Below are positions 1 to 64,000 of a stretch of 64,000 nucleotides of DNA, in pieces (position 1 is the first letter of the stretch; every line of letters starts with the position of its first letter). This stretch comes from Psychrobacter jeotgali. GTDB taxonomy: Bacteria > Pseudomonadota > Gammaproteobacteria > Pseudomonadales > Moraxellaceae. The notes below the pieces were generated by a model. That model had not been told where the DNA came from. It was given only the letters and a program-made list of their open reading frames with translations, and searched no databases. The translations under genes and the position numbers were made by a program. The stretch spans positions 2,542,001 through 2,606,000 of the forward strand of contig NZ_CAJHAF010000001.1 in assembly GCF_904846315.1 (NCBI RefSeq), given 5' to 3'.

Positions 1-1118
1 ATGCCGATGGCTTTTAAGATAATGCCAGAATAAAAGTCAACGTTAGGATATAAGTTACGATCAATAAAGAACGGGTCTTCTAACGCAATTCTTTCAAGCT
101 CCATCGCCAATTCAAGCTTAGGATCGTTGATACCTAGCGCTTCCAATACTTCATCACAAGTCTCTTTCATGACTTTTGCGCGAGGATCGAAGTTTTTGTA
201 AACACGGTGACCAAAGCCCATTAGCTTAACTTCACGGCTTTTCACTTTTTCCATGAACTCAGGTACATTTTCAACAGAACCAATTTCATCTAGCATTTCA
301 AGCACAGCTTCGTTGGCGCCACCATGTGATGGACCCCAAAGTGCGACGATACCCGCAGCGATACAAGCGTAAGGGTTAGCGCCAGTAGAGCCAGCTAAAC
401 GAACGGTAGAGGTCGAAGCGTTTTGCTCATGGTCAGCGTGCAAGGTAAAGATTTTGTCCATTGCTCTAGTAATGACGTCATTTGGCTGGTAATCCACATC
501 AGCCGGTGTAGCAAACATCATGTATAAGAAGTTTTCAGCATAGCTAAAGTCATTACGAGGATACATAAACGGTTCGCCCTGTGAGTATTTATAACTCATA
601 GCGGCAAGGGTTGGCATTTTAGCAATCAGGCGAATGGCTGTAATTTCACGATGGTACTCATCACTAATATCTAAGTCTTCATGATAAAAAGCTGATAATG
701 CACCAACAACACCGACCATAATAGCCATTGGGTGGGCGTCGCGACGGAAGCCTTCAAAGAACTTGCGCAGTTGATCATGAACCCCAGAGTGCTTACGGAT
801 TTTTTCAAAGAAGTCTTCTTTTTGCTCGCTATTAGGTAGATCACCGTGAATAAGAGCGTAGGCTACTTCTAAATATTCTGCATGGTTGGCCAATTGATCG
901 ATAGGGTAACCGCGATGTAGCAGCTCACCCTTGCCACCATTGATGAAAGTGATTTTTGATTCAACTGGGGCCGTTACTTTAAAACCTGGGTCATAAGCCC
1001 AAAAGCCTGAATCTTGTAAAGCAGCAACATCAATAACTGGGCGTCCTAGAGTACCCTTGATAATAGGTAGTTGGTATTCCTTACCTTCTGCTGTTAGTGT
1101 GGCATTTTGATCAGCCAT
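1..1118 (-). CDS. gltA: Type II citrate synthase (3' part beyond window)
   Basis: Condenses oxaloacetate and acetyl-CoA to citrate, the entry step of the TCA cycle. The reverse strand reads [18 protein letters not shown] from the ATG at 1118 and stays open to the window edge, about 372 codons of a family that is usually near 427 residues. Recognisable blocks are the N-terminal strand domain of type II enzymes, the [10 protein letters not shown] segment with a catalytic histidine, [12 protein letters not shown], and [15 protein letters not shown] with the second active-site histidine. A GGAGAAG ribosome binding site lies 5 bases before the ATG. It is transcribed away from sdhC, as in Pseudomonas and Acinetobacter. 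The last 50 or so residues, with the final catalytic aspartate, lie outside the window. Confidence 0.95.
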
Positions 1119-1339
1119 GGTTTCTTCTCCATTTCCATTGATTTTAACTTGTTAGCATAAATAAAAGTGCTACCGGCGCTTACTTGTGCGCCGTTTTCGC
1201 GATTTTAGTGGTCAAACATACATACAAACACGAATTCAGTTCATTTAGTAATCCAGCTATGTTACCAGCAATTCAATACAATTTGAAAAGACTTTTAGCA
1301 GTATTTGCTCCAATTAGTATAGTTTTAGGGTGTTTCTCT

Positions 1340-1368
1340 ATCGTAAATTTTGTATCAAAATATGTCTA
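1340..1368 (-). promoter_or_regulatory. Candidate gltA promoter
   Basis: On the minus strand a TAGACA box (1368-1363) is followed, after exactly 17 bases, by TACGAT (1345-1340). They match the sigma-70 consensus at 5/6 and 4/6. The predicted start near 1333 would give gltA a leader of about 215 bases. Found by eye; other promoters in this AT-rich spacer are possible. Confidence 0.35.
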
Positions 1369-1531
1369 ATAACTTATTTCTAGATAAAATAGCTGTTTTA
1401 CCGCAAGGGGGTAGTTTGCGCCAGTCGGCAGTAAAATAGCGCTGCTTAATATTATAATAACAATAGTCATTAGTATTTTTTATCAATAAAAGTCGGCAGA
1501 AACTGATAGAGTATGACTAACAGATAATTAA

Positions 1532-1550
1532 GATAATGATAATCAAATTA
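1532..1550. promoter_or_regulatory. Fur-box-like sequence
   Basis: The 19 bases starting GATAATGATAATCA match 15 of 19 positions of the classical Fur consensus, with an unbroken match over the first 14. It lies in the gltA-sdhC spacer, about 165 bp upstream of the gltA -35 box and about 90 bp upstream of the plus-strand promoter at 1639. That is not a typical repressing position for either, so the target is uncertain. Sdh is an iron-rich complex and a plausible member of an iron regulon. Confidence 0.4.
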
Positions 1551-1638
1551 AAACACTAAGAAAGGTCGCAGTAGCAATATCACAAAAGTCTATATTTCTG
1601 CAAAAATAAGAGTCATAGTTATTATTTAGGGGATAAAT

Positions 1639-1667
1639 TTGTAATTAACGTTCAGTCATTTTATAAT
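1639..1667 (+). promoter_or_regulatory. Candidate promoter for the sdh leader / sRNA
   Basis: TTGTAA (1639-1644) and a perfect TATAAT (1662-1667) are separated by exactly 17 bases. The predicted transcription start is near 1674, some 420 bases before sdhC. This is the best sigma-70 match I found in the spacer. Confidence 0.5.
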
Positions 1668-1673
1668 TAGCAC

Positions 1674-1900
1674 AATTTAACTGATACAAGCTTTGTTTAG
1701 GTCGAGGCATGTGAGCAGAGAACCCCTCCTTTAACATGCTGCTGATTTATATTTTGTTACGATTGAAGAGCTGTTTTAAAAGCTTAACAATACTTTGTGG
1801 CTTGAATGTTTTTGTTATTTGTTCTATTTTTAAATTGGTTCTTATGAAGTCAGACTTAATAAAGATAACGCTGTGGTAGTTTTGATACGTTATCTTTTTT
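1674..1900 (+). ncRNA. Candidate small RNA or attenuated leader upstream of sdhCDAB
   Basis: The stretch starts just after the promoter at 1639-1667 and ends in an intrinsic terminator at 1861-1900, giving a predicted transcript of about 227 nt with no convincing ORF. Near its 5' end GCATGT (1707-1712) and ACATGC (1734-1739) form a stem whose loop carries CCCCTCCTTT (1723-1732), complementary to a Shine-Dalgarno sequence. CU-rich loops of this kind act as seeds in Neisseria sRNAs that repress TCA-cycle mRNAs. It could be a separate sRNA, or a leader that controls read-through into sdhC in cis. Structure and ends are inferred by eye. Confidence 0.45.
1861..1900 (+). terminator. Intrinsic terminator upstream of sdhC
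   Basis: AAAGATAACG (1861-1870) pairs perfectly with CGTTATCTTT (1888-1897) across a 17-base loop, and the right arm runs into a six-T tract (1895-1900). It lies about 200 bp before sdhC, so it must end a separate short RNA or act as an attenuator. Confidence 0.6.
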
Positions 1901-2096
1901 GCGTTAAGGCTACAATTAAAATAGACCAGTTAACATGGATAGCTTGATAGCGTTTGACAACATGGTGCCGTACAAAATTAGCAAGGTCAGCTAGCTCTTC
2001 CTTACTATTTTATTCGTCTCGTGTGTGGCTATTGGCTTAGTAGGAGCAGATTCTATTTAGCTTTGATAGCAAATACAGGAGTATAACCGCAAAAGG

Positions 2097-2483
2097 ATGC
2101 CCGCTGTGAAAAGCAACAGACCCATTAACTTGCCTTTGAGCCAAGTGATTAGCGTTAATAGCTCACCGATAGCTAGAGCCTCGATTTTACATCGTATCTC
2201 AGGAATTATCTTATTCTTACTTATCCCTATCATGCTTTGGTTATTACAGAATTCTTTGGCGTCGCCTGAGAGTTTTGAAACTGTGTTTGATAACGTTTTG
2301 GTACGCTTCGTAGCATGGATATTCGTCGCTGCGACTGCTTATCATTTCGTGATGGGGATAAAGCATTTATTTGCTGATATGGGCATGCACGAAGAGCTAA
2401 AAACAGGTCGGACTGCGGCCGTGGTAAGCTTTGTAATTGCAGCCATTCTAATTGTCGCGTCGTTTGTATGGGTGATGTTCTAA
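2097..2483 (+). CDS. sdhC: Succinate dehydrogenase cytochrome b556 subunit
   Basis: Membrane anchor subunit of complex II that carries heme b and forms part of the ubiquinone site. The protein is 128 residues with three predicted membrane helices (about 28-49, 66-87 and 105-127). It has the family motif SILHRISG and the heme-ligand region YHFVMGIKHL. An ATG at 2097 was used. A GTG at 2106 has better spacing from the AAAAGGA ribosome binding site and would remove three residues. The stop codon overlaps the sdhD start (TAATG), which suggests translational coupling. First gene of sdhCDAB, with a very long leader. Confidence 0.92.
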   Translation: MPAVKSNRPINLPLSQVISVNSSPIARASILHRISGIILFLLIPIMLWLLQNSLASPESFETVFDNVLVRFVAWIFVAATAYHFVMGIKHLFADMGMHEELKTGRTAAVVSFVIAAILIVASFVWVMF

Positions 2484-2869
2484 TGATTAAAAATAATTCA
2501 GGAATCAAAAGTGCTACCGGCTTAACCGGATCAGGCTCACGTGATTGGGTGGTGCAGCGTTTTAGTGCAGTGATCCTAGCTATTTATAGTGTGGTGCTGG
2601 TTGGCTTCTTTTTAACCCATGGCAACATGGATTTCTATGAGTGGTCAGCATTTATGAATAGCCTACCTATGCGTTTATTTAGCTTGCTTGCTATTATCGC
2701 TTTGGCTGGACACGCTTGGGTTGGTATCTGGACCGTTTTGACTGACTATATCAAGTCAGGTGGTCTTCGTTTAATCCTGCAAGCCCTAATGATCGCTGCT
2801 ATTTTGGTCTATTTGTTCTGGGGTATTATGATTTTTTGGGGTAATGGCTTTGGTGTCGTTGCCGTTTAA
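2483..2869 (+). CDS. sdhD: Succinate dehydrogenase hydrophobic membrane anchor
   Basis: Second membrane anchor of complex II, 128 residues from the ATG at 2483. It has an N-terminal SGSRDWVVQRFSA segment typical of the family, three membrane helices, and HAWVGIWTVLTDYI around the heme/quinone side. An in-frame ATG at 2468 would add five residues (MGDVL). The overlap start at 2483 is preferred because TAATG overlaps are common in this operon. It pairs with SdhC to anchor the SdhAB catalytic dimer to the inner membrane. Confidence 0.9.
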   Translation: MIKNNSGIKSATGLTGSGSRDWVVQRFSAVILAIYSVVLVGFFLTHGNMDFYEWSAFMNSLPMRLFSLLAIIALAGHAWVGIWTVLTDYIKSGGLRLILQALMIAAILVYLFWGIMIFWGNGFGVVAV

Positions 2870-2894
2870 CTTTTAAGCATTTAGATGGAACGTT

Positions 2895-2980
2895 ATGGCT
2901 AATGAAGGACTATAAGCTTAATTTTTAGTACTCATTGTTAGTATTGACCAGTCCCTAAAGGCAGTCCTCAAATTAGCCAT
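2895..2980 (+). other. Large hairpin in the sdhD-sdhA spacer
   Basis: ATGGCTAAT (2895-2903) pairs perfectly with ATTAGCCAT (2972-2980), and just inside it AGGACT (2906-2911) pairs with AGTCCT (2963-2968). The sdhD-sdhA spacer is 388 bp, which is unusual because these genes normally almost touch. The hairpin has no T-run, so it is not a simple terminator. It could be an mRNA stability or processing element. Nothing else coding is seen in 2870-3257. Confidence 0.4.
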
Positions 2981-3125
2981 GAAATAATTTATGTTATTAT
3001 GTCACGCAGGCTCACCATCTAAGAGCTTTGCCCTATATAACATAATGACAAGTATGCAAATTTTAGTAAGTGCTAAAAGATTGTTTGCATCATTCTAGGT
3101 AATTCGCTTTTTTATTTAACAAGAT

Positions 3126-3155
3126 TTGACAATTACTCAGATCAAGATTTATCAG
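3126..3155 (+). promoter_or_regulatory. Candidate internal promoter for sdhAB
   Basis: A perfect TTGACA (3126-3131) is followed after 18 bases by TATCAG (3150-3155, 4/6). It would start transcription near 3162, about 95 bases before sdhA, allowing sdhAB expression apart from sdhCD. Confidence 0.35.
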
Positions 3156-3257
3156 CCTTCTATCTATAGTTAGTTCTAGATGATTAGCTGATAATTTATT
3201 GTTCAAACAGTCTTTTAATTTACTCCGCAAGCATCATCAGGCATTAGGAAAACCGTA

Positions 3258-5108
3258 ATGGCAACTAGACAAGACAACACCATTAGTAATATTAAGACCC
3301 TAAATTATGACGCGGTCATCGTTGGTGGCGGTGGGTCAGGTATGCGTGCTTCGCTACAACTGGCTGAATCCGGCATGAACGTCGCAGTCCTCACCAAAGT
3401 ATTCCCAACACGCTCGCACACTGTAGCCGCTCAAGGCGGTATTGGTGCAAGTTTAGGTAATATGAGTAATGATAACTGGCATTTTCACTTCTATGATACG
3501 GTAAAGGGCTCAGACTGGTTAGGCGATCAGGACGCCATTGAGTTTATGTGCCGAGAAGCACCAAAAGTAGTCTATGAGCTTGAGCACATGGGCATGCCTT
3601 TTGACCGTAACGAAGATGGCACTATTTATCAGCGTCCTTTTGGTGGTCATACTTCAAACTATGGCGAAAAAGCAGTCCAGCGTGCTTGTGCTGCGGCTGA
3701 CCGTACGGGCCATGCATTATTACATACGCTATATCAAAAAAACCTTGAGCAAGGTACCGAGTTCTTTATCGAATGGATTGCTCTTGACTTAATTAAAGAT
3801 GAAGCTGGTAATATCAATGGCGTTATTGCTATTGAGCAAGAAACTGGAACGGTTGCAGTATTCCAGTCGCCGGTCACTGTACTAGCTACTGGCGGTGCAG
3901 GCCGTATCTTTGCTGCTTCAACTAACGCATACATCAACACTGGTGATGGTATTGGAATGGCGGTGCGTGCCGGTGTACCACTACAAGACATGGAATTCTG
4001 GCAATTCCACCCCACGGGTGTACATGGTGCTGGGGTACTATTAACCGAAGGGTGCCGCGGTGAAGGCGCAATCTTACGTAATAAAGATGGCGAAGCTTTC
4101 ATGGAGCGTTATGCACCAACCGTAAAAGACTTAGCCCCACGTGATTTGGTTTCACGGTCAATGGACCAAGAGATCAAAGAAGGCCGTGGTTGTGGCCCCA
4201 ATGCGGATCATATCGTCATGGACATGACCCATTTAGGGGTAGACACCATTATGAAGCGTTTACCATCGGTATTTGAGATTGGTAAAAACTTTGCTAACGT
4301 TGATATTACTAAAGAGCCTATTCCTGTTATTCCAACCATCCATTATATGATGGGTGGTATTCCAACGACTATTAATGGTCAAGTTATCGTACCTGACTTA
4401 GAAGCGGGTACTGATGAGGAAGGTCTATATACTGAAGGTAAAGTAGTTAAAGGCCTTTATGCTATCGGTGAGTGTGCTTGTGTAAGTGTTCATGGTGCTA
4501 ACCGTTTAGGGACCAACTCACTGCTTGATTTAGTGGTCTTTGGCCGTGCGGCCGGTAAACATATCGTTGATGAATATCATCATAACGATCATAATTACAA
4601 GCCATTAGATACCCATGTACTTGACTTTACGATTGGCCGTTTAAACAAACTACAACAGTCAACTGAAGGTTACAATGCTCAAGATGTGGCTGATGAGATA
4701 CGTGCTACTATGCAGAAGCATGCTAGTGTATTCCGCACTCAAGCCCTTATGGACGAAGGTGTTGAACAGATATTAGCATTAGGTGAAAAAGTTGAGAACA
4801 TCCATCTAGCGGATAAATCTCAAGTATTCAATACCGCACGTATCGAAGCTTTTGAAGTCATTAACCTGTACGAAGTAGCAAAAGCAACCATGATTTCAGC
4901 AGCTAATCGTCACGAGAGCCGTGGTGCCCATAGTGTTTCAGACTATGATCGTCCAGAAGATGATGATTATGCACCAAATGGCCGTAATGATAATGATTGG
5001 ATGAAACATACTTTGTGGTATTCTGAAGGTAATCGTATTATCTATAAGCCCGTTCGTAAAATCCCGCTGACTGTAGATTATATTGAGCCAAAAGTTCGAG
5101 TTTATTAA
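3258..5108 (+). CDS. sdhA: Succinate dehydrogenase flavoprotein subunit
   Basis: Catalytic subunit of complex II. It oxidises succinate to fumarate using covalently bound FAD. The 616 residues begin with a Rossmann motif VVGGGGSGMRA (about 22-32), then RSHTVAAQGG with the histidine that links FAD, then HPTGVHGAGVLLTEGCRGEG at the substrate site. The C-terminal fumarate-reductase domain ends in a typical DDDYAPNGRNDNDWMKHT region. Length agrees with the family (about 590-615). A GGAAA ribosome binding site precedes the ATG. sdhB follows after about 155 bp. Confidence 0.96.
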   Translation: MATRQDNTISNIKTLNYDAVIVGGGGSGMRASLQLAESGMNVAVLTKVFPTRSHTVAAQGGIGASLGNMSNDNWHFHFYDTVKGSDWLGDQDAIEFMCREAPKVVYELEHMGMPFDRNEDGTIYQRPFGGHTSNYGEKAVQRACAAADRTGHALLHTLYQKNLEQGTEFFIEWIALDLIKDEAGNINGVIAIEQETGTVAVFQSPVTVLATGGAGRIFAASTNAYINTGDGIGMAVRAGVPLQDMEFWQFHPTGVHGAGVLLTEGCRGEGAILRNKDGEAFMERYAPTVKDLAPRDLVSRSMDQEIKEGRGCGPNADHIVMDMTHLGVDTIMKRLPSVFEIGKNFANVDITKEPIPVIPTIHYMMGGIPTTINGQVIVPDLEAGTDEEGLYTEGKVVKGLYAIGECACVSVHGANRLGTNSLLDLVVFGRAAGKHIVDEYHHNDHNYKPLDTHVLDFTIGRLNKLQQSTEGYNAQDVADEIRATMQKHASVFRTQALMDEGVEQILALGEKVENIHLADKSQVFNTARIEAFEVINLYEVAKATMISAANRHESRGAHSVSDYDRPEDDDYAPNGRNDNDWMKHTLWYSEGNRIIYKPVRKIPLTVDYIEPKVRVY

Positions 5109-5264
5109 TCTTAAAAGTTTTATCCTTTATTAATTTATTAAAAAGGTGACCGCCAGCTACATGCATATATCAATGTTATGATAAATAACCAGTAACACCT
5201 CAATAGCATTGATATACTGCAGCCTTTGTACGCCCGCCATCACCTATGTGTGGAGTTTAGCATT

Positions 5265-5975
5265 ATGAGCCGAGGTACTCGCACCATCGAAATTTACCGC
5301 TACGATCCTGATAAGGACGCAGCACCACGTATGGAGAGTTATACGATTGAGCTTCTAGAGTCAGATCGTATGCTACTCGACGTACTTTTACGTTTAAAGA
5401 AGCAAGACGAAACCATTACGTTCCGTCGTTCATGCCGTGAAGGTATTTGCGGATCTGACGGCGTGAATATCAATGGTAAAAATGGTTTGGCATGTCTAAT
5501 CAACATGAACACCTTACCTGAGAAGATTACTGTTCGTCCGCTACCAGGTTTGCCAGTAGTTCGTGATCTGGTCGTTGATATGAACCAGTTCTACGAGCAA
5601 TACGAAAAAGTACATCCTTACTTGATCAACGATCAGCCAGCACCGCCAACGGAGCGTTTACAATCGCCTGAACAGCGTGAGCAGCTAAACGGTTTGTATG
5701 AGTGTATTTTGTGCGCTTGCTGCTCAACCAGTTGCCCATCATTTTGGTGGAATCCTGATAAGTTCTTAGGTCCATCAGCTTTATTACATGCGTATCGTTT
5801 TGTTGCTGACAGCCGTGACAGTGATACTCAAGCTCGTTTGGCTCGTTTGGATGATCCATTTAGTTTATTCCGCTGCCGTGGTATCATGAACTGTGTATCG
5901 GTCTGTCCTAAAGGCTTAAATCCAACCAAAGCTATCGGTCATTTACGTAACATGCTTATCGATCAGGCCGGTTAA
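5265..5975 (+). CDS. sdhB: Succinate dehydrogenase iron-sulfur subunit
   Basis: Electron-transfer subunit of complex II, 236 residues. An N-terminal ferredoxin domain holds a [2Fe-2S] cluster through CREGICGSDG and a later LAC cysteine. The C-terminal helical domain carries CILCACCSTSCPS, CRGIMNC and CVSVCPKGLNP for the [4Fe-4S] and [3Fe-4S] clusters. The open frame extends upstream to 5226. The ATG at 5265 is chosen because it has a TGGAG site about 9 bases before it and gives the family N-terminus. A terminator follows at 6018. Confidence 0.95.
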   Translation: MSRGTRTIEIYRYDPDKDAAPRMESYTIELLESDRMLLDVLLRLKKQDETITFRRSCREGICGSDGVNINGKNGLACLINMNTLPEKITVRPLPGLPVVRDLVVDMNQFYEQYEKVHPYLINDQPAPPTERLQSPEQREQLNGLYECILCACCSTSCPSFWWNPDKFLGPSALLHAYRFVADSRDSDTQARLARLDDPFSLFRCRGIMNCVSVCPKGLNPTKAIGHLRNMLIDQAG

Positions 5976-6017
5976 GTTTAAAGTAAACTTGTTATTGTAG
6001 CCTTATATTTATTATGT

Positions 6018-6052
6018 AAAGAACACCGCTTATTAATAGGCGGTGTTCTTTT
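6018..6052 (+). terminator. Terminator of the sdh operon
   Basis: AAAGAACACCGC (6018-6029) pairs with GCGGTGTTCTTT (6040-6051) across a 10-base loop and runs into a short T-tract. It lies 42 bp after the sdhB stop. Confidence 0.75.
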
Positions 6053-6225
6053 GTTAAATGCTTTTGCTCTGCATTTAGAAGTAGCTTGTAACCAAAAGTT
6101 GGCTTGATGTAATTCTATGATAATGAGACGTTGATAAGCTGTAAAAAAATGCGGTTTGTTACTTATTATTGTGGCTAGTGCAGTATAGTAGGATTTAGTA
6201 TAAGCCTATAAACCAGTTTTGTTGT

Positions 6226-6254
6226 TTAATAAAATCCCTATAAAGGGTTATAAT
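6226..6254 (+). promoter_or_regulatory. Candidate promoter for the suc operon leader
   Basis: TTAATA (6226-6231, 4/6) and a perfect TATAAT (6249-6254) are 17 bases apart. The predicted start near 6261 leaves a leader of about 515 bases before sucA. It lies inside the 800-bp sdhB-sucA gap, where no gene is seen. Confidence 0.4.
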
Positions 6255-6496
6255 ACTAGTGGAATGATTCCTTAGCTTATAATGGTTATTCATTAGGTAA
6301 ATACCTAGTATTAAACAAACAAACTATGTCAGGTAATTTTGACATGTTACGCTAGATGGCAATGTATGTCTGGTACTGAGCGTTAGGATTAGTACTCAAA
6401 GATAAACCAAGGAAGTGTTGCTACAACTGAGATAACCGCACGATTAGTTAATTAAATTGAGCAGCTGGGTATTGATATTTTTAGTAAAAGCTCCAT

Positions 6497-6541
6497 GCTA
6501 ATTGATAATAGTTCATATTATTAATCTAAATTAGCTTTTTT
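6497..6541 (+). terminator. Terminator-like hairpin in the sucA leader
   Basis: GCTAATT (6497-6503) pairs with AATTAGC (6529-6535) and is followed by TTTTTT (6536-6541). Inside it GATAATA and TATTATT can extend the stem with one wobble pair. It lies 235 bp before sucA on the coding strand, so it could attenuate suc transcription or end a separate RNA of about 280 nt that starts near 6261. This repeats the arrangement seen before sdhC. Confidence 0.45.
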
Positions 6542-6775
6542 ATGAGAGTATAAATGGTATTAGCCATTTGCCAAGATTATGCAGAAGCAAGATTAAGCAA
6601 AAGTAGAATTACGCAAAAGATAGTAGCTAAATAGCTATTTTTTACAACTTATTATCAACTAGATGCTTAGTAGAGGTTTTTCTATTGTAGGCCAGTTTTT
6701 GTCGGTCTAGCTTAAGAAATCCTATACATCAATAAGCACAATTCCATTCATTTATCTATCAAATAGACGATTATT

Positions 6776-9670
6776 ATGAATAGTACAATTAAAAAAACAG
6801 CTGACGTAGGACACACTGAACTCGCTGCTGACAACGCCCATTATATAGAGTCTCTTTACGAGCAGTATTTAGACGATCCTAGTAGCGTCGATAAAGATTG
6901 GCAAGATTACTTTAAACAGTACCAGTCTCCTAATGACGTTAAGCACAATGATATTAAAGATCAGTTTTTGCTGCTTGCTCGTAATCAAACTGCGAACAGA
7001 GGCAGTGCTCCTGCTGCTACTTCAGGCGGGACTACAGAAGCCAATGCAGCAAACTGCGTAGACCCTAAGCAGATGAGCGTGCAACAGCTTATCTCCGCTT
7101 ATCGTCGTCGTGGTCATCGCCGTGCTCAACTCGACCCATTAGACTTGCATCCTCGTGCTGAAGTCGAAGATTTGACTCTAGCTTACCACGGCCTTTCAGA
7201 GGCTGATTTGGATACAGTATATCCGACCAATGACCTTAATATCGGTAAGTCAGAAGCGCCGCTGCGTGAGATTATTGAAATCATGGAGCGAGTCTATTGT
7301 CGTTATATTGGCGTAGAATATATGCATGTCACCACCAGTACTGAAAAGCGCTGGATGGAAAAATATCTTGAAAGCAATTTAGGCCATATTGAGTTTGACA
7401 AAGAAAAGCGTTTGTCTATTCTTGAGCGCCTAACCGCTGCTGAAGGTTTAGAAAAATATTTAGCTCGTAAATATACGGGTGTAAAACGTTTTGGTCTAGA
7501 AGGCGGTGAGAGCTTTATCCCAGCCGTCAATGAGATTATTCAGCGTGCTGGTGGCTATGGAACCAAAGAGATGGTTATTGGTATGGCTCACCGTGGACGT
7601 TTGAACTTATTGGTAAACATACTAGGCAAAAATCCATCTGATTTATTTGATGAGTTCGATGGTAAAATCCAGCCAGAAAAAGGTTCGGGCGACGTAAAAT
7701 ACCATAATGGTTATTCTTCAAACGTTATGACACCAGGTGGTGAGGCACATTTAGCATTAGCCTTTAACCCCTCACATCTTGAGATTGTTGCTCCTGTACT
7801 TCAAGGCTCAGTACGTGCGCGCCAAGTTCGTCGTAATGATCAGCCGGGTCACAGCGATAAAGATGGTAATACCGTATTACCTATTGTTGTCCACGGTGAT
7901 GCCGCATTTTCAGGACAAGGTGTAGTACAAGAAACCTTCCAGATGTCACAAACTCGTGCTTACACGACAGGTGGCACGCTACATATCGTTATTAATAACC
8001 AGGTAGGTTTCACCACTAGTCGTCAAGAAGATTTGCGTTCAACTGAATACTGTACTGATGTAGCAAAAATGGTCCATGCGCCTATTTTGCATGTGAACGG
8101 TGACGATCCTGAATCGGTAATATTTGCTGCGCAACTGGCGCTTGATTACCGTCATGAGTTTGATAAAGATATCGTTATTGATCTATTTTGCTATCGCCGT
8201 AACGGTCATAATGAGGCGGATGAGCCTTCAGCTACCCAGCCACTAATGTACTCAGTTATCAAAAAGCTGCCAACCACTCGTACGATTTATGCCCAGCAAT
8301 TAGTTGATGCAGGTGTGATTAGTGATGAAGAAGCTAAAAACTATGAAGATGATTATCGTGAATCCTTAGATCGTGGTGATTACGTAGTGAACTCATTAGT
8401 ACGTGAGCCTGATGAGGACCTGTTTGTGGATTGGACCCCTTATCTAGGTCATGACTTAGTAGATGACTGGGATACCAGCGTCGATATAGAAAAGCTAAAA
8501 AAGTATGGTCGCAAAATGGCAGAGATGCCAGAAGGCTATAAGCTACAGCGTCAAGTCCAAAAAGTCGTCGAGCAGCGTTTAGCTATGCAGACGGGTGAAG
8601 AGCCGCTGAACTGGGGTGCCGCTGAAACCCTAGCTTATGCAAGTCTAGTTGACAATGATGAAGTCTTGGTTCGCATCACAGGTGAAGATGTCGGCCGTGG
8701 TACCTTCTCCCATCGTCATAGCGAAATATACAACGTTAACGACGGTAGCATGTATGTACCGCTCGCTCATATTAGCGAGAAACAAGCCCGCTTTGCTACT
8801 TACAACTCACTATTGTCAGAAGAAGCGGTTTTAGCCTTTGAATACGGTTATGCGACTACGGTGCCTAATGCATTAATCGTTTGGGAAGCCCAGTTTGGTG
8901 ACTTTGTAAACGGTGCGCAAGTGGTTATTGACCAGTTTATATCAAGTGGTGAGACCAAATGGCAGCGTGTCTGTGGTTTGACTATGCTGTTGCCACACGG
9001 CTATGAAGGTCAAGGTCCTGAGCATTCATCAGCCCGCCTTGAGCGCTTCTTACAACTGTGTGCTGAAGACAATATGCAAGTGATTACCCCAACGACACCA
9101 GCACAGATATTCCATGCGCTCCGTCGTCAAGCGATACGCCCTATACGTAAACCATTGGTAGTAATGTCACCAAAGAGTTTACTGCGTCATAAGCTTGCGA
9201 CCTCTACGCTAGAAGAGCTGGCCAACGGTAAGTTTGAAACCGTATTACCAGAGGTTGATGAGCGTAACAATGACAAAGTAACTCGTCTGCTTTTATGTGG
9301 TGGTAAAGTTTACTATGATTTACTTGAACAGCGTCGTGAGCTAGGTTTAGAACATATAGCCATTGTCCGTATAGAGCAGCTCTATCCTTTACCCGAAGAG
9401 CGTTTGATTGCAGAAATTGAGAAATATAGCAATCTAAAAGAGATTGTCTGGACACAAGAAGAACCACTAAACCAAGGTGCTTGGTATTATTTAGCGCCGC
9501 ATATGTTCCGTATTGTGGTACCACATCCAACCAAAGCAAAAGTAATGGAACCCGTAGCTCGTCCTGCTAGTGCAGCACCAGCAACAGGCTCACCTAAATT
9601 ACATGCTCAGCAGCAGCAAGCTTTAGTTGCAGAGGCTCTTGGTGTCAGTGTTGATGAGCTGGCTAAATAA
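6776..9670 (+). CDS. sucA: 2-oxoglutarate dehydrogenase E1 component
   Basis: Thiamine-diphosphate-dependent decarboxylase of the 2-oxoglutarate dehydrogenase complex. It hands a succinyl group to the lipoyl arm of SucB. The protein is 964 residues, the usual family size (about 930-960). It has the N-terminal E2-binding segment (HYIESLYEQYLDDP), a ThDP domain with GMAHRGRLNLL and HGDAAFSGQG, then FCYRRNGHNEADEP and the C-terminal transketolase-like domain (GTFSHRHSEIYN, LPHGYEGQGPEHSSAR). The ATG at 6776 has only a weak ribosome binding site. sucB follows after about 115 bp, so E1, E2 and E3 of one complex are encoded in order. Confidence 0.96.
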   Translation: MNSTIKKTADVGHTELAADNAHYIESLYEQYLDDPSSVDKDWQDYFKQYQSPNDVKHNDIKDQFLLLARNQTANRGSAPAATSGGTTEANAANCVDPKQMSVQQLISAYRRRGHRRAQLDPLDLHPRAEVEDLTLAYHGLSEADLDTVYPTNDLNIGKSEAPLREIIEIMERVYCRYIGVEYMHVTTSTEKRWMEKYLESNLGHIEFDKEKRLSILERLTAAEGLEKYLARKYTGVKRFGLEGGESFIPAVNEIIQRAGGYGTKEMVIGMAHRGRLNLLVNILGKNPSDLFDEFDGKIQPEKGSGDVKYHNGYSSNVMTPGGEAHLALAFNPSHLEIVAPVLQGSVRARQVRRNDQPGHSDKDGNTVLPIVVHGDAAFSGQGVVQETFQMSQTRAYTTGGTLHIVINNQVGFTTSRQEDLRSTEYCTDVAKMVHAPILHVNGDDPESVIFAAQLALDYRHEFDKDIVIDLFCYRRNGHNEADEPSATQPLMYSVIKKLPTTRTIYAQQLVDAGVISDEEAKNYEDDYRESLDRGDYVVNSLVREPDEDLFVDWTPYLGHDLVDDWDTSVDIEKLKKYGRKMAEMPEGYKLQRQVQKVVEQRLAMQTGEEPLNWGAAETLAYASLVDNDEVLVRITGEDVGRGTFSHRHSEIYNVNDGSMYVPLAHISEKQARFATYNSLLSEEAVLAFEYGYATTVPNALIVWEAQFGDFVNGAQVVIDQFISSGETKWQRVCGLTMLLPHGYEGQGPEHSSARLERFLQLCAEDNMQVITPTTPAQIFHALRRQAIRPIRKPLVVMSPKSLLRHKLATSTLEELANGKFETVLPEVDERNNDKVTRLLLCGGKVYYDLLEQRRELGLEHIAIVRIEQLYPLPEERLIAEIEKYSNLKEIVWTQEEPLNQGAWYYLAPHMFRIVVPHPTKAKVMEPVARPASAAPATGSPKLHAQQQQALVAEALGVSVDELAK

Positions 9671-9787
9671 GTAAATTAAAAATCGTTTAAGTTAATGAAT
9701 CAGTGATAGCAGTCAATACTTATTGCCCAAGTTGATTGCTTGTCGCTTTATAATAAATAGTAAAATCTAAATCTAAGGAGTATTTCG

Positions 9788-11041
9788 ATGGCTGATATTA
9801 ATGCCCCCGCGTTTCCAGAGTCGGTTGCCGACGGTACAATCGTTGAATGGCATGTTTCTGAAGGTCAGCAAGTTAGTCGTGATGATCTATTGGCTGAAAT
9901 TGAAACCGATAAAGTAGTACTAGAAGTAGTTGCACCTGATGACGGTGTAGTGACCAAGATTGTTAAGCAAGTTGATGATACCGTCGAATCAAATGATTTG
10001 ATTGCAGAGTTTGAAGCAGGTGCAAGCGGTACTACAGGTGACAGTGAAGACTCAGCACCAGCCGTAGATCCAGATCAGCCAGCCGCTCCTGTACAGAAAA
10101 AACAGGCTGCAGATGGCGGTGAGCCAGTACAAGCGACTGACAAAAAGGGTGATGCCGATCATAAAGATCAAAGCCCAGCGGTACGTAAAGCGGCCAAAGA
10201 GAGCGGTGTCGATCCTAAAGAAGTTGAAGGTAGCGGCCGCGGCGGACGAGTAACTAAGTCTGATATGGCTAATCCTACTCTAAAAGCTGATAGCTCTATT
10301 AAGTCTGATAGTGGTCGTCCAGTTGCTGAGTCAACGGGTGAGCGTACTGAAAAGCGTGTAGCAATGACACGTTTGCGTAAAACAGTAGCTAATCGTCTAT
10401 TGGCAGCGACTCAAGAAACAGCGATGCTGACTACCTTTAATGAAGTCAACATGAAGCCGCTTATGGATATGCGTACTAAGTACAAAGAGCAGTTTGAAAA
10501 GCGTCATGGTGTACGCCTAGGCTTTATGTCACTGTTCGTAAAAGCAGCTACTGAGGCTCTAAAGCGCTTCCCATCAGTTAATGCGTCATTAGATGGTGAT
10601 GACATTGTTTATCATGGCTTTTATGATATCGGGGTTGCTGTATCATCAGACCGCGGTCTAGTAGTGCCTGTATTACGTGATACTGATCAGATGAGCATGG
10701 CGGATGTTGAGAGTAAAATTCGTGAGCTTGGCGGTAAAGCGCAAGACGGTAAATTGGGTCTAGACGAAATAACAGGCGGTACCTTTACGATCTCTAATGG
10801 TGGTGTATTTGGTTCGCTAATGTCTACGCCGATTTTGAACCCACCACAAACCGCTATTTTAGGTATGCATGCGATTAATGAGCGTCCTATGGCTGTCGAT
10901 GGTAAAGTAGAGATTTTACCAATGATGTACCTCGCTCTTTCTTATGACCACCGTATGATTGATGGTAAAGAAGCCGTATTATTCTTATCAACTATCAAAG
11001 AGTTGGTTGAAGACCCAGCGATGCTACTACTAGATCTATAA
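9788..11041 (+). CDS. sucB: 2-oxoglutarate dehydrogenase E2 (dihydrolipoyl succinyltransferase)
   Basis: Core subunit of the 2-oxoglutarate dehydrogenase complex that transfers the succinyl group to CoA. Its 417 residues hold one lipoyl domain (about 1-75, modified lysine in [10 protein letters not shown]) and a linker rich in Ala, Pro and charged residues. Next comes an E3-binding domain ([25 protein letters not shown]) and a catalytic domain ending in SYDHRMIDG with the active-site His and Asp. A strong TAAGGAG site precedes the ATG. The E3 partner lpd follows directly. Confidence 0.96.
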
Positions 11042-11047
11042 GCTTCT

Positions 11048-11082
11048 AAGCTTGTATTGGCAACCGCTGATACAAGCTTTTT
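11048..11082 (+). terminator. Hairpin between sucB and lpd
   Basis: AAGCTTGTAT (11048-11057) pairs perfectly with ATACAAGCTT (11070-11079) across a 12-base loop, followed by a short T-run. It begins 6 bp after the sucB stop. The weak T-tract suggests partial termination or an mRNA processing site that sets lpd levels. Confidence 0.45.
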
Positions 11083-11256
11083 ACCTTTTAGACTGAACCA
11101 ATATTCTGCAATTCCTATAAGAAACTTATAAAGCATCTGTATAAAGTAGCGTATTGGCTACAGAGTCAGCAGCTGATTTTCAGTTTTTTACTTATCAATA
11201 AACAATTTAATGTTTTAAATCCTAATTAAAACTAAAAAATAGAAAAGGAACGTACT

Positions 11257-12708
11257 ATGAAAGACAATTATGATCTAGTCGTCATTGGCGGCGGTCCTGG
11301 TGGTTATGAAGCCGCTATTCGCGCAGGCCAGCTTGGTATGAGCGTTGCTTGTATCGAAAAACGTACTTATAAAGGTGAGCCTGCACTTGGCGGTACTTGC
11401 TTGAACGTCGGCTGTATTCCATCAAAAGCTTTGCTAGATAGCTCGCATCGTTTCGAGGCCACCAAGCATGAGCTTGAGGAGCACGGCATCAGTACTGGCG
11501 ACGTCTCTATCGATGTAGAAAAAATGATCGAGCGTAAAGAAGGTATTGTTAAGCAGTTGACCGGCGGTGTTGCTGCCCTATTGAAAGGCAATGGCGTTGA
11601 TTGGTTGCAAGGCTGGGGTACCTTGGTAGATGGTAAGGGCGACGATAAAAAAGTCAAATTTACCGCTCTTGAAGATGAAGCCGAAAGCACTATCACCGCT
11701 AAAAATGTCATCCTAGCGGCGGGTTCAGTGCCTATTGATATTCCAGTTGCCAAAACTGATGGTGAGCGTATTGTTGATTCAACAGGCGCACTTGATTTCA
11801 CCGAAGTACCAAAGCGTCTAGGTGTCATTGGTGCCGGCGTTATTGGACTTGAGCTGGGTTCAGTATGGCGTCGTCTCGGTAGCGAAGTGGTCATTTATGA
11901 AGCATTACCTGAGTTTTTAGCGGCCGCTGATAAAGACATGGCTAAAGAAGCCGGTAAGTTGCTCAAAAAGCAAGGCCTTGATATCCGCGTTGATACCAAA
12001 GTAACCAACGCTGAAGTTAAGGGTGATGAAGTTGTAGTCACTAGCGAGAAAAAAGGCGAGTCAGCAGAAGAAACTTTTGACAAGCTCATTGTTTGTGTAG
12101 GACGTCGTGCTTATTCTGAGAAGCTCTTGGGTGAGGACAGTGGTCTACAGCTTACTGAGCGTGGTCTAATTGAAGTTAATGATCAGTGCAAAACCAATCT
12201 AGACGGCGTTTATGCTATCGGTGACTTAGTACGTGGTCCAATGTTAGCGCATAAAGCGATGGAAGAAGGCATGATGGCCGTAGAGCGTATTCACGGTGAA
12301 AAAGCTCAGGTCAATTATGACACTATCATCAACGTTATCTATACTCATCCAGAGATTGCTTGGGTCGGCTTAAACGAACAAGAAGCGAAGGAAGCGGGTT
12401 ATGAAGTCAAAACCGGCTCATTTAACCTAGCTGCTAATGGTCGTGCTTTGGCACAAAGTGAAGCGCAAGGCTCTATAAAAGTCGTTGCCGATGCCAAAAC
12501 TGACCGCTTACTGGGTATGCATGCTATCAGCGCTGGCGCCGGCGACATTGTCCATCAGGGTATGATTGCGATGGAGTTTGTCTCTAGCATCGAAGACTTG
12601 CAACTAATGACCTTTGCTCATCCCACCATCTCAGAAGCGGTGCATGAAGCGGCTTTATCTGCAGATGGCCGTGCTATTCACGCTATTCAGCGTAAAAAAC
12701 GCAAATAA
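11257..12708 (+). CDS. lpdA: Dihydrolipoyl dehydrogenase (E3)
   Basis: FAD-dependent disulfide oxidoreductase that reoxidises the lipoyl arm of E2 and reduces NAD+. The 483-residue protein starts with the FAD motif [13 protein letters not shown], then the redox-active disulfide [16 protein letters not shown]. The NAD motif is [13 protein letters not shown] and the second FAD contact is [17 protein letters not shown]. The C-terminal dimer domain has the active-site region [13 protein letters not shown]. An AAAAGGAA site precedes the ATG. A gene between sucB and sucC, as here, is typical of the Pseudomonas LpdG arrangement. Confidence 0.95.
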
Positions 12709-12728
12709 CAATAGTTATTGAACCCGTT

Positions 12729-12780
12729 ATTGCACTTACTGCTAGCCTAATTAATGGTCTAATAAGTTAGTAAGTGCAAT
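12729..12780. repeat. Inverted repeat between lpd and sucC
   Basis: ATTGCACTTACT (12729-12740) and AGTAAGTGCAAT (12769-12780) are perfect 12-base arms around a 28-base loop. No T-run follows, so it is more likely an RNA processing or stability hairpin, or a protein-binding repeat, than a terminator. Confidence 0.5.
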
Positions 12781-12865
12781 AGTAAGGATCTCTAAGGTGC
12801 TAAACATATATTGTCAGGCACCTGTTTTTACTTTTATTAATGATAAAAAATAAAGGATACAATCA

Positions 12866-14032
12866 ATGAATTTACATGAGTATCAAGCAAAAGAGCTATT
12901 AAAAAGCTACGGGCTGCCCATTCAAGAAGGCATTACCGCTTATAGTGGTGAAGAAGCCGCTGCTGCTTTTGATAAAACGCCTACAGATATGGCAGTAATT
13001 AAAGCCCAGGTTCATGCTGGTGGCCGTGGTAAAGCAGGTGGGGTAAAAGTCGTTAAAACTCGTGAAGAAGCTAAGCAAGTGGCTGACGAGCTTATCGGTA
13101 CCAATCTAGTAACTTTCCAAACCGATGCTGACGGCCAGCCTGTCAACTTCGTATTGGTCGCAGAAGATATGTATCCAGTGCAAACTGAGTTATATCTTGG
13201 TGCGGTTGTTGATCGCTCTACACGCCGAGTTACCTTTATGGCGTCAACCGAAGGTGGTGTTGATATTGAAGAAGTGGCTAGCTCAACGCCAGAAAAAATC
13301 TTTAAAGTAACCGTTGATCCATTAGTTGGTCTTATGCCTTATCAAGCGCGCGAAGTAGCGTTTAAATTGGGTTTAGAAGGCAAGCAGATCAATCAGTTTG
13401 TAAAAATAATGTCAGGTGCTTATCAAGCATTTATTGAAAATGATTTTGCTTTACTTGAAGTGAATCCACTTGCCGTACGTGAGAATGGCGAGATCGTTTG
13501 TGTGGATGGCAAAATTGGTATCGATTCAAACGCCTTATATCGTCTACCTAAAATTGCAGCGCTGCAAGATAAAACCCAAGAAAACGAGCGTGAGCTAAAA
13601 GCAGCTGAGTTTGACCTAAACTATGTGGCTTTAGAAGGTAATATTGGCTGTATGGTAAACGGTGCAGGCCTTGCTATGGCTACTATGGACATCATCAAGC
13701 TGTATGGCGGCAAACCAGCTAACTTCCTAGACGTTGGCGGCGGCGCTACTAAAGACCGCGTAGTTGAAGCGTTCAAAATTATCCTAGAAGATAGTAGTGT
13801 TGAAGGCGTCCTAATCAATATCTTTGGTGGTATCGTACGCTGTGACATGATTGCAGAAGCTATCATTGCCGCAGTTAAAGAAGTTGACGTACAAGTACCG
13901 GTTGTGGTGCGTTTAGAAGGTAATAACGCTGAAAAAGGTATTGAGCTCCTAGAGCAGTCTGATGTAAAAATTATCTCGGCCCAAGGCCTAGCAGGCGCGG
14001 CTCAAAAAATCGTCGATGCTGTAAAAGCTTAA
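12866..14032 (+). CDS. sucC: Succinyl-CoA synthetase beta subunit
   Basis: ADP/GDP-forming succinate-CoA ligase, beta chain. It carries the ATP-grasp nucleotide site and the succinate/phosphate site. The 388 residues match the family length exactly. It opens [18 protein letters not shown], with the ATP-grasp loop [14 protein letters not shown] (about 50-63) and the C-terminal [13 protein letters not shown] and [10 protein letters not shown] segments. A ribosome binding site AAAGGA lies 9 bases before the ATG. It forms an alpha2beta2 or alpha-beta enzyme with SucD, encoded 146 bp downstream. Confidence 0.96.
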
Positions 14033-14178
14033 TCTTTTAACGTCAAGTTTTAAGTAGATAAGTGCAGCAGTCAAAGCGTAATAGTGTCTCTTTTAGCCTA
14101 AAAATAACTTGGTTATGATTTAATAAACTATAAGCTGACGAGCGCTATTACAAGACAACCGAATACAAGGAAAAAATA

Positions 14179-15054
14179 ATGAGTGTATTAATTGATAAAA
14201 ATACCAAAGTCTTGGTACAAGGTTTTACCGGTAAAAACGGTACATTCCACTCTGAGCAAGCTATCGAATATGGCACCAAAATTGTCGGCGGTGTTACCCC
14301 TGGTAAAGGCGGTCAGACGCATTTAGGTCTGCCGGTATTTAATACGATGGCAGAAGCGATGAATGAGACTCAAGCCGATGCTTCAGTCATTTATGTTCCT
14401 GCCCCATTCGTTTTAGATTCAATTGTTGAAGCTATCGATGCTGGCGTTAAGCTGATTGTAGTGATCACTGAAGGCGTACCAACTATCGATATGCTAAAAG
14501 CCAAACGCTACTTAGAAGAAGCAGGTGATGTACGTTTGGTAGGTCCAAACTGCCCAGGCGTTATTACTCCAGGCGAATGTAAAATTGGTATTATGCCAGG
14601 CCATATTCACTTGCCGGGCAAAGTAGGTATCATCTCACGCTCGGGTACGTTAACTTATGAAGCAGTAGCCCAAACGACTAAGCTGGGCTTTGGTCAGTCA
14701 ACCTGTATCGGTATCGGTGGTGACCCTATTCCTGGTATGAACCAAATCGATGCGCTAAAACTGTTCCAGGATGATCCACAAACCGAAGCGATCGTGCTTA
14801 TTGGCGAGATTGGTGGTACCGCTGAAGAAGAAGCAGCAGCTTATATCAAAGAAAACGTTACCAAGCCTGTAGTCGGCTATATCGCTGGGGTTACCGCTCC
14901 TGCTGGTAAGCGTATGGGTCACGCTGGTGCCATTATCTCTGGCGGCCAGGGTACGGCTGAAGAGAAGTTTAAAGCCTTTGAAGATGCTGGTATCGCTTAT
15001 ACTCGCGATCCATCAAAAATCGGTGATAAATTGAAAGAAGTTACTGGTTGGTAA
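14179..15054 (+). CDS. sucD: Succinyl-CoA synthetase alpha subunit
   Basis: CoA-binding subunit with the phosphohistidine used in substrate-level phosphorylation. The 291 residues begin with [20 protein letters not shown], have the CoA/phosphate loop [13 protein letters not shown], and end with the active-site block [19 protein letters not shown], where the histidine is phosphorylated. AAGGA ribosome binding site. Last gene of the TCA block, closed by a terminator at 15121. Confidence 0.96.
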
Positions 15055-15120
15055 GCTATTCAATCCTTTGACTATATATAAGTTTGGTAAGAAACTAGCC
15101 AAGCCGTATTGATATACTTT

Positions 15121-15153
15121 AAAGACACTCCTACAATGGGGTGTCTTTTTTTT
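15121..15153 (+). terminator. Terminator after sucD
   Basis: AAAGACACTCC (15121-15131) pairs with GGGGTGTCTTT (15138-15148, one wobble pair) and is followed by a run of T. It separates the TCA operon from galE, whose start is only about 25 bp away. Confidence 0.8.
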
Positions 15154-15178
15154 GTTTAGTATTAACTTGGATGATTGT

Positions 15179-16210
15179 ATGAAGCACAAAATATTAGTGA
15201 CTGGCGGTGCCGGTTATATTGGCTCGCATACCTGTATTGCTCTACATGAAGCAGGTTATGATATCGTTATTTATGATAATTTGTCTAATAGTAGTCCTGA
15301 AGCTATCAATAGAGTCGCTCATATTATCGGCAAGCCTGTTGAGTTTATTAAAGGTGATATCCTTGATAGTGAGCTATTGCGCCAAGTATTTGACGCTCAT
15401 CAATTCTTTGGGGTGATTCACTTTGCAGGGCTAAAAGCAGTAGGCGAGTCGGTCGCCAAGCCGCTACTGTATTATAATAATAATGTCAGCGGCACTATCA
15501 ATCTACTCCAAGTCATGAGCGCTCATAACGTCAAGAACTTCGTATTCTCCTCCTCAGCAACCGTCTATGGTGATCCTGAAACCCTTCCCATTGACGAAAG
15601 CTCTCCGCGTTCTGCCACCAATCCTTATGGCCAAAGTAAACTCATGGTTGAGCACATTTTCGAGGATTTAGTGGTAGCGGATAAAGATTGGAGTCTAGTC
15701 ACCCTGAGATATTTCAACCCAGTAGGCGCTCATGCTTCAGGTCAGATTGGTGAAGATCCCAATGATATTCCGAATAATTTAATGCCTTATATCTCCCAAG
15801 TAGCGGTGGGCAAGCTGGCTAAGCTTAGTGTTTTTGGTAATGATTATCCTACGGTCGATGGCACCGGTGTGCGCGACTTTATTCATGTGACGGATTTGGC
15901 TCAAGGTCACGTTGCCGCTTTGGATTATTTGCAGAGTCAGGATAATCCAGTGCGCTTTTTGCCCATTAATTTGGGAACAGGAAAAGGCAGCTCAGTATTA
16001 GAGCTGGTGGATGCGTTTAGCCAAGTGAGTGGGCAAGATATTCCTTATCAGTTTGCGCCGCGCCGGGCTGGGGATATAGCCAGCTGTTACGCCAGTGCCG
16101 ACAGAGCTAAGGCGCTTTTGGGCTGGGAAGCTAAGCACTCTATTAGGGACATGTGCGCCGATACGTGGCGCTGGCAGAGCAATAACCCTAATGGCTATAG
16201 CACGTCATAG
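15179..16210 (+). CDS. galE: UDP-glucose 4-epimerase
   Basis: NAD-dependent short-chain-dehydrogenase-type epimerase that interconverts UDP-glucose and UDP-galactose for surface polysaccharide. From the ATG at 15179 the protein has 343 residues, the usual size. It carries the Rossmann motif GGAGYIGSHT, the catalytic SSSATVYGDP serine region, YGQSK with the catalytic Tyr and Lys, and GVRDFIHVTDLA typical of GalE. An earlier in-frame start at 15152 would begin inside the T-tract of the sucD terminator and is rejected. First of a sugar-nucleotide group with galU and pgi. Confidence 0.92.
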   Translation: MKHKILVTGGAGYIGSHTCIALHEAGYDIVIYDNLSNSSPEAINRVAHIIGKPVEFIKGDILDSELLRQVFDAHQFFGVIHFAGLKAVGESVAKPLLYYNNNVSGTINLLQVMSAHNVKNFVFSSSATVYGDPETLPIDESSPRSATNPYGQSKLMVEHIFEDLVVADKDWSLVTLRYFNPVGAHASGQIGEDPNDIPNNLMPYISQVAVGKLAKLSVFGNDYPTVDGTGVRDFIHVTDLAQGHVAALDYLQSQDNPVRFLPINLGTGKGSSVLELVDAFSQVSGQDIPYQFAPRRAGDIASCYASADRAKALLGWEAKHSIRDMCADTWRWQSNNPNGYSTS

Positions 16211-16301
16211 ATTGATAGTCTCTTTAATAATAGACTGCTATCTAACATTGAAATTACTAAACATTTTAAATTAATCCATCTTAAATATGTGACTTAAATC
16301 T

Positions 16302-17180
16302 ATGAAAAAAATTACTCATGCGGTTATTCCGGTGGCAGGCTTTGGTACTCGTATGCTGCCCTTATCGAAATCGGTGCCCAAAGAGCTGTTACCGCTGGGC
16401 AATCGTCCAGCGATTCATTATGTGGTCGAAGAAGCAATTGCTGCGGGTATCAAACATATCGTTTTGGTCGGACATGCACAAAAAAGCGCTATTGAAAACT
16501 ATTTCGATATCAATGCTGAATTAGATGACCAACTGCGCCGTAAAGGTAAAGAAGCGCTGGCGGATAGCTTAAACTGGCTACCCGATGACGTCACTGTATC
16601 GATGATACGTCAGGGCAGGGCGTTAGGGTTGGGTCATGCGGTATTGGCCGCGCGTCCGATTATTGGTGAGCATGATTTTGCGGTGCTGCTACCGGATGTG
16701 GTACTTGATCCCTTTACTACCGACAGCCAAACTGATAATTTGGCTTTTATGATTAAGCGCTTTGAAGCAGATCGACACTCACAGATATTAGTAGATCAAG
16801 TTGCCGATGAAGACGTGCATAAATACGGTATTGCAAAGCTTAGCGCCGATAATGGGCAAATTAATAGCGATGATACCCCGATCAACGCCAGCTTTAAGGT
16901 CGCAGGTTTTGTGGAAAAACCTAACTTAGCAGAAGCGCCCTCTAATTTAGCCGTCGTTGGGCGTTATGTATTTAGCAATCAAATTTTTGACTATTTAGCT
17001 GACACTACAGCGTCAGTTGGCGGTGAGATTCAACTGACCGATGCTATCGATGCCTTGATTAGCGAACATGGCGTCAATGTCACTACCATGTGCGGCGCCA
17101 GCTATGATGCTGGTGATATGAAATCCTATATGCAAGCATTTATTTATTTTGCAAAGCAGCAACTGGCTAACGATGACTAA
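16302..17180 (+). CDS. galU: UTP-glucose-1-phosphate uridylyltransferase
   Basis: Makes UDP-glucose from UTP and glucose-1-phosphate. 292 residues with the nucleotidyltransferase signature VIPVAGFGTRMLPLSKSVPK near the N-terminus, KELLPLGNRPAIHYVVEEA, and metal-binding LLPDVVLD in mid-protein. It sits 91 bp after galE and 3 bp before pgi, which suggests co-transcription. The product feeds GalE, and the substrate comes from Pgi plus the phosphoglucomutase at 20500. Confidence 0.93.
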   Translation: MKKITHAVIPVAGFGTRMLPLSKSVPKELLPLGNRPAIHYVVEEAIAAGIKHIVLVGHAQKSAIENYFDINAELDDQLRRKGKEALADSLNWLPDDVTVSMIRQGRALGLGHAVLAARPIIGEHDFAVLLPDVVLDPFTTDSQTDNLAFMIKRFEADRHSQILVDQVADEDVHKYGIAKLSADNGQINSDDTPINASFKVAGFVEKPNLAEAPSNLAVVGRYVFSNQIFDYLADTTASVGGEIQLTDAIDALISEHGVNVTTMCGASYDAGDMKSYMQAFIYFAKQQLANDD

Positions 17181-17183
17181 TAA

Positions 17184-18848
17184 ATGAGTATGATAATGGA
17201 CGCTAAAGCTTTTAATAATGCACGTGATTCTAGCCACTGGGCGGATCTACAGGCGCTTGCCAAGCAGTCGTGGTCACTGACCGAACTGTTCTCTCAAGAT
17301 GATGAGCGTACCACACGTTTTAGTACGCAGTTTGGTGCGCTATATATGGACTATAGCAAACAATGTATCGACGATAAGGTGTTAGCAAGTTTATTAAACC
17401 TTGCTGATAGCTGTGACTTGCAAGGTCGTATTAAGGCGTTATTAAAAGGCGCAATGGTCAATAGCAGTGAGCAGCGAGCGGCGCTGCATACCGCGCTGCG
17501 TTTGCCCGAAAATGCCGAGCTACAGTTAGCAGAACAGAATGTCGTTGCTGATGTGCACCACAGTTTGATGCAAGTAGAGCGTTTATCAGCACGTATCAGG
17601 AATGGTACTTGGCGTGGGTTTTCGGGTAAGGCTATTACCGATGTGGTCAATATTGGGGTCGGTGGTTCTGACTTAGGACCGTTGATGGCTACTACTGCCC
17701 TGGATGAATGGGCTGATACTGACATTATGGTGCACTTTGTCTCAAACATGGATGGATCGCAGCTTGATAATCTGCTTAAACGCTTAAATGCTGAGACTAC
17801 GCTTTTTATCATTTCTTCTAAATCTTTTGGTACCGTTGATACCTTATCTAATGCTAAGACCGCGCTGTCATGGCTGCTGGCTACGGCAAAACTGCGAGCA
17901 GGTACTGAAGACAGCGTGCTACGTCGGCATTTTATTGGCATATCAGCCAATAGCGAAAAAATGAGTGCATGGGGAATTCACTCTGAGCATCAACTGCAGC
18001 TGTGGGAATGGGTTGGTGGTCGCTTTTCTTTATGGTCGGCAATTGGGCTAGCTATTGCTGTGCGTATTGGGATGAGCCAATTTCGGGAACTGCTGGCAGG
18101 CGCGCATAGTATGGACGAGCATTTTGCTCATGCTGAATTTGCGCATAATCTACCGGTATTATTAGGGCTGCTTGCCGTTTGGAACAGTACCTTTTTGCAC
18201 ATTCATGGACATACGGTGTTGCCTTACGATGGCAGACTCAAATATCTGCCTAGTTATTTGACTCAGTTGGAGATGGAGAGTAATGGTAAGTCAGTGACGC
18301 ATGAAGGCACTCGTATCGATTATGATACCTGTCCTATTCTGTGGGGCGAGATTGGCTCCGATGCCCAGCATGCATTTTATCAGCTCTTGCATCAAGGAAC
18401 CCAGCACGTCTCTTGCGATTTTATTGCCTGCGTGCGCCATTATAATGATGACTCACAAAATGCATCGCTACAACAACAGCATCAATTATCACTGGCAAAT
18501 TGCTTGGCTCAAAGTCGAGTTTTAGCTTTTGGTAATGCTGCTATCGTCGATGATGCTACTACAGCGTGCGCAGCCGACAAGTATAAGCGTTACCGGGGTA
18601 ATCAGCCGTCAACCACGGTCTTACTTGATAAGTTGACGCCGCATAGTTTGGGGTCGCTCATTGCGCTATATGAGCATAAAGTCTATGTGATGGCCAGTAT
18701 TTGGAACATCAACCCCTTTGATCAATGGGGCGTTGAGATGGGTAAGCAGATGGCAGAGACGGTTTATAATGCTTTGCAGCAAGAAAGTAGCGGTCAATTT
18801 GATAGCTCAACCAATCAGCTGCTCGCGCATATCAATCAGCTGTCTTAG
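17184..18848 (+). CDS. pgi: Glucose-6-phosphate isomerase
   Basis: Interconverts glucose-6-phosphate and fructose-6-phosphate. 554 residues, close to the family norm of about 550. Visible blocks are NIGVGGSDLGPLM, ISSKSFGTVDTLSNA (phosphate loop), LEMESNGKSV with the catalytic glutamate region, and WGEIGSDAQHAFYQLLHQGT. It starts 3 bp after galU (ATG at 17184, second ATG at 17196). With galE, galU and pgm it links central sugars to UDP-sugars. Confidence 0.93.
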   Translation: MSMIMDAKAFNNARDSSHWADLQALAKQSWSLTELFSQDDERTTRFSTQFGALYMDYSKQCIDDKVLASLLNLADSCDLQGRIKALLKGAMVNSSEQRAALHTALRLPENAELQLAEQNVVADVHHSLMQVERLSARIRNGTWRGFSGKAITDVVNIGVGGSDLGPLMATTALDEWADTDIMVHFVSNMDGSQLDNLLKRLNAETTLFIISSKSFGTVDTLSNAKTALSWLLATAKLRAGTEDSVLRRHFIGISANSEKMSAWGIHSEHQLQLWEWVGGRFSLWSAIGLAIAVRIGMSQFRELLAGAHSMDEHFAHAEFAHNLPVLLGLLAVWNSTFLHIHGHTVLPYDGRLKYLPSYLTQLEMESNGKSVTHEGTRIDYDTCPILWGEIGSDAQHAFYQLLHQGTQHVSCDFIACVRHYNDDSQNASLQQQHQLSLANCLAQSRVLAFGNAAIVDDATTACAADKYKRYRGNQPSTTVLLDKLTPHSLGSLIALYEHKVYVMASIWNINPFDQWGVEMGKQMAETVYNALQQESSGQFDSSTNQLLAHINQLS

Positions 18849-18905
18849 AGGCTCTAGAGTGCATAGTCAGCTGCAAGTAAAACGGCTACATAGATTTGAG
18901 TGCGC

Positions 18906-18971
18906 ACTGGTATAAATTTTACCCAGCTTCTGTCAGTGTAGATACAGCACGCCAGTAAAATTTATACCAGT
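18906..18971. repeat. Inverted repeat with perfect 17-base arms after pgi
   Basis: Arms at 18906-18922 and 18955-18971 are exact reverse complements (ACTGGTATAAATTTTAC) around a 32-base loop. Flanking GCGC tetramers at 18902 and 18976 extend the symmetry loosely. There is no T-run, so it is not a standard terminator. It has the look of a small dispersed repeat. I saw no second copy in the window. Confidence 0.6.
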
Positions 18972-19050
18972 TTGAGCGCTATGTTATTTTAAAATGTATC
19001 GACTATATGCTAATAGCATTATCTCTTATAAAAAAACAAAAGGTAAAGGT

Positions 19051-20388
19051 ATGAGCTCTGATTTCGTCACTGGTTCTAACACATCTAAAATTTGTGTCCT
19101 TATTGGCCATGGTATTGAAGCCATTACCAGCGCCGTAGTGTTGGCAAGTTTGGGACAAAAAGTTCATATTTACGCTGATGAAGATAAGCTTGCAAAACGT
19201 TTGCAGCAGTATAGTTTTGAGCATCACTTGCAAGCATTATGGCAGCTCTATATTCAGCAGCAACAAATTACTAGTCAACCCTTACCCGTTAGCGCTGAAG
19301 CTTTAATAACCACCTATGAGACGGCTAATGAGCATGACAACTCACAAATTGCCCTTTATTGGTTGTTTTTGGATGATATAAAGTCGCAGTGGCAAAATGC
19401 TAGCTGGATTAATGCCTTTAACCAAAGCCAACAGCAGAGCCAGCCGATTATCATGAGCGGTATTGAGCCTCTAGGTAAGCTTGCAGCGCTGGCCGAGCGT
19501 TTGAAACGGGCGTGGGTATACTATATTCCTTTTGTTTTTTTACAAGACGGTGAAGCTTATAGCTCAATGCTAGCGCCCTCAATATGGTTACTAGGTGAGA
19601 AAACCCCCGATAGTAGCCAACATCTAACGGCACTCCAGCCTTTAATGCAGCAGGCTCGTGCTTATCATAACGCTGATATTGCGACGATAGAGTTTGCGCG
19701 TAGTAGTATCATGGCGATGCTAGCTACTCGCGTAAGCTTTATGAATGAGATGTCGCGCTTAGCGGATAGCCAAAATATTGATATCCAGCGAGTCAGCCAA
19801 ATTATGGGACTTGATGCGCGTGTTGGCGGCAGTTATTTACAAGCAGGTTGGGGCTTTGGAGGTAATACATTACCGACTGAGCTGACTAAGCTCAAGCAAT
19901 CTGCGCAAGATAAACGTGTGGGCATGCCGTTGTTAGAGTCAGTTATGCATATCAACGAAGATCAAAAAGAGCTGATATTCCGTAAGTTTTGGCAGTATTT
20001 TGATGGCTTTATCGATAATAAAACCGTGATGATTTGGGGTGGCAGCTATAAGCCAGGATCAGGACGTACTGCAGGATCCGCTATTCATCCTTTGCTTGAA
20101 TTATTGTGGTCGTATAATATTCATACGCTGGTTTATAGCGATAAAGCCAAGCCTGAATTGGCTGAACGTTATGGACAGCAGCCGCTGTTGCAACTGATTG
20201 AAAGCCCTTATCAAGCGCTTGATAAGGCACAGGCTATTTTCATCATTAGTTGGTCTGCGAAAGATAGGTTAGATATTGCCAGACTTAACCAGCAAGCAAT
20301 ACCTATATTTGATGCCCAAAATGCACTAACTCGCTCGCAAATAGGCGACTTGGTAGGAGATTATAGAGGTATTGGTCGTACTAAATAA
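19051..20388 (+). CDS. Degenerate UDP-glucose/GDP-mannose dehydrogenase-like protein
   Basis: A 445-residue protein with the three-part architecture of nucleotide-sugar dehydrogenases: N-terminal Rossmann domain, central dimer helix region, C-terminal UDP-binding domain. The central block LATRVSFMNEMSRLAD and the GFGGNTLP segment (268-275) align with the family's LATKISFINE and GFGGSCFPKD. The catalytic cysteine is Thr273, the catalytic lysine position is Arg217, the following asparagine position is Met221, and the nucleotide motif is GHGIEA (G19-A24), not GxGxxG. It is therefore unlikely to oxidise UDP-glucose in the usual way. The start at 19051 is chosen for its AAAGGTAAAGGT site; the frame opens at 18994. 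It occupies the position of ugd in the Acinetobacter galU-ugd-pgi-galE-pgm block. The role is unknown. Confidence 0.75.
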   Translation: MSSDFVTGSNTSKICVLIGHGIEAITSAVVLASLGQKVHIYADEDKLAKRLQQYSFEHHLQALWQLYIQQQQITSQPLPVSAEALITTYETANEHDNSQIALYWLFLDDIKSQWQNASWINAFNQSQQQSQPIIMSGIEPLGKLAALAERLKRAWVYYIPFVFLQDGEAYSSMLAPSIWLLGEKTPDSSQHLTALQPLMQQARAYHNADIATIEFARSSIMAMLATRVSFMNEMSRLADSQNIDIQRVSQIMGLDARVGGSYLQAGWGFGGNTLPTELTKLKQSAQDKRVGMPLLESVMHINEDQKELIFRKFWQYFDGFIDNKTVMIWGGSYKPGSGRTAGSAIHPLLELLWSYNIHTLVYSDKAKPELAERYGQQPLLQLIESPYQALDKAQAIFIISWSAKDRLDIARLNQQAIPIFDAQNALTRSQIGDLVGDYRGIGRTK

Positions 20389-20438
20389 GCACTGTACCTA
20401 TTTTAAAACGTGTTAACTATATAATTAATTTAAAAGTA

Positions 20439-20488
20439 CCTAAATAAAAAGAGTGTTGATTTAATAACCAACACTCTTTTTATTTAGG
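20439..20488. terminator. Bidirectional terminator, 20-base perfect arms
   Basis: Arms 20439-20458 and 20469-20488 are exact reverse complements (CCTAAATAAAAAGAGTGTTG) with a 10-base loop, and both strands end in T-rich tracts. It serves the convergent ugd-like gene and pgm. Confidence 0.85.
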
Positions 20489-20499
20489 TTAGGCTTAAT

Positions 20500-22008
20500 T
20501 TAAGCGGCTACCGCTCCTTGAGACTCAAGCCATTGCTCAATCTCTTCAATCTTAGTCGCCAGCAGCTGTTCATCGCCACGGGCTTCAATGTTTAGGCGAA
20601 TCAGTGGCTCAGTATTAGAGGCTCGTAAATTAAAGCGCCATTCGCCAAAGTTTAGACTTAAACCATCCAAAGTTGATTTTTCAGGGTTTTGGGCGCTGTA
20701 TTTATCTTCAATGCTGGCGATGATGGTGTTAGCATCATGGTCAGTTAGACGGAAATTAAGCTCACCTGAGCTCGGATAATCGCTGATATAACCGGTAACC
20801 AATTCTGACAAGGTTTTGCCGGTAATGGATAACAGCTCAATGGTTAATAACCACGGAATCATGCCGCTATCGCAATAAAAGAAGTCACGGAAATAATGAT
20901 GAGCGGACATCTCGCCGCCATAGATAGCGCCAGATTCACGCATTACTTGCTTGATAAAGGAGTGTCCAGATTTACTAATCACACCTTTGCCATGGTGCGC
21001 GGCAATCACGGCTTCGGTGTTGTAGATGACACGAGGGTCATAGACGATAGATTCGCCCGGATACTTATTCAAAAACGCTTGCGCCAGCATGCCCACTACG
21101 TAACTGCCATCGATAAATTCGCCCTTTTCATCGAATAAAAAACAGCGATCAAAGTCGCCATCAAAGGCAATGCCTAAGTCCGCTTGATGTTGGGTAACCG
21201 TTTGCTGGGTAGCGGTTCTATTGGCTAGAATCATGGGATTGGGGATGCCATTGGGGAAGCTACCATCAGGCTCATGATACAGTTTAATGACCTCAATCGG
21301 TGACTCTGCCTGCTCAAGTTTATCAATCAATAAATCGACCACAGGGCCTGCGCTACCATTGCCTGAGTTGATAACCAATTTTAATGGTTTTAGTTTAGCG
21401 GTATCGATAAAGCTCATGATATGGTCAACGTAAGCGCTTTTATCGGTCAATAGCTTTAACTCGCCTGCTTTATTATTAGTAGTAAATTGTCCTGACTCGG
21501 CTAGAGCCTGAATCTCAGCCAAACCATCATCGCCGCTAATGGGTTTTGAGTGTTCTTTGACCAGCTTTAGCCCGTTGTAGTTAATAGGATTATGGCTTGC
21601 CGTGACTTCGATACCGCCAAGTGCTTGATAATGACTGGTGGCAAAATAAACCTCTTCAGTACCGGTCATACCCAAATCAATCGCATCGACGCCAGCATCG
21701 ATAATGCCTTTGATGGTTGCTTGTTTGAGAGCTTCGCTTGAGTGGCGAATATCGCTACCGATAATGATGGCAGGCTGTAAATCTGCCGTATCATCAGCTT
21801 GCTCATTTTTATAACGCTGATATAGTATTTGCGCAAAGGCACGCCCAATACGATAAGCAATCGCTTCATCGAGATCAGTCCCAAGCTCACCACGAATATC
21901 ATAAGCTTTAAAGGAGTCTATAGTAATAGGCGTAAATTCAGCCGCGGGCTCATAGCTTGTAGTTGTAGGGCTTGTGATTGAAGGGCTTTTCGCTGCAGAA
22001 ATAGACAT
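20500..22008 (-). CDS. algC: Phosphomannomutase/phosphoglucomutase
   Basis: Alpha-D-phosphohexomutase (AlgC/ManB/Pgm type) interconverting hexose 1- and 6-phosphates to supply GalU. 502 residues, somewhat longer than Pseudomonas AlgC through an N-terminal tail rich in Ser and Thr. It shows the phosphoserine loop TASHNPINYNGLK, the metal loop DGDFDRC, the sugar loop GGEMSAHHYF and the phosphate loop RASNTEPLIRLN, in the family order. Convergent with the ugd-like gene and divergent from mazG. Whether it prefers mannose or glucose phosphates cannot be told from sequence alone. Confidence 0.9.
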   Translation of the reverse strand: MSISAAKSPSITSPTTTSYEPAAEFTPITIDSFKAYDIRGELGTDLDEAIAYRIGRAFAQILYQRYKNEQADDTADLQPAIIIGSDIRHSSEALKQATIKGIIDAGVDAIDLGMTGTEEVYFATSHYQALGGIEVTASHNPINYNGLKLVKEHSKPISGDDGLAEIQALAESGQFTTNNKAGELKLLTDKSAYVDHIMSFIDTAKLKPLKLVINSGNGSAGPVVDLLIDKLEQAESPIEVIKLYHEPDGSFPNGIPNPMILANRTATQQTVTQHQADLGIAFDGDFDRCFLFDEKGEFIDGSYVVGMLAQAFLNKYPGESIVYDPRVIYNTEAVIAAHHGKGVISKSGHSFIKQVMRESGAIYGGEMSAHHYFRDFFYCDSGMIPWLLTIELLSITGKTLSELVTGYISDYPSSGELNFRLTDHDANTIIASIEDKYSAQNPEKSTLDGLSLNFGEWRFNLRASNTEPLIRLNIEARGDEQLLATKIEEIEQWLESQGAVAA

Positions 22009-22167
22009 CAGCTTAATATTCCTTATACTTGATTATAATTAACAATGGGTTAGAAATAGTTTGACGATAAGGACAATGATACACTAACCGCTAATTGGAT
22101 TCATTGCCGTCATGTGTTTTTGCTGCGAGCTGATCAGAATAAATAAAAAAATATAAGAGTATCTATA

Positions 22168-23025
22168 ATGATGAAAGACAAACAAATTTTACCGCCTCAG
22201 CCCGTAAAAGGCACGCCTGCTGCTACCGGAGAGCTTGATGACCTTTTAGCATTAATGGCGCGCTTGCGAGTAGACTGTCCGTGGGATAAAAAACAGACCA
22301 ATCATAGTTTAATTCCTTATGCTATCGAAGAAGCTTATGAGCTCGGCGAGGCGGTACAAACAGACGATGATGAGGATATCAAAGGCGAGCTTGGCGATGT
22401 GTTGTTACAAGTCATTTTTCATTGCCAGCTTTATGCTGAGCAGGGCCGCTTTGATCTCAGCGATGTCATCACCACCTTGCAACAAAAGCTGATTCGCCGG
22501 CATCCCCATGTGTTTGAACGTGAAACTCTAAAAGATGAAATGGCGGTAAAAGCCCGTTGGGACGAGATTAAAGCGGAAGAAAATGAAGCACGAGCAGCTC
22601 GCGGCAAGCCCCGTCGGCGTTTAGATGCAACCAAAGCGGGGAGCGCTTTAATGCAAGCGCAGTCCTTACAAAAACAAGCTTCAAAACTGGGCTTTGACTG
22701 GCAAAATGTCAGCGGCGCATTTGCTAAGCTTGATGAAGAAATAAGTGAATTAAAGAGCGAACTATTGGATAAATCCCAAGCTGAGATAGAAGCTAATATC
22801 GCTGATATCGAAAAAGAATTAGGCGATTGTATGTTTGCCTTAGTCAATGTGGCACGTAAACTGGATCTAGATGCGGAAGCGGCATTGCTTACTTGTGTTC
22901 ATAAATTCAAATCACGTTTTGGCTACATTGAAACGCAACTAGAGACTAGAGGTAAACGCCTTGAAGATAGTCATTTAAGCGAGATGGATGCGTTATGGGA
23001 GTCAGCCAAACAGCATGAACGCTAA
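22168..23025 (+). CDS. mazG: Nucleoside triphosphate pyrophosphohydrolase
   Basis: House-cleaning all-alpha NTP pyrophosphohydrolase. 285 residues with two MazG domains. The first (about 20-125) has RLRVDCPWDKKQTNHSL and EEAYELGEAV...GELGDVLLQV carrying the metal-binding EExxE and ExxD residues. The second (about 165-275) has DEEISELKSE and EKELGDCMFALVNVARKL. Length compares with 263 in E. coli. Its last codons overlap the start of the ComEA-like gene by 11 bases. Confidence 0.93.
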   Translation: MMKDKQILPPQPVKGTPAATGELDDLLALMARLRVDCPWDKKQTNHSLIPYAIEEAYELGEAVQTDDDEDIKGELGDVLLQVIFHCQLYAEQGRFDLSDVITTLQQKLIRRHPHVFERETLKDEMAVKARWDEIKAEENEARAARGKPRRRLDATKAGSALMQAQSLQKQASKLGFDWQNVSGAFAKLDEEISELKSELLDKSQAEIEANIADIEKELGDCMFALVNVARKLDLDAEAALLTCVHKFKSRFGYIETQLETRGKRLEDSHLSEMDALWESAKQHER

Positions 23026-23389
23026 AAATAAGCGTAAGCGCACGGATTTTTATCTTTACCTTATCATTGGCGCATTTATGTCAATAGCTTATAGTCATAA
23101 TGCTCAAGCAGAGCCATGTTTTGATAATGTACAAAGTGCCTATAACTATCTATTGCAACAAGAAAAACTAGAGCTGCAAGCTCGTACCCAAATGGGGGTA
23201 AATATAAATCGGGCTAATGAGGGCGAGCTGACCTCTTTAAATGGAATTGGCAGCAGTAAGGCTCAGGCTATTATCTTATATCGTGAGATGTTTGGGCCGT
23301 TTAAGACGATTGATGAATTAGCAAAGGTCAAAGGTATCGGCGCTAAAACTATAGAAAAAAATAGAGCACGCTTACAAGTGCAAGACTAA
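23015..23389 (+). CDS. ComEA-like helix-hairpin-helix protein
   Basis: Small exported DNA-binding protein, 124 residues. A basic N-terminus and hydrophobic stretch (about 10-30) ending in NAQA looks like a signal peptide. A conserved ComEA domain at the C-terminus (VNINRANEGELTSLNGIG, KAQAIILYRE, KVKGIGAKTIEKNRARL) forms the non-specific DNA-binding (HhH)2 fold. ComEA proteins ratchet incoming DNA in the periplasm during natural transformation, which would fit a competent Moraxellaceae host. The start at 23015 overlaps the mazG end. The open frame reaches 22988. Confidence 0.85.
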   Translation: MNAKNKRKRTDFYLYLIIGAFMSIAYSHNAQAEPCFDNVQSAYNYLLQQEKLELQARTQMGVNINRANEGELTSLNGIGSSKAQAIILYREMFGPFKTIDELAKVKGIGAKTIEKNRARLQVQD

Positions 23390-23557
23390 CTAGCCTATGT
23401 TTGCTTATTAATGGTTGATTATTTTTTTTTAAATAGCATATAGTCATTATCATAACCCACCTAGCAAGCCCAAAATTTGTTAGACTATCCTATACATCCG
23501 CCTGTTGAACGCTGGGTTCATCAAGGGTGGTTAAGAATACCGGCGAGGAGTAGATGC

Positions 23558-25708
23558 ATGGCCGAGCGTGCCGCCAAGCAGTTAGAACTGAATAAATCTG
23601 AATTACCCAATTCTATTACCGAAGTGATTGCCACTTTATCCCGTGCAGGCTTTGAGGCCTATATCGTAGGCGGCGGTGTGCGTGACACTTTGTTAGGCCT
23701 GCAGCCCAAAGACTTCGATGCCGTTACTGATGCCAAGCCGCATGAAATCAAAGACGTCTTTGGTAAACGTTGCCGCATCATTGGTCGGCGCTTCCAGTTG
23801 GCACATGTATACTCAGGCCGTGAATTGATTGAGGTGGCGACTTTTCGTGGTCCGCCCAATAATAATGCCAATACCAATCAAGATGGCATGATTCTGCGTG
23901 ACAATGTTTGGGGCGATATCAAGCAAGATTTTGCTCGTCGTGATTTTTCTATCAATGCGCTTTATTATCAGCCATTAAAAGGCGTGGTGCATGATTTTTG
24001 TGGCGCGCTGAAAGATATTAAAAATAAGACCATTCGCCTGTTAGGTCATGCGCCAGTCCGTATCGAAGAAGATCCGGTACGCTTATTACGCGCGCTACGT
24101 TTCAAGGCGAAATTGGGTTTTGAGTTTGATAAAGAGCTCTCCGAGCAGTTCCACGATGATAATTGGGCGCTGCTCGAACAAATATCGCCGCATCGTCTCT
24201 ATGATGAGACCCAAAAGATGTTTACTGGCGGTTATTTAGTGCCTTTACTGCCCCTGTTATTTGAATCGGGTGCGATTGATAGTTTGATTATTTACCCGCC
24301 CTCTGAGCCGAGCGCTTTGGTTCAACAAGTAGCTATCAATACCGATAAACGTATTGCTGCTGGCAAGAGTATCAACCCTGCTTTCTTTTATGCTGCACTA
24401 CTGTGGGAGAATTACCTGCACCAATTAGAAAAGGCCAAGAAGCGCAATATGCCCTTTGCCGAAGCACAACTGCATGCTGCTCATAAAGTGGTTGATCGCC
24501 AGCGTATTAAGACCGCTATTCCTAAATTTGCCGAGCAGTTTATCCGTGATATCTGGATTTTACAGCCTAAGCTATCTGCTCCGCGTAGTAAACAGATTGA
24601 ACAGCTCGCCGAGCATCCGCGCTTTCGAGCTGGTTTTGACTTTTTATTACTGCGCGAGCAATGCGGTGATGCCGAGCATCCTTTGTCTGAATCGACTAAT
24701 GGGATGGGCGAGTGGTGGCAGACTTATCAAACCTTGTCTGAAAAAGAGCAGCAACAAGCTATTGAAGATTTTGATGAGAATATTCGCCGCGGTGCTTATA
24801 AACAAGGGAAGCGTGGTCGCGGACGTAACCGTCAACAGCAACCTGATCATCAGGCTATGGACAGTCATGCAAAGCAAGATGACGCCAAAACTTATCAGGA
24901 TTCCAAACAAAGCCGTGCTAAATCAACTATTGAGCAAGCGATGAATGATACTGCAAGCATCCCATCAAAGCGCCGTCGCCGTCCTGAAGATAGTGCGGTG
25001 CCAACAGAATCGCCAGTCAAATCCAAGCAAGCTACTAGCAAAAAATCTGCTAATAATCAGTACCCTAGTAATGAACAGGTTAAGCAGGATAATGCTGAGC
25101 TTGCGCAGCTGCAAGCGCTATCGCTGGTTAATAGCCAGCATCAAAGCTCAGACCAGCAGCGCACCTCGAAGCCCGAGCCTTTGTTTGTCATTGAGCAAGA
25201 ACGGGTAGTGCCGCCGCTAAATAAGCAGTCATCTAGTGAGAACAAGACTCATACTAAGGGCGACCGCAAAGCCGTTAGTAATGTAAAGACGGCAGATACC
25301 CAGTCTGAGACTAGAGCCGCTCAAGTAGTTCAAGACCAACAAAGTAGCGATAAGCCAGTTCAGTCGCAACCGTCTGATAAACAACAAGCTGCTGACAAAG
25401 CTGCTGATAGAATTACCAAAGTGGCGCAAACACCGCAATTGGTGAGCTTGAGTAATGAGCCGATACCTCATAAGCGTCGTCGTCGCCAACCTAGTGCTAC
25501 GCCGGACAGTAATAGCCATAACTCAGTTAAAGCCAAAACTAAGTATCAAAAAAAAGCCCCAAAAGTTGTAGAGCCGCCTAAAACTAGTGCTAATAAGACT
25601 GATAATAGCAAGGCAACCTCGCAGCCGGTTAGTCAGACACTATCTGTCAATAAAAAGGGGCCTGTACCAGCGAAGCGCCGCCGCCGTCAGCCCAGTAGCA
25701 ATGCTTAG
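23558..25708 (+). CDS. pcnB: Poly(A) polymerase with long basic C-terminal tail
   Basis: Class II nucleotidyltransferase that adds 3' poly(A) tails and promotes RNA decay. From the ATG at 23558, which has GAGGAG seven bases upstream, the protein has 716 residues against about 450-480 for typical PcnB. The catalytic core is clear: AYIVGGGVRDTLLG, KDFDAVTD with the metal aspartates, RRDFSINALYY and the RNA-binding EEDPVRLLRALRFKAKLGF. After about residue 425 it becomes a Gln-, Lys- and Ser-rich tail with a KRGRGRNRQQQ patch and three copies of PxKRRRR followed by a proline a residue or two later, at about 24958, 25462 and 25663. An in-frame TTG at 23477 is less likely. folK follows, as in many gammaproteobacteria. 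Confidence 0.92.
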   Translation: MAERAAKQLELNKSELPNSITEVIATLSRAGFEAYIVGGGVRDTLLGLQPKDFDAVTDAKPHEIKDVFGKRCRIIGRRFQLAHVYSGRELIEVATFRGPPNNNANTNQDGMILRDNVWGDIKQDFARRDFSINALYYQPLKGVVHDFCGALKDIKNKTIRLLGHAPVRIEEDPVRLLRALRFKAKLGFEFDKELSEQFHDDNWALLEQISPHRLYDETQKMFTGGYLVPLLPLLFESGAIDSLIIYPPSEPSALVQQVAINTDKRIAAGKSINPAFFYAALLWENYLHQLEKAKKRNMPFAEAQLHAAHKVVDRQRIKTAIPKFAEQFIRDIWILQPKLSAPRSKQIEQLAEHPRFRAGFDFLLLREQCGDAEHPLSESTNGMGEWWQTYQTLSEKEQQQAIEDFDENIRRGAYKQGKRGRGRNRQQQPDHQAMDSHAKQDDAKTYQDSKQSRAKSTIEQAMNDTASIPSKRRRRPEDSAVPTESPVKSKQATSKKSANNQYPSNEQVKQDNAELAQLQALSLVNSQHQSSDQQRTSKPEPLFVIEQERVVPPLNKQSSSENKTHTKGDRKAVSNVKTADTQSETRAAQVVQDQQSSDKPVQSQPSDKQQAADKAADRITKVAQTPQLVSLSNEPIPHKRRRRQPSATPDSNSHNSVKAKTKYQKKAPKVVEPPKTSANKTDNSKATSQPVSQTLSVNKKGPVPAKRRRRQPSSNA

Positions 25709-25773
25709 TGACAGTGCTTAGTAACAGTATTTAATACGCATCACCACAAATTGAATAGAATAAAGCTATAACT

Positions 25774-26370
25774 ATGAATAATTCCAGCGATAATAGAGAT
25801 CGCTCTAGCGATAGTGTGGATTCTAACGATTGTGCTGTCGTTGCTGAAAAGGGTAATAATCAGCACCAGCCTAAGTGGGTCGTTGGTTATGTAGGGTTAG
25901 GTAGCAACTTAGCCAATGAGCTGGGCTCACCTGTAGAGCATTTGCAACAAGCACTCGCAGGTTTGGCTGCTCATGAGCAAGTGCGCGAGGTGAGGGTCTC
26001 TTCTTTTTATGCCTCAGCCCCCATGGGCCCGCAAGATCAGCCTGACTTTGTCAATGCAGTAGCAGGATTTGAGACCACTTTAACGCCATTTGAGCTTTTG
26101 GCTTTTTGTCAGCAGTTAGAGCAGCAAGCCAAGCGTGCCCGTCTGCGCCGTTGGGGGGAACGCAGTCTCGATGTTGATATTTTGCTTTATGGTGATAAGC
26201 AGATTGCTACGCCGCAACTGACGGTTCCTCATGCTGGCTTGCCCGAACGCAATTTTGTATTGGTACCATTACGAGAGCTGGCGCCAGCGCTGACTATCGC
26301 TGGTAAACCAATAAATGACTATGCAGCAAGTGCAGACTGGACAGGGCTAAAGCTACTAACAGAGTGCTGA
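25774..26370 (+). CDS. folK: HPPK, 2-amino-4-hydroxy-6-hydroxymethyldihydropteridine diphosphokinase
   Basis: Transfers pyrophosphate from ATP to hydroxymethyldihydropterin in folate synthesis. The 198 residues comprise a charged Ser/Asp/Asn-rich leader of about 35 residues, then the HPPK fold with YVGLGSNLANE, SSFYASAPMGPQDQPDFVNAV, and RLRRWGERSLDVDILLYGD followed by VPHAGLPERNFVL, all family signatures. It lies between pcnB and panB, a conserved order. Confidence 0.93.
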   Translation: MNNSSDNRDRSSDSVDSNDCAVVAEKGNNQHQPKWVVGYVGLGSNLANELGSPVEHLQQALAGLAAHEQVREVRVSSFYASAPMGPQDQPDFVNAVAGFETTLTPFELLAFCQQLEQQAKRARLRRWGERSLDVDILLYGDKQIATPQLTVPHAGLPERNFVLVPLRELAPALTIAGKPINDYAASADWTGLKLLTEC

Positions 26371-26421
26371 TTAAGTTGCTAGTGAGCATAGACTAGCTGA
26401 TATAGAGATATTGAGGGTTAT

Positions 26422-27222
26422 ATGACAACGCTATCTACTTTAAATAAGTTCAAAAAAGAAGGGGTCAAATTTACTTGTTTGACCTGCTATGACGCTATGT
26501 TTGCTCGCTTGATGGATAAAGCGCAGATTGATACTATCTTGATCGGTGATAGTCTGGGCATGGTAGTACAAGGGCACAGCTCAACCTTGCCCGTAACTAT
26601 CGAGGATATGGTTTATCATACGGCGAATATCGCTCGTAGCAATGAGCATGCGCTAATTTTAGCTGACCTGCCTTTTATGAGTTATGTCACCCTCCCAGAA
26701 GCCATAACTAATAGCCGAAAACTAATGCAAGCGGGCGCCCAAGTTATCAAGATTGAGGGTGGTAGCGAGCTTTGTGATCTGGTGACAACTTTAGCGCAGG
26801 CAGGTACGCCAACTTGTGTGCATTTAGGACTGACTCCGCAGCTGGTCAATGTGTTCGGTGGTTATAAAATCCAAGGCCGTAGTGATGAAGCTGCCGATAA
26901 ACTCCTCAATGATGCTCAAGCGGTAGTAGGTGCGGGCGCAGCATTGTTGGTATTAGAATGTGTACCAGCTGAACTGGCTAAAAAGGTCACCGAGTCTGTT
27001 GAGGTGCCAGTCATTGGTATTGGTGCCGGCGCAGATACTGATGGTCAAGTATTAGTCATGCATGACATGCTGGGAATGGTACATGGCCGCGTACCGCGTT
27101 TTGTTCATGACTTCTTAACTGATGAGCGCAACACCGAACATAGTATCGAAGGGGCGTTCGCACTTTATAAACAAGCGGTGCAAGAAGGCAGCTTTCCCAC
27201 CAAACAGCATCAGTTTGACTAA
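26422..27222 (+). CDS. panB: 3-methyl-2-oxobutanoate hydroxymethyltransferase
   Basis: First committed step of pantothenate synthesis, making ketopantoate with methylene-tetrahydrofolate. 266 residues, the usual size. It shows TCYDAMFARLMDKA, ILIGDSLGMVVQGHSSTLPVT with metal-binding Asp, GGSELCD, and the C-terminal IGIGAGADTDGQVLVMHDMLG. It has a GAGGG ribosome binding site and is followed by panC after 65 bp. Confidence 0.95.
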   Translation: MTTLSTLNKFKKEGVKFTCLTCYDAMFARLMDKAQIDTILIGDSLGMVVQGHSSTLPVTIEDMVYHTANIARSNEHALILADLPFMSYVTLPEAITNSRKLMQAGAQVIKIEGGSELCDLVTTLAQAGTPTCVHLGLTPQLVNVFGGYKIQGRSDEAADKLLNDAQAVVGAGAALLVLECVPAELAKKVTESVEVPVIGIGAGADTDGQVLVMHDMLGMVHGRVPRFVHDFLTDERNTEHSIEGAFALYKQAVQEGSFPTKQHQFD

Positions 27223-27287
27223 CATGCCCCAATAAACCCTAAATTTTTACCTAAGATAAGACCTTTTTGAGATAAAAAGAGTGATTA

Positions 27288-28145
27288 ATGCCTATTATTT
27301 ATCATGATATTTTAGCCCTGCAAGCGGCTTTACGCCCTTATCGTAGTGAACAACAAATCGCTTTAGTGCCGACGATGGGCAATCTACATGAAGGCCATCT
27401 TGAGCTGGTCAAAATAGCGAAACAGCATGCCGATATTGTAGTGGTTAGTATTTTCGTCAATCCCACTCAATTTGGGGCTGGCGAAGACTTTGATAGTTAT
27501 CCACGTACGCTTGATGCCGATGTGGCAAAGTTGGCTAGCGTTGATACCGATTATGTGTTTGCGCCGAGCGTTGCTGAGATGTACGAGTTATTACCGCCGC
27601 CGACTATTATCAGTGCAGGCGCTATTACCACCGAGTTATGCGGAAAATCACGTCCGACGCACTTTGATGGTGTCGGCATTGTAGTCTCCAAACTATTCAA
27701 TATTGTCCAGCCTGATGCGGCCATATTTGGTCAAAAAGACTATCAGCAACTGGCTATTATTAAACAGTTGGTTCGTGATCTAAGTTATCCGATTGACATT
27801 ATTGCTGCGCCTATTGTGCGTGCGCCTGATGGTTTGGCTTTATCTTCGCGTAATCAGTATTTAAGCCCCTCAGAGCGAGAGATAGCCCCGATTTTGCATC
27901 AAGAATTACAATCTTTAGCTCAACAGATAATAGCTGAAAGTTATAGCGAAAAAGGCTTGAGCGTCCTTGTTGCGCAATCTCGTGAACGTCTTAGCAAGGC
28001 TGGTTTTATCATTGATTATTTGGAAGTAAAGACCACTCAGTTAGATAAGGTATCTGCTAATAACAAACAAGATTTAATTATTTTGGCAGCAGCATGGTTG
28101 GGCCGAGCACGCTTATTAGATAATCAGCTGGTAGTAGCCGGTTAA
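27288..28145 (+). CDS. panC: Pantothenate synthetase
   Basis: ATP-dependent condensation of pantoate and beta-alanine. 285 residues with the nucleotidyl-transferase signature PTMGNLHEGHLELV, SIFVNPTQFGAGEDFDSYPR, FGQKDYQQL (KMSK-like) and ALSSRNQYLS, all in order. It completes the panB-panC pair. Confidence 0.95.
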   Translation: MPIIYHDILALQAALRPYRSEQQIALVPTMGNLHEGHLELVKIAKQHADIVVVSIFVNPTQFGAGEDFDSYPRTLDADVAKLASVDTDYVFAPSVAEMYELLPPPTIISAGAITTELCGKSRPTHFDGVGIVVSKLFNIVQPDAAIFGQKDYQQLAIIKQLVRDLSYPIDIIAAPIVRAPDGLALSSRNQYLSPSEREIAPILHQELQSLAQQIIAESYSEKGLSVLVAQSRERLSKAGFIIDYLEVKTTQLDKVSANNKQDLIILAAAWLGRARLLDNQLVVAG

Positions 28146-28196
28146 TGATGTTTTGAGTAGTTATTTGTCGTCGATAATAAATTAGGATAATGGGAC

Positions 28197-29162
28197 ATGG
28201 AAGCAAAAGATACTAACCAAGAGCTTATAGCAGCGCCGCCAAGCGACAACGATGAAGTGAGTATTTTAGTCATATCAGGACGCTCAGGATCTGGAAAAAC
28301 TTCAGTATTAAATATCTTAGAAGACTTAGGATATTATTCTATTGATAATCTACCTTTATCATTAGTCCCTGAAGCGGCTAACAAGCTGGTCAATGAGAGT
28401 GCTATAAGGCGTATTGCGTTGGGAGTGGATATAAGAACACCGCGCGCCGATTTATCCAAATTTGGAGCAACCTATAATGCTTTAAAACAAGCTTACGGCT
28501 CCAAAAATGTAAAGGTACTCTACGTAACTGCGCAGGATAGTATTTTGGTCGCCCGCTTTCATGCCACTAGACGTGTTCATCCACTAATGGCACAAGACAA
28601 GCAGGAAGCCACTGGTGAGAAATATGTGGCGCACAATTTACCTGCTGCGATCAAAAGAGAAGTGGCTCTGTTAGAGCCAATAGTCAGTTGTGCCGATATT
28701 ATTATTGACACCAGCGAGCTTAACATTCATCAGCTAAAAGAGCGTCTACGTGATCATATTGGGGCAGATAATAAAATTGTAATTAACTTGCTATCTTTTG
28801 GCTTTAAATATGGCAGCCCCATTGATGCTGATTTTTTGTTTGATGTGAGAATTTTACCTAACCCTCACTGGAATCCTAAACTACGTAGCTCAACCGGTCT
28901 TGATGAAGAGGTTGGCGAATTCTTTGCTGACTATCCAGAAGTGGCTGAGATGACCGATGATATCTCTACCTTTCTAAGTCGTTGGTTGCCTAATTTTCTA
29001 CATAACAATCGTCATACGGTAACGGTTGGTATTGGCTGTACAGGCGGCAAACATCGCTCAGTATTCATAGCTGATAAGCTACAAAGTGTTTTGACTAATA
29101 GCCTGCCAGAGGCGCTAATAGTGACTGCGAAACACCGTGAAAAGAATCGTTGGTCAGTGTAA
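28197..29162 (+). CDS. rapZ: RNase adapter / P-loop GTPase RapZ
   Basis: In enterobacteria RapZ guides RNase E to the sRNA GlmZ and so controls glucosamine-6-phosphate synthesis. This 321-residue protein has a Walker A GRSGSGKTS (about 31-39) and a DTSELN Walker B-like segment. The C-terminal RNA-binding half has LSFGFKYGSPIDADFLFDVR and GIGCTGGKHRSVFIAD. It follows panC by 51 bp. In many genomes rapZ sits with rpoN and PTS genes, so this location is different. A N-terminal tail of about 24 charged residues is extra. Confidence 0.9.
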   Translation: MEAKDTNQELIAAPPSDNDEVSILVISGRSGSGKTSVLNILEDLGYYSIDNLPLSLVPEAANKLVNESAIRRIALGVDIRTPRADLSKFGATYNALKQAYGSKNVKVLYVTAQDSILVARFHATRRVHPLMAQDKQEATGEKYVAHNLPAAIKREVALLEPIVSCADIIIDTSELNIHQLKERLRDHIGADNKIVINLLSFGFKYGSPIDADFLFDVRILPNPHWNPKLRSSTGLDEEVGEFFADYPEVAEMTDDISTFLSRWLPNFLHNNRHTVTVGIGCTGGKHRSVFIADKLQSVLTNSLPEALIVTAKHREKNRWSV

Positions 29163-29245
29163 TAATGTTTGTTAAAAATAAAAGTAGCTGGTCACTACTA
29201 AAATGAAAATCTACTTAATTTTTATCTATAACTTTGGAAACTTGT

Positions 29246-29755
29246 ATGATTGATTGGTCGGAACAGGATATGCGCGTCTCGCGCACAGAGCTCAAGAAAG
29301 CCCATGAGCGCTTGCAGGATTTATCGATACCGCTTGCTAGCTTATCAAAAAAGCAGCTAAAGAATCTGCCCGCCAGTGATTATTTTATGGCGGAATTAAT
29401 GGCACTTGCTGATATTACTAGCGCCAACGCTCGCAACCGACAAACCAAGCGGGTAGGTAAGCTAATTAGTGAAGAAAATCGCCACGAATTGGTCCAAGCT
29501 TTATTCGAAGCTTACTTTCCCAATGAGCAAGTTGCCAAAATAGAAAGCTGGCAAGATAGATTAAATATCAACGATGAAGGGACGATCAAACAATTCGTAA
29601 AACAATATAAAGCATCGGAGCGCAATAGTTTGTATCAACTGCTACTTTGGATTGAGTATGCCAAGCATATGCAAGACGATGAGTTAATGGCGGAGTCTAA
29701 AGAGGATTTGGCCAGCTATATCCGTGAAGTCTCGATATTGTCGCATTTAAAATAG
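29246..29755 (+). CDS. darP: Ribosome biogenesis factor DarP (YjgA, DUF615)
   Basis: YjgA/DarP family proteins associate with late 50S assembly intermediates. 169 residues from the ATG at 29246 (TTGGAAA ribosome binding site). The frame opens at a TTG at 29234. Family features are SRTELKKAHERLQDLSIPLASLSKKQLKNLP near the N-terminus and a lysine- and arginine-rich middle (NARNRQTKRVGKLI). It ends with a short C-terminal helix. No membrane segment. Confidence 0.85.
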   Translation: MIDWSEQDMRVSRTELKKAHERLQDLSIPLASLSKKQLKNLPASDYFMAELMALADITSANARNRQTKRVGKLISEENRHELVQALFEAYFPNEQVAKIESWQDRLNINDEGTIKQFVKQYKASERNSLYQLLLWIEYAKHMQDDELMAESKEDLASYIREVSILSHLK

Positions 29756-29767
29756 CTATTTAACTAT

Positions 29768-29808
29768 ATTGCTTAACGATCTTTATTGCTTAACGATCTT
29801 TGCTTAAC
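29768..29808. repeat. 17-base tandem repeat
   Basis: ATTGCTTAACGATCTTT occurs twice in direct succession (29768-29784, 29785-29801), followed by a third partial copy GCTTAAC. It lies between the darP stop and the terminator at 29886. Likely replication slippage with no evident role. Confidence 0.7.
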
Positions 29809-29885
29809 TACAGTTGCCTAAATGCAGGGGCTGAACTGCATATTTAGTTAACGATTGAATGGTTGTTAGCATCTATTTAGAACCA

Positions 29886-29916
29886 AAAAAAGCCAATCAC
29901 TATTGATTGGCTTTTT
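29886..29916. terminator. Bidirectional terminator between darP and dsbA
   Basis: AAAAAGCCAATCA (29886-29898) and TGATTGGCTTTTT (29904-29916) are perfect arms with a 5-base loop. T-runs on both strands suit the convergent darP and dsbA. Confidence 0.8.
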
Positions 29917-29995
29917 GGTATCTGTTAGTTCAAGTTCATGATAATTTAAACTGGCTTTTTGATGAGATAAAATAGCTGTACTATTTTTTGCTTTA

Positions 29996-30616
29996 CTACT
30001 TTTGTTCAGTACGGACTTTATCAACTAAAAAGTCGACTACTTTGGGTACTTGAGCATCTTCACCTGTTACCACGTATTTGCCATGTACTACTACTGCAGG
30101 TACACCTGAAAGCTGATAACGTTTAGCACCTGCCTGCGAGCGTCCTACTTTAGTACCTACTGCAAATGAGTTATAAAGGCTATTAAATTTCTTTTGGTCA
30201 ACACCTTTTGAGCCATACCATTTAGCAAGTGAGGCTTGATCAAACAACTTTTTGCCTTCTTTATGGACAGCATCAAAAAGGGCATCATGAGTCTTATCTT
30301 CATAACCAAGTAACTGCGCCGCATAGAATCCGCGAGCACTAGCTTCCCAAACTGGGTTAAGCGCCGCTGGAGTTTTAAAGAAGGCCACATCTTTATCTTT
30401 ATTTTTGGCCCATTTTTCCATATGCGGGTTTAGAGTGTAGCAATGCGGGCAACCATACCAAAAGAACTCACGAACGATAATAGCATCACCGCTGATGTTT
30501 TCTGGATTATCTAATACACGATAGTCCTTTCCTGCGACATAGTCGGCTGCTTGTGCGCTCATATTTGCAAGCCCAATAGCGCAAGCGAGACCGGTCAGTG
30601 CGATAACACGTTTCAT
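29996..30616 (-). CDS. dsbA: Thiol:disulfide interchange protein DsbA
   Basis: Periplasmic oxidase that introduces disulfide bonds into exported proteins. From the ATG at 30616 (AAGGA ribosome binding site) the protein has 206 residues. It has a signal peptide ending near AQA (about 23), a thioredoxin fold with the redox motif CPHC (Cys56, Cys59) and the cis-proline loop SGVPAVVV. The open frame continues upstream to 30718, but that extension lacks signal-peptide character and is rejected. The electron acceptor DsbB is not in the window. Confidence 0.94.
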   Translation of the reverse strand: MKRVIALTGLACAIGLANMSAQAADYVAGKDYRVLDNPENISGDAIIVREFFWYGCPHCYTLNPHMEKWAKNKDKDVAFFKTPAALNPVWEASARGFYAAQLLGYEDKTHDALFDAVHKEGKKLFDQASLAKWYGSKGVDQKKFNSLYNSFAVGTKVGRSQAGAKRYQLSGVPAVVVHGKYVVTGEDAQVPKVVDFLVDKVRTEQK

Positions 30617-31069
30617 ACTTTTTCCTTGAGATAAGAAGACTGAAGTTTTTAGTTTGTCTACAATAACAAACCATAGCGCACAGAATGCATTTATGTGCCT
30701 ATGATAACGTAAAAACACTAAAGTTGTGAACCGTATTCTTAATTAACCGTTGTAAAGCTGTGAGCTATTATTAATCTTAGTTTACAAAGTTGGTTATAAA
30801 GATATTGAGAAGATAAATAGACGATAAATAGATCGAGATTACATCCATTAATAAGTGGCTAAGCTGAATAGCTAAGGGCAGCCACAATCAACCACATATG
30901 CGCTCACGACAAAGTATAGGCGGTCATGCTAACATTAGTCTTATATAACCCCATCAATTACTGTATAAATATTATAGTATCATACAGGTAAGCGAATACT
31001 GGCTTTAGCATGCCCTTATAGATACTAAATAGAGATTAATATCGATAATGACAATAAAGGATAAATATT
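30617..31069. other. Intergenic region between divergent dsbA and ubiG
   Basis: About 450 bp of AT-rich sequence with no credible ORF. A possible -10 TATAGT occurs at 30973-30978 on the plus strand, without a clear -35. No repeat or terminator was found. Confidence 0.5.
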
Positions 31070-31939
31070 ATGAGTTTAGAGGATTCTGCTTCACAAAACA
31101 CCAATCCAAAAACCCCTGATAATAAGGCAGATGTTATGAATAATGAGATGACTATTGCTACCAATGTTGATCCTAGTGAAGTCGACAAGTTCAATAAACT
31201 GGCTAGCGAATGGTGGGATAACTCTGGTGCCTTTGCTACCTTGCACGAGATCAATCCATTACGTTTGAACTGGATAGAAGAAAACGTCAAACGTGGCTAT
31301 CAAAGTAATACTACTGAAAATACTAATACTGAAAGCCTTGATGCTGAGAACAGCACAGGATCCGAACTTGCCGGCAAAAAGATAGTTGATATAGGCTGCG
31401 GCGGTGGCATCTTAGCAGAATCAATGGCGCGCCGCGGTGCTGATGTAACCGGTATCGATCTAGGCACAGAAAACCTAAAAGCGGCCACGGTTCATGCCCA
31501 GCAAAGTGGATTAGAGCACACTTTACGTTACCAACATATTGCAGTCGAAGCGCTAGCAAAAACTCACGCCGGTCAATTCGACGTAGTGACTTGTATGGAG
31601 ATGCTTGAGCATGTGCCTGATCCTAGTGCGATTGTGCAAGCGTGTTTTGATTTGCTCGCACCGGGCGGTGTCTGTGTCCTGTCTACCATCAACCGTAACC
31701 CCAAGTCTTATTTATTTGCGATCATTGGAGCAGAATACGTGCTACGTTTGCTAGATCGCGGAACGCATGATTACGCTAAGTTTATCACTCCAGCTGAGCT
31801 CGATAAAATGGCGATTAATGCTGGTTTTACTCGCCAAGACATCATTGGACTGCATTATAATCCAGTCACTAAACGCTACTGGTTAGCGCAAAATGTCGAT
31901 GTCAATTATATGATGGCAGTGCAAAAACCGCTGGTTTAA
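31070..31939 (+). CDS. ubiG: Ubiquinone biosynthesis O-methyltransferase UbiG
   Basis: SAM-dependent enzyme that performs both O-methylations in ubiquinone synthesis. 289 residues, longer than E. coli UbiG (240) because of a N-terminal tail of about 25 residues and an Asn/Thr/Glu-rich insertion (about 84-103). Conserved parts are VDKFNKLASEWWDNSGAF, INPLRLNWIE, the SAM loop VDIGCGGGILAESMARRGA, TCMEMLEHVPDP and the C-terminal VNYMMAVQKP. A ribosome binding site AAAGGA precedes the ATG at 31070. mupP and yciK follow in the same direction, an order known from Pseudomonas. Confidence 0.93.
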   Translation: MSLEDSASQNTNPKTPDNKADVMNNEMTIATNVDPSEVDKFNKLASEWWDNSGAFATLHEINPLRLNWIEENVKRGYQSNTTENTNTESLDAENSTGSELAGKKIVDIGCGGGILAESMARRGADVTGIDLGTENLKAATVHAQQSGLEHTLRYQHIAVEALAKTHAGQFDVVTCMEMLEHVPDPSAIVQACFDLLAPGGVCVLSTINRNPKSYLFAIIGAEYVLRLLDRGTHDYAKFITPAELDKMAINAGFTRQDIIGLHYNPVTKRYWLAQNVDVNYMMAVQKPLV

Positions 31940-31975
31940 ATTCACCCTTTTTAATATGAGAGAAGAGTCTCTACT

Positions 31976-32686
31976 ATGACCCAATTTGTAAAAGCAGTTC
32001 TGTTTGACCTTGATGGTACTCTCGTAGATACTGCCGCTGATTTTGTACGCATTATTGGCAAGATGAGTAGTGAGAATAACTGGCAAGCGCCTAGCGCTGC
32101 TGATATTCGTGAGCAGGTCTCAGCTGGAGCATCAGCGATGGTCAAAATGATGCTCCAGCAAAATGGACAATCGGAGATAAGCGAAGAACAACTTCTTGAT
32201 TTTCGTCAACAGTTTTTGGACGATTATGAAACTGATATTTGTGTCGATAGCTGTTTGTTCGATGGGCTCGATGAGTTACTCACTGTGCTCGAAGAAAAGG
32301 GAGTACCTTGGGGTATTGTCACCAATAAACCACGTTATCTAACCGAGCAGTTATTAGAGATAATGGCATTAGATGAGCGCTGCTCAGTATTAGTCTGTCC
32401 TGATGATGTTTCACGAACCAAGCCTGACCCTGAACCCATGTATATGGCGTTAGAAAAGCTCAGTATACCGCGCGGTGCGGCCGGCTGCGTGCTCTATGTT
32501 GGCGATCATAGACGTGATATTGATGCTGGTAATGCAGCAGGTATGCAAACGGTGCTGGCAGCTTATGGTTATATTCCGCCAGAGGATCAACGCAATCTCA
32601 AAAAGTGGGGTGCTGATTATATCGTTGATGAGCCACAACAGTTAGGAAAGCTGCTGTTATCCTCCGGTAATTTTGAATATATATAG
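31976..32686 (+). CDS. mupP: HAD phosphatase, probably MurNAc-6-phosphate phosphatase MupP
   Basis: A 236-residue HAD hydrolase with motif I VLFDLDGTLVDT, motif II TNKPRYL, the lysine in RTKPDPEP and motif IV YVGDHRRDIDAGN. Such proteins are usually labelled phosphoglycolate phosphatase (Gph). The position directly between ubiG and a YciK-type SDR, and the VSAGASAMV and WGIVTNKP segments, match Pseudomonas MupP. MupP dephosphorylates N-acetylmuramic acid 6-phosphate in the AmgK/MurU cell-wall recycling route. The call rests on synteny and remembered similarity; substrate is not proven. Confidence 0.78.
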   Translation: MTQFVKAVLFDLDGTLVDTAADFVRIIGKMSSENNWQAPSAADIREQVSAGASAMVKMMLQQNGQSEISEEQLLDFRQQFLDDYETDICVDSCLFDGLDELLTVLEEKGVPWGIVTNKPRYLTEQLLEIMALDERCSVLVCPDDVSRTKPDPEPMYMALEKLSIPRGAAGCVLYVGDHRRDIDAGNAAGMQTVLAAYGYIPPEDQRNLKKWGADYIVDEPQQLGKLLLSSGNFEYI

Positions 32687-32760
32687 ATAATAAAATCTGT
32701 AAAACGAAGCATTTAAATAGTCCTAAAACACATTTTTATTAAAAAGTAGTGAGTAATACT

Positions 32761-33573
32761 ATGCATAATAATACTGAACACCTCGCTAGCTCAGCGGCCA
32801 ATCAGCCTTTAACCCATGATGATATTCGTAACTTCACAATGCCGGATAATAGCCTAGAAGATAAAATAATATTAATTACTGGTGCAGGGGCGGGGATTGG
32901 GCGAGTAGCGGCCTTGACCTATGCACGTTATGGCGCCACAGTCCTATTATTAGGGCGCACCAGTAGCAAGCTTGAAGCAGTGTATGATGAGATTGAAGGC
33001 TTAGGTGGTAAGCAGCCAGCTATTCTACCCATGGATTTAGAACATGCCAATTATAGCGAGATGCAACAATTAGAAGGCTTGATTAGAAAAGAATTTGGTC
33101 GCTTAGACGGTATACTACATAACGCTGGTATCTTAGGTGAGCTGACTCCACTTGAGATGTACGATGTTGATCTTTTCGCCAAGGTTATGAAAATCAATAC
33201 TACCGCTACCTTTATGCTAACCCAAGCATTGTTGCCGCTAGTAAAAGAGGCGCCAAATGGCTCTATTGTCTTTACTTCCAGCTCTGTTGGTACACATCCT
33301 CGTGCATTTTGGGGAGCGTACGCGCTGTCCAAACAAGCGGTTGAGGGCATGAGTGATATCTTTACCCAAGAGACTGAAAAAACCACCAATTTGCGCTTTA
33401 ACTGTATCAATCCAGGGGGTACACGTACTAATATGCGCGCCCATGCTTTTCCAGGCGAAGATCCTAAAAGTTTGAAAACACCTGAAGATATTATGCCAGG
33501 TTACGTCTGTTTAATGAGCGATGATAGTATCGGCGTACGTGGGCAAGTAGTAGCGTTACAACCCAAGGTTTAA
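32761..33573 (+). CDS. yciK: YciK-family short-chain dehydrogenase/reductase
   Basis: Oxidoreductase of unknown substrate. 270 residues from the ATG at 32761 (a GTG at 32749 is possible). Classical SDR features: LITGAGAGIGRVAALTYARYGA for NAD(P), LHNAGILGELTPL, SSSVGTHPRAFWGAYALSK with the catalytic Ser, Tyr and Lys, and NPGGTRTNMRAHAFPGEDP after the active site. The last segment is characteristic of YciK. A 35-residue N-terminal extension precedes the fold. Conserved neighbour of ubiG-mupP. Confidence 0.85.
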   Translation: MHNNTEHLASSAANQPLTHDDIRNFTMPDNSLEDKIILITGAGAGIGRVAALTYARYGATVLLLGRTSSKLEAVYDEIEGLGGKQPAILPMDLEHANYSEMQQLEGLIRKEFGRLDGILHNAGILGELTPLEMYDVDLFAKVMKINTTATFMLTQALLPLVKEAPNGSIVFTSSSVGTHPRAFWGAYALSKQAVEGMSDIFTQETEKTTNLRFNCINPGGTRTNMRAHAFPGEDPKSLKTPEDIMPGYVCLMSDDSIGVRGQVVALQPKV

Positions 33574-33683
33574 CCTAAGTTTTTAACTATTGAAGTTATG
33601 ATCCACTAGCCCCATCTATTTGTTATTAAAGACTTTTATAGTATTGAAGATAAGTAATAATAAATAAACAGAAGGATAAGATT

Positions 33684-33950
33684 ATGGCAGGTGGATGGTC
33701 AAGAGATGGCGCTGAACATGAGCAAATGGATGCCACTGTAAATGATGCTTTAGACCGCGTGCGCAGCGCGATACCCAAAGGTGAGAGTAGTGAGTATTGT
33801 GATGAGTGCGGTGAGCGTATTCCAGAAGCTCGCCGAATAGCGCTACCAGGGGTGCAGCACTGCGTTGGCTGTCAGACTGAGCTTGAGCAAACGGCAAAGG
33901 CAACCGAGCTTTTTAATCGCCGTGGTAGTAAAGACAGCCAGTTACGCTAG
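33684..33950 (+). CDS. DksA/TraR-family C4 zinc-finger protein
   Basis: Small 88-residue protein with a short N-terminal helix region and a C4 zinc finger (CDECGERIPEARRIALPG then CVGC) followed by a C-terminal helix. It resembles the short YbiI/TraR-type members, not full DksA, and lacks the long coiled coil. These proteins can bind the RNA polymerase secondary channel; that role here is inference. A good AGAAGGA ribosome binding site precedes the ATG. It is followed by a perfect 58-bp palindrome. Confidence 0.85.
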   Translation: MAGGWSRDGAEHEQMDATVNDALDRVRSAIPKGESSEYCDECGERIPEARRIALPGVQHCVGCQTELEQTAKATELFNRRGSKDSQLR

Positions 33951-33970
33951 TTAGGTTAACTAGCGAGTAG

Positions 33971-34028
33971 CTAACCTATAAAGAAAAGCCCTGTACGATA
34001 TCGTACAGGGCTTTTCTTTATAGGTTAG
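33971..34028. terminator. Perfect 58-bp palindrome, bidirectional terminator
   Basis: Arms 33971-33999 and 34000-34028 are exact reverse complements with no spacer, a 29-base-pair stem. The GC core CCCTGTACG is flanked by A/T tracts that give U-runs on either strand. It lies between the convergent zinc-finger gene and ompR. Such length without mismatch is unusual for a terminator. Confidence 0.85.
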
Positions 34029-34095
34029 TTGTAATTAATAAAAAGATTGTAAGTTAAACACCAATCGGACCAAGTGGCATCGTAGCATTTTATGG

Positions 34096-34866
34096 CTATT
34101 TATCACTAGTCTCGTTAGTATCAGCTTCTGGCTCAGCTTCGTCGGGAACGAAAACATAACCCACACCCCACACGGTCTGAATATAACGTGCTTGTGAAGG
34201 ATTGTCTTCAATTAAACGGCGTAAACGTGATACTTGAACATCAATTGAGCGCTCCATAGCTCCCCATTCACGGCCACGGGCTAGATTCATCAATTTGTCA
34301 CGGGTTAAAGGCTCGCGTGGGTGCTGTACCAATGCTTTTAATACTGAAAATTCACCAGTAGTCAAAGTCACCACATTACCATCACGTTTGAGGGTGCGGG
34401 TAGATAAATCAAGGGTCCAAGGTCCAAACTCAACCACTTCTAACTGATAGCTTGGCGCCCCAGGAAGCTCACGGTTTTGGCGACGCAAGACCGCTTTAAT
34501 ACGTGCCAGTAGCTCTTTTGGATTAAAGGGCTTAGGTAGATAATCATCGGCACCTGCCTCAAGACCAGCGATACGATCAGCATCTCCCCCTTTCGCAGTT
34601 AGCATAATAATAGGAATATCAGCATTATCCTCACGTAAGCGCTTACAAATGCTGATACCATCCTCGCCCGGAAGCATTAAGTCTAACACTACTAAAGAAA
34701 AGAGCTCTCGCTGCATCAATTTGTCCATCTGACTGCCATCGTGAGCAGTACGCACTACAAAACCATCGTCTTCTAGAAAACGTTGTAGCAAAGAGCGCAA
34801 GCGCGCGTCGTCGTCAACGACTAAAATACGCTGAGTCATCGTATCGGGGCTTTTATTATCAGTCAT
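34096..34866 (-). CDS. ompR: OmpR-family response regulator
   Basis: Two-component DNA-binding regulator, 256 residues. Receiver domain (about 12-130) with acidic pocket VVDDDAR, phospho-acceptor Asp62 in VLDLMLPGEDG and LTAKGGD. C-terminal winged helix (about 150-240) with LTTGEFSVLKALVQHPREPLTRDKL and VDVQVSRLRRLIEDNP, diagnostic of OmpR. It begins at the ATG at 34866, with AAGGAG six bases before; the open frame reaches 34887. The kinase envZ normally follows ompR, but here the next DNA is a palindrome and an opposite-strand gene, so the partner must be elsewhere. Confidence 0.92.
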   Translation of the reverse strand: MTDNKSPDTMTQRILVVDDDARLRSLLQRFLEDDGFVVRTAHDGSQMDKLMQRELFSLVVLDLMLPGEDGISICKRLREDNADIPIIMLTAKGGDADRIAGLEAGADDYLPKPFNPKELLARIKAVLRRQNRELPGAPSYQLEVVEFGPWTLDLSTRTLKRDGNVVTLTTGEFSVLKALVQHPREPLTRDKLMNLARGREWGAMERSIDVQVSRLRRLIEDNPSQARYIQTVWGVGYVFVPDEAEPEADTNETSDK

Positions 34867-35253
34867 ATCGATCTCCTTAATAAGCATTATTATTGTAAAA
34901 AGCGTTGTAATTATTAGTACATCTATTTAATAAAGTATCCATTAATAATAATTTGATTACAGAAGTTAAGCACAACTTTTGTGCATTAACTAATTATTAA
35001 TTGATTTTTTTAATATTATTGCTTTAGTGTATAAGATTGCACTACTAATTGCATCATTTGTCGGCATAAATGCTGTATGCGTTTGTTTAACAGGGGCTTA
35101 CTATAGCTGCTCTGAGCTGATTTGCCTGATAAAAACCTTTATTTTGTTAATAAATAGTAGGTTTTAAGCCATAAAAAAGAGAATGAATAATGAAAGTATA
35201 AAAAGGATTTTTATTCATGCAGCTTTTGCTATAATGCCAAACTACATTTCTCA
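34867..35253. promoter_or_regulatory. Divergent ompR/tex promoter region
   Basis: About 385 bp, very AT-rich, with no credible gene. A perfect TATAAT lies at 35230-35235 on the plus strand, 19 bp before tex, but a recognisable -35 box is missing. If used, the tex mRNA would have a leader of about 12-27 bases. No clear ompR promoter could be assigned. Confidence 0.4.
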
Positions 35254-37800
35254 ATGATTGATACGGATATGAGTAGCACTGATACCTTAACGTCATCACA
35301 GAGCCAAACGAAAGTTCAGGCTTTAGATGCAACCACACACGCGAATATTCACGATAAACTTGCTCGCGCGCTTGGCATTAAGACTGCTCAAGTTAACGCG
35401 TTTGTCAAACTGTACGATGAAGGAGCAACGGTTCCGTTTATTGCCCGTTATCGTAAAGAAAAGACCCAAAGTCTTGATGACGCCCAGTTGCGTGCGCTAG
35501 AAAAGTCGCTCAACTATGAGCGCGATATGGCTGCACGCCGACTCAAGATTACTGAGCTGCTAAGTACGCAAGGCAATCTAACTGACGAGCTTCAGACCCG
35601 TATCAATAATGCGACGTCTAAGCTTGAGCTTGAAGACATCTATTTGCCTTATCGCCCGCGCCGCCGTTCACCGGCAGCTAAAGCCCGTGCTGCAGGTTTG
35701 GATAGCGCTGCGCAGGCAGTATTGACGCAGGAGATTACGCCGACAGCGGCGCTAGCAGATTATCAAGCGCCTACAAGTATTACTGATGATAGCGGCAATG
35801 AAATCGAAGTCGACTTTAGCGATATTGAGAAGCAGCTGGCAGGTGTACAAGCTATTATCGTCGATGAGTGGACACAAGCACTAGGTCTGCTCGATAGTGT
35901 GCGTAATGGTTTTGCCAAGACTGCCAGTATCGTATCCACTGTCGCTAGTGACGAAAAACGTGAGGTCGGTGAGAAATTTAAAGATTATTTTGAGCATAGC
36001 GAGAGCTTAGCCCGTCTGCCCAATCATCGCCTGTTAGCTATGCTGCGTGGCCGCCAAGAAAATGTTCTGGGCCTAAAAATTGAAGGCGAAGATACGCCTT
36101 TTATCGAAAAAATTATTAATCAGTTTGATATTGATGCCAAAGCGCCTAGTGAGCGTCGTGAGTTCTTAACCGAAGCGGCGACTAGTCTATGGAAAGATAA
36201 ATGGCGTCCTCATATTGAACACCGTTTATTAACTGAAAAACGTTTGGCTGCCGAAGCGGATGCCATTGAGGTGTTTGCTAATAACTTGCAGCATCTATTG
36301 ATGGCGGCTCCCGCTGGGCGCAAAGTTATCTTAGGCGTTGATCCTGGCATTCGTCATGGAGTCAAAATGGCGATTATTGATGGCCAAGGTCATGTCATGC
36401 TGGATAAGGATGAGCAACCGGTCATCGCTACGGTCTACCCCTTTGCGCCTGACAATAAAATGGATGAGGCCAAAAGCATTATTGATGGCTTACTAAGCAC
36501 TTATGACGTAGATTTGGTAGCGATCGGTAATGGTACCGCCAGCCGCGAAACTGATGCGATGATAAAAGAGATCTTAGCTGCTAATGACCTCTTAAAAGCC
36601 AAAGCAGTTATCGTTAATGAATCTGGCGCTTCGGTTTATTCAGCCAGCGAGCTTGCTAGTGAAGAGCTTGCTAATTTAGATGTATCTGTACGCGGTGCCG
36701 TTTCTATTGCTCGCCGTTTACAAGATCCGCTATCAGAGCTGGTTAAGGTCGATCCCAAAGCTATTGGTGTTGGTCAGTATCAACATGATGTCAACCAAAA
36801 TCAGTTGGCTGATAGCCTTGACAAAGTCACCCAAGACAGCGTAAATGCCGTAGGTGTCGATGTGAATACGGCTAGCCCCGCTATCTTGGCACATATCGCT
36901 GGTCTGAATCGTAACGTTGCCCAGCAAATCGTGACTTATCGTAAAGAGCATGGAGCGTTTGATAGCCGTGAAGCGCTAAAGAATGTACCACGCTTAGGCG
37001 CAAAAACTTTTGAGCAAGCCGCAGGGTTTTTACGTATTCATGACGGTAGCAACCCGCTTGATGCTACGGGCGTACATCCAGAGAGCTATGCGCTAGTTGA
37101 TAATATACTTACGCAAACCGGTAAAGACTTAGCCGAATTGTTAGGTAATGACAGTGTCTTGAATACTATTGATACCGATGCGGTAGCGGCTAACGATGAT
37201 AATATCAGTGTCAAAGCTATTATCGACGAGCTGGCAAAACCTGCTCGTGATCCCCGTCCTGAGTTTAAAACGGCAAATTTCCGTGAAGATGTTAATAGCA
37301 TCAAAGACTTAGAAGAGGGCATGCAGCTTGAAGGTGTCGTTACTAATGTGACTGCTTTTGGCTGCTTTGTAGATGTCGGCGTGCATCAGGATGGTTTAGT
37401 GCACATCTCCCAAATGGCTAATGATTTTGTCGCTGATCCTATGAATCGGGTAAAACCGGGCGATATCATCTCTGTACGGGTTATCTCTATTGATGAGCAG
37501 CGTGGACGTATTGGCTTTAGTATGAAGCCTGAAGGGGAGAAGCCAGCACGTAGTAAGCCCGCTGTAGATAATGCTAACAGCGACAAGTCTACTGCTACGC
37601 GGGGTAATCAGCGTCCAGTAGCAGATAATAAGCGACAATCAAAGCCTCGTGGTAAGCGTCCTGACAGCGATAAAGCTGGCAAAAATACTACTAACAATCG
37701 TAGTAAAGCTTCAAAGTCTAACCAATCAGAGTCTCCAAGCAAGATGGGTACGCTGGGTGCGCTATTGCAAGAAGCTGGAGTGACCAAATCTAAAAAATGA
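35254..37800 (+). CDS. tex: Transcription accessory protein Tex (S1 RNA-binding)
   Basis: Nucleic-acid-binding protein of the Tex/Spt6 family. 848 residues, longer than the usual 770-785. Order of domains: helical N-terminal region (KTAQVNAFVKLYDEGATVPFIARYRKE), YqgF-like RNase H fold (ILGVDPGIRHGVKMAIID), helix-hairpin-helix (VNTASPAILAHIAGLN, FDSREALKNVPRLGAKTFEQAAGFLRI), and an S1 domain (LEGVVTNVTAFGCFVDVGVHQDG). A Lys/Ser/Asn-rich tail of about 85 residues follows. ATG at 35254 or 35269. A terminator follows at 37847. Confidence 0.93.
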   Translation: MIDTDMSSTDTLTSSQSQTKVQALDATTHANIHDKLARALGIKTAQVNAFVKLYDEGATVPFIARYRKEKTQSLDDAQLRALEKSLNYERDMAARRLKITELLSTQGNLTDELQTRINNATSKLELEDIYLPYRPRRRSPAAKARAAGLDSAAQAVLTQEITPTAALADYQAPTSITDDSGNEIEVDFSDIEKQLAGVQAIIVDEWTQALGLLDSVRNGFAKTASIVSTVASDEKREVGEKFKDYFEHSESLARLPNHRLLAMLRGRQENVLGLKIEGEDTPFIEKIINQFDIDAKAPSERREFLTEAATSLWKDKWRPHIEHRLLTEKRLAAEADAIEVFANNLQHLLMAAPAGRKVILGVDPGIRHGVKMAIIDGQGHVMLDKDEQPVIATVYPFAPDNKMDEAKSIIDGLLSTYDVDLVAIGNGTASRETDAMIKEILAANDLLKAKAVIVNESGASVYSASELASEELANLDVSVRGAVSIARRLQDPLSELVKVDPKAIGVGQYQHDVNQNQLADSLDKVTQDSVNAVGVDVNTASPAILAHIAGLNRNVAQQIVTYRKEHGAFDSREALKNVPRLGAKTFEQAAGFLRIHDGSNPLDATGVHPESYALVDNILTQTGKDLAELLGNDSVLNTIDTDAVAANDDNISVKAIIDELAKPARDPRPEFKTANFREDVNSIKDLEEGMQLEGVVTNVTAFGCFVDVGVHQDGLVHISQMANDFVADPMNRVKPGDIISVRVISIDEQRGRIGFSMKPEGEKPARSKPAVDNANSDKSTATRGNQRPVADNKRQSKPRGKRPDSDKAGKNTTNNRSKASKSNQSESPSKMGTLGALLQEAGVTKSKK

Positions 37801-37846
37801 TGGTCTAAAAATGGGCACTCTAAAAAATCATGATTTTACAAACATT

Positions 37847-37876
37847 AAAAAGGCAGCCTAATTAGGCTGCCTTTTT
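37847..37876. terminator. Terminator between tex and the 37.9-kb secreted gene
   Basis: A perfect 30-bp palindrome (arms 37847-37861 and 37862-37876, core AGGCAGCC/GGCTGCCT) with A/T tracts at both ends. It suits the convergent genes on either side. Confidence 0.8.
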
Positions 37877-37931
37877 AATAGCTTAGACTGTGCTATCTCT
37901 CTGTTTAGAATAGGTTCAGACTATAATACTC

Positions 37932-38387
37932 TTAGCGTGCAACCACACGGCGACTTTCATTCGCTTCAATTTCAGCTGGTTGAGTCGCTAGTAGTTCACC
38001 ACGATTGTCTTTCTTTTTCTCTTGTAGGGTAATAGGAGCCGCACTAGTACGCTCATCAGCAGGAGTGACACTGCCACTAGTAGCTTCACCGAGCAACATT
38101 GGCTGATAGTTTGCACTACTGTGCTGCTGGTTCAGCGTGATTGGAGCAGCAGTATTATCAATAGCCACATTTTCTTCTTCAGTTTCAGTCAGTTCAACCT
38201 CACCGGGCTGGGTCGCTAACAGCTCACCATCAGGACCCTCTACTTCAGCTTGTAGGGTGTTATCTACAGCAGCGCCGTTCATATCTGCTGGGGTGATATC
38301 GTCAGAGTTCGCTGGAGCAGCAACGACTAGGGTTGGGATAGCTAGAGCAGCGCCCATTAGCAGCGACAAAGAAACATTCTTTTTCAT
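37932..38387 (-). CDS. Secreted protein with internal repeats, function unknown
   Basis: 151 residues, not recognised. A signal peptide covers about 1-23 (MKKNVSLSLLMGAALAIPTL start, cleavage near VVA-APA). The mature part is acidic and duplicated: TPAD at 32-35 and 108-111, GELLATQP at 54-61 and 130-137, and AAPITL at 80-85 and 116-121. The blocks are in shuffled order, like short linear motifs, and no folded domain is apparent. No cysteines. GGAG ribosome binding site. It lies next to another exported unknown (38678) on the same strand. Likely periplasmic or surface-associated and disordered. Confidence 0.75.
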   Translation of the reverse strand: MKKNVSLSLLMGAALAIPTLVVAAPANSDDITPADMNGAAVDNTLQAEVEGPDGELLATQPGEVELTETEEENVAIDNTAAPITLNQQHSSANYQPMLLGEATSGSVTPADERTSAAPITLQEKKKDNRGELLATQPAEIEANESRRVVAR

Positions 38388-38484
38388 TAATTGACTCCTT
38401 AAAAGTTAATATTAATATTTTTCTATAATGATTAACGAAGCATGTTAAGAGTTAATAAAAACCTCGTAACATCTTAAGGTAAGA

Positions 38485-38510
38485 AAATACCAGCTATGAA
38501 GCTGGTATTT
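38485..38510 (-). terminator. Hairpin between the two secreted-protein genes
   Basis: AAATACCAGCT (38485-38495) pairs with AGCTGGTATTT (38500-38510) around a 4-base loop. T-rich DNA follows on the minus strand. It is about 170 bp past the stop of the upstream 277-residue gene. Confidence 0.6.
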
Positions 38511-38677
38511 CAGTAGTAAACTAATTAACAATCTAACAGCTTGATGTTTTTACGTAGAGTTATGCAACTGTAAAACGCAGGATTTTACGCCCTACGATTT
38601 GAGCTATCCATTTGTATTTCATTACATAATCGTACTGATTAGACTTATTATCTATACTTATATCTATACTTATCAGA

Positions 38678-39511
38678 TTACTCAACGATTACATATCTAC
38701 CTGTGTTTGGATCAACTAGACGCTGCTGAGGTTGAGTATTGTCAGGAACACGAATAACAGGAATCGTTTCATCAAACTGGGTATTATCTATAATTTCAGC
38801 ATCAGCTTCTTGGCCAACAACTACTGCTCGATTACGACCTTCGATAGCAATGGCATCATTACCACCTGCAGTATCGACACGACGCACTTGGTCTTGCGGC
38901 GCTACAATAACTTCTTTCACCCGATATTTAGCAGGACGGATGACTCGAGTAGTTTGCACTACTACTGGCTCTACCACGCGCTCTTCAGCAATAGCGACCT
39001 CAGCTTCAGGCGCTTTGGCTTCACTAATCACCGGCGTCGGGAAGCTATCACCAAAATGGTTATCACACTGCTGCATAGTTAGGCGTACCGGATTGCCATT
39101 ACCGTCCATATAGACGTTTACTGGCATATCTGCTGCAAAGGGTACATATTTGCCTACTAAAGCTCCAGAAACACCATAACGCCCATCTGATTGGCCAACT
39201 CCTAGATCACACGCACCAGCTTCATAATCTGAGGTGCGTAGATTCTGGCTATTCACTACACTTTGAGGAATCATAACTTCAGAAAGGCGCATTTTTTTTA
39301 CGCTTGCTTCACCAGCACGGCGCTTTGGATTCTGATAGGTATAAGGAGTATAAAACTTGGCTGAGCCATCTTTTACGGCTGCTACACATTCATCATAACT
39401 GTCATAGCCTACGTTACCATGGCTATCAGTGATTACAGCTGCGTTAGCAGAGGTTGCAAACATAGCTATACCTGAAGTTAGCATAGCGGCGGTCAATACA
39501 TTGAATTTCAT
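38678..39511 (-). CDS. Exported protein of unknown function, two-cysteine pairs
   Basis: 277 residues. Signal peptide about 1-24 ending SANA. The mature N-terminal half has SYDECVAAVKDGSAKFYTP, GACDLGVGQSDGRYGV and MQQCDNHFG, with three widely spaced cysteines, and a KYVPFAADMPVNVYMDGNG strand region suggesting a beta-rich domain. The C-terminal third is rich in Val, Glu and Arg (VVEPVVVQTTRVIRPAKYRV) and probably flexible. I recognise no named family. It may be confined to Psychrobacter and relatives. The small upstream ribosome binding site GAGGAA supports the start. Confidence 0.75.
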   Translation of the reverse strand: MKFNVLTAAMLTSGIAMFATSANAAVITDSHGNVGYDSYDECVAAVKDGSAKFYTPYTYQNPKRRAGEASVKKMRLSEVMIPQSVVNSQNLRTSDYEAGACDLGVGQSDGRYGVSGALVGKYVPFAADMPVNVYMDGNGNPVRLTMQQCDNHFGDSFPTPVISEAKAPEAEVAIAEERVVEPVVVQTTRVIRPAKYRVKEVIVAPQDQVRRVDTAGGNDAIAIEGRNRAVVVGQEADAEIIDNTQFDETIPVIRVPDNTQPQQRLVDPNTGRYVIVE

Positions 39512-40092
39512 AATTTATTCCTCTCAATAGTTATAGTTAGTCTTAAATATTCAACTAGAACACCATCAATTTGAGAATATCAAGTGTGCTTCTTCGGGTA
39601 GTCGTTAACTTTCCATCTGTAGTTTCATCTTATTAAAGCCAAGTTTTTATTAACTTTGATTCAGCTGTTATTGAACTCAACTAGCACTTATCGAGCTCAA
39701 TTAACCATGAAATTATCAATGCGACCACTCAAATGATGTCAATATTAATGTTACGCATTCAATGTTACGACAGTCACTTTATGATGGCTGTTTCATTGCG
39801 CTAATAATGTGTAGCGTAATGTGTTGAAAAGCAGAAAAGGGGCAACATCGTTCACTAAAGCCGTACGTTGTTAGCATCCGTTAACATTATTTCAGAATGA
39901 AAAGTAGCAGCGGATAATGAGATTATGGAAAGTAGAGTGCCCATAGCTATTGTTCATAAAGCTATTAAAAGATATAAGGCAGGACAAAAAAACCGCACTC
40001 TATTCAATAGAGTGCGGTCATTATTATAATGAATCCTTAGATGGATTTACTCACCGATTTTTAATAACGCTGTTATAAAACCTTGAGCGCTG
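39512..40092. other. Intergenic region, no gene seen
   Basis: About 580 bp of AT-rich DNA between two minus-strand genes. Apart from the terminator at 39985-40018, only weak imperfect inverted repeats were found (for example around 39773 and 39795). It presumably holds the promoter for the 277-residue gene. Confidence 0.5.
39985..40018 (-). terminator. Terminator of the saccharopine-dehydrogenase-like gene
   Basis: ACCGCACTCTATT (39992-40004) pairs with AATAGAGTGCGGT (40006-40018); a run of seven A on the plus strand to the left becomes a U-tract on the minus-strand transcript. Confidence 0.8.
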
Positions 40093-41406
40093 CTACTTAT
40101 CTAACGTTGTAAATTCAATACCAGAATGCGCTTCGAGGCGAGTTATCAAGCTGTCACCCATAGCAGAGGCTGGGGTCCAAAATCCGCCTGCAACATCATC
40201 CTTACTGATATCTTGTGCTAGACACAAGGCTGATTGCGCTAACATACGAGAGGTGCTGCCATAACCGGGGTCTTTATCGCCTGTAACTTTGGTGCTAATG
40301 CTATTACCGTCAGCCGTTTCACCAAAGAAGCGGATATCAAAGAAGCCATTCTCTTGCTCGGATTTAGAAGGGCCATCACCCGCTTTCGTTAAGACGTGTT
40401 TGGATAAAAACTCACGACTGGTCTTAAAGGTCATGGCAGTAGCAAAGCCTAATAGACCGACGCTCATGCCATAACTCATCAGTTGGCCTTTAACACCATC
40501 TTTCATCCACATCGCTTCATCATATTTAAAGTCGCGACCATAATCATAATCCAGTAGCTGGTTAGTGCGATGAACGATACGAGTGTTGATACTAGCCATT
40601 ACAAAGGGAGCCAGCCAGCGATCATGCTTATCGTCATATATAGGCTTACTGACATTGTCTTGGCGCACGTTTGGAGAGTTACTATCATCATTTAGCAAAT
40701 AAGGGTTCGCTACTTGCTTGCGACGAGACTTGTCTTTGCCGACTTCTTCAAATATAGTCGCCATCGAGGCGATAGTACCGCCTGACAACCCGCCTTTTGC
40801 TGCCTTTACGCGCATGTGGATGACTTCGCAGGCTTCATCGAATTGGGACTCGGCTTGTTGCTGAGTAAAGTACACTCCCAAATCTGAAGGAATAGAGTCA
40901 AAACCACAAGAATTGACGATACGTGCACCAGTTTTCTGTGCATTATCTTGATATTTATCCATCATATCTTTGATAAATATAGCTTCACCAGTCAAATCGA
41001 CGTAATCAGTACCATGGTCAGTACAGGACTTGATAAGCGGTTCGCCATACTTAAGATAAGGGCCTACAGTTGAGATAATAACTTGAGTTTGCTGGGTCAT
41101 CTCATCAAGACTGGCAGGATCATTACTGTTAGCAATAATGATATCTACCTTTTCATCATTAGTCTCGCCAAGCTCGGATTGTAGTTTTTTGAGCTTGTCT
41201 TCATCACGACCTGCTATCGCCCAATGAGTATCTTGGGTATCTTCTTCGGCTAAAAATTTGTTTAAATAATGAGCGGTAATTTGCCCAACAAAACTGGTAG
41301 CGCCGTAGAGGACGACAGCGTAAGGACGTTTTTTATTGTCATTATCGTCAACCTGTTTAGACAGATTAGTCTCACTTGTCGATGTGGTGTTATCCGTATT
41401 ATTCAT
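40093..41406 (-). CDS. Saccharopine dehydrogenase-like / trans-acting enoyl reductase family oxidoreductase
   Basis: 437 residues. An N-terminal Ser/Thr/Asn-rich tail of about 25 residues precedes a Rossmann domain (VVLYGATSFVGQITAHYL, WAIAGRDEDKLKKL). Next come VIISTVGPYLKYGEPLIKSC and DLTGEAIFIKDMMDKY, typical of the saccharopine-dehydrogenase-like family that includes mycobacterial trans-acting enoyl reductases. NSCGFDSIPSDLGVYF is a further family block. The C-terminal half has a possible membrane-associated segment (GMSVGLLGFATAMTF). Not a lysine-pathway enzyme by context; the substrate is unknown, perhaps lipid. Followed by a good terminator. Confidence 0.8.
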   Translation of the reverse strand: MNNTDNTTSTSETNLSKQVDDNDNKKRPYAVVLYGATSFVGQITAHYLNKFLAEEDTQDTHWAIAGRDEDKLKKLQSELGETNDEKVDIIIANSNDPASLDEMTQQTQVIISTVGPYLKYGEPLIKSCTDHGTDYVDLTGEAIFIKDMMDKYQDNAQKTGARIVNSCGFDSIPSDLGVYFTQQQAESQFDEACEVIHMRVKAAKGGLSGGTIASMATIFEEVGKDKSRRKQVANPYLLNDDSNSPNVRQDNVSKPIYDDKHDRWLAPFVMASINTRIVHRTNQLLDYDYGRDFKYDEAMWMKDGVKGQLMSYGMSVGLLGFATAMTFKTSREFLSKHVLTKAGDGPSKSEQENGFFDIRFFGETADGNSISTKVTGDKDPGYGSTSRMLAQSALCLAQDISKDDVAGGFWTPASAMGDSLITRLEAHSGIEFTTLDK

Positions 41407-42046
41407 ATAAATTTTCCTTAGTGTTTTTCTTTAGTATTGAGGGCTTGAGTAGTTAGAGCTGCGCCCAGTTTATAATGCTTACAATGGATAAAGGGTATAA
41501 AGAGGTGAATAGTTATGACTGCAGAACGGTAAAGAACGACCATGACCTATCAGTATAATCATTTGTACTTAAATAGCGTATTAAAATTCGTTACTTAAAA
41601 GTCTTATTCAAAAGAGCAGTTGTAAATGGATAGTGGTACTTCAGTGGTATAAAGCCAATAGTAAAGGTTTTAGCGGAAAGCGGATAAATATCTGAGCACA
41701 ACTAGCTAAAAAAGCCAAGTCTAAATTATATTAATCATCAAATACGTTACAAATCAGTCGATAATATGACATATGTTACAAAATGTGGGATGAAGATTAC
41801 CAAAGTGAACGTTATTTACCTAAATTTTATTGTTAATCTAAGGCCATAAGCTTGAGTAGTAATGCTTAAGTGGTATTATTTTTAAGTAATACTTTCTATC
41901 AGCATTAAATATCAAGGTTTATAAAAAAGAAAATAAACGAGTAGGCAGTTGATTGAGATACTACAGCTTTTTGCTAAAAAAGCTTCGTAGAAATTAATGA
42001 ACTCAATAAGGCCAATGAGTGTTTTAATACTTTAAGGAGAATAATT
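41407..42046. other. Intergenic region, no gene seen
   Basis: About 640 bp between the divergent oxidoreductase gene and the small membrane protein gene. AT-rich, with stop codons in all frames and no clear repeat, promoter or RNA structure that I could defend. Confidence 0.5.
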
Positions 42047-42202
42047 ATGTTTCGCTGGGCTATTATTTTTGCAGTTATCGCACTGTTAGCAAGTTTACTG
42101 GGTTTTGGCGGTGTTGCAGGTTTATCCTCTAACCTAGCCTATATCTTCCTAGTAGTTGCTGTTATTTTATTCATTGTGGCTTTTGTTGGCCGCAAGATGT
42201 AA
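42047..42202 (+). CDS. Small YtjA-family (DUF1328/UPF0391) membrane protein
   Basis: A 51-residue protein starting [20 protein letters not shown] and ending AFVGRKM. Two hydrophobic helices (about 4-24 and 31-47) are separated by a GGVAGLSSN turn, matching the DUF1328 family exactly in size. TAAGGAG lies 7 bases before the ATG, an excellent ribosome binding site. These proteins are often stress-induced in other bacteria; function unknown. A strong terminator follows, so it is a single-gene unit. Confidence 0.88.
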
Positions 42203-42238
42203 TTAAAGCAGATAAATTAGTTATCTGAATAGTTATTC

Positions 42239-42268
42239 AAAAAAACGTCCTCAATGAGGACGTTTTTT
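42239..42268 (+). terminator. Terminator of the small membrane protein gene
   Basis: AAAAAACGTCCT and AGGACGTTTTTT form the stem around a short CAATG loop, ending in a T-tract; 37 bp after the stop. Confidence 0.85.
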
Positions 42269-42275
42269 ACTATAG

Positions 42276-42338
42276 TCTAATTCAACACAGAATAAGTCTA
42301 ATTCAATCCAGAGTAAGTTTGATTCAATATAGATAATC
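42276..42338. repeat. Three 21-base tandem repeats beside phhB
   Basis: Three consecutive 21-base units (42276-42296, 42297-42317, 42318-42338) share the pattern TCTAATTCAAxxCAGAxTAAG; the first two differ at 3 positions, the third has diverged further. They end 2 bp from the phhB stop codon. Confidence 0.75.
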
Positions 42339-42340
42339 TA

Positions 42341-42634
42341 TCATAGGCGTTTAGGCTGGATAATATGTTCCATACGTTTAGCGAGACGAATATCTAAGCT
42401 ACTAATGCCGCCAGTATCTTCGTTGGTTAAGCGCACCTCTACCACATTATAAAAGTTACGCCACTCGGGATGATGCTCAAGTGCTTCAGCGTAAAAAGCA
42501 GCCTGATTCATAAAGCTCATGGCTTCAATAAAATCACTAAAATGATAGGTTTTAACGATACTATTACCATCACGATGCCAGCCAGCTAAATCCTGTAGTT
42601 GTAAATCAATTTGTTTGTCAGATAAACTACTCAT
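42341..42634 (-). CDS. phhB: Pterin-4a-carbinolamine dehydratase
   Basis: Dehydrates 4a-hydroxytetrahydrobiopterin, regenerating the pterin cofactor of phenylalanine hydroxylase. 97 residues, standard size. It has [26 protein letters not shown] and the active-site [19 protein letters not shown] with the two catalytic histidines. The hydroxylase PhhA is not in the window, so the partner is not shown. A GAGGATA site precedes the ATG. Confidence 0.92.
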
Positions 42635-42691
42635 AAAAATATCCTCAATTATGATAGAAAAGTCAGTTGACGCTTCAAGTAATACTTGCGA

Positions 42692-42982
42692 CTAGACTAA
42701 ATCCTTATATTCAGGATTTTTGTCAATATAAGTGGCTACAAATGAGCACTGCGGCACTACCTTTTTATCGTTTTCGCGCGCATAGTCCAAAGCATGTTTG
42801 ACCAGTGCTGAGCCGATACCCCGACCTCCTAGCTCTTGAGGAACGATAGTGTGATCATAAACCAGAGTATCGCCGCGCTGTTGGTAACTGATAAAACCAG
42901 TATGATCATTAACAGTGGTTTCGAAACGTTGAGCTTGGGTATTATGAGTAATATTTATATCTTGTTTTGAGTTCTGATTCAT
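42692..42982 (-). CDS. Small GNAT-family N-acetyltransferase (YjdJ type)
   Basis: 96-residue mini-GNAT of the Acetyltransf_CG type. It shows TGFISYQQRGDTLVYDHTIV, then the acetyl-CoA loop QELGGRGIGSALVKHALDYA, and ends with CSFVATYIDKNPEYKDL, which is diagnostic for this short family. The substrate is unknown. AGGAGC ribosome binding site. It has the same orientation as phhB, 57 bp upstream. Confidence 0.85.
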   Translation of the reverse strand: MNQNSKQDINITHNTQAQRFETTVNDHTGFISYQQRGDTLVYDHTIVPQELGGRGIGSALVKHALDYARENDKKVVPQCSFVATYIDKNPEYKDLV

Positions 42983-43334
42983 GGAGAGCTCCTTTTATTA
43001 ATAATAATTATTATATAGGGTGTACTACTAATACTATATTACCTGAAAGTAAAATTATATCTATTGTTTATAAAGAGCGCAGACTATTGCTGTAAGAAAA
43101 TCTGTTTAAAATTAAGATTATGACAAAAATGCGCTTACTTTGTGCCTAAAGGTGTAAAACCAGTCTGAAAGCGCCTTGCTAGCTTGCAGGGTCTGCCCCA
43201 CAATGCGATAATAGTGAACAATTTATACCCTTATTTTGGGCAGGGTGAGGAGGTTGCTGAACTACTTTTAAAGTAGCGTAGTTGTACGCACATTCTCTAT
43301 CACTGACCCTTTTATGTAGTCCATCGGAGTGTTA
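42983..43334. other. Spacer between mini-GNAT and ettA
   Basis: About 350 bp with no gene. It holds a GC-rich hairpin possibility (CTGCCC at 43193 with GGGCAG at 43238) and a short symmetric CTACTT/AAGTAG at 43262-43276. Neither has a T-run. It presumably contains the ettA promoter and leader. Confidence 0.4.
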
Positions 43335-44996
43335 ATGGCTCAATATATTTACACGATGAACAACGTGTCAAAACTTGTTCCCCCCAAGCGCGAAATTTTG
43401 AAAAACATTAGTCTATCCTTTTTCCCAGGTGCCAAAATTGGTGTTTTAGGTATCAACGGCTCGGGCAAATCAACCTTGCTACGCATTATGGCTGGGGTCG
43501 ATACTGAGTTCAGTGGTGAAGCACGTGCGCAGCCCGGTACTAAAATTGGTTATCTACCGCAGGAGCCCCAATTAGATGATAGTAAGGATGTGCGTGGTAA
43601 CGTCGAAGATGGTATGCGTGAAGCTTTGGACGCTCTTGCTCGTCTAGATCAAATTTATGCCGAATACGCTGAGCCTGATGCTGACTTTGATAAGCTAGCT
43701 GAAGAGCAAGGCAAAATGGAAGACATCATCCAAACGTGGGATGCGCACAACCTAGAGCCGCAATTAGAAAAGGCAGCTGATGCGCTACGCCTGCCGCCAT
43801 GGGATGCTGATGTTAGCAAACTATCAGGCGGTGAAAAACGCCGGGTAGCCTTATGCCGGTTGTTACTATCACGTCCTGATATGTTATTACTCGATGAGCC
43901 TACTAACCATTTGGATGCTGAATCAGTAGCTTGGCTTGAGCAGTTCTTGCAGAACTATAGCGGTACTATTGTGGCGATTACCCATGACCGTTATTTCTTG
44001 GATAACGTAGCTCAGTGGATATTGGAGCTTGACCGTGGTTATGGTTATCCTTATGAGGGCAACTATACTGAATGGCTCGAACAAAAGAATAAACGTTTAG
44101 AAGAACAGCAAAAGCAAGAAGAGGGCTTTGCTAAAGCACTTAAAAAAGAGCTTGAGTGGATTCGTAAAAATCAAAAAGGCCAGCAGGCCAAGTCTAAATC
44201 TCGTGTACAACGTTTTGAAGAGCTGAACTCAAAAGAATTCCAGCAGCGTAATGAAACCTCTGAGATTTATATCCCGCCCGGCCCACGGCTAGGCAATAAG
44301 GTTATTGAGGTCAACGATATCTCTAAATCTTTTGGTGACCGCTTACTATATAAAGATCTTAGCTTCAATGTACCACCGGGTGCTATCGTCGGTATCATTG
44401 GGCCAAACGGAGCTGGTAAAACCACCCTGTTTAATATGATTACTGGCCGTGATGAACCTGATACGGGTTCAGTTGAGCTGGGTGAAAGTGTCAAAGTGGC
44501 CTATGTAGGTCAGGTCCGTGATAATCTTGATGATAAAAAAACCGTTTGGGAAGAAGTTTCAGATGGTTTAGACGTGATTAAAGTTGGCGACTATGAAACG
44601 CCTAGCCGAGCCTATATTGGACGTTTTAACTTCAAAGGTTCAGATCAACAAAAGCATGTTGGTCAATTATCGGGTGGTGAGCGTAACCGTTTACAACTGG
44701 CAAAAACCTTGAAACAAGGAGCGAACGTCCTATTATTGGATGAGCCCTCTAACGATTTGGATATCGAAACTTTACGTGCGCTAGAAGATGCGATTCAGGT
44801 CTTCCCGGGTACGGTAATGGTAGTCTCGCATGACCGTTGGTTCCTTGACCGTATTGCGACCCATATCTTAGCATTCGAAGAAGAAGGTCCGATCTGGTAC
44901 GACGGTAACTATTCTGAGTTTGAAGCTTATCGTAAAAAGACTATGGGTGACGATGCAGGTCCTAAGCGCATGAAGTATAAGAAAATCACTAGTTAG
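43335..44996 (+). CDS. ettA: Energy-dependent translational throttle protein EttA (ABC-F)
   Basis: ABC-F ATPase that binds the ribosomal E site and gates the first elongation step by ATP/ADP ratio. 553 residues. First ABC domain: Walker A GINGSGKS, signature LSGGEKRR, Walker B LLLDEPTNHLD. The linker is rich in Lys, Glu and Gln (LEEQQKQEEGFAKALKKE). Second domain: GPNGAGKT, LSGGERNR, LLLDEPSNDLD. No membrane segment, as expected. The ATG at 43335 is preferred over GTG 43329 because CGGAG lies 5 bases before it. Confidence 0.94.
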   Translation: MAQYIYTMNNVSKLVPPKREILKNISLSFFPGAKIGVLGINGSGKSTLLRIMAGVDTEFSGEARAQPGTKIGYLPQEPQLDDSKDVRGNVEDGMREALDALARLDQIYAEYAEPDADFDKLAEEQGKMEDIIQTWDAHNLEPQLEKAADALRLPPWDADVSKLSGGEKRRVALCRLLLSRPDMLLLDEPTNHLDAESVAWLEQFLQNYSGTIVAITHDRYFLDNVAQWILELDRGYGYPYEGNYTEWLEQKNKRLEEQQKQEEGFAKALKKELEWIRKNQKGQQAKSKSRVQRFEELNSKEFQQRNETSEIYIPPGPRLGNKVIEVNDISKSFGDRLLYKDLSFNVPPGAIVGIIGPNGAGKTTLFNMITGRDEPDTGSVELGESVKVAYVGQVRDNLDDKKTVWEEVSDGLDVIKVGDYETPSRAYIGRFNFKGSDQQKHVGQLSGGERNRLQLAKTLKQGANVLLLDEPSNDLDIETLRALEDAIQVFPGTVMVVSHDRWFLDRIATHILAFEEEGPIWYDGNYSEFEAYRKKTMGDDAGPKRMKYKKITS

Positions 44997-45010
44997 TCTA
45001 AAAATCGTAA

Positions 45011-45054
45011 GCATAAAAAAAGACCTCTAACCAATTAGAGGTCTTTTTTTATGC
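45011..45054. terminator. Bidirectional terminator between ettA and plsB
   Basis: Arms 45011-45029 and 45036-45054 are perfect 19-base reverse complements with a 6-base loop and A/T tracts on both sides, serving convergent ettA and plsB. Confidence 0.85.
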
Positions 45055-45087
45055 GGCTAATAAGAGGTGTTGAATAAGCTAATTTAA

Positions 45088-47814
45088 TTAACGCTTAATG
45101 CTAAATTTACGCTGTTTTTTATTACTAATCTCAGTAATAGCATGGGCGATCTCTTCTTCACTCAAACTTGCCACTTGCTGCAAAATCTGCATGATATCAG
45201 GGTTAAGAATATATTTAGCATGTTGCGCAATATCATTGATGCGATGATCAAAGGTTAGTATCCCTGTTTCATCGTCTTTTTGCACATAATCAAGACGGAT
45301 AAGCGCAGCGACAAAACTAGTAAAGAGCGCCCGATCAAAGAAGTCAGGAATATCATCTGCATAAAGAACCGACAAGCGCTGGCCCAGCAAATGGCATAGA
45401 TCAACCACTTCATCTTCAGTTAGGTTGCCTGAGCCCTGCTGGGCGAGTAAGGCAAGGGTCATAAAATAACGCTCAAGGCTCTGCTCAACAGGGGCCGCCA
45501 ATACTTCTAGTTGCTGATATTTGTTACTGTTAGCCTCAGGTACACTAAGAATATCATTCCCTAACTCAACAATAAGACCATGAGTAATCATATTTTCAAT
45601 TTTATGATTGAGGGTATCGGCTAAACCATGAGCAGGATAATATAAGAACAGCTCACTTTGTAGGAAAGGGTAGAGCTGCGCCACAATGCCATCTAAACGG
45701 CTGCGCTCGATACGCCCATTGCGTGCGACCAAAGCAGCTAAGAATGACAATAAAATAAACACATGCAGGATGTTATTACGGAAGTAACTGAGTAGAGCCG
45801 CCTGTTTGCCAGCGACTTGGATAATGTCGCCTAAGATATGGGGAATGCGCTCAATCAATTTAAGCTTGATACCATAATCGATAATTTGCTGCGGACTCAT
45901 ATCCGTGACCACAGTGTCATCAGAGTAGGGCAGTTGCCGAGCAATGTTTTGATAAAGGGCGATTTGCTCACGGCAAATCTCTTCATCAAGCGCAGCTTTT
46001 GGTGCTGATAATAATACTAAAGATAATAAGGATACCGGATTGACTACAGCTGCTTTATTAATATGCTGCATGATTTTTACGCCCAGATTATCCACCATAG
46101 CACTGGCGTTATCACTGAGTGGGGTGTCGGTGCGGTTGGCTGGTAAACTGTCAGCAGGGACATCGAACTTTTGCATAAAGTCATTGAAGTGTAAAGGCGT
46201 ACCAAAGCTCAGATGGACTGTACCGAAGATTCGCTCAATTTTACGACCTACTTTGAGTAGTCCAATTATTGATTCTGATTCTTTTGGCTTTCCTTTAAGC
46301 TCACCCACATAGGTACCCCCTTCCATAATACGCTCATAGCCGATATAAGTGGGTATAAAGACCACCGGCTTATTAGTGTGACGCAATTGGCTATGTGCTG
46401 TCATAGCAAGCATACCCATCTTCGGTGGTAATAGGCGTCCTGAGCGTGAGCGACCGCCTTCGATAAAGTATTCAATGGGGGTGTTGCGGGTGATGAGCGT
46501 ATGCATATATTCGCGTAATACGGCGGTATAAAGCGCATTACCACGGAAGCTACGACGGATATAGAACGCCACCGCACCACGTAATAATGGGCCTAATATC
46601 GGCACATCTAAATTATCACCTGCTGCAACATAAGGAATGCTTAAGCCGCGCTTATAAATAACATAGGACAACAGCAGGTAATCGACATGGCTACGATGAC
46701 AAGGAACATAAATAATCTCATGATCAGCGGCCAGCGCCCGTACCCGCTCAAAGTGGTGCACTTCTACACCATCGTAAAGCTGCGTCCATAACCAAGTCAA
46801 AAACCGATCAAAGACTCGAATGATAGGGTGCGAGTAGTCATTGACCATCTCATTAGCGTAGCCTCTAGCAAGACTGCGCGCTTCTCTTACCGTTATGCCT
46901 TCAGCTTCGGCTTCCTTTTCTATCGCATGCTTAATCGCTGGCGAGTAGATAAGCTTATCTACCAAGTTGCGCCGATCTGATAAATCAGGCCCCAGCATAC
47001 TGGAGCGCTGTTTATCTAAATAAATATTTAGCTGCTGTTGTAAACTTTTTACTAGCTCACGGTTGGCATCAGTAGTAGGAACTAAAGCCTTAGATACGTT
47101 TTTAGTAGAAGCGTCCTGCACCTTGTTATCATTATTATCATTATTTACTACATAATTAGGAGCTAAGGTCTCATCTAAGTTATCTTGGAGAGTGCTATCA
47201 ATGAGTGCTCGTAGTTGCTGCGGCGGATGAAACTGGACAAAGGTATCACGTCCCATTACGCCAATATTAAATAGCTGCTTGGTAATACCGGGGTCTTCCC
47301 AGTTATCGGTCATCAATAGTTTGAATAAAGAATCCTCTTTTTCAGGCGCTCGGCCCCATAAGATTGATACCGGTATTAAGCGAATCTGCAGCTCTGGGTG
47401 TTGCAAAGTGGCCGCAATCAGCCGTGACAAACGTGGGGATAGCTGATGATCCTTAGCTCGGGGATGACGTAAAAAGATAATAGCAGCGCTTTCATCAATA
47501 TCATGAATACTATCTTTGACCCCAACCAATGCCGGAGGAAGGTTATACTCTTTGGTTTGGAGGTCAATCAGAATGCTATTAGAACGAGAGTAGTCTTGCA
47601 GCACATAAAAAGTCAAAGTCTGCTGGTCCCCAGCAAGCTCTGGTATCTCGCCTAACAGTTTAGGTTTGACGGCGACATCCAGCGCTTGTCCTGACACCTT
47701 CCGGTATAGCTGGCTAATAGGTGCTTTTGGCGACAGCGCTACTACTTTTTTATTGGCTGTATCCTCAGTTAGAGGTGCTTTAAACAGACGTTTTTTTAAA
47801 AACTTCGGTATCAT
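45088..47814 (-). CDS. plsB: Glycerol-3-phosphate 1-O-acyltransferase PlsB
   Basis: Inner-membrane enzyme for the first acylation of glycerol-3-phosphate in phospholipid synthesis. 908 residues, somewhat longer than E. coli PlsB (807). Acyltransferase motifs: I HRSHVDYLLLSYV, II RRSFRGNALYTAVLREYMH, III FIEGGRSRSGRLLPPK, IV PVVFIPTYIGYERIMEG. An insertion of polar Asn/Asp residues (about 225-240) and a lysine-rich C-terminus (SNKKQRKFSIKR) account for the extra length. Confidence 0.94.
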   Translation of the reverse strand: MIPKFLKKRLFKAPLTEDTANKKVVALSPKAPISQLYRKVSGQALDVAVKPKLLGEIPELAGDQQTLTFYVLQDYSRSNSILIDLQTKEYNLPPALVGVKDSIHDIDESAAIIFLRHPRAKDHQLSPRLSRLIAATLQHPELQIRLIPVSILWGRAPEKEDSLFKLLMTDNWEDPGITKQLFNIGVMGRDTFVQFHPPQQLRALIDSTLQDNLDETLAPNYVVNNDNNDNKVQDASTKNVSKALVPTTDANRELVKSLQQQLNIYLDKQRSSMLGPDLSDRRNLVDKLIYSPAIKHAIEKEAEAEGITVREARSLARGYANEMVNDYSHPIIRVFDRFLTWLWTQLYDGVEVHHFERVRALAADHEIIYVPCHRSHVDYLLLSYVIYKRGLSIPYVAAGDNLDVPILGPLLRGAVAFYIRRSFRGNALYTAVLREYMHTLITRNTPIEYFIEGGRSRSGRLLPPKMGMLAMTAHSQLRHTNKPVVFIPTYIGYERIMEGGTYVGELKGKPKESESIIGLLKVGRKIERIFGTVHLSFGTPLHFNDFMQKFDVPADSLPANRTDTPLSDNASAMVDNLGVKIMQHINKAAVVNPVSLLSLVLLSAPKAALDEEICREQIALYQNIARQLPYSDDTVVTDMSPQQIIDYGIKLKLIERIPHILGDIIQVAGKQAALLSYFRNNILHVFILLSFLAALVARNGRIERSRLDGIVAQLYPFLQSELFLYYPAHGLADTLNHKIENMITHGLIVELGNDILSVPEANSNKYQQLEVLAAPVEQSLERYFMTLALLAQQGSGNLTEDEVVDLCHLLGQRLSVLYADDIPDFFDRALFTSFVAALIRLDYVQKDDETGILTFDHRINDIAQHAKYILNPDIMQILQQVASLSEEEIAHAITEISNKKQRKFSIKR

Positions 47815-48040
47815 AATAGAAAACCAAACAGGTAGAATATAGTATGCTTATGATGCCATAAAAGCAGCTAAAACGATATATCGAGTCCGTATTCATAATT
47901 ATTATCTTATAATTAGTACGGTCTCTTTACCTACTATGAGCCTATTATAGAGACTTATCTATACTGCTTTTTATACTCTACTATTGCTACGGCTCGACAT
48001 ACCCTAATCTAATAAGTATCAAATTTTAAGGTGAGCACTT
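47815..48040. promoter_or_regulatory. Divergent plsB/ybaK spacer
   Basis: 226 bp between divergent genes, AT-rich. No specific operator was recognised. Confidence 0.3.
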
Positions 48041-48514
48041 ATGACTCCAGCTGTTAATATTGCCCAACAACACAACCTTGATTATCAATTGCACGAATAT
48101 ACTCATGATAGTAGCGCCGCTTCTTTTGGTTTAGAGGCGGTTGAAAAGCTCGGAGTTGCTGCCGCCCAGGTTTTTAAAACTTTAGTAGTAGAAACCGATA
48201 CCGGAGGACTAGCAGTAGCTGTTTTACCGGTAGATACTAGTCTTAATCTCAAAAAAACGGCCAAAGCTTTAGGTTGCAAAAAGGTAAAAATGGCGGAACC
48301 TAAACAGGTTGAGCGCAGTACGGGCTACGTCCTTGGCGGAGTCAGTCCGCTGGGACAAAAAAAGTCATTACCGACGTTAATAGATGACTCTGCAAAGAAA
48401 CAGTTAACGATATATGTCAGTGCAGGCAGGCGTGGGTTAGAAATTGAGCTACCCCCCAACGCCTTGGCTACAATCCTCAATGCTACTTTTAAGAGTATTG
48501 TGGACAATAGATAG
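48041..48514 (+). CDS. ybaK: Cys-tRNA(Pro) deacylase
   Basis: Trans-editing enzyme that hydrolyses Cys-tRNA(Pro) made by ProRS error. 157 residues, normal size. Typical segments: LDYQLHEYTHD, VFKTLVVETDTGGLAVAVLPVDTSLNLKKTAKAL with the conserved lysines, and TGYVLGGVSPLGQKKSLPTLID. AAGGTGAG site 7 bases before the ATG. Probably expressed with the following gene (100 bp gap). Confidence 0.9.
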   Translation: MTPAVNIAQQHNLDYQLHEYTHDSSAASFGLEAVEKLGVAAAQVFKTLVVETDTGGLAVAVLPVDTSLNLKKTAKALGCKKVKMAEPKQVERSTGYVLGGVSPLGQKKSLPTLIDDSAKKQLTIYVSAGRRGLEIELPPNALATILNATFKSIVDNR

Positions 48515-48613
48515 TGTACAAAAAACAGTGATAAGATTGATTTGAATGTTCAACAGACCCTAATTAGCTAGTACTTCATCAGCATATACAGCTTTTATAA
48601 AAGGATATATTCT

Positions 48614-48988
48614 ATGCCGCACCTCACCATCCAAGCATCCCCTAATGTGAACATCACTCACGAAGAATCATTGCTTAAGGCTTTGAATCAAGCATTATGG
48701 CAGAGTGGGCACTTTGGTAAACCTACGGATATCAAAGCGCGAATATTACCTATTAATACCTTTTTAGTTGGGATTGAAGATGATCAGCAACAACGGGGCT
48801 TTATTTACGCCCATCTCAAATTGATGGCAGGGCGTGAAGTTGAAGTACGTAATCAATTAGCTAAATTACTAGTTACTACCATAGAAAACCAGCTAGGTGC
48901 CCAGCAGACGGGACGTACAGTATTACAAATAGCAGTTGAGGTAGAGGAAATTAGCGATATCTATCACAAAAAGATTTTGGGCAGCTGA
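48614..48988 (+). CDS. 5-carboxymethyl-2-hydroxymuconate isomerase-like protein
   Basis: Tautomerase-superfamily protein, 124 residues, of the CHMI (HpaF) type. It starts MPHLTIQAS, so after Met removal the catalytic Pro1 would be exposed. It also has DIKARILPINTFLVGIE and FIYAHLKLMAGREVEVRNQL, which fit CHMI. The homoprotocatechuate pathway genes are not nearby, so it may act in another route. AAAGGA ribosome binding site. Confidence 0.78.
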   Translation: MPHLTIQASPNVNITHEESLLKALNQALWQSGHFGKPTDIKARILPINTFLVGIEDDQQQRGFIYAHLKLMAGREVEVRNQLAKLLVTTIENQLGAQQTGRTVLQIAVEVEEISDIYHKKILGS

Positions 48989-49092
48989 TATTTGCTAGAG
49001 GCGGCTGAGAATAGTATTTACTAATCTCTGTTCTATTACGCTCTAGCTTACTAATTTTTAGTTCACTGATATTTAGGTTGTTGTTAGTTATT

Positions 49093-49596
49093 TTATTGGC
49101 ATAATGCTTGACTAGCGTACTGTGGCAAAATGATAATCTCAGCAATATATCCGGCCGTTTTTCCTTGGGTTGCCATCAGATTGCGCGCAATGCGTAATCG
49201 ATACTTACCAGATTCAGGCAAACAGTCTTGGTAGATAATACCGCCTTTAGTGCCATCTTGTTGCCCATTTGGCATATGTAACACTCCAACATTGGCGGTT
49301 TCTGTGGTATCAGCGCGTGGTGCAATGTTAATAATCGCGTATTGTCCACTTGCCGCTTTAAACTGATACCAGCGTTCGCTCTGTTTAGGACTTAGCTTGC
49401 CGGTGATAGTAGTGCTCAGTTGCTTATTGGCGAAGCGGATAGGGGTGTCGTTAGTTTTAGCTGCAGCGCTGTTTACACTTAAGCCTACCAGTAGCGTAGC
49501 GAATAAAGTGCAAGGTAGGCCATAGCGTAAAGACCGATGGCTCATAGTAGGCAGTGCCTTTATAAATAAATGATTCAGTAACTTAAAGGACGACAT
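49093..49596 (-). CDS. Exported protein resembling g-type lysozyme inhibitor PliG
   Basis: 167 residues. A long signal region (about 1-45) has a basic stretch SHRSLRYG, a hydrophobic core and a cleavage site near SAAA. The mature part is about 120 residues: a beta-rich fold with IRFANKQLSTTITGKLS, WYQFKAASGQYAIINI and a C-terminal LPESGKYRLRIARNL segment. That last part resembles E. coli PliG (LPASGKYELRVLQTR by recollection). Two cysteines (QDCLPES and the penultimate residue) could pair. The start at 49596 has CGGAG 6 bases upstream; 49545 is possible. Lysozyme inhibition is inference. Confidence 0.6.
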   Translation of the reverse strand: MSSFKLLNHLFIKALPTMSHRSLRYGLPCTLFATLLVGLSVNSAAAKTNDTPIRFANKQLSTTITGKLSPKQSERWYQFKAASGQYAIINIAPRADTTETANVGVLHMPNGQQDGTKGGIIYQDCLPESGKYRLRIARNLMATQGKTAGYIAEIIILPQYASQALCQ

Positions 49597-49729
49597 AGAT
49601 TACTCCGTTAATGAGCAAAAGTAGTGGTGAGCGCTATACTAAGAATATAGATCAACGGCAAGTAAAGAGCGATGACCTACCTTATCAATATCAATTCTAT
49701 AATTATCAGCCCTATTATTTTAAATAAAA

Positions 49730-49756
49730 AAAGCGCCCAATTAATAGGCGCTTTTG
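49730..49756 (-). terminator. Terminator of the acyl-CoA dehydrogenase gene
   Basis: AAAAGCGCC (49730-49738) pairs with GGCGCTTTT (49748-49756) across 9 bases. The A-run on its left becomes a U-tract on the minus-strand transcript. 31 bp after the stop. Confidence 0.75.
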
Positions 49757-49786
49757 TAACGAAAATGGTAATAGGTCTAGACTAAA

Positions 49787-51607
49787 TTAATCTAGGAAAG
49801 CAAAGTTCTCGATATCCATTGAAGTCATACTCTCGCTTGGCGCAACCATACCTTCAGCATGACCTGAGGTACGTGGCAAGATTTTATCAAAGTAAAACTC
49901 TGCTGTTTGAATTTTTGCGGTGTAGAACTCTGGTGCTTCAGCGCCACCGTTTTCAAGCTTATCATAAGCGACTGCCGCCATACGAGCCCAATGATAACCC
50001 ATCATCACATAGCCTGAATACATCAAGAAGTCCTCAGAAGCGGCTGAGATGATTTCACGATCTTTACGTGCCATCAGCATCAAGCGTACAGTTAAAGTAT
50101 TCCATTCAGCACACAGCTTGGTTAGCGCCCAAACGAATTTGCGCATGTCTTTATCAAGAGCATACTCGCCGCACCACTTCATGATACTTGAAGTATAATC
50201 ACGGATGATTTTACCTTTAGATTGCAGAATAACTTTACGACCTAATAAATCAAGCGCTTGTACGCCAGTAGTACCTTCGTACATAGTGGCAATGCGAGCA
50301 TCACGAGCGATCAGCTCCATACCCCACTCTTTGATATAACCGTGACCACCATAAACTTGCTGACCGTGTTTGGCCGCTTCGATGCCAAGCTCAGTTAAGA
50401 AGCCTTTGAGAATAGGAGTGTAAAAGCCAAGTTTGTCATCCCATTTTTCAAACTCTTCATCATTACCGTTAGCGATACCCTGAGCCATCTTGTCAGCATA
50501 ACGTGCTGAGTGGTAAATCATTGAGCGACCGCCTTCAGCAAATGCTTTTTGGGTCAACAGCATACGGCGAACATCGGCGTGATGAATGATCGCATCGGCT
50601 ACTTTTTCAGGATCTTTAGTCCCTGATAGGGCGCGCATAGAGCGGCGGTCTTTGGCATAAGGAAGGGCGTTTTGGAAGGATAGCTCCGTATGGGCTAAGC
50701 CTTGAATACCAGTACCAATACGGGCGGTGTTCATAAAAGTGAACATCGCTTTTAGGCCTTTATTCGGTTCACCAATCAGATAACCAACCGCATCATCAAA
50801 GTTCAATACACAAGTTGAGGAAGAGCTAATACCCATCTTGTGCTCGATAGAACCACAAGTGACGCCATTACGCTCACCTGATTCACCTTCTTCACTTGGT
50901 AAGAATTTTGGTACGATAAATAAAGAGATACCGCGGGTGCCTTCAGGGGCATCTGGCAGGCGTGCCAGTACGATATGAATAATATTATCGGTTAAGTCGT
51001 GCTCACCGCTTGAGATAAAGATTTTAGTACCACTTAGCTTATAAGTACCATCTTCTTGCGGAATAGCTTTTGACTTGACTTGTCCTAAGTCGGTACCACA
51101 CTGAGGTTCGGTTAGACACATAGTGCCTGACCATGAGCCTTCAACCAGTTTAGGCAGATAAACCTCTTTTTGCTCATCAGTACCATACTGCAATAAAGTA
51201 TTGATACAACCCGTAGATAGACCAGGGTACATCGCCCAAGGCCAGTTAGCGGTACCGATCATCTCAGATTTAATCAGGTTAATCGACATCGGCAAGTTCA
51301 TACCGCCGTATTCTTCAGGATAAGAGATACCTTGCCAGCCACCTTCTACGAACTGGTTATAAGCTTCTTTAAAACCTTTTGGCGTAGTGACAACGCCATC
51401 TTTAAAGTGACAACCTTCTTCATCCGCAGGCTGATAGATAGGCGCAAGAACATTTTCGGCAAAGTCAGCCATACCTTGCAAGATCATATCGATGGTTTCT
51501 GGATCAGCGTTTTCGCCATTATCCAAGTCTTTGTAATGCGTTTGATAATCAAAAACGTCGTTAATCAGAAATTTGATATCACGTAAAGGGGCTTTATAAG
51601 TTAACAT
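49787..51607 (-). CDS. Acyl-CoA dehydrogenase (FadE/DmdC-like, ~600 aa)
   Basis: FAD enzyme of acyl-CoA beta-oxidation or a related pathway. 606 residues, the long form with a C-terminal extra domain. Visible: MLTYKAPLRDIKFLINDVF, GWQGISYPEEYGGMNLP, MCLTEPQCGTDLGQV (FAD/substrate loop), KIFISSGEHDLTDNI, and YGGHGYIKEWGMELIARDARIATMYEGTTGVQ with the catalytic glutamate region. Chain-length preference cannot be told. No acyl-CoA partner genes lie alongside. GAGAGC ribosome binding site. Confidence 0.9.
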   Translation of the reverse strand: MLTYKAPLRDIKFLINDVFDYQTHYKDLDNGENADPETIDMILQGMADFAENVLAPIYQPADEEGCHFKDGVVTTPKGFKEAYNQFVEGGWQGISYPEEYGGMNLPMSINLIKSEMIGTANWPWAMYPGLSTGCINTLLQYGTDEQKEVYLPKLVEGSWSGTMCLTEPQCGTDLGQVKSKAIPQEDGTYKLSGTKIFISSGEHDLTDNIIHIVLARLPDAPEGTRGISLFIVPKFLPSEEGESGERNGVTCGSIEHKMGISSSSTCVLNFDDAVGYLIGEPNKGLKAMFTFMNTARIGTGIQGLAHTELSFQNALPYAKDRRSMRALSGTKDPEKVADAIIHHADVRRMLLTQKAFAEGGRSMIYHSARYADKMAQGIANGNDEEFEKWDDKLGFYTPILKGFLTELGIEAAKHGQQVYGGHGYIKEWGMELIARDARIATMYEGTTGVQALDLLGRKVILQSKGKIIRDYTSSIMKWCGEYALDKDMRKFVWALTKLCAEWNTLTVRLMLMARKDREIISAASEDFLMYSGYVMMGYHWARMAAVAYDKLENGGAEAPEFYTAKIQTAEFYFDKILPRTSGHAEGMVAPSESMTSMDIENFAFLD

Positions 51608-52090
51608 AGTTGCTCTCTTTAATGGGCTGTAGTGGATTCGCCTACTTTATATTATATATAGAAAGATAAGGTCAGTGATTTATAAGACTATAGCAAAACG
51701 TTATTAATAATCGTAGCTAGTAATCATATACGATCAGTAAGTAGCAAGGTTTTCACAAACCAATAGATAACAAATCCTCTTAATATAAAAGCTAAGCTCT
51801 ACTGGTCTATAGTATTAACTAGCAGTATAAGTCTTCTGCAATAACAAATATAGTATTAATAATTAAAATTCATGTCTTTTGAGTTCATATATTACTTTAA
51901 TTTATGTATATTAATCCCTTTTAATGATTAAGACAAATTATGACATCGAAGGCTGTTCATAAGCGTATTATCTGAAGACTGCTTTAAGCTTGCTTCTACC
52001 TATGGTTATATGGCGCTTAGATATGCTCGTTAAACGTAGCTTTAAGAGACAGCTGTTATTTCTTCTAAATTTAAAAATCAATGGTTATTT
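51608..52090. other. Intergenic region, no gene seen
   Basis: About 480 bp of AT-rich DNA between divergent genes. It must hold both promoters. No repeat or operator stands out. Confidence 0.45.
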
Positions 52091-53176
52091 ATGACTATAA
52101 AACAATTAGTCAGTGGCGAGGTTGCGCATTTACTAACTATCAACAAAAGCCGCCGACCGTGGCACATGCCAATTATTGCGGCTATCGCTATCAGCTTTCC
52201 GGTCTTTGTTGGGGCCCACTTTGATGCTTTATCTTCAGGTATCAAAGCGTCTTTGGGAGCGATGATTATTTTGAACCTGCCCCTTGCAGGCTCTCTGCCT
52301 TATCGTTTAGTAACGGTAATGGCATGGGGGTTCGCAATGTCGCTGTGCTTCTCGCTTGGGCTTATTGCCCAGCAGGTTCCGCTGCTTATCATTCCTGTAT
52401 TTGCGTTCATGGCTTTCGGTATCGTTATCTTTGGGCGTTATTATCGCCAGCCACCACCAGCAGGATTGTTTGTGATGATGGCAGGAGCCATTGCCTTATT
52501 CATTCCTGTGTCGCCTGATGAACTGCTATCGGCAACCGGGCTGGTACTGTTAGGAAGTAGCTTTTCTATGATTATGGCGCTGCTTTATACGCTGTTTCTG
52601 CTGCTAACCCGTCCTTCTGCCCCGACGCCTACTTACCATTATGAACCAGATACTATTAGCGAAAGTATTATAGTAGCGGTTTTTGTCAGTCTATCGCTAT
52701 TGATAGCTTTAATGCTAAAGGTACCAAATCCTTACTGGGCAGCGGTGAGTTGTTTTCTTATTATCCAAGGAATCCACTTGCGAACTATGTGGATTAAGCA
52801 GTTTCATCGTTTATTAGGGACGCTGTTAGGGATTGGTCTAGCCAGTTGGCTGCTGTCTTGGGAGTTGTCAATGTGGGGCGTTGCTACTGCTATACTCATC
52901 ATGATGATTTCCATCGAGTCGCTGGTAGATCGTCATTATGGGCTGGCGGTGATATTTATTACTCCGCTTACTATATTTATCGCTGAATATGGTAGCAATT
53001 TGCCCCTATCGCCGCAGTACTATCAGCAAGTGGTGAATGCGCGCTTATTAGATACTACTATCGGTTGTGTGGTGGGCTTTGGTGGCGGTGTGGTTATGCA
53101 TATCGACCGTTTACGCTTACCCCTACGCCGCTTTGAGCAAGGGATATTAGCAAAAATAGGCCAAAAGTCAGATTAA
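52091..53176 (+). CDS. FUSC-family membrane protein
   Basis: 361 residues with two sets of hydrophobic helices (about 28-155 and 193-320), separated by a short polar linker (SAPTPTYHYEPDTIS). The repeat-like IKASLGAMIILNLPLAGSLP and VPNPYWAAVSCFLIIQG segments are typical of the fusaric-acid-resistance / aromatic-acid-exporter (FUSC) superfamily. The carried solute is unknown. It lacks the large cytoplasmic domain of AaeB. No periplasmic adaptor gene is adjacent. Confidence 0.75.
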   Translation: MTIKQLVSGEVAHLLTINKSRRPWHMPIIAAIAISFPVFVGAHFDALSSGIKASLGAMIILNLPLAGSLPYRLVTVMAWGFAMSLCFSLGLIAQQVPLLIIPVFAFMAFGIVIFGRYYRQPPPAGLFVMMAGAIALFIPVSPDELLSATGLVLLGSSFSMIMALLYTLFLLLTRPSAPTPTYHYEPDTISESIIVAVFVSLSLLIALMLKVPNPYWAAVSCFLIIQGIHLRTMWIKQFHRLLGTLLGIGLASWLLSWELSMWGVATAILIMMISIESLVDRHYGLAVIFITPLTIFIAEYGSNLPLSPQYYQQVVNARLLDTTIGCVVGFGGGVVMHIDRLRLPLRRFEQGILAKIGQKSD

Positions 53177-53209
53177 GGTGTAGAGTGGAGCTTTAACCCC
53201 ACCTCTTAA

Positions 53210-54058
53210 CTATTTATTTGTTGTGAGATTCGCTTGTTGCAAAGCTTGAGTAGCCTGAGTGACATCAATAGCTTGACCTGTCCAGCGCTTAAAACTTAAA
53301 GCTGCTTGGCCAATGAGCATCCCATAACCATCCGAAGCCTGAGCACCGCGCTCCTTAAAGTGTTGTAAAAACGGTAGAGGGCGGCCATACATCATATCGT
53401 AAGCATGCTGAGCTTGTAGATTATCAGCAAGTGGTAAGGTTGCGTCGGTCAGTCCAATAGAAGTAGCATTTATAATCAAATCAAAGTCGCCCGTCAGATC
53501 AGCAGTGGCACAAGTTGTGATAGAGTGCTGATTTATCTCATTGCTAGCAGCGCTGAGCTCGGCGACCAAGGTATCGGCTTTGCTCAAAGTACGATTGGCT
53601 ATAGTTAGCGCTCCGATACCCGCTTGAATAAGTGGTAACACTACGCCGCGCGCAGCTCCGCCGGCACCGATAAGCGCTACCCGAGCGTTTTTTAAAGGCC
53701 AGCCCAAGCTGACGATATGATTGACCAAACCTTGACCATCAGTGTTATCTCCATATAAGACCCCATCTTTTACTAGTAAAGTGTTGACGGCTCCAGCCAC
53801 GCTGGCATGTTCGGATAGCGCGCCGCGCTCTTGACACAAGTCATAAGCTACTTGCTTAAAGGGTACGGTCACATTAGCACCTATGCCGCCGCCACCGAAG
53901 AAAGCTTCAACCACAGCAGTAAAGCTAGCCGCATCATTAGGGCAGTACTGGCGCTGATAACGAATATCTAGCCCGATCTGATCAGCGAAAACTTGATGAA
54001 TTTGGGGCGATTTACTATGAGCAATAGGGTTGCCAATTACGATGAAATGCTGAGTCAT
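53210..54058 (-). CDS. aroE: Shikimate dehydrogenase
   Basis: NADPH-dependent reduction of 3-dehydroshikimate in aromatic synthesis. 282 residues from the ATG at 54058. The open frame extends to 54121 but with an unlikely hydrophobic leader. Motifs: VIGNPIAHSKSPQIH for shikimate, GANVTVPFKQ with the catalytic lysine, DNTDGQGLV with the catalytic aspartate, IGAGGAARGVVLPLI for NADP, and the C-terminal GMLIGQAALSFKRW. Convergent with the FUSC gene, 33 bp apart. Confidence 0.93.
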   Translation of the reverse strand: MTQHFIVIGNPIAHSKSPQIHQVFADQIGLDIRYQRQYCPNDAASFTAVVEAFFGGGGIGANVTVPFKQVAYDLCQERGALSEHASVAGAVNTLLVKDGVLYGDNTDGQGLVNHIVSLGWPLKNARVALIGAGGAARGVVLPLIQAGIGALTIANRTLSKADTLVAELSAASNEINQHSITTCATADLTGDFDLIINATSIGLTDATLPLADNLQAQHAYDMMYGRPLPFLQHFKERGAQASDGYGMLIGQAALSFKRWTGQAIDVTQATQALQQANLTTNK

Positions 54059-54274
54059 AGACGATCCGGTTGCTAGAAGATTAGAGAAAAAGTAAGGGGT
54101 AAGGATAGAAAAAATAATCAAAACTTACTCATCATAGGGGATAACAATATTTTTAACAAATTTGTACTGTCGGTGATTGTTATCCGTAACGTAAAGGGTG
54201 GTCAATTGCTAGGCAGTTGGGTAAACTGTTAAGCTAATTATTTGATAAAACTTTTGGTGCAAAAGGAGTTAATA

Positions 54275-54343
54275 ATGGGTTTACCAAGCCTGTTTAACTT
54301 TATATTGTTCAATCCTATATTGCATTTAATATCAATTGACTAG
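54275..54343 (+). CDS. Possible 22-residue micropeptide
   Basis: ATG at 54275 is preceded by AAAAGGAG at 6-7 bases, one of the best ribosome binding sites in the window. It opens a 22-codon frame (starting MGLPSLFNF, ending LISID), hydrophobic in the middle. No homologue known to me. It lies in the 690-bp spacer (54059-54750) where nothing else is seen. It may be a chance match. Confidence 0.3.
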   Translation: MGLPSLFNFILFNPILHLISID

Positions 54344-54750
54344 TCGCTCAAAGTTGCGCCCGTTTTCGTAATTATTTTAATGACTATTTTCGTATCTTTT
54401 TTCATAACTATAATGACTACAAAATTACGGAACAGTTATTGCAGGTACGGGGCATATTGTAAACACTAAGTATAAAGTCCCAAATACGAAAAATGTGCAT
54501 CAAGCGATGGATTAGAGCTTAGAAGCCTGCTTGCTAATAACCAAGTGTGGACACGCAGAGAGGCTCAGTAATCCTGACAGTACCAGTATTAAACACAGAG
54601 TGGTAAAAGCCATCTGTTATAGTTATTCACCTTATCGATAAATGCTGTATTAATGATGCAGCGTTTTCAAGCCCTATTATTTATAGCCCATTTCTTATAA
54701 GCGGTCTATGAGTAAATAGCTGATTAATATAATTCTAAGACCTTAAGAGT

Positions 54751-55434
54751 GTGAGTAAATTGCCCATGTTGAATGATAATCTACAGACCTTCGTAGTCGG
54801 TATAATAATGGCAGCTGGTGTATCGTTAAGTGCCTGTAACGGTTCAGAGTCGGAGGTAGTAAAAGATACTGCTGTTGAGACGGTTACCGAACAAACCTCT
54901 ACCGCAGAAGTGCAGGCTAAGTCTGATTCGGACATGGATGGCGCTACGGTTGAAGGGGTGCCAGTCAAGTATGATTTGGCTTCATGGCCTAATGATGCGG
55001 TTGAAGCAGTCGATATCAATGAGCTCGACGGTATTGTTTCAACCTTTGGCAAGGTTGTTAGTAAGGACGAAAGCAGTCTGGACTATGCCAGTAATCCTGC
55101 GACCAAATATCGTTTTATGCAAAATGATAAGCCTTATTTGGATGTCATTGATTCGCAAAAGTATCTAGAGTTCGGTTGGTATTATGCCAATCCTACCGAT
55201 TCTGATAGCGAAAAAGAGCTGAGCCAAAAGCACGCCAAAAAAGTCTATCAGATGTCGCGCCAGCTTATGGGCGATGAAGGCGGCAAAGTGCTCAACCGGA
55301 TGCTCAATGGACAGATTATCAAGAATGAAACGGTCGGTGGTCAAAAAATCGAACTGGCAAAGTGCGAGTTTTATAGCTGTATGCTGGTGTTAAATAAGTC
55401 TGCCGCCTCGCCCGCAGGAACAGATATCAGCTAA
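54751..55434 (+). CDS. Predicted lipoprotein of unknown function
   Basis: 227 residues. An N-terminal signal with lipobox LSAC (Cys29) indicates a type II lipoprotein. The mature part starts with an acidic Thr/Glu/Ser-rich linker and then a globular region (PVKYDLASWPNDAVEAVDINEL, YRFMQNDKPYLDVIDS, CEFYSCMLVL) with a late cysteine pair. The GTG start at 54751 places Lys3 before the hydrophobic core; ATG 54766 would remove it. 12 bp upstream of pabC and probably co-transcribed. Family not recognised. Confidence 0.75.
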   Translation: MSKLPMLNDNLQTFVVGIIMAAGVSLSACNGSESEVVKDTAVETVTEQTSTAEVQAKSDSDMDGATVEGVPVKYDLASWPNDAVEAVDINELDGIVSTFGKVVSKDESSLDYASNPATKYRFMQNDKPYLDVIDSQKYLEFGWYYANPTDSDSEKELSQKHAKKVYQMSRQLMGDEGGKVLNRMLNGQIIKNETVGGQKIELAKCEFYSCMLVLNKSAASPAGTDIS

Positions 55435-55446
55435 CGAGGTGCCAAA

Positions 55447-56418
55447 ATGCTCGATAACTGGCATCGTTTGCATCCAGTGCCTGATATTATAAATATGAGC
55501 GCTATAGATACATGCGCTGCAAATAAAGGCACTGTAGAGCCAAAGCTGACACTAACACCAGATAATCGCGGCGTGAGCTATGGTGATGGTTTCTTTAGCA
55601 CCATGGGGGTTATAAACGGCGAGATACTGTGGCAAAGCTATCATGCGCAGCGTCTTAACTCCCACGCTCAAGCCCTACAATTAAATATCGATAACCAAAA
55701 GCTGCTCGCAATGTTAGCCAGTCATGCTAAGCAACTAGAGCAAGGGGTAATGAAGGTTGTCATTACTCGTGCTCAGCAAGCAGTGCGCGGTTATGGATTT
55801 ACCGCCAATAAACTAGGTAGCGATTGCGAGATTTGGCTCAAGTCAACGGCTATGTCTATCGAGACTACTGCGTGTACATCTCTATCCCATGGGTGCTCCG
55901 TCTTACTCCAGCCTTCCATCTCTGCTATCTGTCTGTCTGCAAAATTGGCTTGTCTACCGCCGCCATTAGCGGGTCTCAAAAGTCTAAATCGGCTGGATAG
56001 TGTACTAGCCAGTGGCGAGCTCCAAAGAGTTAAAGGAGCTAATCCCAATATCGGTGAAGGCTTGGTACGTGATATGACTGGCTGCTGGGTCGAGGGCACG
56101 ATGAGTAATGTCTTTTACCAATTATCTAGCGCCCAATCGACTGAGGCTAGCTATAAAGCCAATCACCATCTATCAGACCACTATCTATTATCAGGTCAGT
56201 GGTTTACGCCGCCTATAGTGGAGTCGGGTGTCGCTGGCGTGATGCGCCAAGTCATCATAGATAACCTCATTAATACGGATAAACCTGTTATTGAACGAGC
56301 TTTATTAGATAAAGATTTGGCTCATATCAGTAAACTATTCTTTTGCAATGCCCTACGCGGAGTAATGCCAGTAAGCTCGCTGACTTTGTTAAATGGAGAG
56401 CTACTGGAGTTTGGTTAG
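55447..56418 (+). CDS. pabC: Aminodeoxychorismate lyase
   Basis: PLP enzyme (class IV aminotransferase fold) that releases 4-aminobenzoate and pyruvate for folate synthesis. 323 residues, longer than the usual about 270. It has RGVSYGDGFFSTMGV, HAQRLNSHAQAL, VVITRAQQAVRGYG and GLKSLNRLDSVLAS with the PLP lysine. C-terminal EGTMSNVFY and RQVIIDNL are family segments. A long interrupted region of Ser, Cys and Leu (about 140-170) is divergent. In many bacteria pabC is followed by mltG, tmk and holB. Here a restriction cassette intervenes. Confidence 0.85.
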   Translation: MLDNWHRLHPVPDIINMSAIDTCAANKGTVEPKLTLTPDNRGVSYGDGFFSTMGVINGEILWQSYHAQRLNSHAQALQLNIDNQKLLAMLASHAKQLEQGVMKVVITRAQQAVRGYGFTANKLGSDCEIWLKSTAMSIETTACTSLSHGCSVLLQPSISAICLSAKLACLPPPLAGLKSLNRLDSVLASGELQRVKGANPNIGEGLVRDMTGCWVEGTMSNVFYQLSSAQSTEASYKANHHLSDHYLLSGQWFTPPIVESGVAGVMRQVIIDNLINTDKPVIERALLDKDLAHISKLFFCNALRGVMPVSSLTLLNGELLEFG

Positions 56419-56421
56419 TGC

Positions 56422-56613
56422 TTACTCTACGCCAAATATAATAAATTTAGTATCAATAAAGTTATCAGCTTCTAACACAATATCCTCATTTCTATATCTC
56501 TCTTGCGCTTCTAACATCGCGGTTCCTGCATCTTTAGCGACCACCTCAATGAGGGCACTCATGGTTTCGATTATTTCTATTTGATAGGTTTTTAAGCCTG
56601 TTTTTTCTGTCAT
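56422..56613 (-). CDS. dpnD: DpnD/PcfM-type small protein
   Basis: 63 residues from the ATG at 56613, which has GTGAG at the right spacing. The open frame continues to 56706 (94 residues). The sequence KTYQIEIIETMSALIEVVAK, then AMLEAQERYRNEDIVLEADNF and an aromatic/acidic end, matches the DpnD-PcfM domain by recollection. DpnD is encoded beside DpnI in Streptococcus pneumoniae and its role is unknown. Here it lies in a cassette with a DpnI homologue, though not in the same operon. It ends 3 bp from the pabC stop, on the opposite strand. Confidence 0.72.
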   Translation of the reverse strand: MTEKTGLKTYQIEIIETMSALIEVVAKDAGTAMLEAQERYRNEDIVLEADNFIDTKFIIFGVE

Positions 56614-56714
56614 AACGGTTCTCACTTTTGCTACGGCGGGTTTCATTGATCGTAGCGAAAAGATTCTAGAGAAGTGATCGTCTTTTGTTAACAATGCTTG
56701 TGTCATGCATTAGA

Positions 56715-56759
56715 TTGATCAATGATCCTTTTAAATCAATATTATTAAAGTTTAAAAGG
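56715..56759. promoter_or_regulatory. Divergent promoter with inverted repeat and two GATC sites
   Basis: CCTTTTAAA (56727-56735) and TTTAAAAGG (56751-56759) are perfect 9-base arms around an AT-rich 15-base centre. The right arm overlaps the ribosome binding site of the 188-residue gene. Two GATC tetramers (56717-56720, 56724-56727) abut the left arm. A weak promoter fits: TTGATC at 56715-56720, 17 bases, AATATT at 56738-56743. An operator is a reasonable reading, not shown. Confidence 0.45.
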
Positions 56760-56766
56760 AAAAATT

Positions 56767-57333
56767 ATGCGTCCAATCTATGAAGAAAGTAGAATCCCGC
56801 TACAAATACGGCGATTGATGATTTTTGACGAAATCTGTCAATTAGCACAAAAAAAGCCTGACGAAATTGTCCATTTATCTCGCTATACACAACTGGCATT
56901 AGGCGTCATGTATCTGCGAGACTTCAATAAATATATTGCCTTTGGTGGAGTATTTGAATATGCGCATACACGTGAGGAGGTTATTGAACAAGGTATCAAT
57001 GTCTTTCCTAATGATGAGCTAGTGAGGTGTGCGATAACAGTGAATCTCAAACCGTTTACTAAACCTGCTCGAACACCTATTCAGTTGCTTTGGCACTGGA
57101 ATAGTTATGTGAAGAATAGGCAGCATGCGTATATAGATTATTGTGAAGAGAGCTTTTTTCGAATCAATGATGAAATTGATTGGGAATATCCACCGCATAA
57201 ATTTCATGACCGTTTAGTTGCAACAGCACGATTACCATTATGGGATGATAGGGATGAATTGATTGCAGATGTTTATCGGGATAAGAAAGGACAACCAAGA
57301 CCTAAGCGCTACAATGAAAAGCGTTTAGGATAA
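56767..57333 (+). CDS. Unknown 188-residue protein in the DpnI cassette
   Basis: Not recognised. 188 residues, soluble and strongly charged, rich in Arg, Glu, Tyr and Trp. Segments: MRPIYEESRIPLQIRRLMIF, YTQLALGVMYLRDFNKYIAF, NLKPFTKPARTPIQLLWHWN, and a Lys/Arg-rich end RDKKGQPRPKRYNEKRLG. No DPPY/NPPY or FxGxG methyltransferase motifs, no P-loop, no zinc finger, no transmembrane segment. GGAAA ribosome binding site. It faces the dpnI-like gene with a 9-base 3' overlap (57325-57333) and is divergent from dpnD. Its position suggests a cassette function, but none can be assigned. Confidence 0.8.
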   Translation: MRPIYEESRIPLQIRRLMIFDEICQLAQKKPDEIVHLSRYTQLALGVMYLRDFNKYIAFGGVFEYAHTREEVIEQGINVFPNDELVRCAITVNLKPFTKPARTPIQLLWHWNSYVKNRQHAYIDYCEESFFRINDEIDWEYPPHKFHDRLVATARLPLWDDRDELIADVYRDKKGQPRPKRYNEKRLG

Positions 57334-58089
57334 TTTCCGATAACGACCACGGCCTAAAAACTCAATAATACCTTTATCACGTAATACTTGTAACTGCTGG
57401 CGAATTTTATCTTTAACATGGTTGTTTTCAGGATACTTAAGCTGTAATTCATCCGCAAAAGCATAGACTTGTTGCAAAGTAAATTTGTCATCAAGTCTAT
57501 CAATACATTGCCAAACATCTAACGTCCAGCCTCGTGCTTGCGGCGTTTGCTCTCGTAAAAATAACGTTTTTTGAAATTGCTGAGTGACTTTCTCACGTGC
57601 TATGACCTGCTGATTTTTAACCAAAAACACCTTTCCTGAATCTGGAACTTGGCGCAAATCAATATTACAGCCCACCCAACCTGCACGCCTTGCTGTAGGA
57701 GGTAAAGGCTTGCGTTTAATAATCATTGCTGATTTAAAAAAATGCTTGGGAATAATAAGAAAATTATTAACTCTAAGCTTAGGCGAGTAAGTCAAAAAGA
57801 AAAAACTGGGATTATTCTCACTATTGATACGTTCAATCATAGTGTCATAGGCACCATCGTTAACAATGTTACTTAATTTTGCCTTTTTACTTTTGAGCTC
57901 GTATTGTTCTTTACAGGTGGCACAATAAAAGTCAGCGACAGGTTGGTTATTGACAAATTCAGCTAAAGGCTGGGTACTACAGTTGGGACAATAAGCATTA
58001 TCTTTGACCCAAGCTTCACTGAGGACCCGAATGATTTGGGGCGTTGAGTTATAATTGGCAGCTAAGCTTTGATTGAAGTCTAAAAACAT
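57325..58089 (-). CDS. dpnC: DpnI-family methyl-directed restriction endonuclease
   Basis: 254 residues, the same length as pneumococcal DpnI as I recall it. Catalytic domain: VADFYC with Asp53, then YELKSKK with Glu64 and Lys66 (PD-(D/E)XK nuclease). A zinc finger is formed by Cys34, Cys37, Cys56 and Cys59. LSNIVNDGAYDTMIERI, FFFLTYS, PPTARRAGWVGCNIDL and the C-terminal winged helix (about 185-254, IRQQLQVLRDKGIIEFLGRG) follow. DpnI cuts G(m6A)TC in both strands, so the enzyme destroys Dam-methylated incoming DNA. No methyltransferase is needed nearby. Markedly AT-rich (hand-counted lines 32-37% G+C, against 42% in a line of mltG), suggesting transfer. Confidence 0.93.
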   Translation of the reverse strand: MFLDFNQSLAANYNSTPQIIRVLSEAWVKDNAYCPNCSTQPLAEFVNNQPVADFYCATCKEQYELKSKKAKLSNIVNDGAYDTMIERINSENNPSFFFLTYSPKLRVNNFLIIPKHFFKSAMIIKRKPLPPTARRAGWVGCNIDLRQVPDSGKVFLVKNQQVIAREKVTQQFQKTLFLREQTPQARGWTLDVWQCIDRLDDKFTLQQVYAFADELQLKYPENNHVKDKIRQQLQVLRDKGIIEFLGRGRYRKLS

Positions 58090-58200
58090 AATTGTGAATC
58101 TATAAAATGGATGGTTGAGTAAGACATAGGATATCTTATAAGTTATAGCACGATAAACCTTGATTTGATGAGCAATTTGTTGAAAGCTAAGTAAATCTCA

Positions 58201-58229
58201 TTGAAATGCGTTCCGTTCAGTGCTAAATT
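58201..58229 (+). promoter_or_regulatory. Candidate mltG promoter
   Basis: TTGAAA (58201-58206, 5/6), exactly 17 bases, then TAAATT (58224-58229, 4/6). Start near 58236, about 22 bases before the mltG ATG. It lets mltG-tmk be transcribed without pabC, as expected if the cassette split the old operon. Confidence 0.5.
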
Positions 58230-58257
58230 CTAGCAAACCTCTGCCCTGTGAGTTGCC

Positions 58258-59487
58258 ATGAGCAAGCTAACCCCTGAAAACCCTGATGATAAACCTAATA
58301 ACAGCTTGCCTACCGAAGAGTCTAATCAGACCGAGGATGAGGCAATTGTTACGGACATCTCGCTTATTAGTAGAGAGGGTAAACCACGGCGTTATAAAAA
58401 GGACAACCAGTCTTTTTTTATGCAGCGTGGCTATCAGATTTTATTAGTACTGGGACTGATTGCCGCTTTTTTATTAGTAATGGTTTATCAAACGTTATTT
58501 GGGCGGATAGAGCAGCCTGAGCAAAAAGTAACTATTGAAAAGGGCGATACTTATTACGGGTTGTTACCACAGTGGCAACAAGAAATCCCGCTGTTTTCTG
58601 CCAGTATTGCTAAGATGTATATTAAATCACAGGTTGATGCGCCCTTGCATGCTGGTATTTATCAATTACCTGCCAATCCGACCATTGCCGAAGCACTACA
58701 AATATTGGGGCAAGGCGCAAAAGTGGCTATGGTAAAAGTACAGATTATCGAAGGCAAAACGGCCAATGACTTGTATCAGAATTTGCTTGAAAATGAAGGC
58801 ATTAAAAAAGAAGCATTAACTGCCAATGCGGATAATGCTAGCATTGCTCAAGCACTCGACTTGGTAGGCGTACTACCCGACTCGGTAATCAATAGCGATG
58901 ATCCTATTGTCAGCTATAACCTTGAGGGCTGGTTTGCGCCTGATACTTATTATTATGGAGAAGGTGCTACCGATACCACGGTGTTGACCGACCTGTATAA
59001 GCGTCAGCAGCAAGCCTTGACCAGTGCATGGGAGAGTCGAGCGCCAGACTTGCCTTATGAGACTCCTTATGAAGCGCTGATTATGGCTTCTATTATCGAA
59101 AAAGAAACCAGTGTGCCAGAAGAGCGTCCGCTAGTAGCTGCAGTATTTACCAATCGTATGAAAAAAGGCATGCGCATGCAGACCGATCCGACCATTATTT
59201 ATGGCATGGGTAGCCGCTACGATGGTAATATTCGCCGAGCAGATATCGATGAAAAAACGGCCTATAACACTTATCAAATCGACGGCTTACCGCCAACCCC
59301 TATTGCTTTGCCTTCTGCCAGCTCGATAGAAGCCACTTTGCATCCGGCTGATAGTGAAGCATTATATTTTGTCGCTACTGGTAATGGCGGTCATAAATTT
59401 ACCAATAATTTAGCAGACCATAATCAAGCGGTAAAAGAATATCTAAAGGTAATGCGTGAAAAAAAGTCACAAACGCCGCCACCATAA
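58258..59487 (+). CDS. mltG: Endolytic murein transglycosylase MltG
   Basis: Cleaves nascent peptidoglycan and probably terminates glycan synthesis. 409 residues, longer than E. coli MltG (340) by a 60-residue polar cytoplasmic N-terminus. One membrane helix (about 60-80), a LysM-like region, then the YceG domain with EGWFAPDTYYYGEG and IIEKETSVPEERPLVAAVFTNR carrying the catalytic glutamate, and MQTDPTIIYGMG. GTGAG ribosome binding site. tmk follows after 54 bp. Confidence 0.93.
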   Translation: MSKLTPENPDDKPNNSLPTEESNQTEDEAIVTDISLISREGKPRRYKKDNQSFFMQRGYQILLVLGLIAAFLLVMVYQTLFGRIEQPEQKVTIEKGDTYYGLLPQWQQEIPLFSASIAKMYIKSQVDAPLHAGIYQLPANPTIAEALQILGQGAKVAMVKVQIIEGKTANDLYQNLLENEGIKKEALTANADNASIAQALDLVGVLPDSVINSDDPIVSYNLEGWFAPDTYYYGEGATDTTVLTDLYKRQQQALTSAWESRAPDLPYETPYEALIMASIIEKETSVPEERPLVAAVFTNRMKKGMRMQTDPTIIYGMGSRYDGNIRRADIDEKTAYNTYQIDGLPPTPIALPSASSIEATLHPADSEALYFVATGNGGHKFTNNLADHNQAVKEYLKVMREKKSQTPPP

Positions 59488-59541
59488 CTCATAACTAGCT
59501 ACACTCAATCCAACCTAGTGTTGGCGATATAAGGTTTCATT

Positions 59542-60285
59542 ATGCCCTCTGCTTTAAGTGCTCAGTCTAATAACGTTCAAACTCCTCATGTAAAGCCTGA
59601 TAGTATAGATTCTAGTTCAGAAAAACTTGACAAGGCACGTGGGCATTTTATTAGCTTTGAGGGTACAGAAGGCGTAGGTAAGACCACGGCTATCGACCAG
59701 CTCTGTAGCCATCTACAAACGGTTGGTATCGATTATCTACGCACACGCGAGCCGGGTGGTAGCCCTTTTGCTGAGCGGCTGCGGGCTATTCTTTTAGATC
59801 CTGCCACTGATATCAATGATGATACCGAGCTGTTACTGCTGTTTGCAGCACGCTGTGACCATTTACAACAAGTTATCTTACCTGCTTTGAACAGCGGTAC
59901 TTGGGTGATTTGCGACCGTTTTACTGATTCGACCATCGCCTATCAAGGTTTTGGACGGGCATATGGGGATAGTGAAGTGGTGGCAAAGATTGAATTACTG
60001 ATTGCGCAGTTTGTGCCACTATTACCTGATATGACCTTATGGCTGGATTTACCGGTCACTGAAGGTATGAATCGAGCTGGTAAGCGCAGTGCGGCTGACC
60101 GTTTTGAACAACAAGCTACCGAGTTTTTTACCCGAGTATATGAAGGTTTTAGCGCTCTTGCTACCCTACATCCTGAGCGTATTCAGCGTATTGATGCCTC
60201 GGGAAGTAGCGACGAAGTTAGCGAGCGTATTTGGCAGCTAATACAAACTCAGTTTGGTATCGATAGATTTGGTATGGATAGTTGA
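59542..60285 (+). CDS. tmk: Thymidylate kinase
   Basis: Phosphorylates dTMP to dTDP. 247 residues. A polar N-terminal extension of about 34 residues precedes the kinase, whose P-loop is FEGTEGVGKTT (about 39-49). DR-motif: ICDRFTDSTIAYQGFGR. The LID has RAGKRSAADRFE. The usual length is about 210, so the extension accounts for the difference. Normally next to holB, which is absent here; the strand switches to the antiporter gene. Confidence 0.92.
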   Translation: MPSALSAQSNNVQTPHVKPDSIDSSSEKLDKARGHFISFEGTEGVGKTTAIDQLCSHLQTVGIDYLRTREPGGSPFAERLRAILLDPATDINDDTELLLLFAARCDHLQQVILPALNSGTWVICDRFTDSTIAYQGFGRAYGDSEVVAKIELLIAQFVPLLPDMTLWLDLPVTEGMNRAGKRSAADRFEQQATEFFTRVYEGFSALATLHPERIQRIDASGSSDEVSERIWQLIQTQFGIDRFGMDS

Positions 60286-60311
60286 TAAAAGTGGCACTGA
60301 TTAACTAATAG

Positions 60312-60342
60312 AAAAATCCCCAGCTATGAGCTGGGGATTTTT
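60312..60342. terminator. Bidirectional terminator between tmk and the antiporter gene
   Basis: AAAAATCCCCAGCT (60312-60325) and AGCTGGGGATTTTT (60329-60342) are perfect arms with a 3-base loop, followed by T on the plus strand and preceded by A-rich sequence. Confidence 0.85.
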
Positions 60343-60372
60343 TGTTTAAAGGCTTACTTATAAAGCCAGCGA

Positions 60373-62640
60373 TTATTTATCAGCGCTGGTTGAGTCGTTA
60401 TCGGTAGTACCTTTTTTGCCGTCGTCAGCCTTTTTTAATTCAGGACTCTTGGTATCAGGAAGACGGTTGGGATCAAGCGATCCTTTTTTGGTCTTAGGCG
60501 CACTGCCACTACCTTTAGCGTTAGCTTTTAAGGTCGCTACCGAATAACCCGCTTCAGTATTTTCTTGCTTTGCTACTGCTGGCTTGGCGGGCTCCTGCTG
60601 GGCGGGCTTTTGCTTTGCAGGTTTGGCGGCTGTACTTTTGGCGTCAGTACCAGTGCTATTGTCCTTAGAAATAGATGATGAGGGCTCATTATCCTTATCA
60701 GCATCTGCGGCTGGCGCTGTATTTTGCTCGAGCTCATTTTTCGCCGTCTCGCTCAGCTCCTTTTCTTTACGCTTATCAGGCGCTTTAGACTTGGCTTCAA
60801 AGCTGGCATCGGCAATGGCACGAGCTTGTTCTTGCTTAGCAGTGACATCTACTGGCTTGGGTTGAACTTCATCCTCAACGACGAGAGCGACCAGCTTACG
60901 ATCACGAGGCACCACGCCATCGAACTTATCAGTGATGACTTTTAGATTGCCTTCTTGATCCAAAGTATAAAGTGGAACAAATTGTTTATTGTCAGCCTTA
61001 TACTGCTCAAAGCTATAGCTGTCCGTGATATTGGTAATCTTAATTTTAGCCTTTTTGGAGAGCATACTAGCCAGCTTGGTATACGTGACATCTTTACCGA
61101 ATAACCACTGCGAATGGAAGTTTGCTTGCTTGTCATCGCGCTCACTTTTGACTTTTTCATCACTGAACTTTAGGCGAAATAGCTTTTGCTCACCGAACTC
61201 ATGACGGTAATGAATCTCGGATAAAGTGTTCAACTCCTTGTCCGTACTCATAGCAAATAAGTGACCAATACCGATAAGATCAAGATGATGATCAGCATGA
61301 TCAGAGACCGGATTACCAAAGTAGGTACGCAGCCCACTCATGCGGGCACGGGCGATATTGGTATAGTTATTATGAGCGACAATCACATCAAAGCCTTGCT
61401 CTTTTAGCGAAGTCGCTACCATCAAGGCTACGGGGTTAGAGCCAACAACCAGGATTCCGTTGGTCTCAGGCTCACGAACCCCTAGCAGATTCCCCACCAT
61501 TTTTGCGCCCAAGCCTTGAATCATTACCGTACCGATAATGACCATAAAGACTAGAGGTACTAGCAGTTCGACCCCTTGAATATCATACTCTTGCAAGCGA
61601 ATAGCAAATAAAGAGGAGATAGCGGCGGCGACGATACCACGAGGGCCAATCCAGCTAATCATCATCTTTTCATTGGTTTTTAGATTAGAGCCAATAGAGG
61701 ATACCCAAACCGATAGTGGACGCGCAACGAACATCACAATTGCCAGCAAGACAATACCGGCAAAGCCAACGCTCATCAAGTTGGCAAGCTCCACCCGTGC
61801 GGCCAGAATGATAAACAGTACTGAGATCAGTAATATCGTTAAGGATTCATTGAATTCAAGAATAGTATCGCGTGGGAATTTAGGCCAGTTAGCTAGTGCA
61901 ACCCCCATTACCGTCACGGTCAGTAGACCAGACTCATGCTCCAAATGATTCGATATCGAAAATAGCACGAGTACAAAAGCAAGCGTAAAGACATTACGCA
62001 AAAACTCTGGAATCATATGCCGGCGTATCAAAAATGCCAACGCCCATGCGCCAGCCATGCCAATGGCTGTTGCCAACACTACAATTTTGGCAAATAGAAA
62101 GATACTACTGGCCTCACCGCCCGAGATGATATATTCATAGATCAGAACCACCGCAATAGCGCCGATAGGATCGATGATGATACCTTCCCATTTTAGAATA
62201 TTGGCAATGGTTTTATTAGGCCGGACACTGCGCAGTAGCGGCATAATTACCGTCGGACCTGTTACACAGACCAGCGCACCGAACAACAAGGCAATCAGCG
62301 GATCAACATCGAAGAGTAAGTAGGTGGACAAGGCCACGATAACGATGGTGATGACCACCCCAACCGAGACTAGCATCTGTACCACGCTACCATGCTGCTT
62401 GATCTCGTCGAACTCTAGGGTTAAAGAGCCCTCGAATAAAATAATCGCTACACCCAAAGAGATAAAGGGAAACATTAGCTCCCCCAAGATCAAGTCAGGA
62501 TCGAAAATACCCAAGACTGGGCCAATAATGATGCCAATCAATAATAAAAACAAAATGGACGGTTGCTTTAAATACCAAGCCAACCATTGGGCGGCGATGC
62601 CGATCCCAACCACGCCGGATAACAATAGGGCGGTATCCAT
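60373..62640 (-). CDS. Cation:proton antiporter (CPA type) with TrkA-N/RCK domain
   Basis: 755 residues. An N-terminal membrane part (about 1-385, roughly 12 helices) has the CPA exchanger pattern: LGVAIILFEGSLTLEFDEI, GALVCVTGPTVIMPLLRS and WEGIIIDPIGAIAVVLIYEY, with the ion-binding Asp. Then ISWIGPRGIVAAAISSLFA. A TrkA-N NAD-binding domain follows (TNGILVVGSNPVALMVATSL, about 395-510), then a basic region and a Lys-, Ala- and Asp-rich tail of about 140 residues, likely disordered. It may exchange K+ or Na+ for H+; the ion cannot be told. The tail is unusual. Confidence 0.87.
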   Translation of the reverse strand: MDTALLLSGVVGIGIAAQWLAWYLKQPSILFLLLIGIIIGPVLGIFDPDLILGELMFPFISLGVAIILFEGSLTLEFDEIKQHGSVVQMLVSVGVVITIVIVALSTYLLFDVDPLIALLFGALVCVTGPTVIMPLLRSVRPNKTIANILKWEGIIIDPIGAIAVVLIYEYIISGGEASSIFLFAKIVVLATAIGMAGAWALAFLIRRHMIPEFLRNVFTLAFVLVLFSISNHLEHESGLLTVTVMGVALANWPKFPRDTILEFNESLTILLISVLFIILAARVELANLMSVGFAGIVLLAIVMFVARPLSVWVSSIGSNLKTNEKMMISWIGPRGIVAAAISSLFAIRLQEYDIQGVELLVPLVFMVIIGTVMIQGLGAKMVGNLLGVREPETNGILVVGSNPVALMVATSLKEQGFDVIVAHNNYTNIARARMSGLRTYFGNPVSDHADHHLDLIGIGHLFAMSTDKELNTLSEIHYRHEFGEQKLFRLKFSDEKVKSERDDKQANFHSQWLFGKDVTYTKLASMLSKKAKIKITNITDSYSFEQYKADNKQFVPLYTLDQEGNLKVITDKFDGVVPRDRKLVALVVEDEVQPKPVDVTAKQEQARAIADASFEAKSKAPDKRKEKELSETAKNELEQNTAPAADADKDNEPSSSISKDNSTGTDAKSTAAKPAKQKPAQQEPAKPAVAKQENTEAGYSVATLKANAKGSGSAPKTKKGSLDPNRLPDTKSPELKKADDGKKGTTDNDSTSADK

Positions 62641-63134
62641 AAATTAATCCTTTTATAAGCTTTATAGACGTCTTCTATATTAAGTTTTGCCTAGAGTTTT
62701 ATAGACAATTTTGATTATAAGTAAATAATCACTAATCGTTTGACGATAGCTGTTAATTTGAAATCGTCAGTCATAACAAAATAAATAGCTGTTTATAGAG
62801 CAGTGATTTCTTATGATAAGTTAAGGTTAATAGAGCGGTTTGAAGATAATAGTTAAGTAATAGACAATCAAGCTTCTAACGCTTTTCTATTTCATTTAAC
62901 TTGCATTGATAGACTTTTGTTTGCTATATAAGGTGTTGAGTTTGTCATCATAGCATGATTTTATTTTACCTGTATTCGCACCCTTTAAACAGAACATAGC
63001 CATAATGGGCGTTATCCTGCATAATATATAGCTATATAATTAGCTTCAGCATTATATTAGAAGCGATACCGGGTTATATGCCTTGTTATATATAATAACC
63101 ATTAATATTATAAAGAATAGCATAAGAGGATAAT
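62641..63134. promoter_or_regulatory. Divergent antiporter / degP spacer
   Basis: About 490 bp, AT-rich, no ORF. A perfect TATAAT at 63035-63040 (plus) may serve the protease gene, without a good -35. If an extracytoplasmic sigma factor is used, the usual boxes would differ; I could not identify one with confidence. Confidence 0.3.
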
Positions 63135-64000
63135 ATGCAGAATCATTCGACCATCTATAAGTTTCAGCGCCGCTCGAAACGCTGGTTAAAACACAGTGCG
63201 CTCAACAGTGCCTTGGCTATCGCCTTAGGCAGTGTAGCGATAACCGGTGCTAGCGTCGTCTTAAGTCCAAGCGCACAGGCGGCAGTGTCTACTACAGATT
63301 TTTCTAATCTGGTGCAGCAAGTCACTCCAGGGGTTGCCAGAGTTAACGTTACCAAAACCGTCAGTCAGGCCGAGCTGGCGCAAGCGCAAACCGCAGAACT
63401 GCTGCGTCAGTTCTTTGGTGATCGCTTACGCATTCCTAACCAGCCAGCGGTTCCAGCGATTGAGCACGCTTACGGTACTGCTTTTTTTATAACCAGTAAT
63501 GGTTATATGCTAACCAATCATCACGTGGTTGAAGGCGCTGATAAAATCACAGTGACGCTGAATGATAGAACGGAGCTTGATGCGACCTTAGTGGGCAGTG
63601 ACGAGCGCTCAGATGTGGCAGTATTAAAGGTAGTGGGTAGCCAGTTTCCTGCTCTGCCTATCGGTGACTCTAACAATATAAAGGTCGGTGAGCCGGTATT
63701 GGCTATTGGCTCGCCTTTTGGTTTTGATTACTCTGCCTCAGCGGGTATCGTCAGTGCCAAATCGCGTAGTTTCTCCCGTGAGACCAGTGTGCCTTTTATT
63801 CAAACCGATGTGGCATTGAACCCCGGTAATTCTGGCGGTCCATTATTTAATCAGCGCGGAGAAGTGGTGGGGATTAACTCGCGTATCTTTAGTGGTACGG
63901 GGGGCTATATGGGCTTGTCGTTCTCTATTCCTATTGATGCGGCGATGGATATTTATGAGCAGCTCAAAAACAATGGCGAGGTCATGCGTGCTTATTTAGG
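63135..64000 (+). CDS. degP: DegP/MucD-type serine endoprotease (5' part)
   Basis: Periplasmic protease and chaperone of the HtrA family. The frame is open from 63135 to the window edge (288 codons). AAGAGGA is the ribosome binding site. Basic signal peptide about 1-50 ending SAQA. The protease domain has TNHHVVEGAD (His130), SDVAVLKV (Asp160) and ALNPGNSGGPLF (Ser233), giving an intact triad. The oxyanion-side motif reads GTAFFI, where GSGFI-like is more common. The PDZ domains would follow past 64000. Confidence 0.93.
   Translation, partial: MQNHSTIYKFQRRSKRWLKHSALNSALAIALGSVAITGASVVLSPSAQAAVSTTDFSNLVQQVTPGVARVNVTKTVSQAELAQAQTAELLRQFFGDRLRIPNQPAVPAIEHAYGTAFFITSNGYMLTNHHVVEGADKITVTLNDRTELDATLVGSDERSDVAVLKVVGSQFPALPIGDSNNIKVGEPVLAIGSPFGFDYSASAGIVSAKSRSFSRETSVPFIQTDVALNPGNSGGPLFNQRGEVVGINSRIFSGTGGYMGLSFSIPIDAAMDIYEQLKNNGEVMRAYL

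Follow-up and report, generated by a model that had tools for sequence, protein, structure and literature searches.

In Streptococcus pneumoniae, strains carry either DpnI or DpnII at a common chromosomal location (PMC3573125, available in part), and in Neisseria either drg or dam is found at leuS, with drg followed in the gonococcus by a DpnIIB-like gene (PMC4269198, available in part). In a gonococcal sequence record, a DpnA-like gene lies approximately 200 bp from drg according to its coordinates. Among the papers listed in searches of the openly accessible literature, none was found to describe a DpnI/DpnII locus in Psychrobacter. Here, we analyzed a 64,000-nt stretch of the genome of Psychrobacter jeotgali (contig NZ_CAJHAF010000001.1, positions 2,542,001 to 2,606,000), hereafter the window, in which a dpnI gene lies between pabC and mltG. 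We are highly confident in reading it as part of a DpnI-type, Gm6ATC-directed restriction cassette, and in reading the pabC-mltG interval as a fixed slot for exchange, in which that cassette alternates with a DpnII-like one or with nothing. The genes of the cassette and its flanks are as follows (positions in the window):

55447 to 56418, forward strand: pabC (aminotransferase class IV), left flank of the slot
56422 to 56613, reverse strand: dpnD-like gene (DpnD-PcfM family), 63 aa from its probable start
56767 to 57333, forward strand: orf188, 188 aa, between dpnI and dpnD, convergent with dpnI and overlapping it by 9 bp
57325 to 58089, reverse strand: dpnI (dpnC-like), 254 aa, with a PD-(D/E)XK catalytic domain (approximately residues 1 to 182) and a winged helix (approximately residues 183 to 254), the limits set by analogy with DpnI in PMC4117772 (available in part)
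58258 to 59487, forward strand: mltG (YceG family), right flank of the slot
59542 to 60285, forward strand: tmk (thymidylate kinase), the next gene of the conserved flank

The sequence of the dpnI product identifies it as a DpnI orthologue. Profile searches matched Pfam DpnI to residues 1 to 180 (E=2.6e-78) and Pfam DpnI_C to residues 185 to 252 (E=2.1e-33), the PADLOC model mREase_II (type II methyl-directed enzyme) matched at 5e-116, and the solved DpnI aligned with residues 2 to 253 (E=9.1e-97), in agreement with the DpnI-type protein of 254 residues described in the initial annotation. The catalytic residues D53, E64 and K66 and the zinc residues C34, C37, C56 and C59, whose numbering we take from that annotation and presume to be that of DpnI, were all present, and these residues and the winged-helix end were located as the annotation had said. 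Also present were Q18, L129, R135 and W138, the base and methyl contacts of DpnI (PMC4117772, available in part). All 11 residues were invariant in two sets of Psychrobacter loci that may overlap in species (31/31 and 52/52), the larger set (L032 to L083) being drawn from the best 80 of 106 relatives; four further Psychrobacter loci that were cut or broken (L095, L096, L105 and L110) were excluded from the 52-locus counts. The median dN/dS of dpnI was 0.077 (32 of 45 pairs computable, with dS near saturation). A winged-helix-like stretch approximately 48% identical to that of DpnI also lies under features labelled "sigma-70 family factor" on four Lactiplantibacillus plasmids (H30 to H33), perhaps as a methyl-adenine reader used elsewhere.

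The family assignments of the flanking genes confirmed the location of the cassette, with pabC on one side and mltG-tmk on the other. The dpnD product scored 45.6 bits against Pfam PF14207 (cut-off 25; E=7e-12), which upheld its DpnD/PcfM-type assignment. The length had to be revised: a longer ORF of 94 aa extends to position 56706; however, the gene is probably 63 aa long, because 22 aligned relatives have ORFs of 61 to 69 aa. The cassette is AT-rich, as had been noted, with a GC content of 0.37 to 0.39 versus 0.44 to 0.46 for pabC, mltG and tmk.

From this composition the initial annotation had suggested horizontal transfer into a core operon. A recent and isolated insertion of a foreign DpnI cassette, splitting the operon in one lineage, would account for the difference in GC content and for the five empty junctions that exist in the genus; however, it was refuted at the genus level and is barely credible. 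Related strains that carry the cassette, which the annotation had itself named as evidence against transfer, proved to be the majority: of the 105 Psychrobacter genomes, 84 gave a DpnI match, which in 81 lay at the pabC-mltG junction, 145 to 598 bp from mltG (two others were 5.2 kb away, and one was on another contig). DpnI protein distance tracked SucA distance (Mantel r=0.73, 29 genomes; 0 of 999 permutations as high), and the invariance of the key residues argues in the same direction. The corresponding comparison with MltG distance gave a Mantel r of 0.83 (27 genomes). Outside the genus, DpnI occurred in 9 of the approximately 194 other Moraxellaceae among 299 genomes sampled from the family. 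The high AT content of the cassette does not mean that it arrived recently.

Of the 84 matches, 75 covered the whole catalytic-domain profile with no stop, four covered it with one stop, three were in pieces and two were tiny remnants; in at least two of the 75 (G021 and G050; L006 and L011), the alignment ended before the winged-helix end. Among the 52 loci from the best 80 of 106 relatives, pabC was matched in 51 and mltG in 51, the two misses being contig-end loci; in L083, mltG was 5.2 kb away.

To define what occupies the slot elsewhere, we read the junction in 26 genomes, namely 20 from among the 21 lacking a DpnI match and a further six of interest; G080 yielded no mltG, and G087 ends at the slot. 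The 105 genomes divide into 84 with a DpnI match, 12 with a Dam-type cassette beside mltG, five with an empty slot, and four with other or ambiguous contents (L171, L188, G080 and G087). The 12 DpnII-like cassettes (L168, L169, L173, L175, L176, L180, L181, L184, L186, L190, L191 and L193), all in genomes without DpnI, lay beside mltG. In 11, pabC was the neighbour on the other side; in G074 (L193), another gene took that position, and no pabC was found on that stretch. The comparison of junctions across the genus that the initial annotation had proposed revealed five related genomes that are empty there (L170, L172, L179, L183 and L187). In L171 (G104), the slot held one unrelated gene, an ORF of 523 aa whose start looks lipoprotein-like by eye, and L188 (G046) contained dpnD and orf188, no dpnI, and other genes. 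No single slot among the loci compared held both DpnI and a GATC methylase. Judged from these gene contents, the interval from pabC to mltG serves as an exchange slot with opposite cassettes in different lineages. A separate insert of three genes (approximately 1020 to 1030, 228, and 229 to 249 aa) was common to L188, L189 and L192 (G046, G038 and G073), where it separates mltG from the dpnI cassette or what is left of it; a DSHGNVGYD-type motif in its last protein recurs, as judged by eye, in the window ORF at 38678 to 39511.

The Dam-type cassettes had a common layout: a DpnA/CcrM-type methylase at the end distant from mltG, a protein of 81 to 89 aa, a small HTH protein, and a putative endonuclease and a Dam-family methylase, whose genes occurred in either order towards mltG. 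The Dam assignment came from profile matches in two cassettes (TIGR00571, E=7.6e-83 and 7.4e-91) and a match of one Dam-type methylase to the DpnM structure (E=5.6e-49); the remaining Dam-family methylases were 67 to 98% identical to the two profiled ones. For the DpnA-like protein, the closest solved protein was CcrM (5e-58), followed by a chain labelled DpnA (6.5e-32), and it was 49 to 53% identical to the second methylase of the three-gene cassettes of pSRQ700 and pRMLUG4_2. By mutual similarity, the putative endonucleases fell into five kinds. That of L169 (G096), alone among the 12, matched Pfam DpnII (8.7e-92); the L168 kind (four loci) and the L175 kind (two loci) were both weakly MutH-like, below the cut-off; the L173 kind was found in two loci and a DUF6997/DUF7226 kind in three. 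GATC cutting by the other 11 cassettes can be only presumed, because their endonuclease genes are of four non-DpnII kinds. The gene contents indicate that the Dam-type cassette is modular, with the dpnA-like, small-protein and HTH genes constant and the cutter swapped.

The number of changes at the slot was estimated on a sucA tree (sucA lies approximately 46 kb away in the window) built by a quick search for 100 genomes, five having been left out before counting; gains and losses are not distinguishable in the resulting counts. The 12 Dam-type rows needed 12 changes, 11 of them forced by well-supported branches, and DpnI presence needed 19, of which 16 were forced. The DpnI and Dam labels were no more clustered than shuffled labels. 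An empty-or-other label (nine rows, including two DpnI remnants) was slightly clustered, with seven changes against a shuffled mean of 8.7, and a value as low occurred in 18 of 500 shuffles.

Such a distribution could also arise at a mere insertion hot spot, in which DpnI is ancestral and the other cassettes, genes and deletions are independent events without recombination through the flanks. The unrelated gene of L171, the three-gene insert of L188, L189 and L192, the left neighbour other than pabC in G074, and the degree to which DpnI follows the species tree are in keeping with this alternative, which we nevertheless consider unlikely. All 12 Dam-type cassettes have the same layout, with the dpnA-like end at pabC in 11, and no recombinase or transposase was seen by eye among the junction ORFs that were read. 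In addition, a truncated dpnA was found beside pabC in four of the 52 DpnI loci from the best 80 of 106 relatives (L047, L052, L059 and L075). These remnants correspond to residues 45 to 276 or 58 to 276, are 93 to 97% identical to the intact L173 gene, and have dpnD on one side and pabC on the other, oriented as in Dam-type cassettes. The four loci align through one breakpoint, as a crossover would leave. Pieces of dpnA were also present in L002, L005, L025, L029 and L174 of another set (L005 and L174 come from a single genome, and overlap between the collections is possible). The truncated dpnA is probably a replacement scar, such as would remain if crossing over took place within a DpnII-like cassette already resident there. 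These findings favor repeated exchange at a fixed slot over independent insertions.

Dam-family matches with E below 1e-50, taken as strong, were found in 16 genomes, 12 without and four with DpnI. DpnI was accordingly less frequent with Dam (4/16) than without it (80/89; Fisher p=1.9e-7, uncorrected for kinship). In 15 independent pairs on the tree, Dam and DpnI differed in opposite directions in a mean of 9.0 pairs, in the same direction in 1.5 and not at all in 4.5 (sign test, median p 0.065). A strict genome-wide exclusion was rejected, as G007, G038, G063 and G073 (4 of the 84 DpnI genomes) hold both. The Dam-family genes of these four lie on separate contigs of 5.8 to 8.7 kb (L297 in G007, L298 in G063, L299 in G038 and L300 in G073), one of which is circular by a 164-bp end repeat, and their DpnI proteins retain all 11 residues without stops. 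On three of the contigs, the gene next to Dam was 66 to 67% identical to the L169 Pfam DpnII endonuclease, and on L300 it was 42% identical to the DUF6997-kind endonuclease gene; Dam and endonuclease modules are also found on the Psychrobacter plasmids pYP14d and pA17P1. The assemblies may be mixed, DpnI may be silent in these genomes, or an inhibitor may be present.

The third gene of the cassette, orf188, was present in 65 of the 105 genomes and was restricted to Psychrobacter among the genomes searched; we looked for a known family or fold and found none. Its median dN/dS of 0.075 (38 of 45 pairs computable, with dS near saturation) was close to that of dpnI. This distribution and this ratio substantiate the gene, and its sequence conservation indicates a genuine coding gene. 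Of its 65 carriers, 64 have DpnI (Fisher p 1.4e-9, uncorrected), and 20 genomes have DpnI without orf188. Independent pairs on the tree changed the same way in a mean of 9.1 cases and the opposite way in 1.0, with no difference in 4.9 (sign test, median p 0.0215).

Among the 52 loci from the best 80 of 106 relatives, orf188 adjoined dpnI on the pabC side in 41, with a fragment in L070, and dpnD was detected in 45. In loci without orf188, dpnD may directly follow dpnI (L036 and L057), as it does in several other bacteria (L084, L085, L094, L100 and L109). From this arrangement, orf188 appears to have been inserted into a dpnI-dpnD pair that is older than itself. Two copies, one long (188 aa) and one short (164 aa), or mosaics of the two were seen in 12 of 55 loci, and the second copy was sometimes broken or short. 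We infer that orf188 is accessory to DpnI; it is a new element of the Psychrobacter system, with a role predicted by association. A bolder proposal, which we regard as quite doubtful, is that orf188 encodes a new accessory dedicated to DpnI, such as an inhibitor or tuner, whose variable tandem copies buffer the cell during slot switching, and that the slot behaves like an epigenetic incompatibility switch. If so, the state of the slot would decide which relatives and mobile elements can swap DNA.

The window cassette is predicted to encode a DpnI-like restriction system that targets methylated sites (Gm6ATC), in which DpnD may have a part. On the model of DpnI biology (PMC3573125 and PMC4117772, each available in part), the enzyme would cut double-stranded DNA at Gm6ATC, and the GATC sites of its host would be unmethylated. 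The host's own GATC sites would be safe because it appears to be without Dam methylation; its genome has no PF02086 (Dam-family) match, but it has one PF01555 methylase, which we count against this reading. Incoming double-stranded GATC-methylated DNA, from Dam-positive phages, plasmids or DpnII-type neighbours, would be cut. The slot itself would have been rewritten repeatedly among a DpnI cassette (dpnI, often orf188, and dpnD), a DpnII-like cassette and the empty state, with homologous recombination via the conserved genes on either side as the most likely route, presumably with DNA taken up by the cell. The window's genome carries a DprA-family gene; this family is also found in 11 of 14 control genomes and proves no competence.

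DpnI could instead serve mainly in housekeeping or regulation, with restriction secondary. In N. gonorrhoeae, expression, growth and biofilm all change when drg is lost (PMC4269198, available in part), and DpnI is frequent in Psychrobacter; however, the 19 changes in DpnI presence on the tree and the broken copies better fit a dispensable defence gene, and we consider a mainly regulatory role improbable.

GATC avoidance was considered as a footprint of the system and dropped. The observed/expected ratio of GATC was 0.58 in the window, 0.42 in the DpnI loci (n=52, from the best 80 of 106 relatives), 0.51 in the 12 Dam-type loci, and 0.50 in the five empty loci and L171; GGCC and CCGG were about equally depleted in DpnI and Dam-type loci, and there was no cassette-linked difference. 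These three were the most depleted palindromic tetramers (0.41 to 0.45 in the 52 DpnI loci and 0.47 to 0.51 in the 12 Dam-type loci).

With these data, the alternation is traced over a whole environmental genus, with 11 forced changes of Dam state on a quick tree, and the scar-like remnants, together with the many named species, provide a means to test what drives the switch. A conserved family tied to DpnI, orf188, is brought to light, and the four genomes in which DpnI and a plasmid-like Dam gene appear together allow a direct test of how a cell can survive with both.

The S. pneumoniae DpnI/DpnII system has an orthologous DpnI with the same residues and a DpnD-family neighbour, the two genes being named dpnC and dpnD. 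In contrast to the pneumococcal case, in which the alternation is among strains, that in Psychrobacter is across species of the genus, and pabC-mltG is not known to be the pneumococcal DpnI/DpnII site. Psychrobacter also adds orf188 between dpnI and dpnD, and its DpnII-like cassettes carry an HTH gene, a protein of 81 to 89 aa and five kinds of putative endonuclease. In both, a cassette that combines a Dam methylase, a DpnA-like methylase and an endonuclease uses the one chromosomal place as well (PMC3573125, available in part). In Neisseria, as here, a DpnI homologue, 47% identical to the window's protein in the gonococcus, replaces dam at a fixed core-gene flank, and a DpnA-like gene follows drg; however, the flank is leuS, dam after leuS is described without a full restriction-modification cassette, and orf188 is not mentioned in the available part of the source (PMC4269198). 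The cassettes of pSRQ700 (Lactococcus) and pRMLUG4_2 (Staphylococcus) likewise combine a Dam-family methylase, a second methylase and a type II endonuclease, but they are plasmid-borne, differ in gene order and orientation, and have no HTH or small-protein gene annotated between. Psychrobacter is a third, genus-wide case after DpnI/DpnII in Streptococcus and drg/dam in Neisseria.
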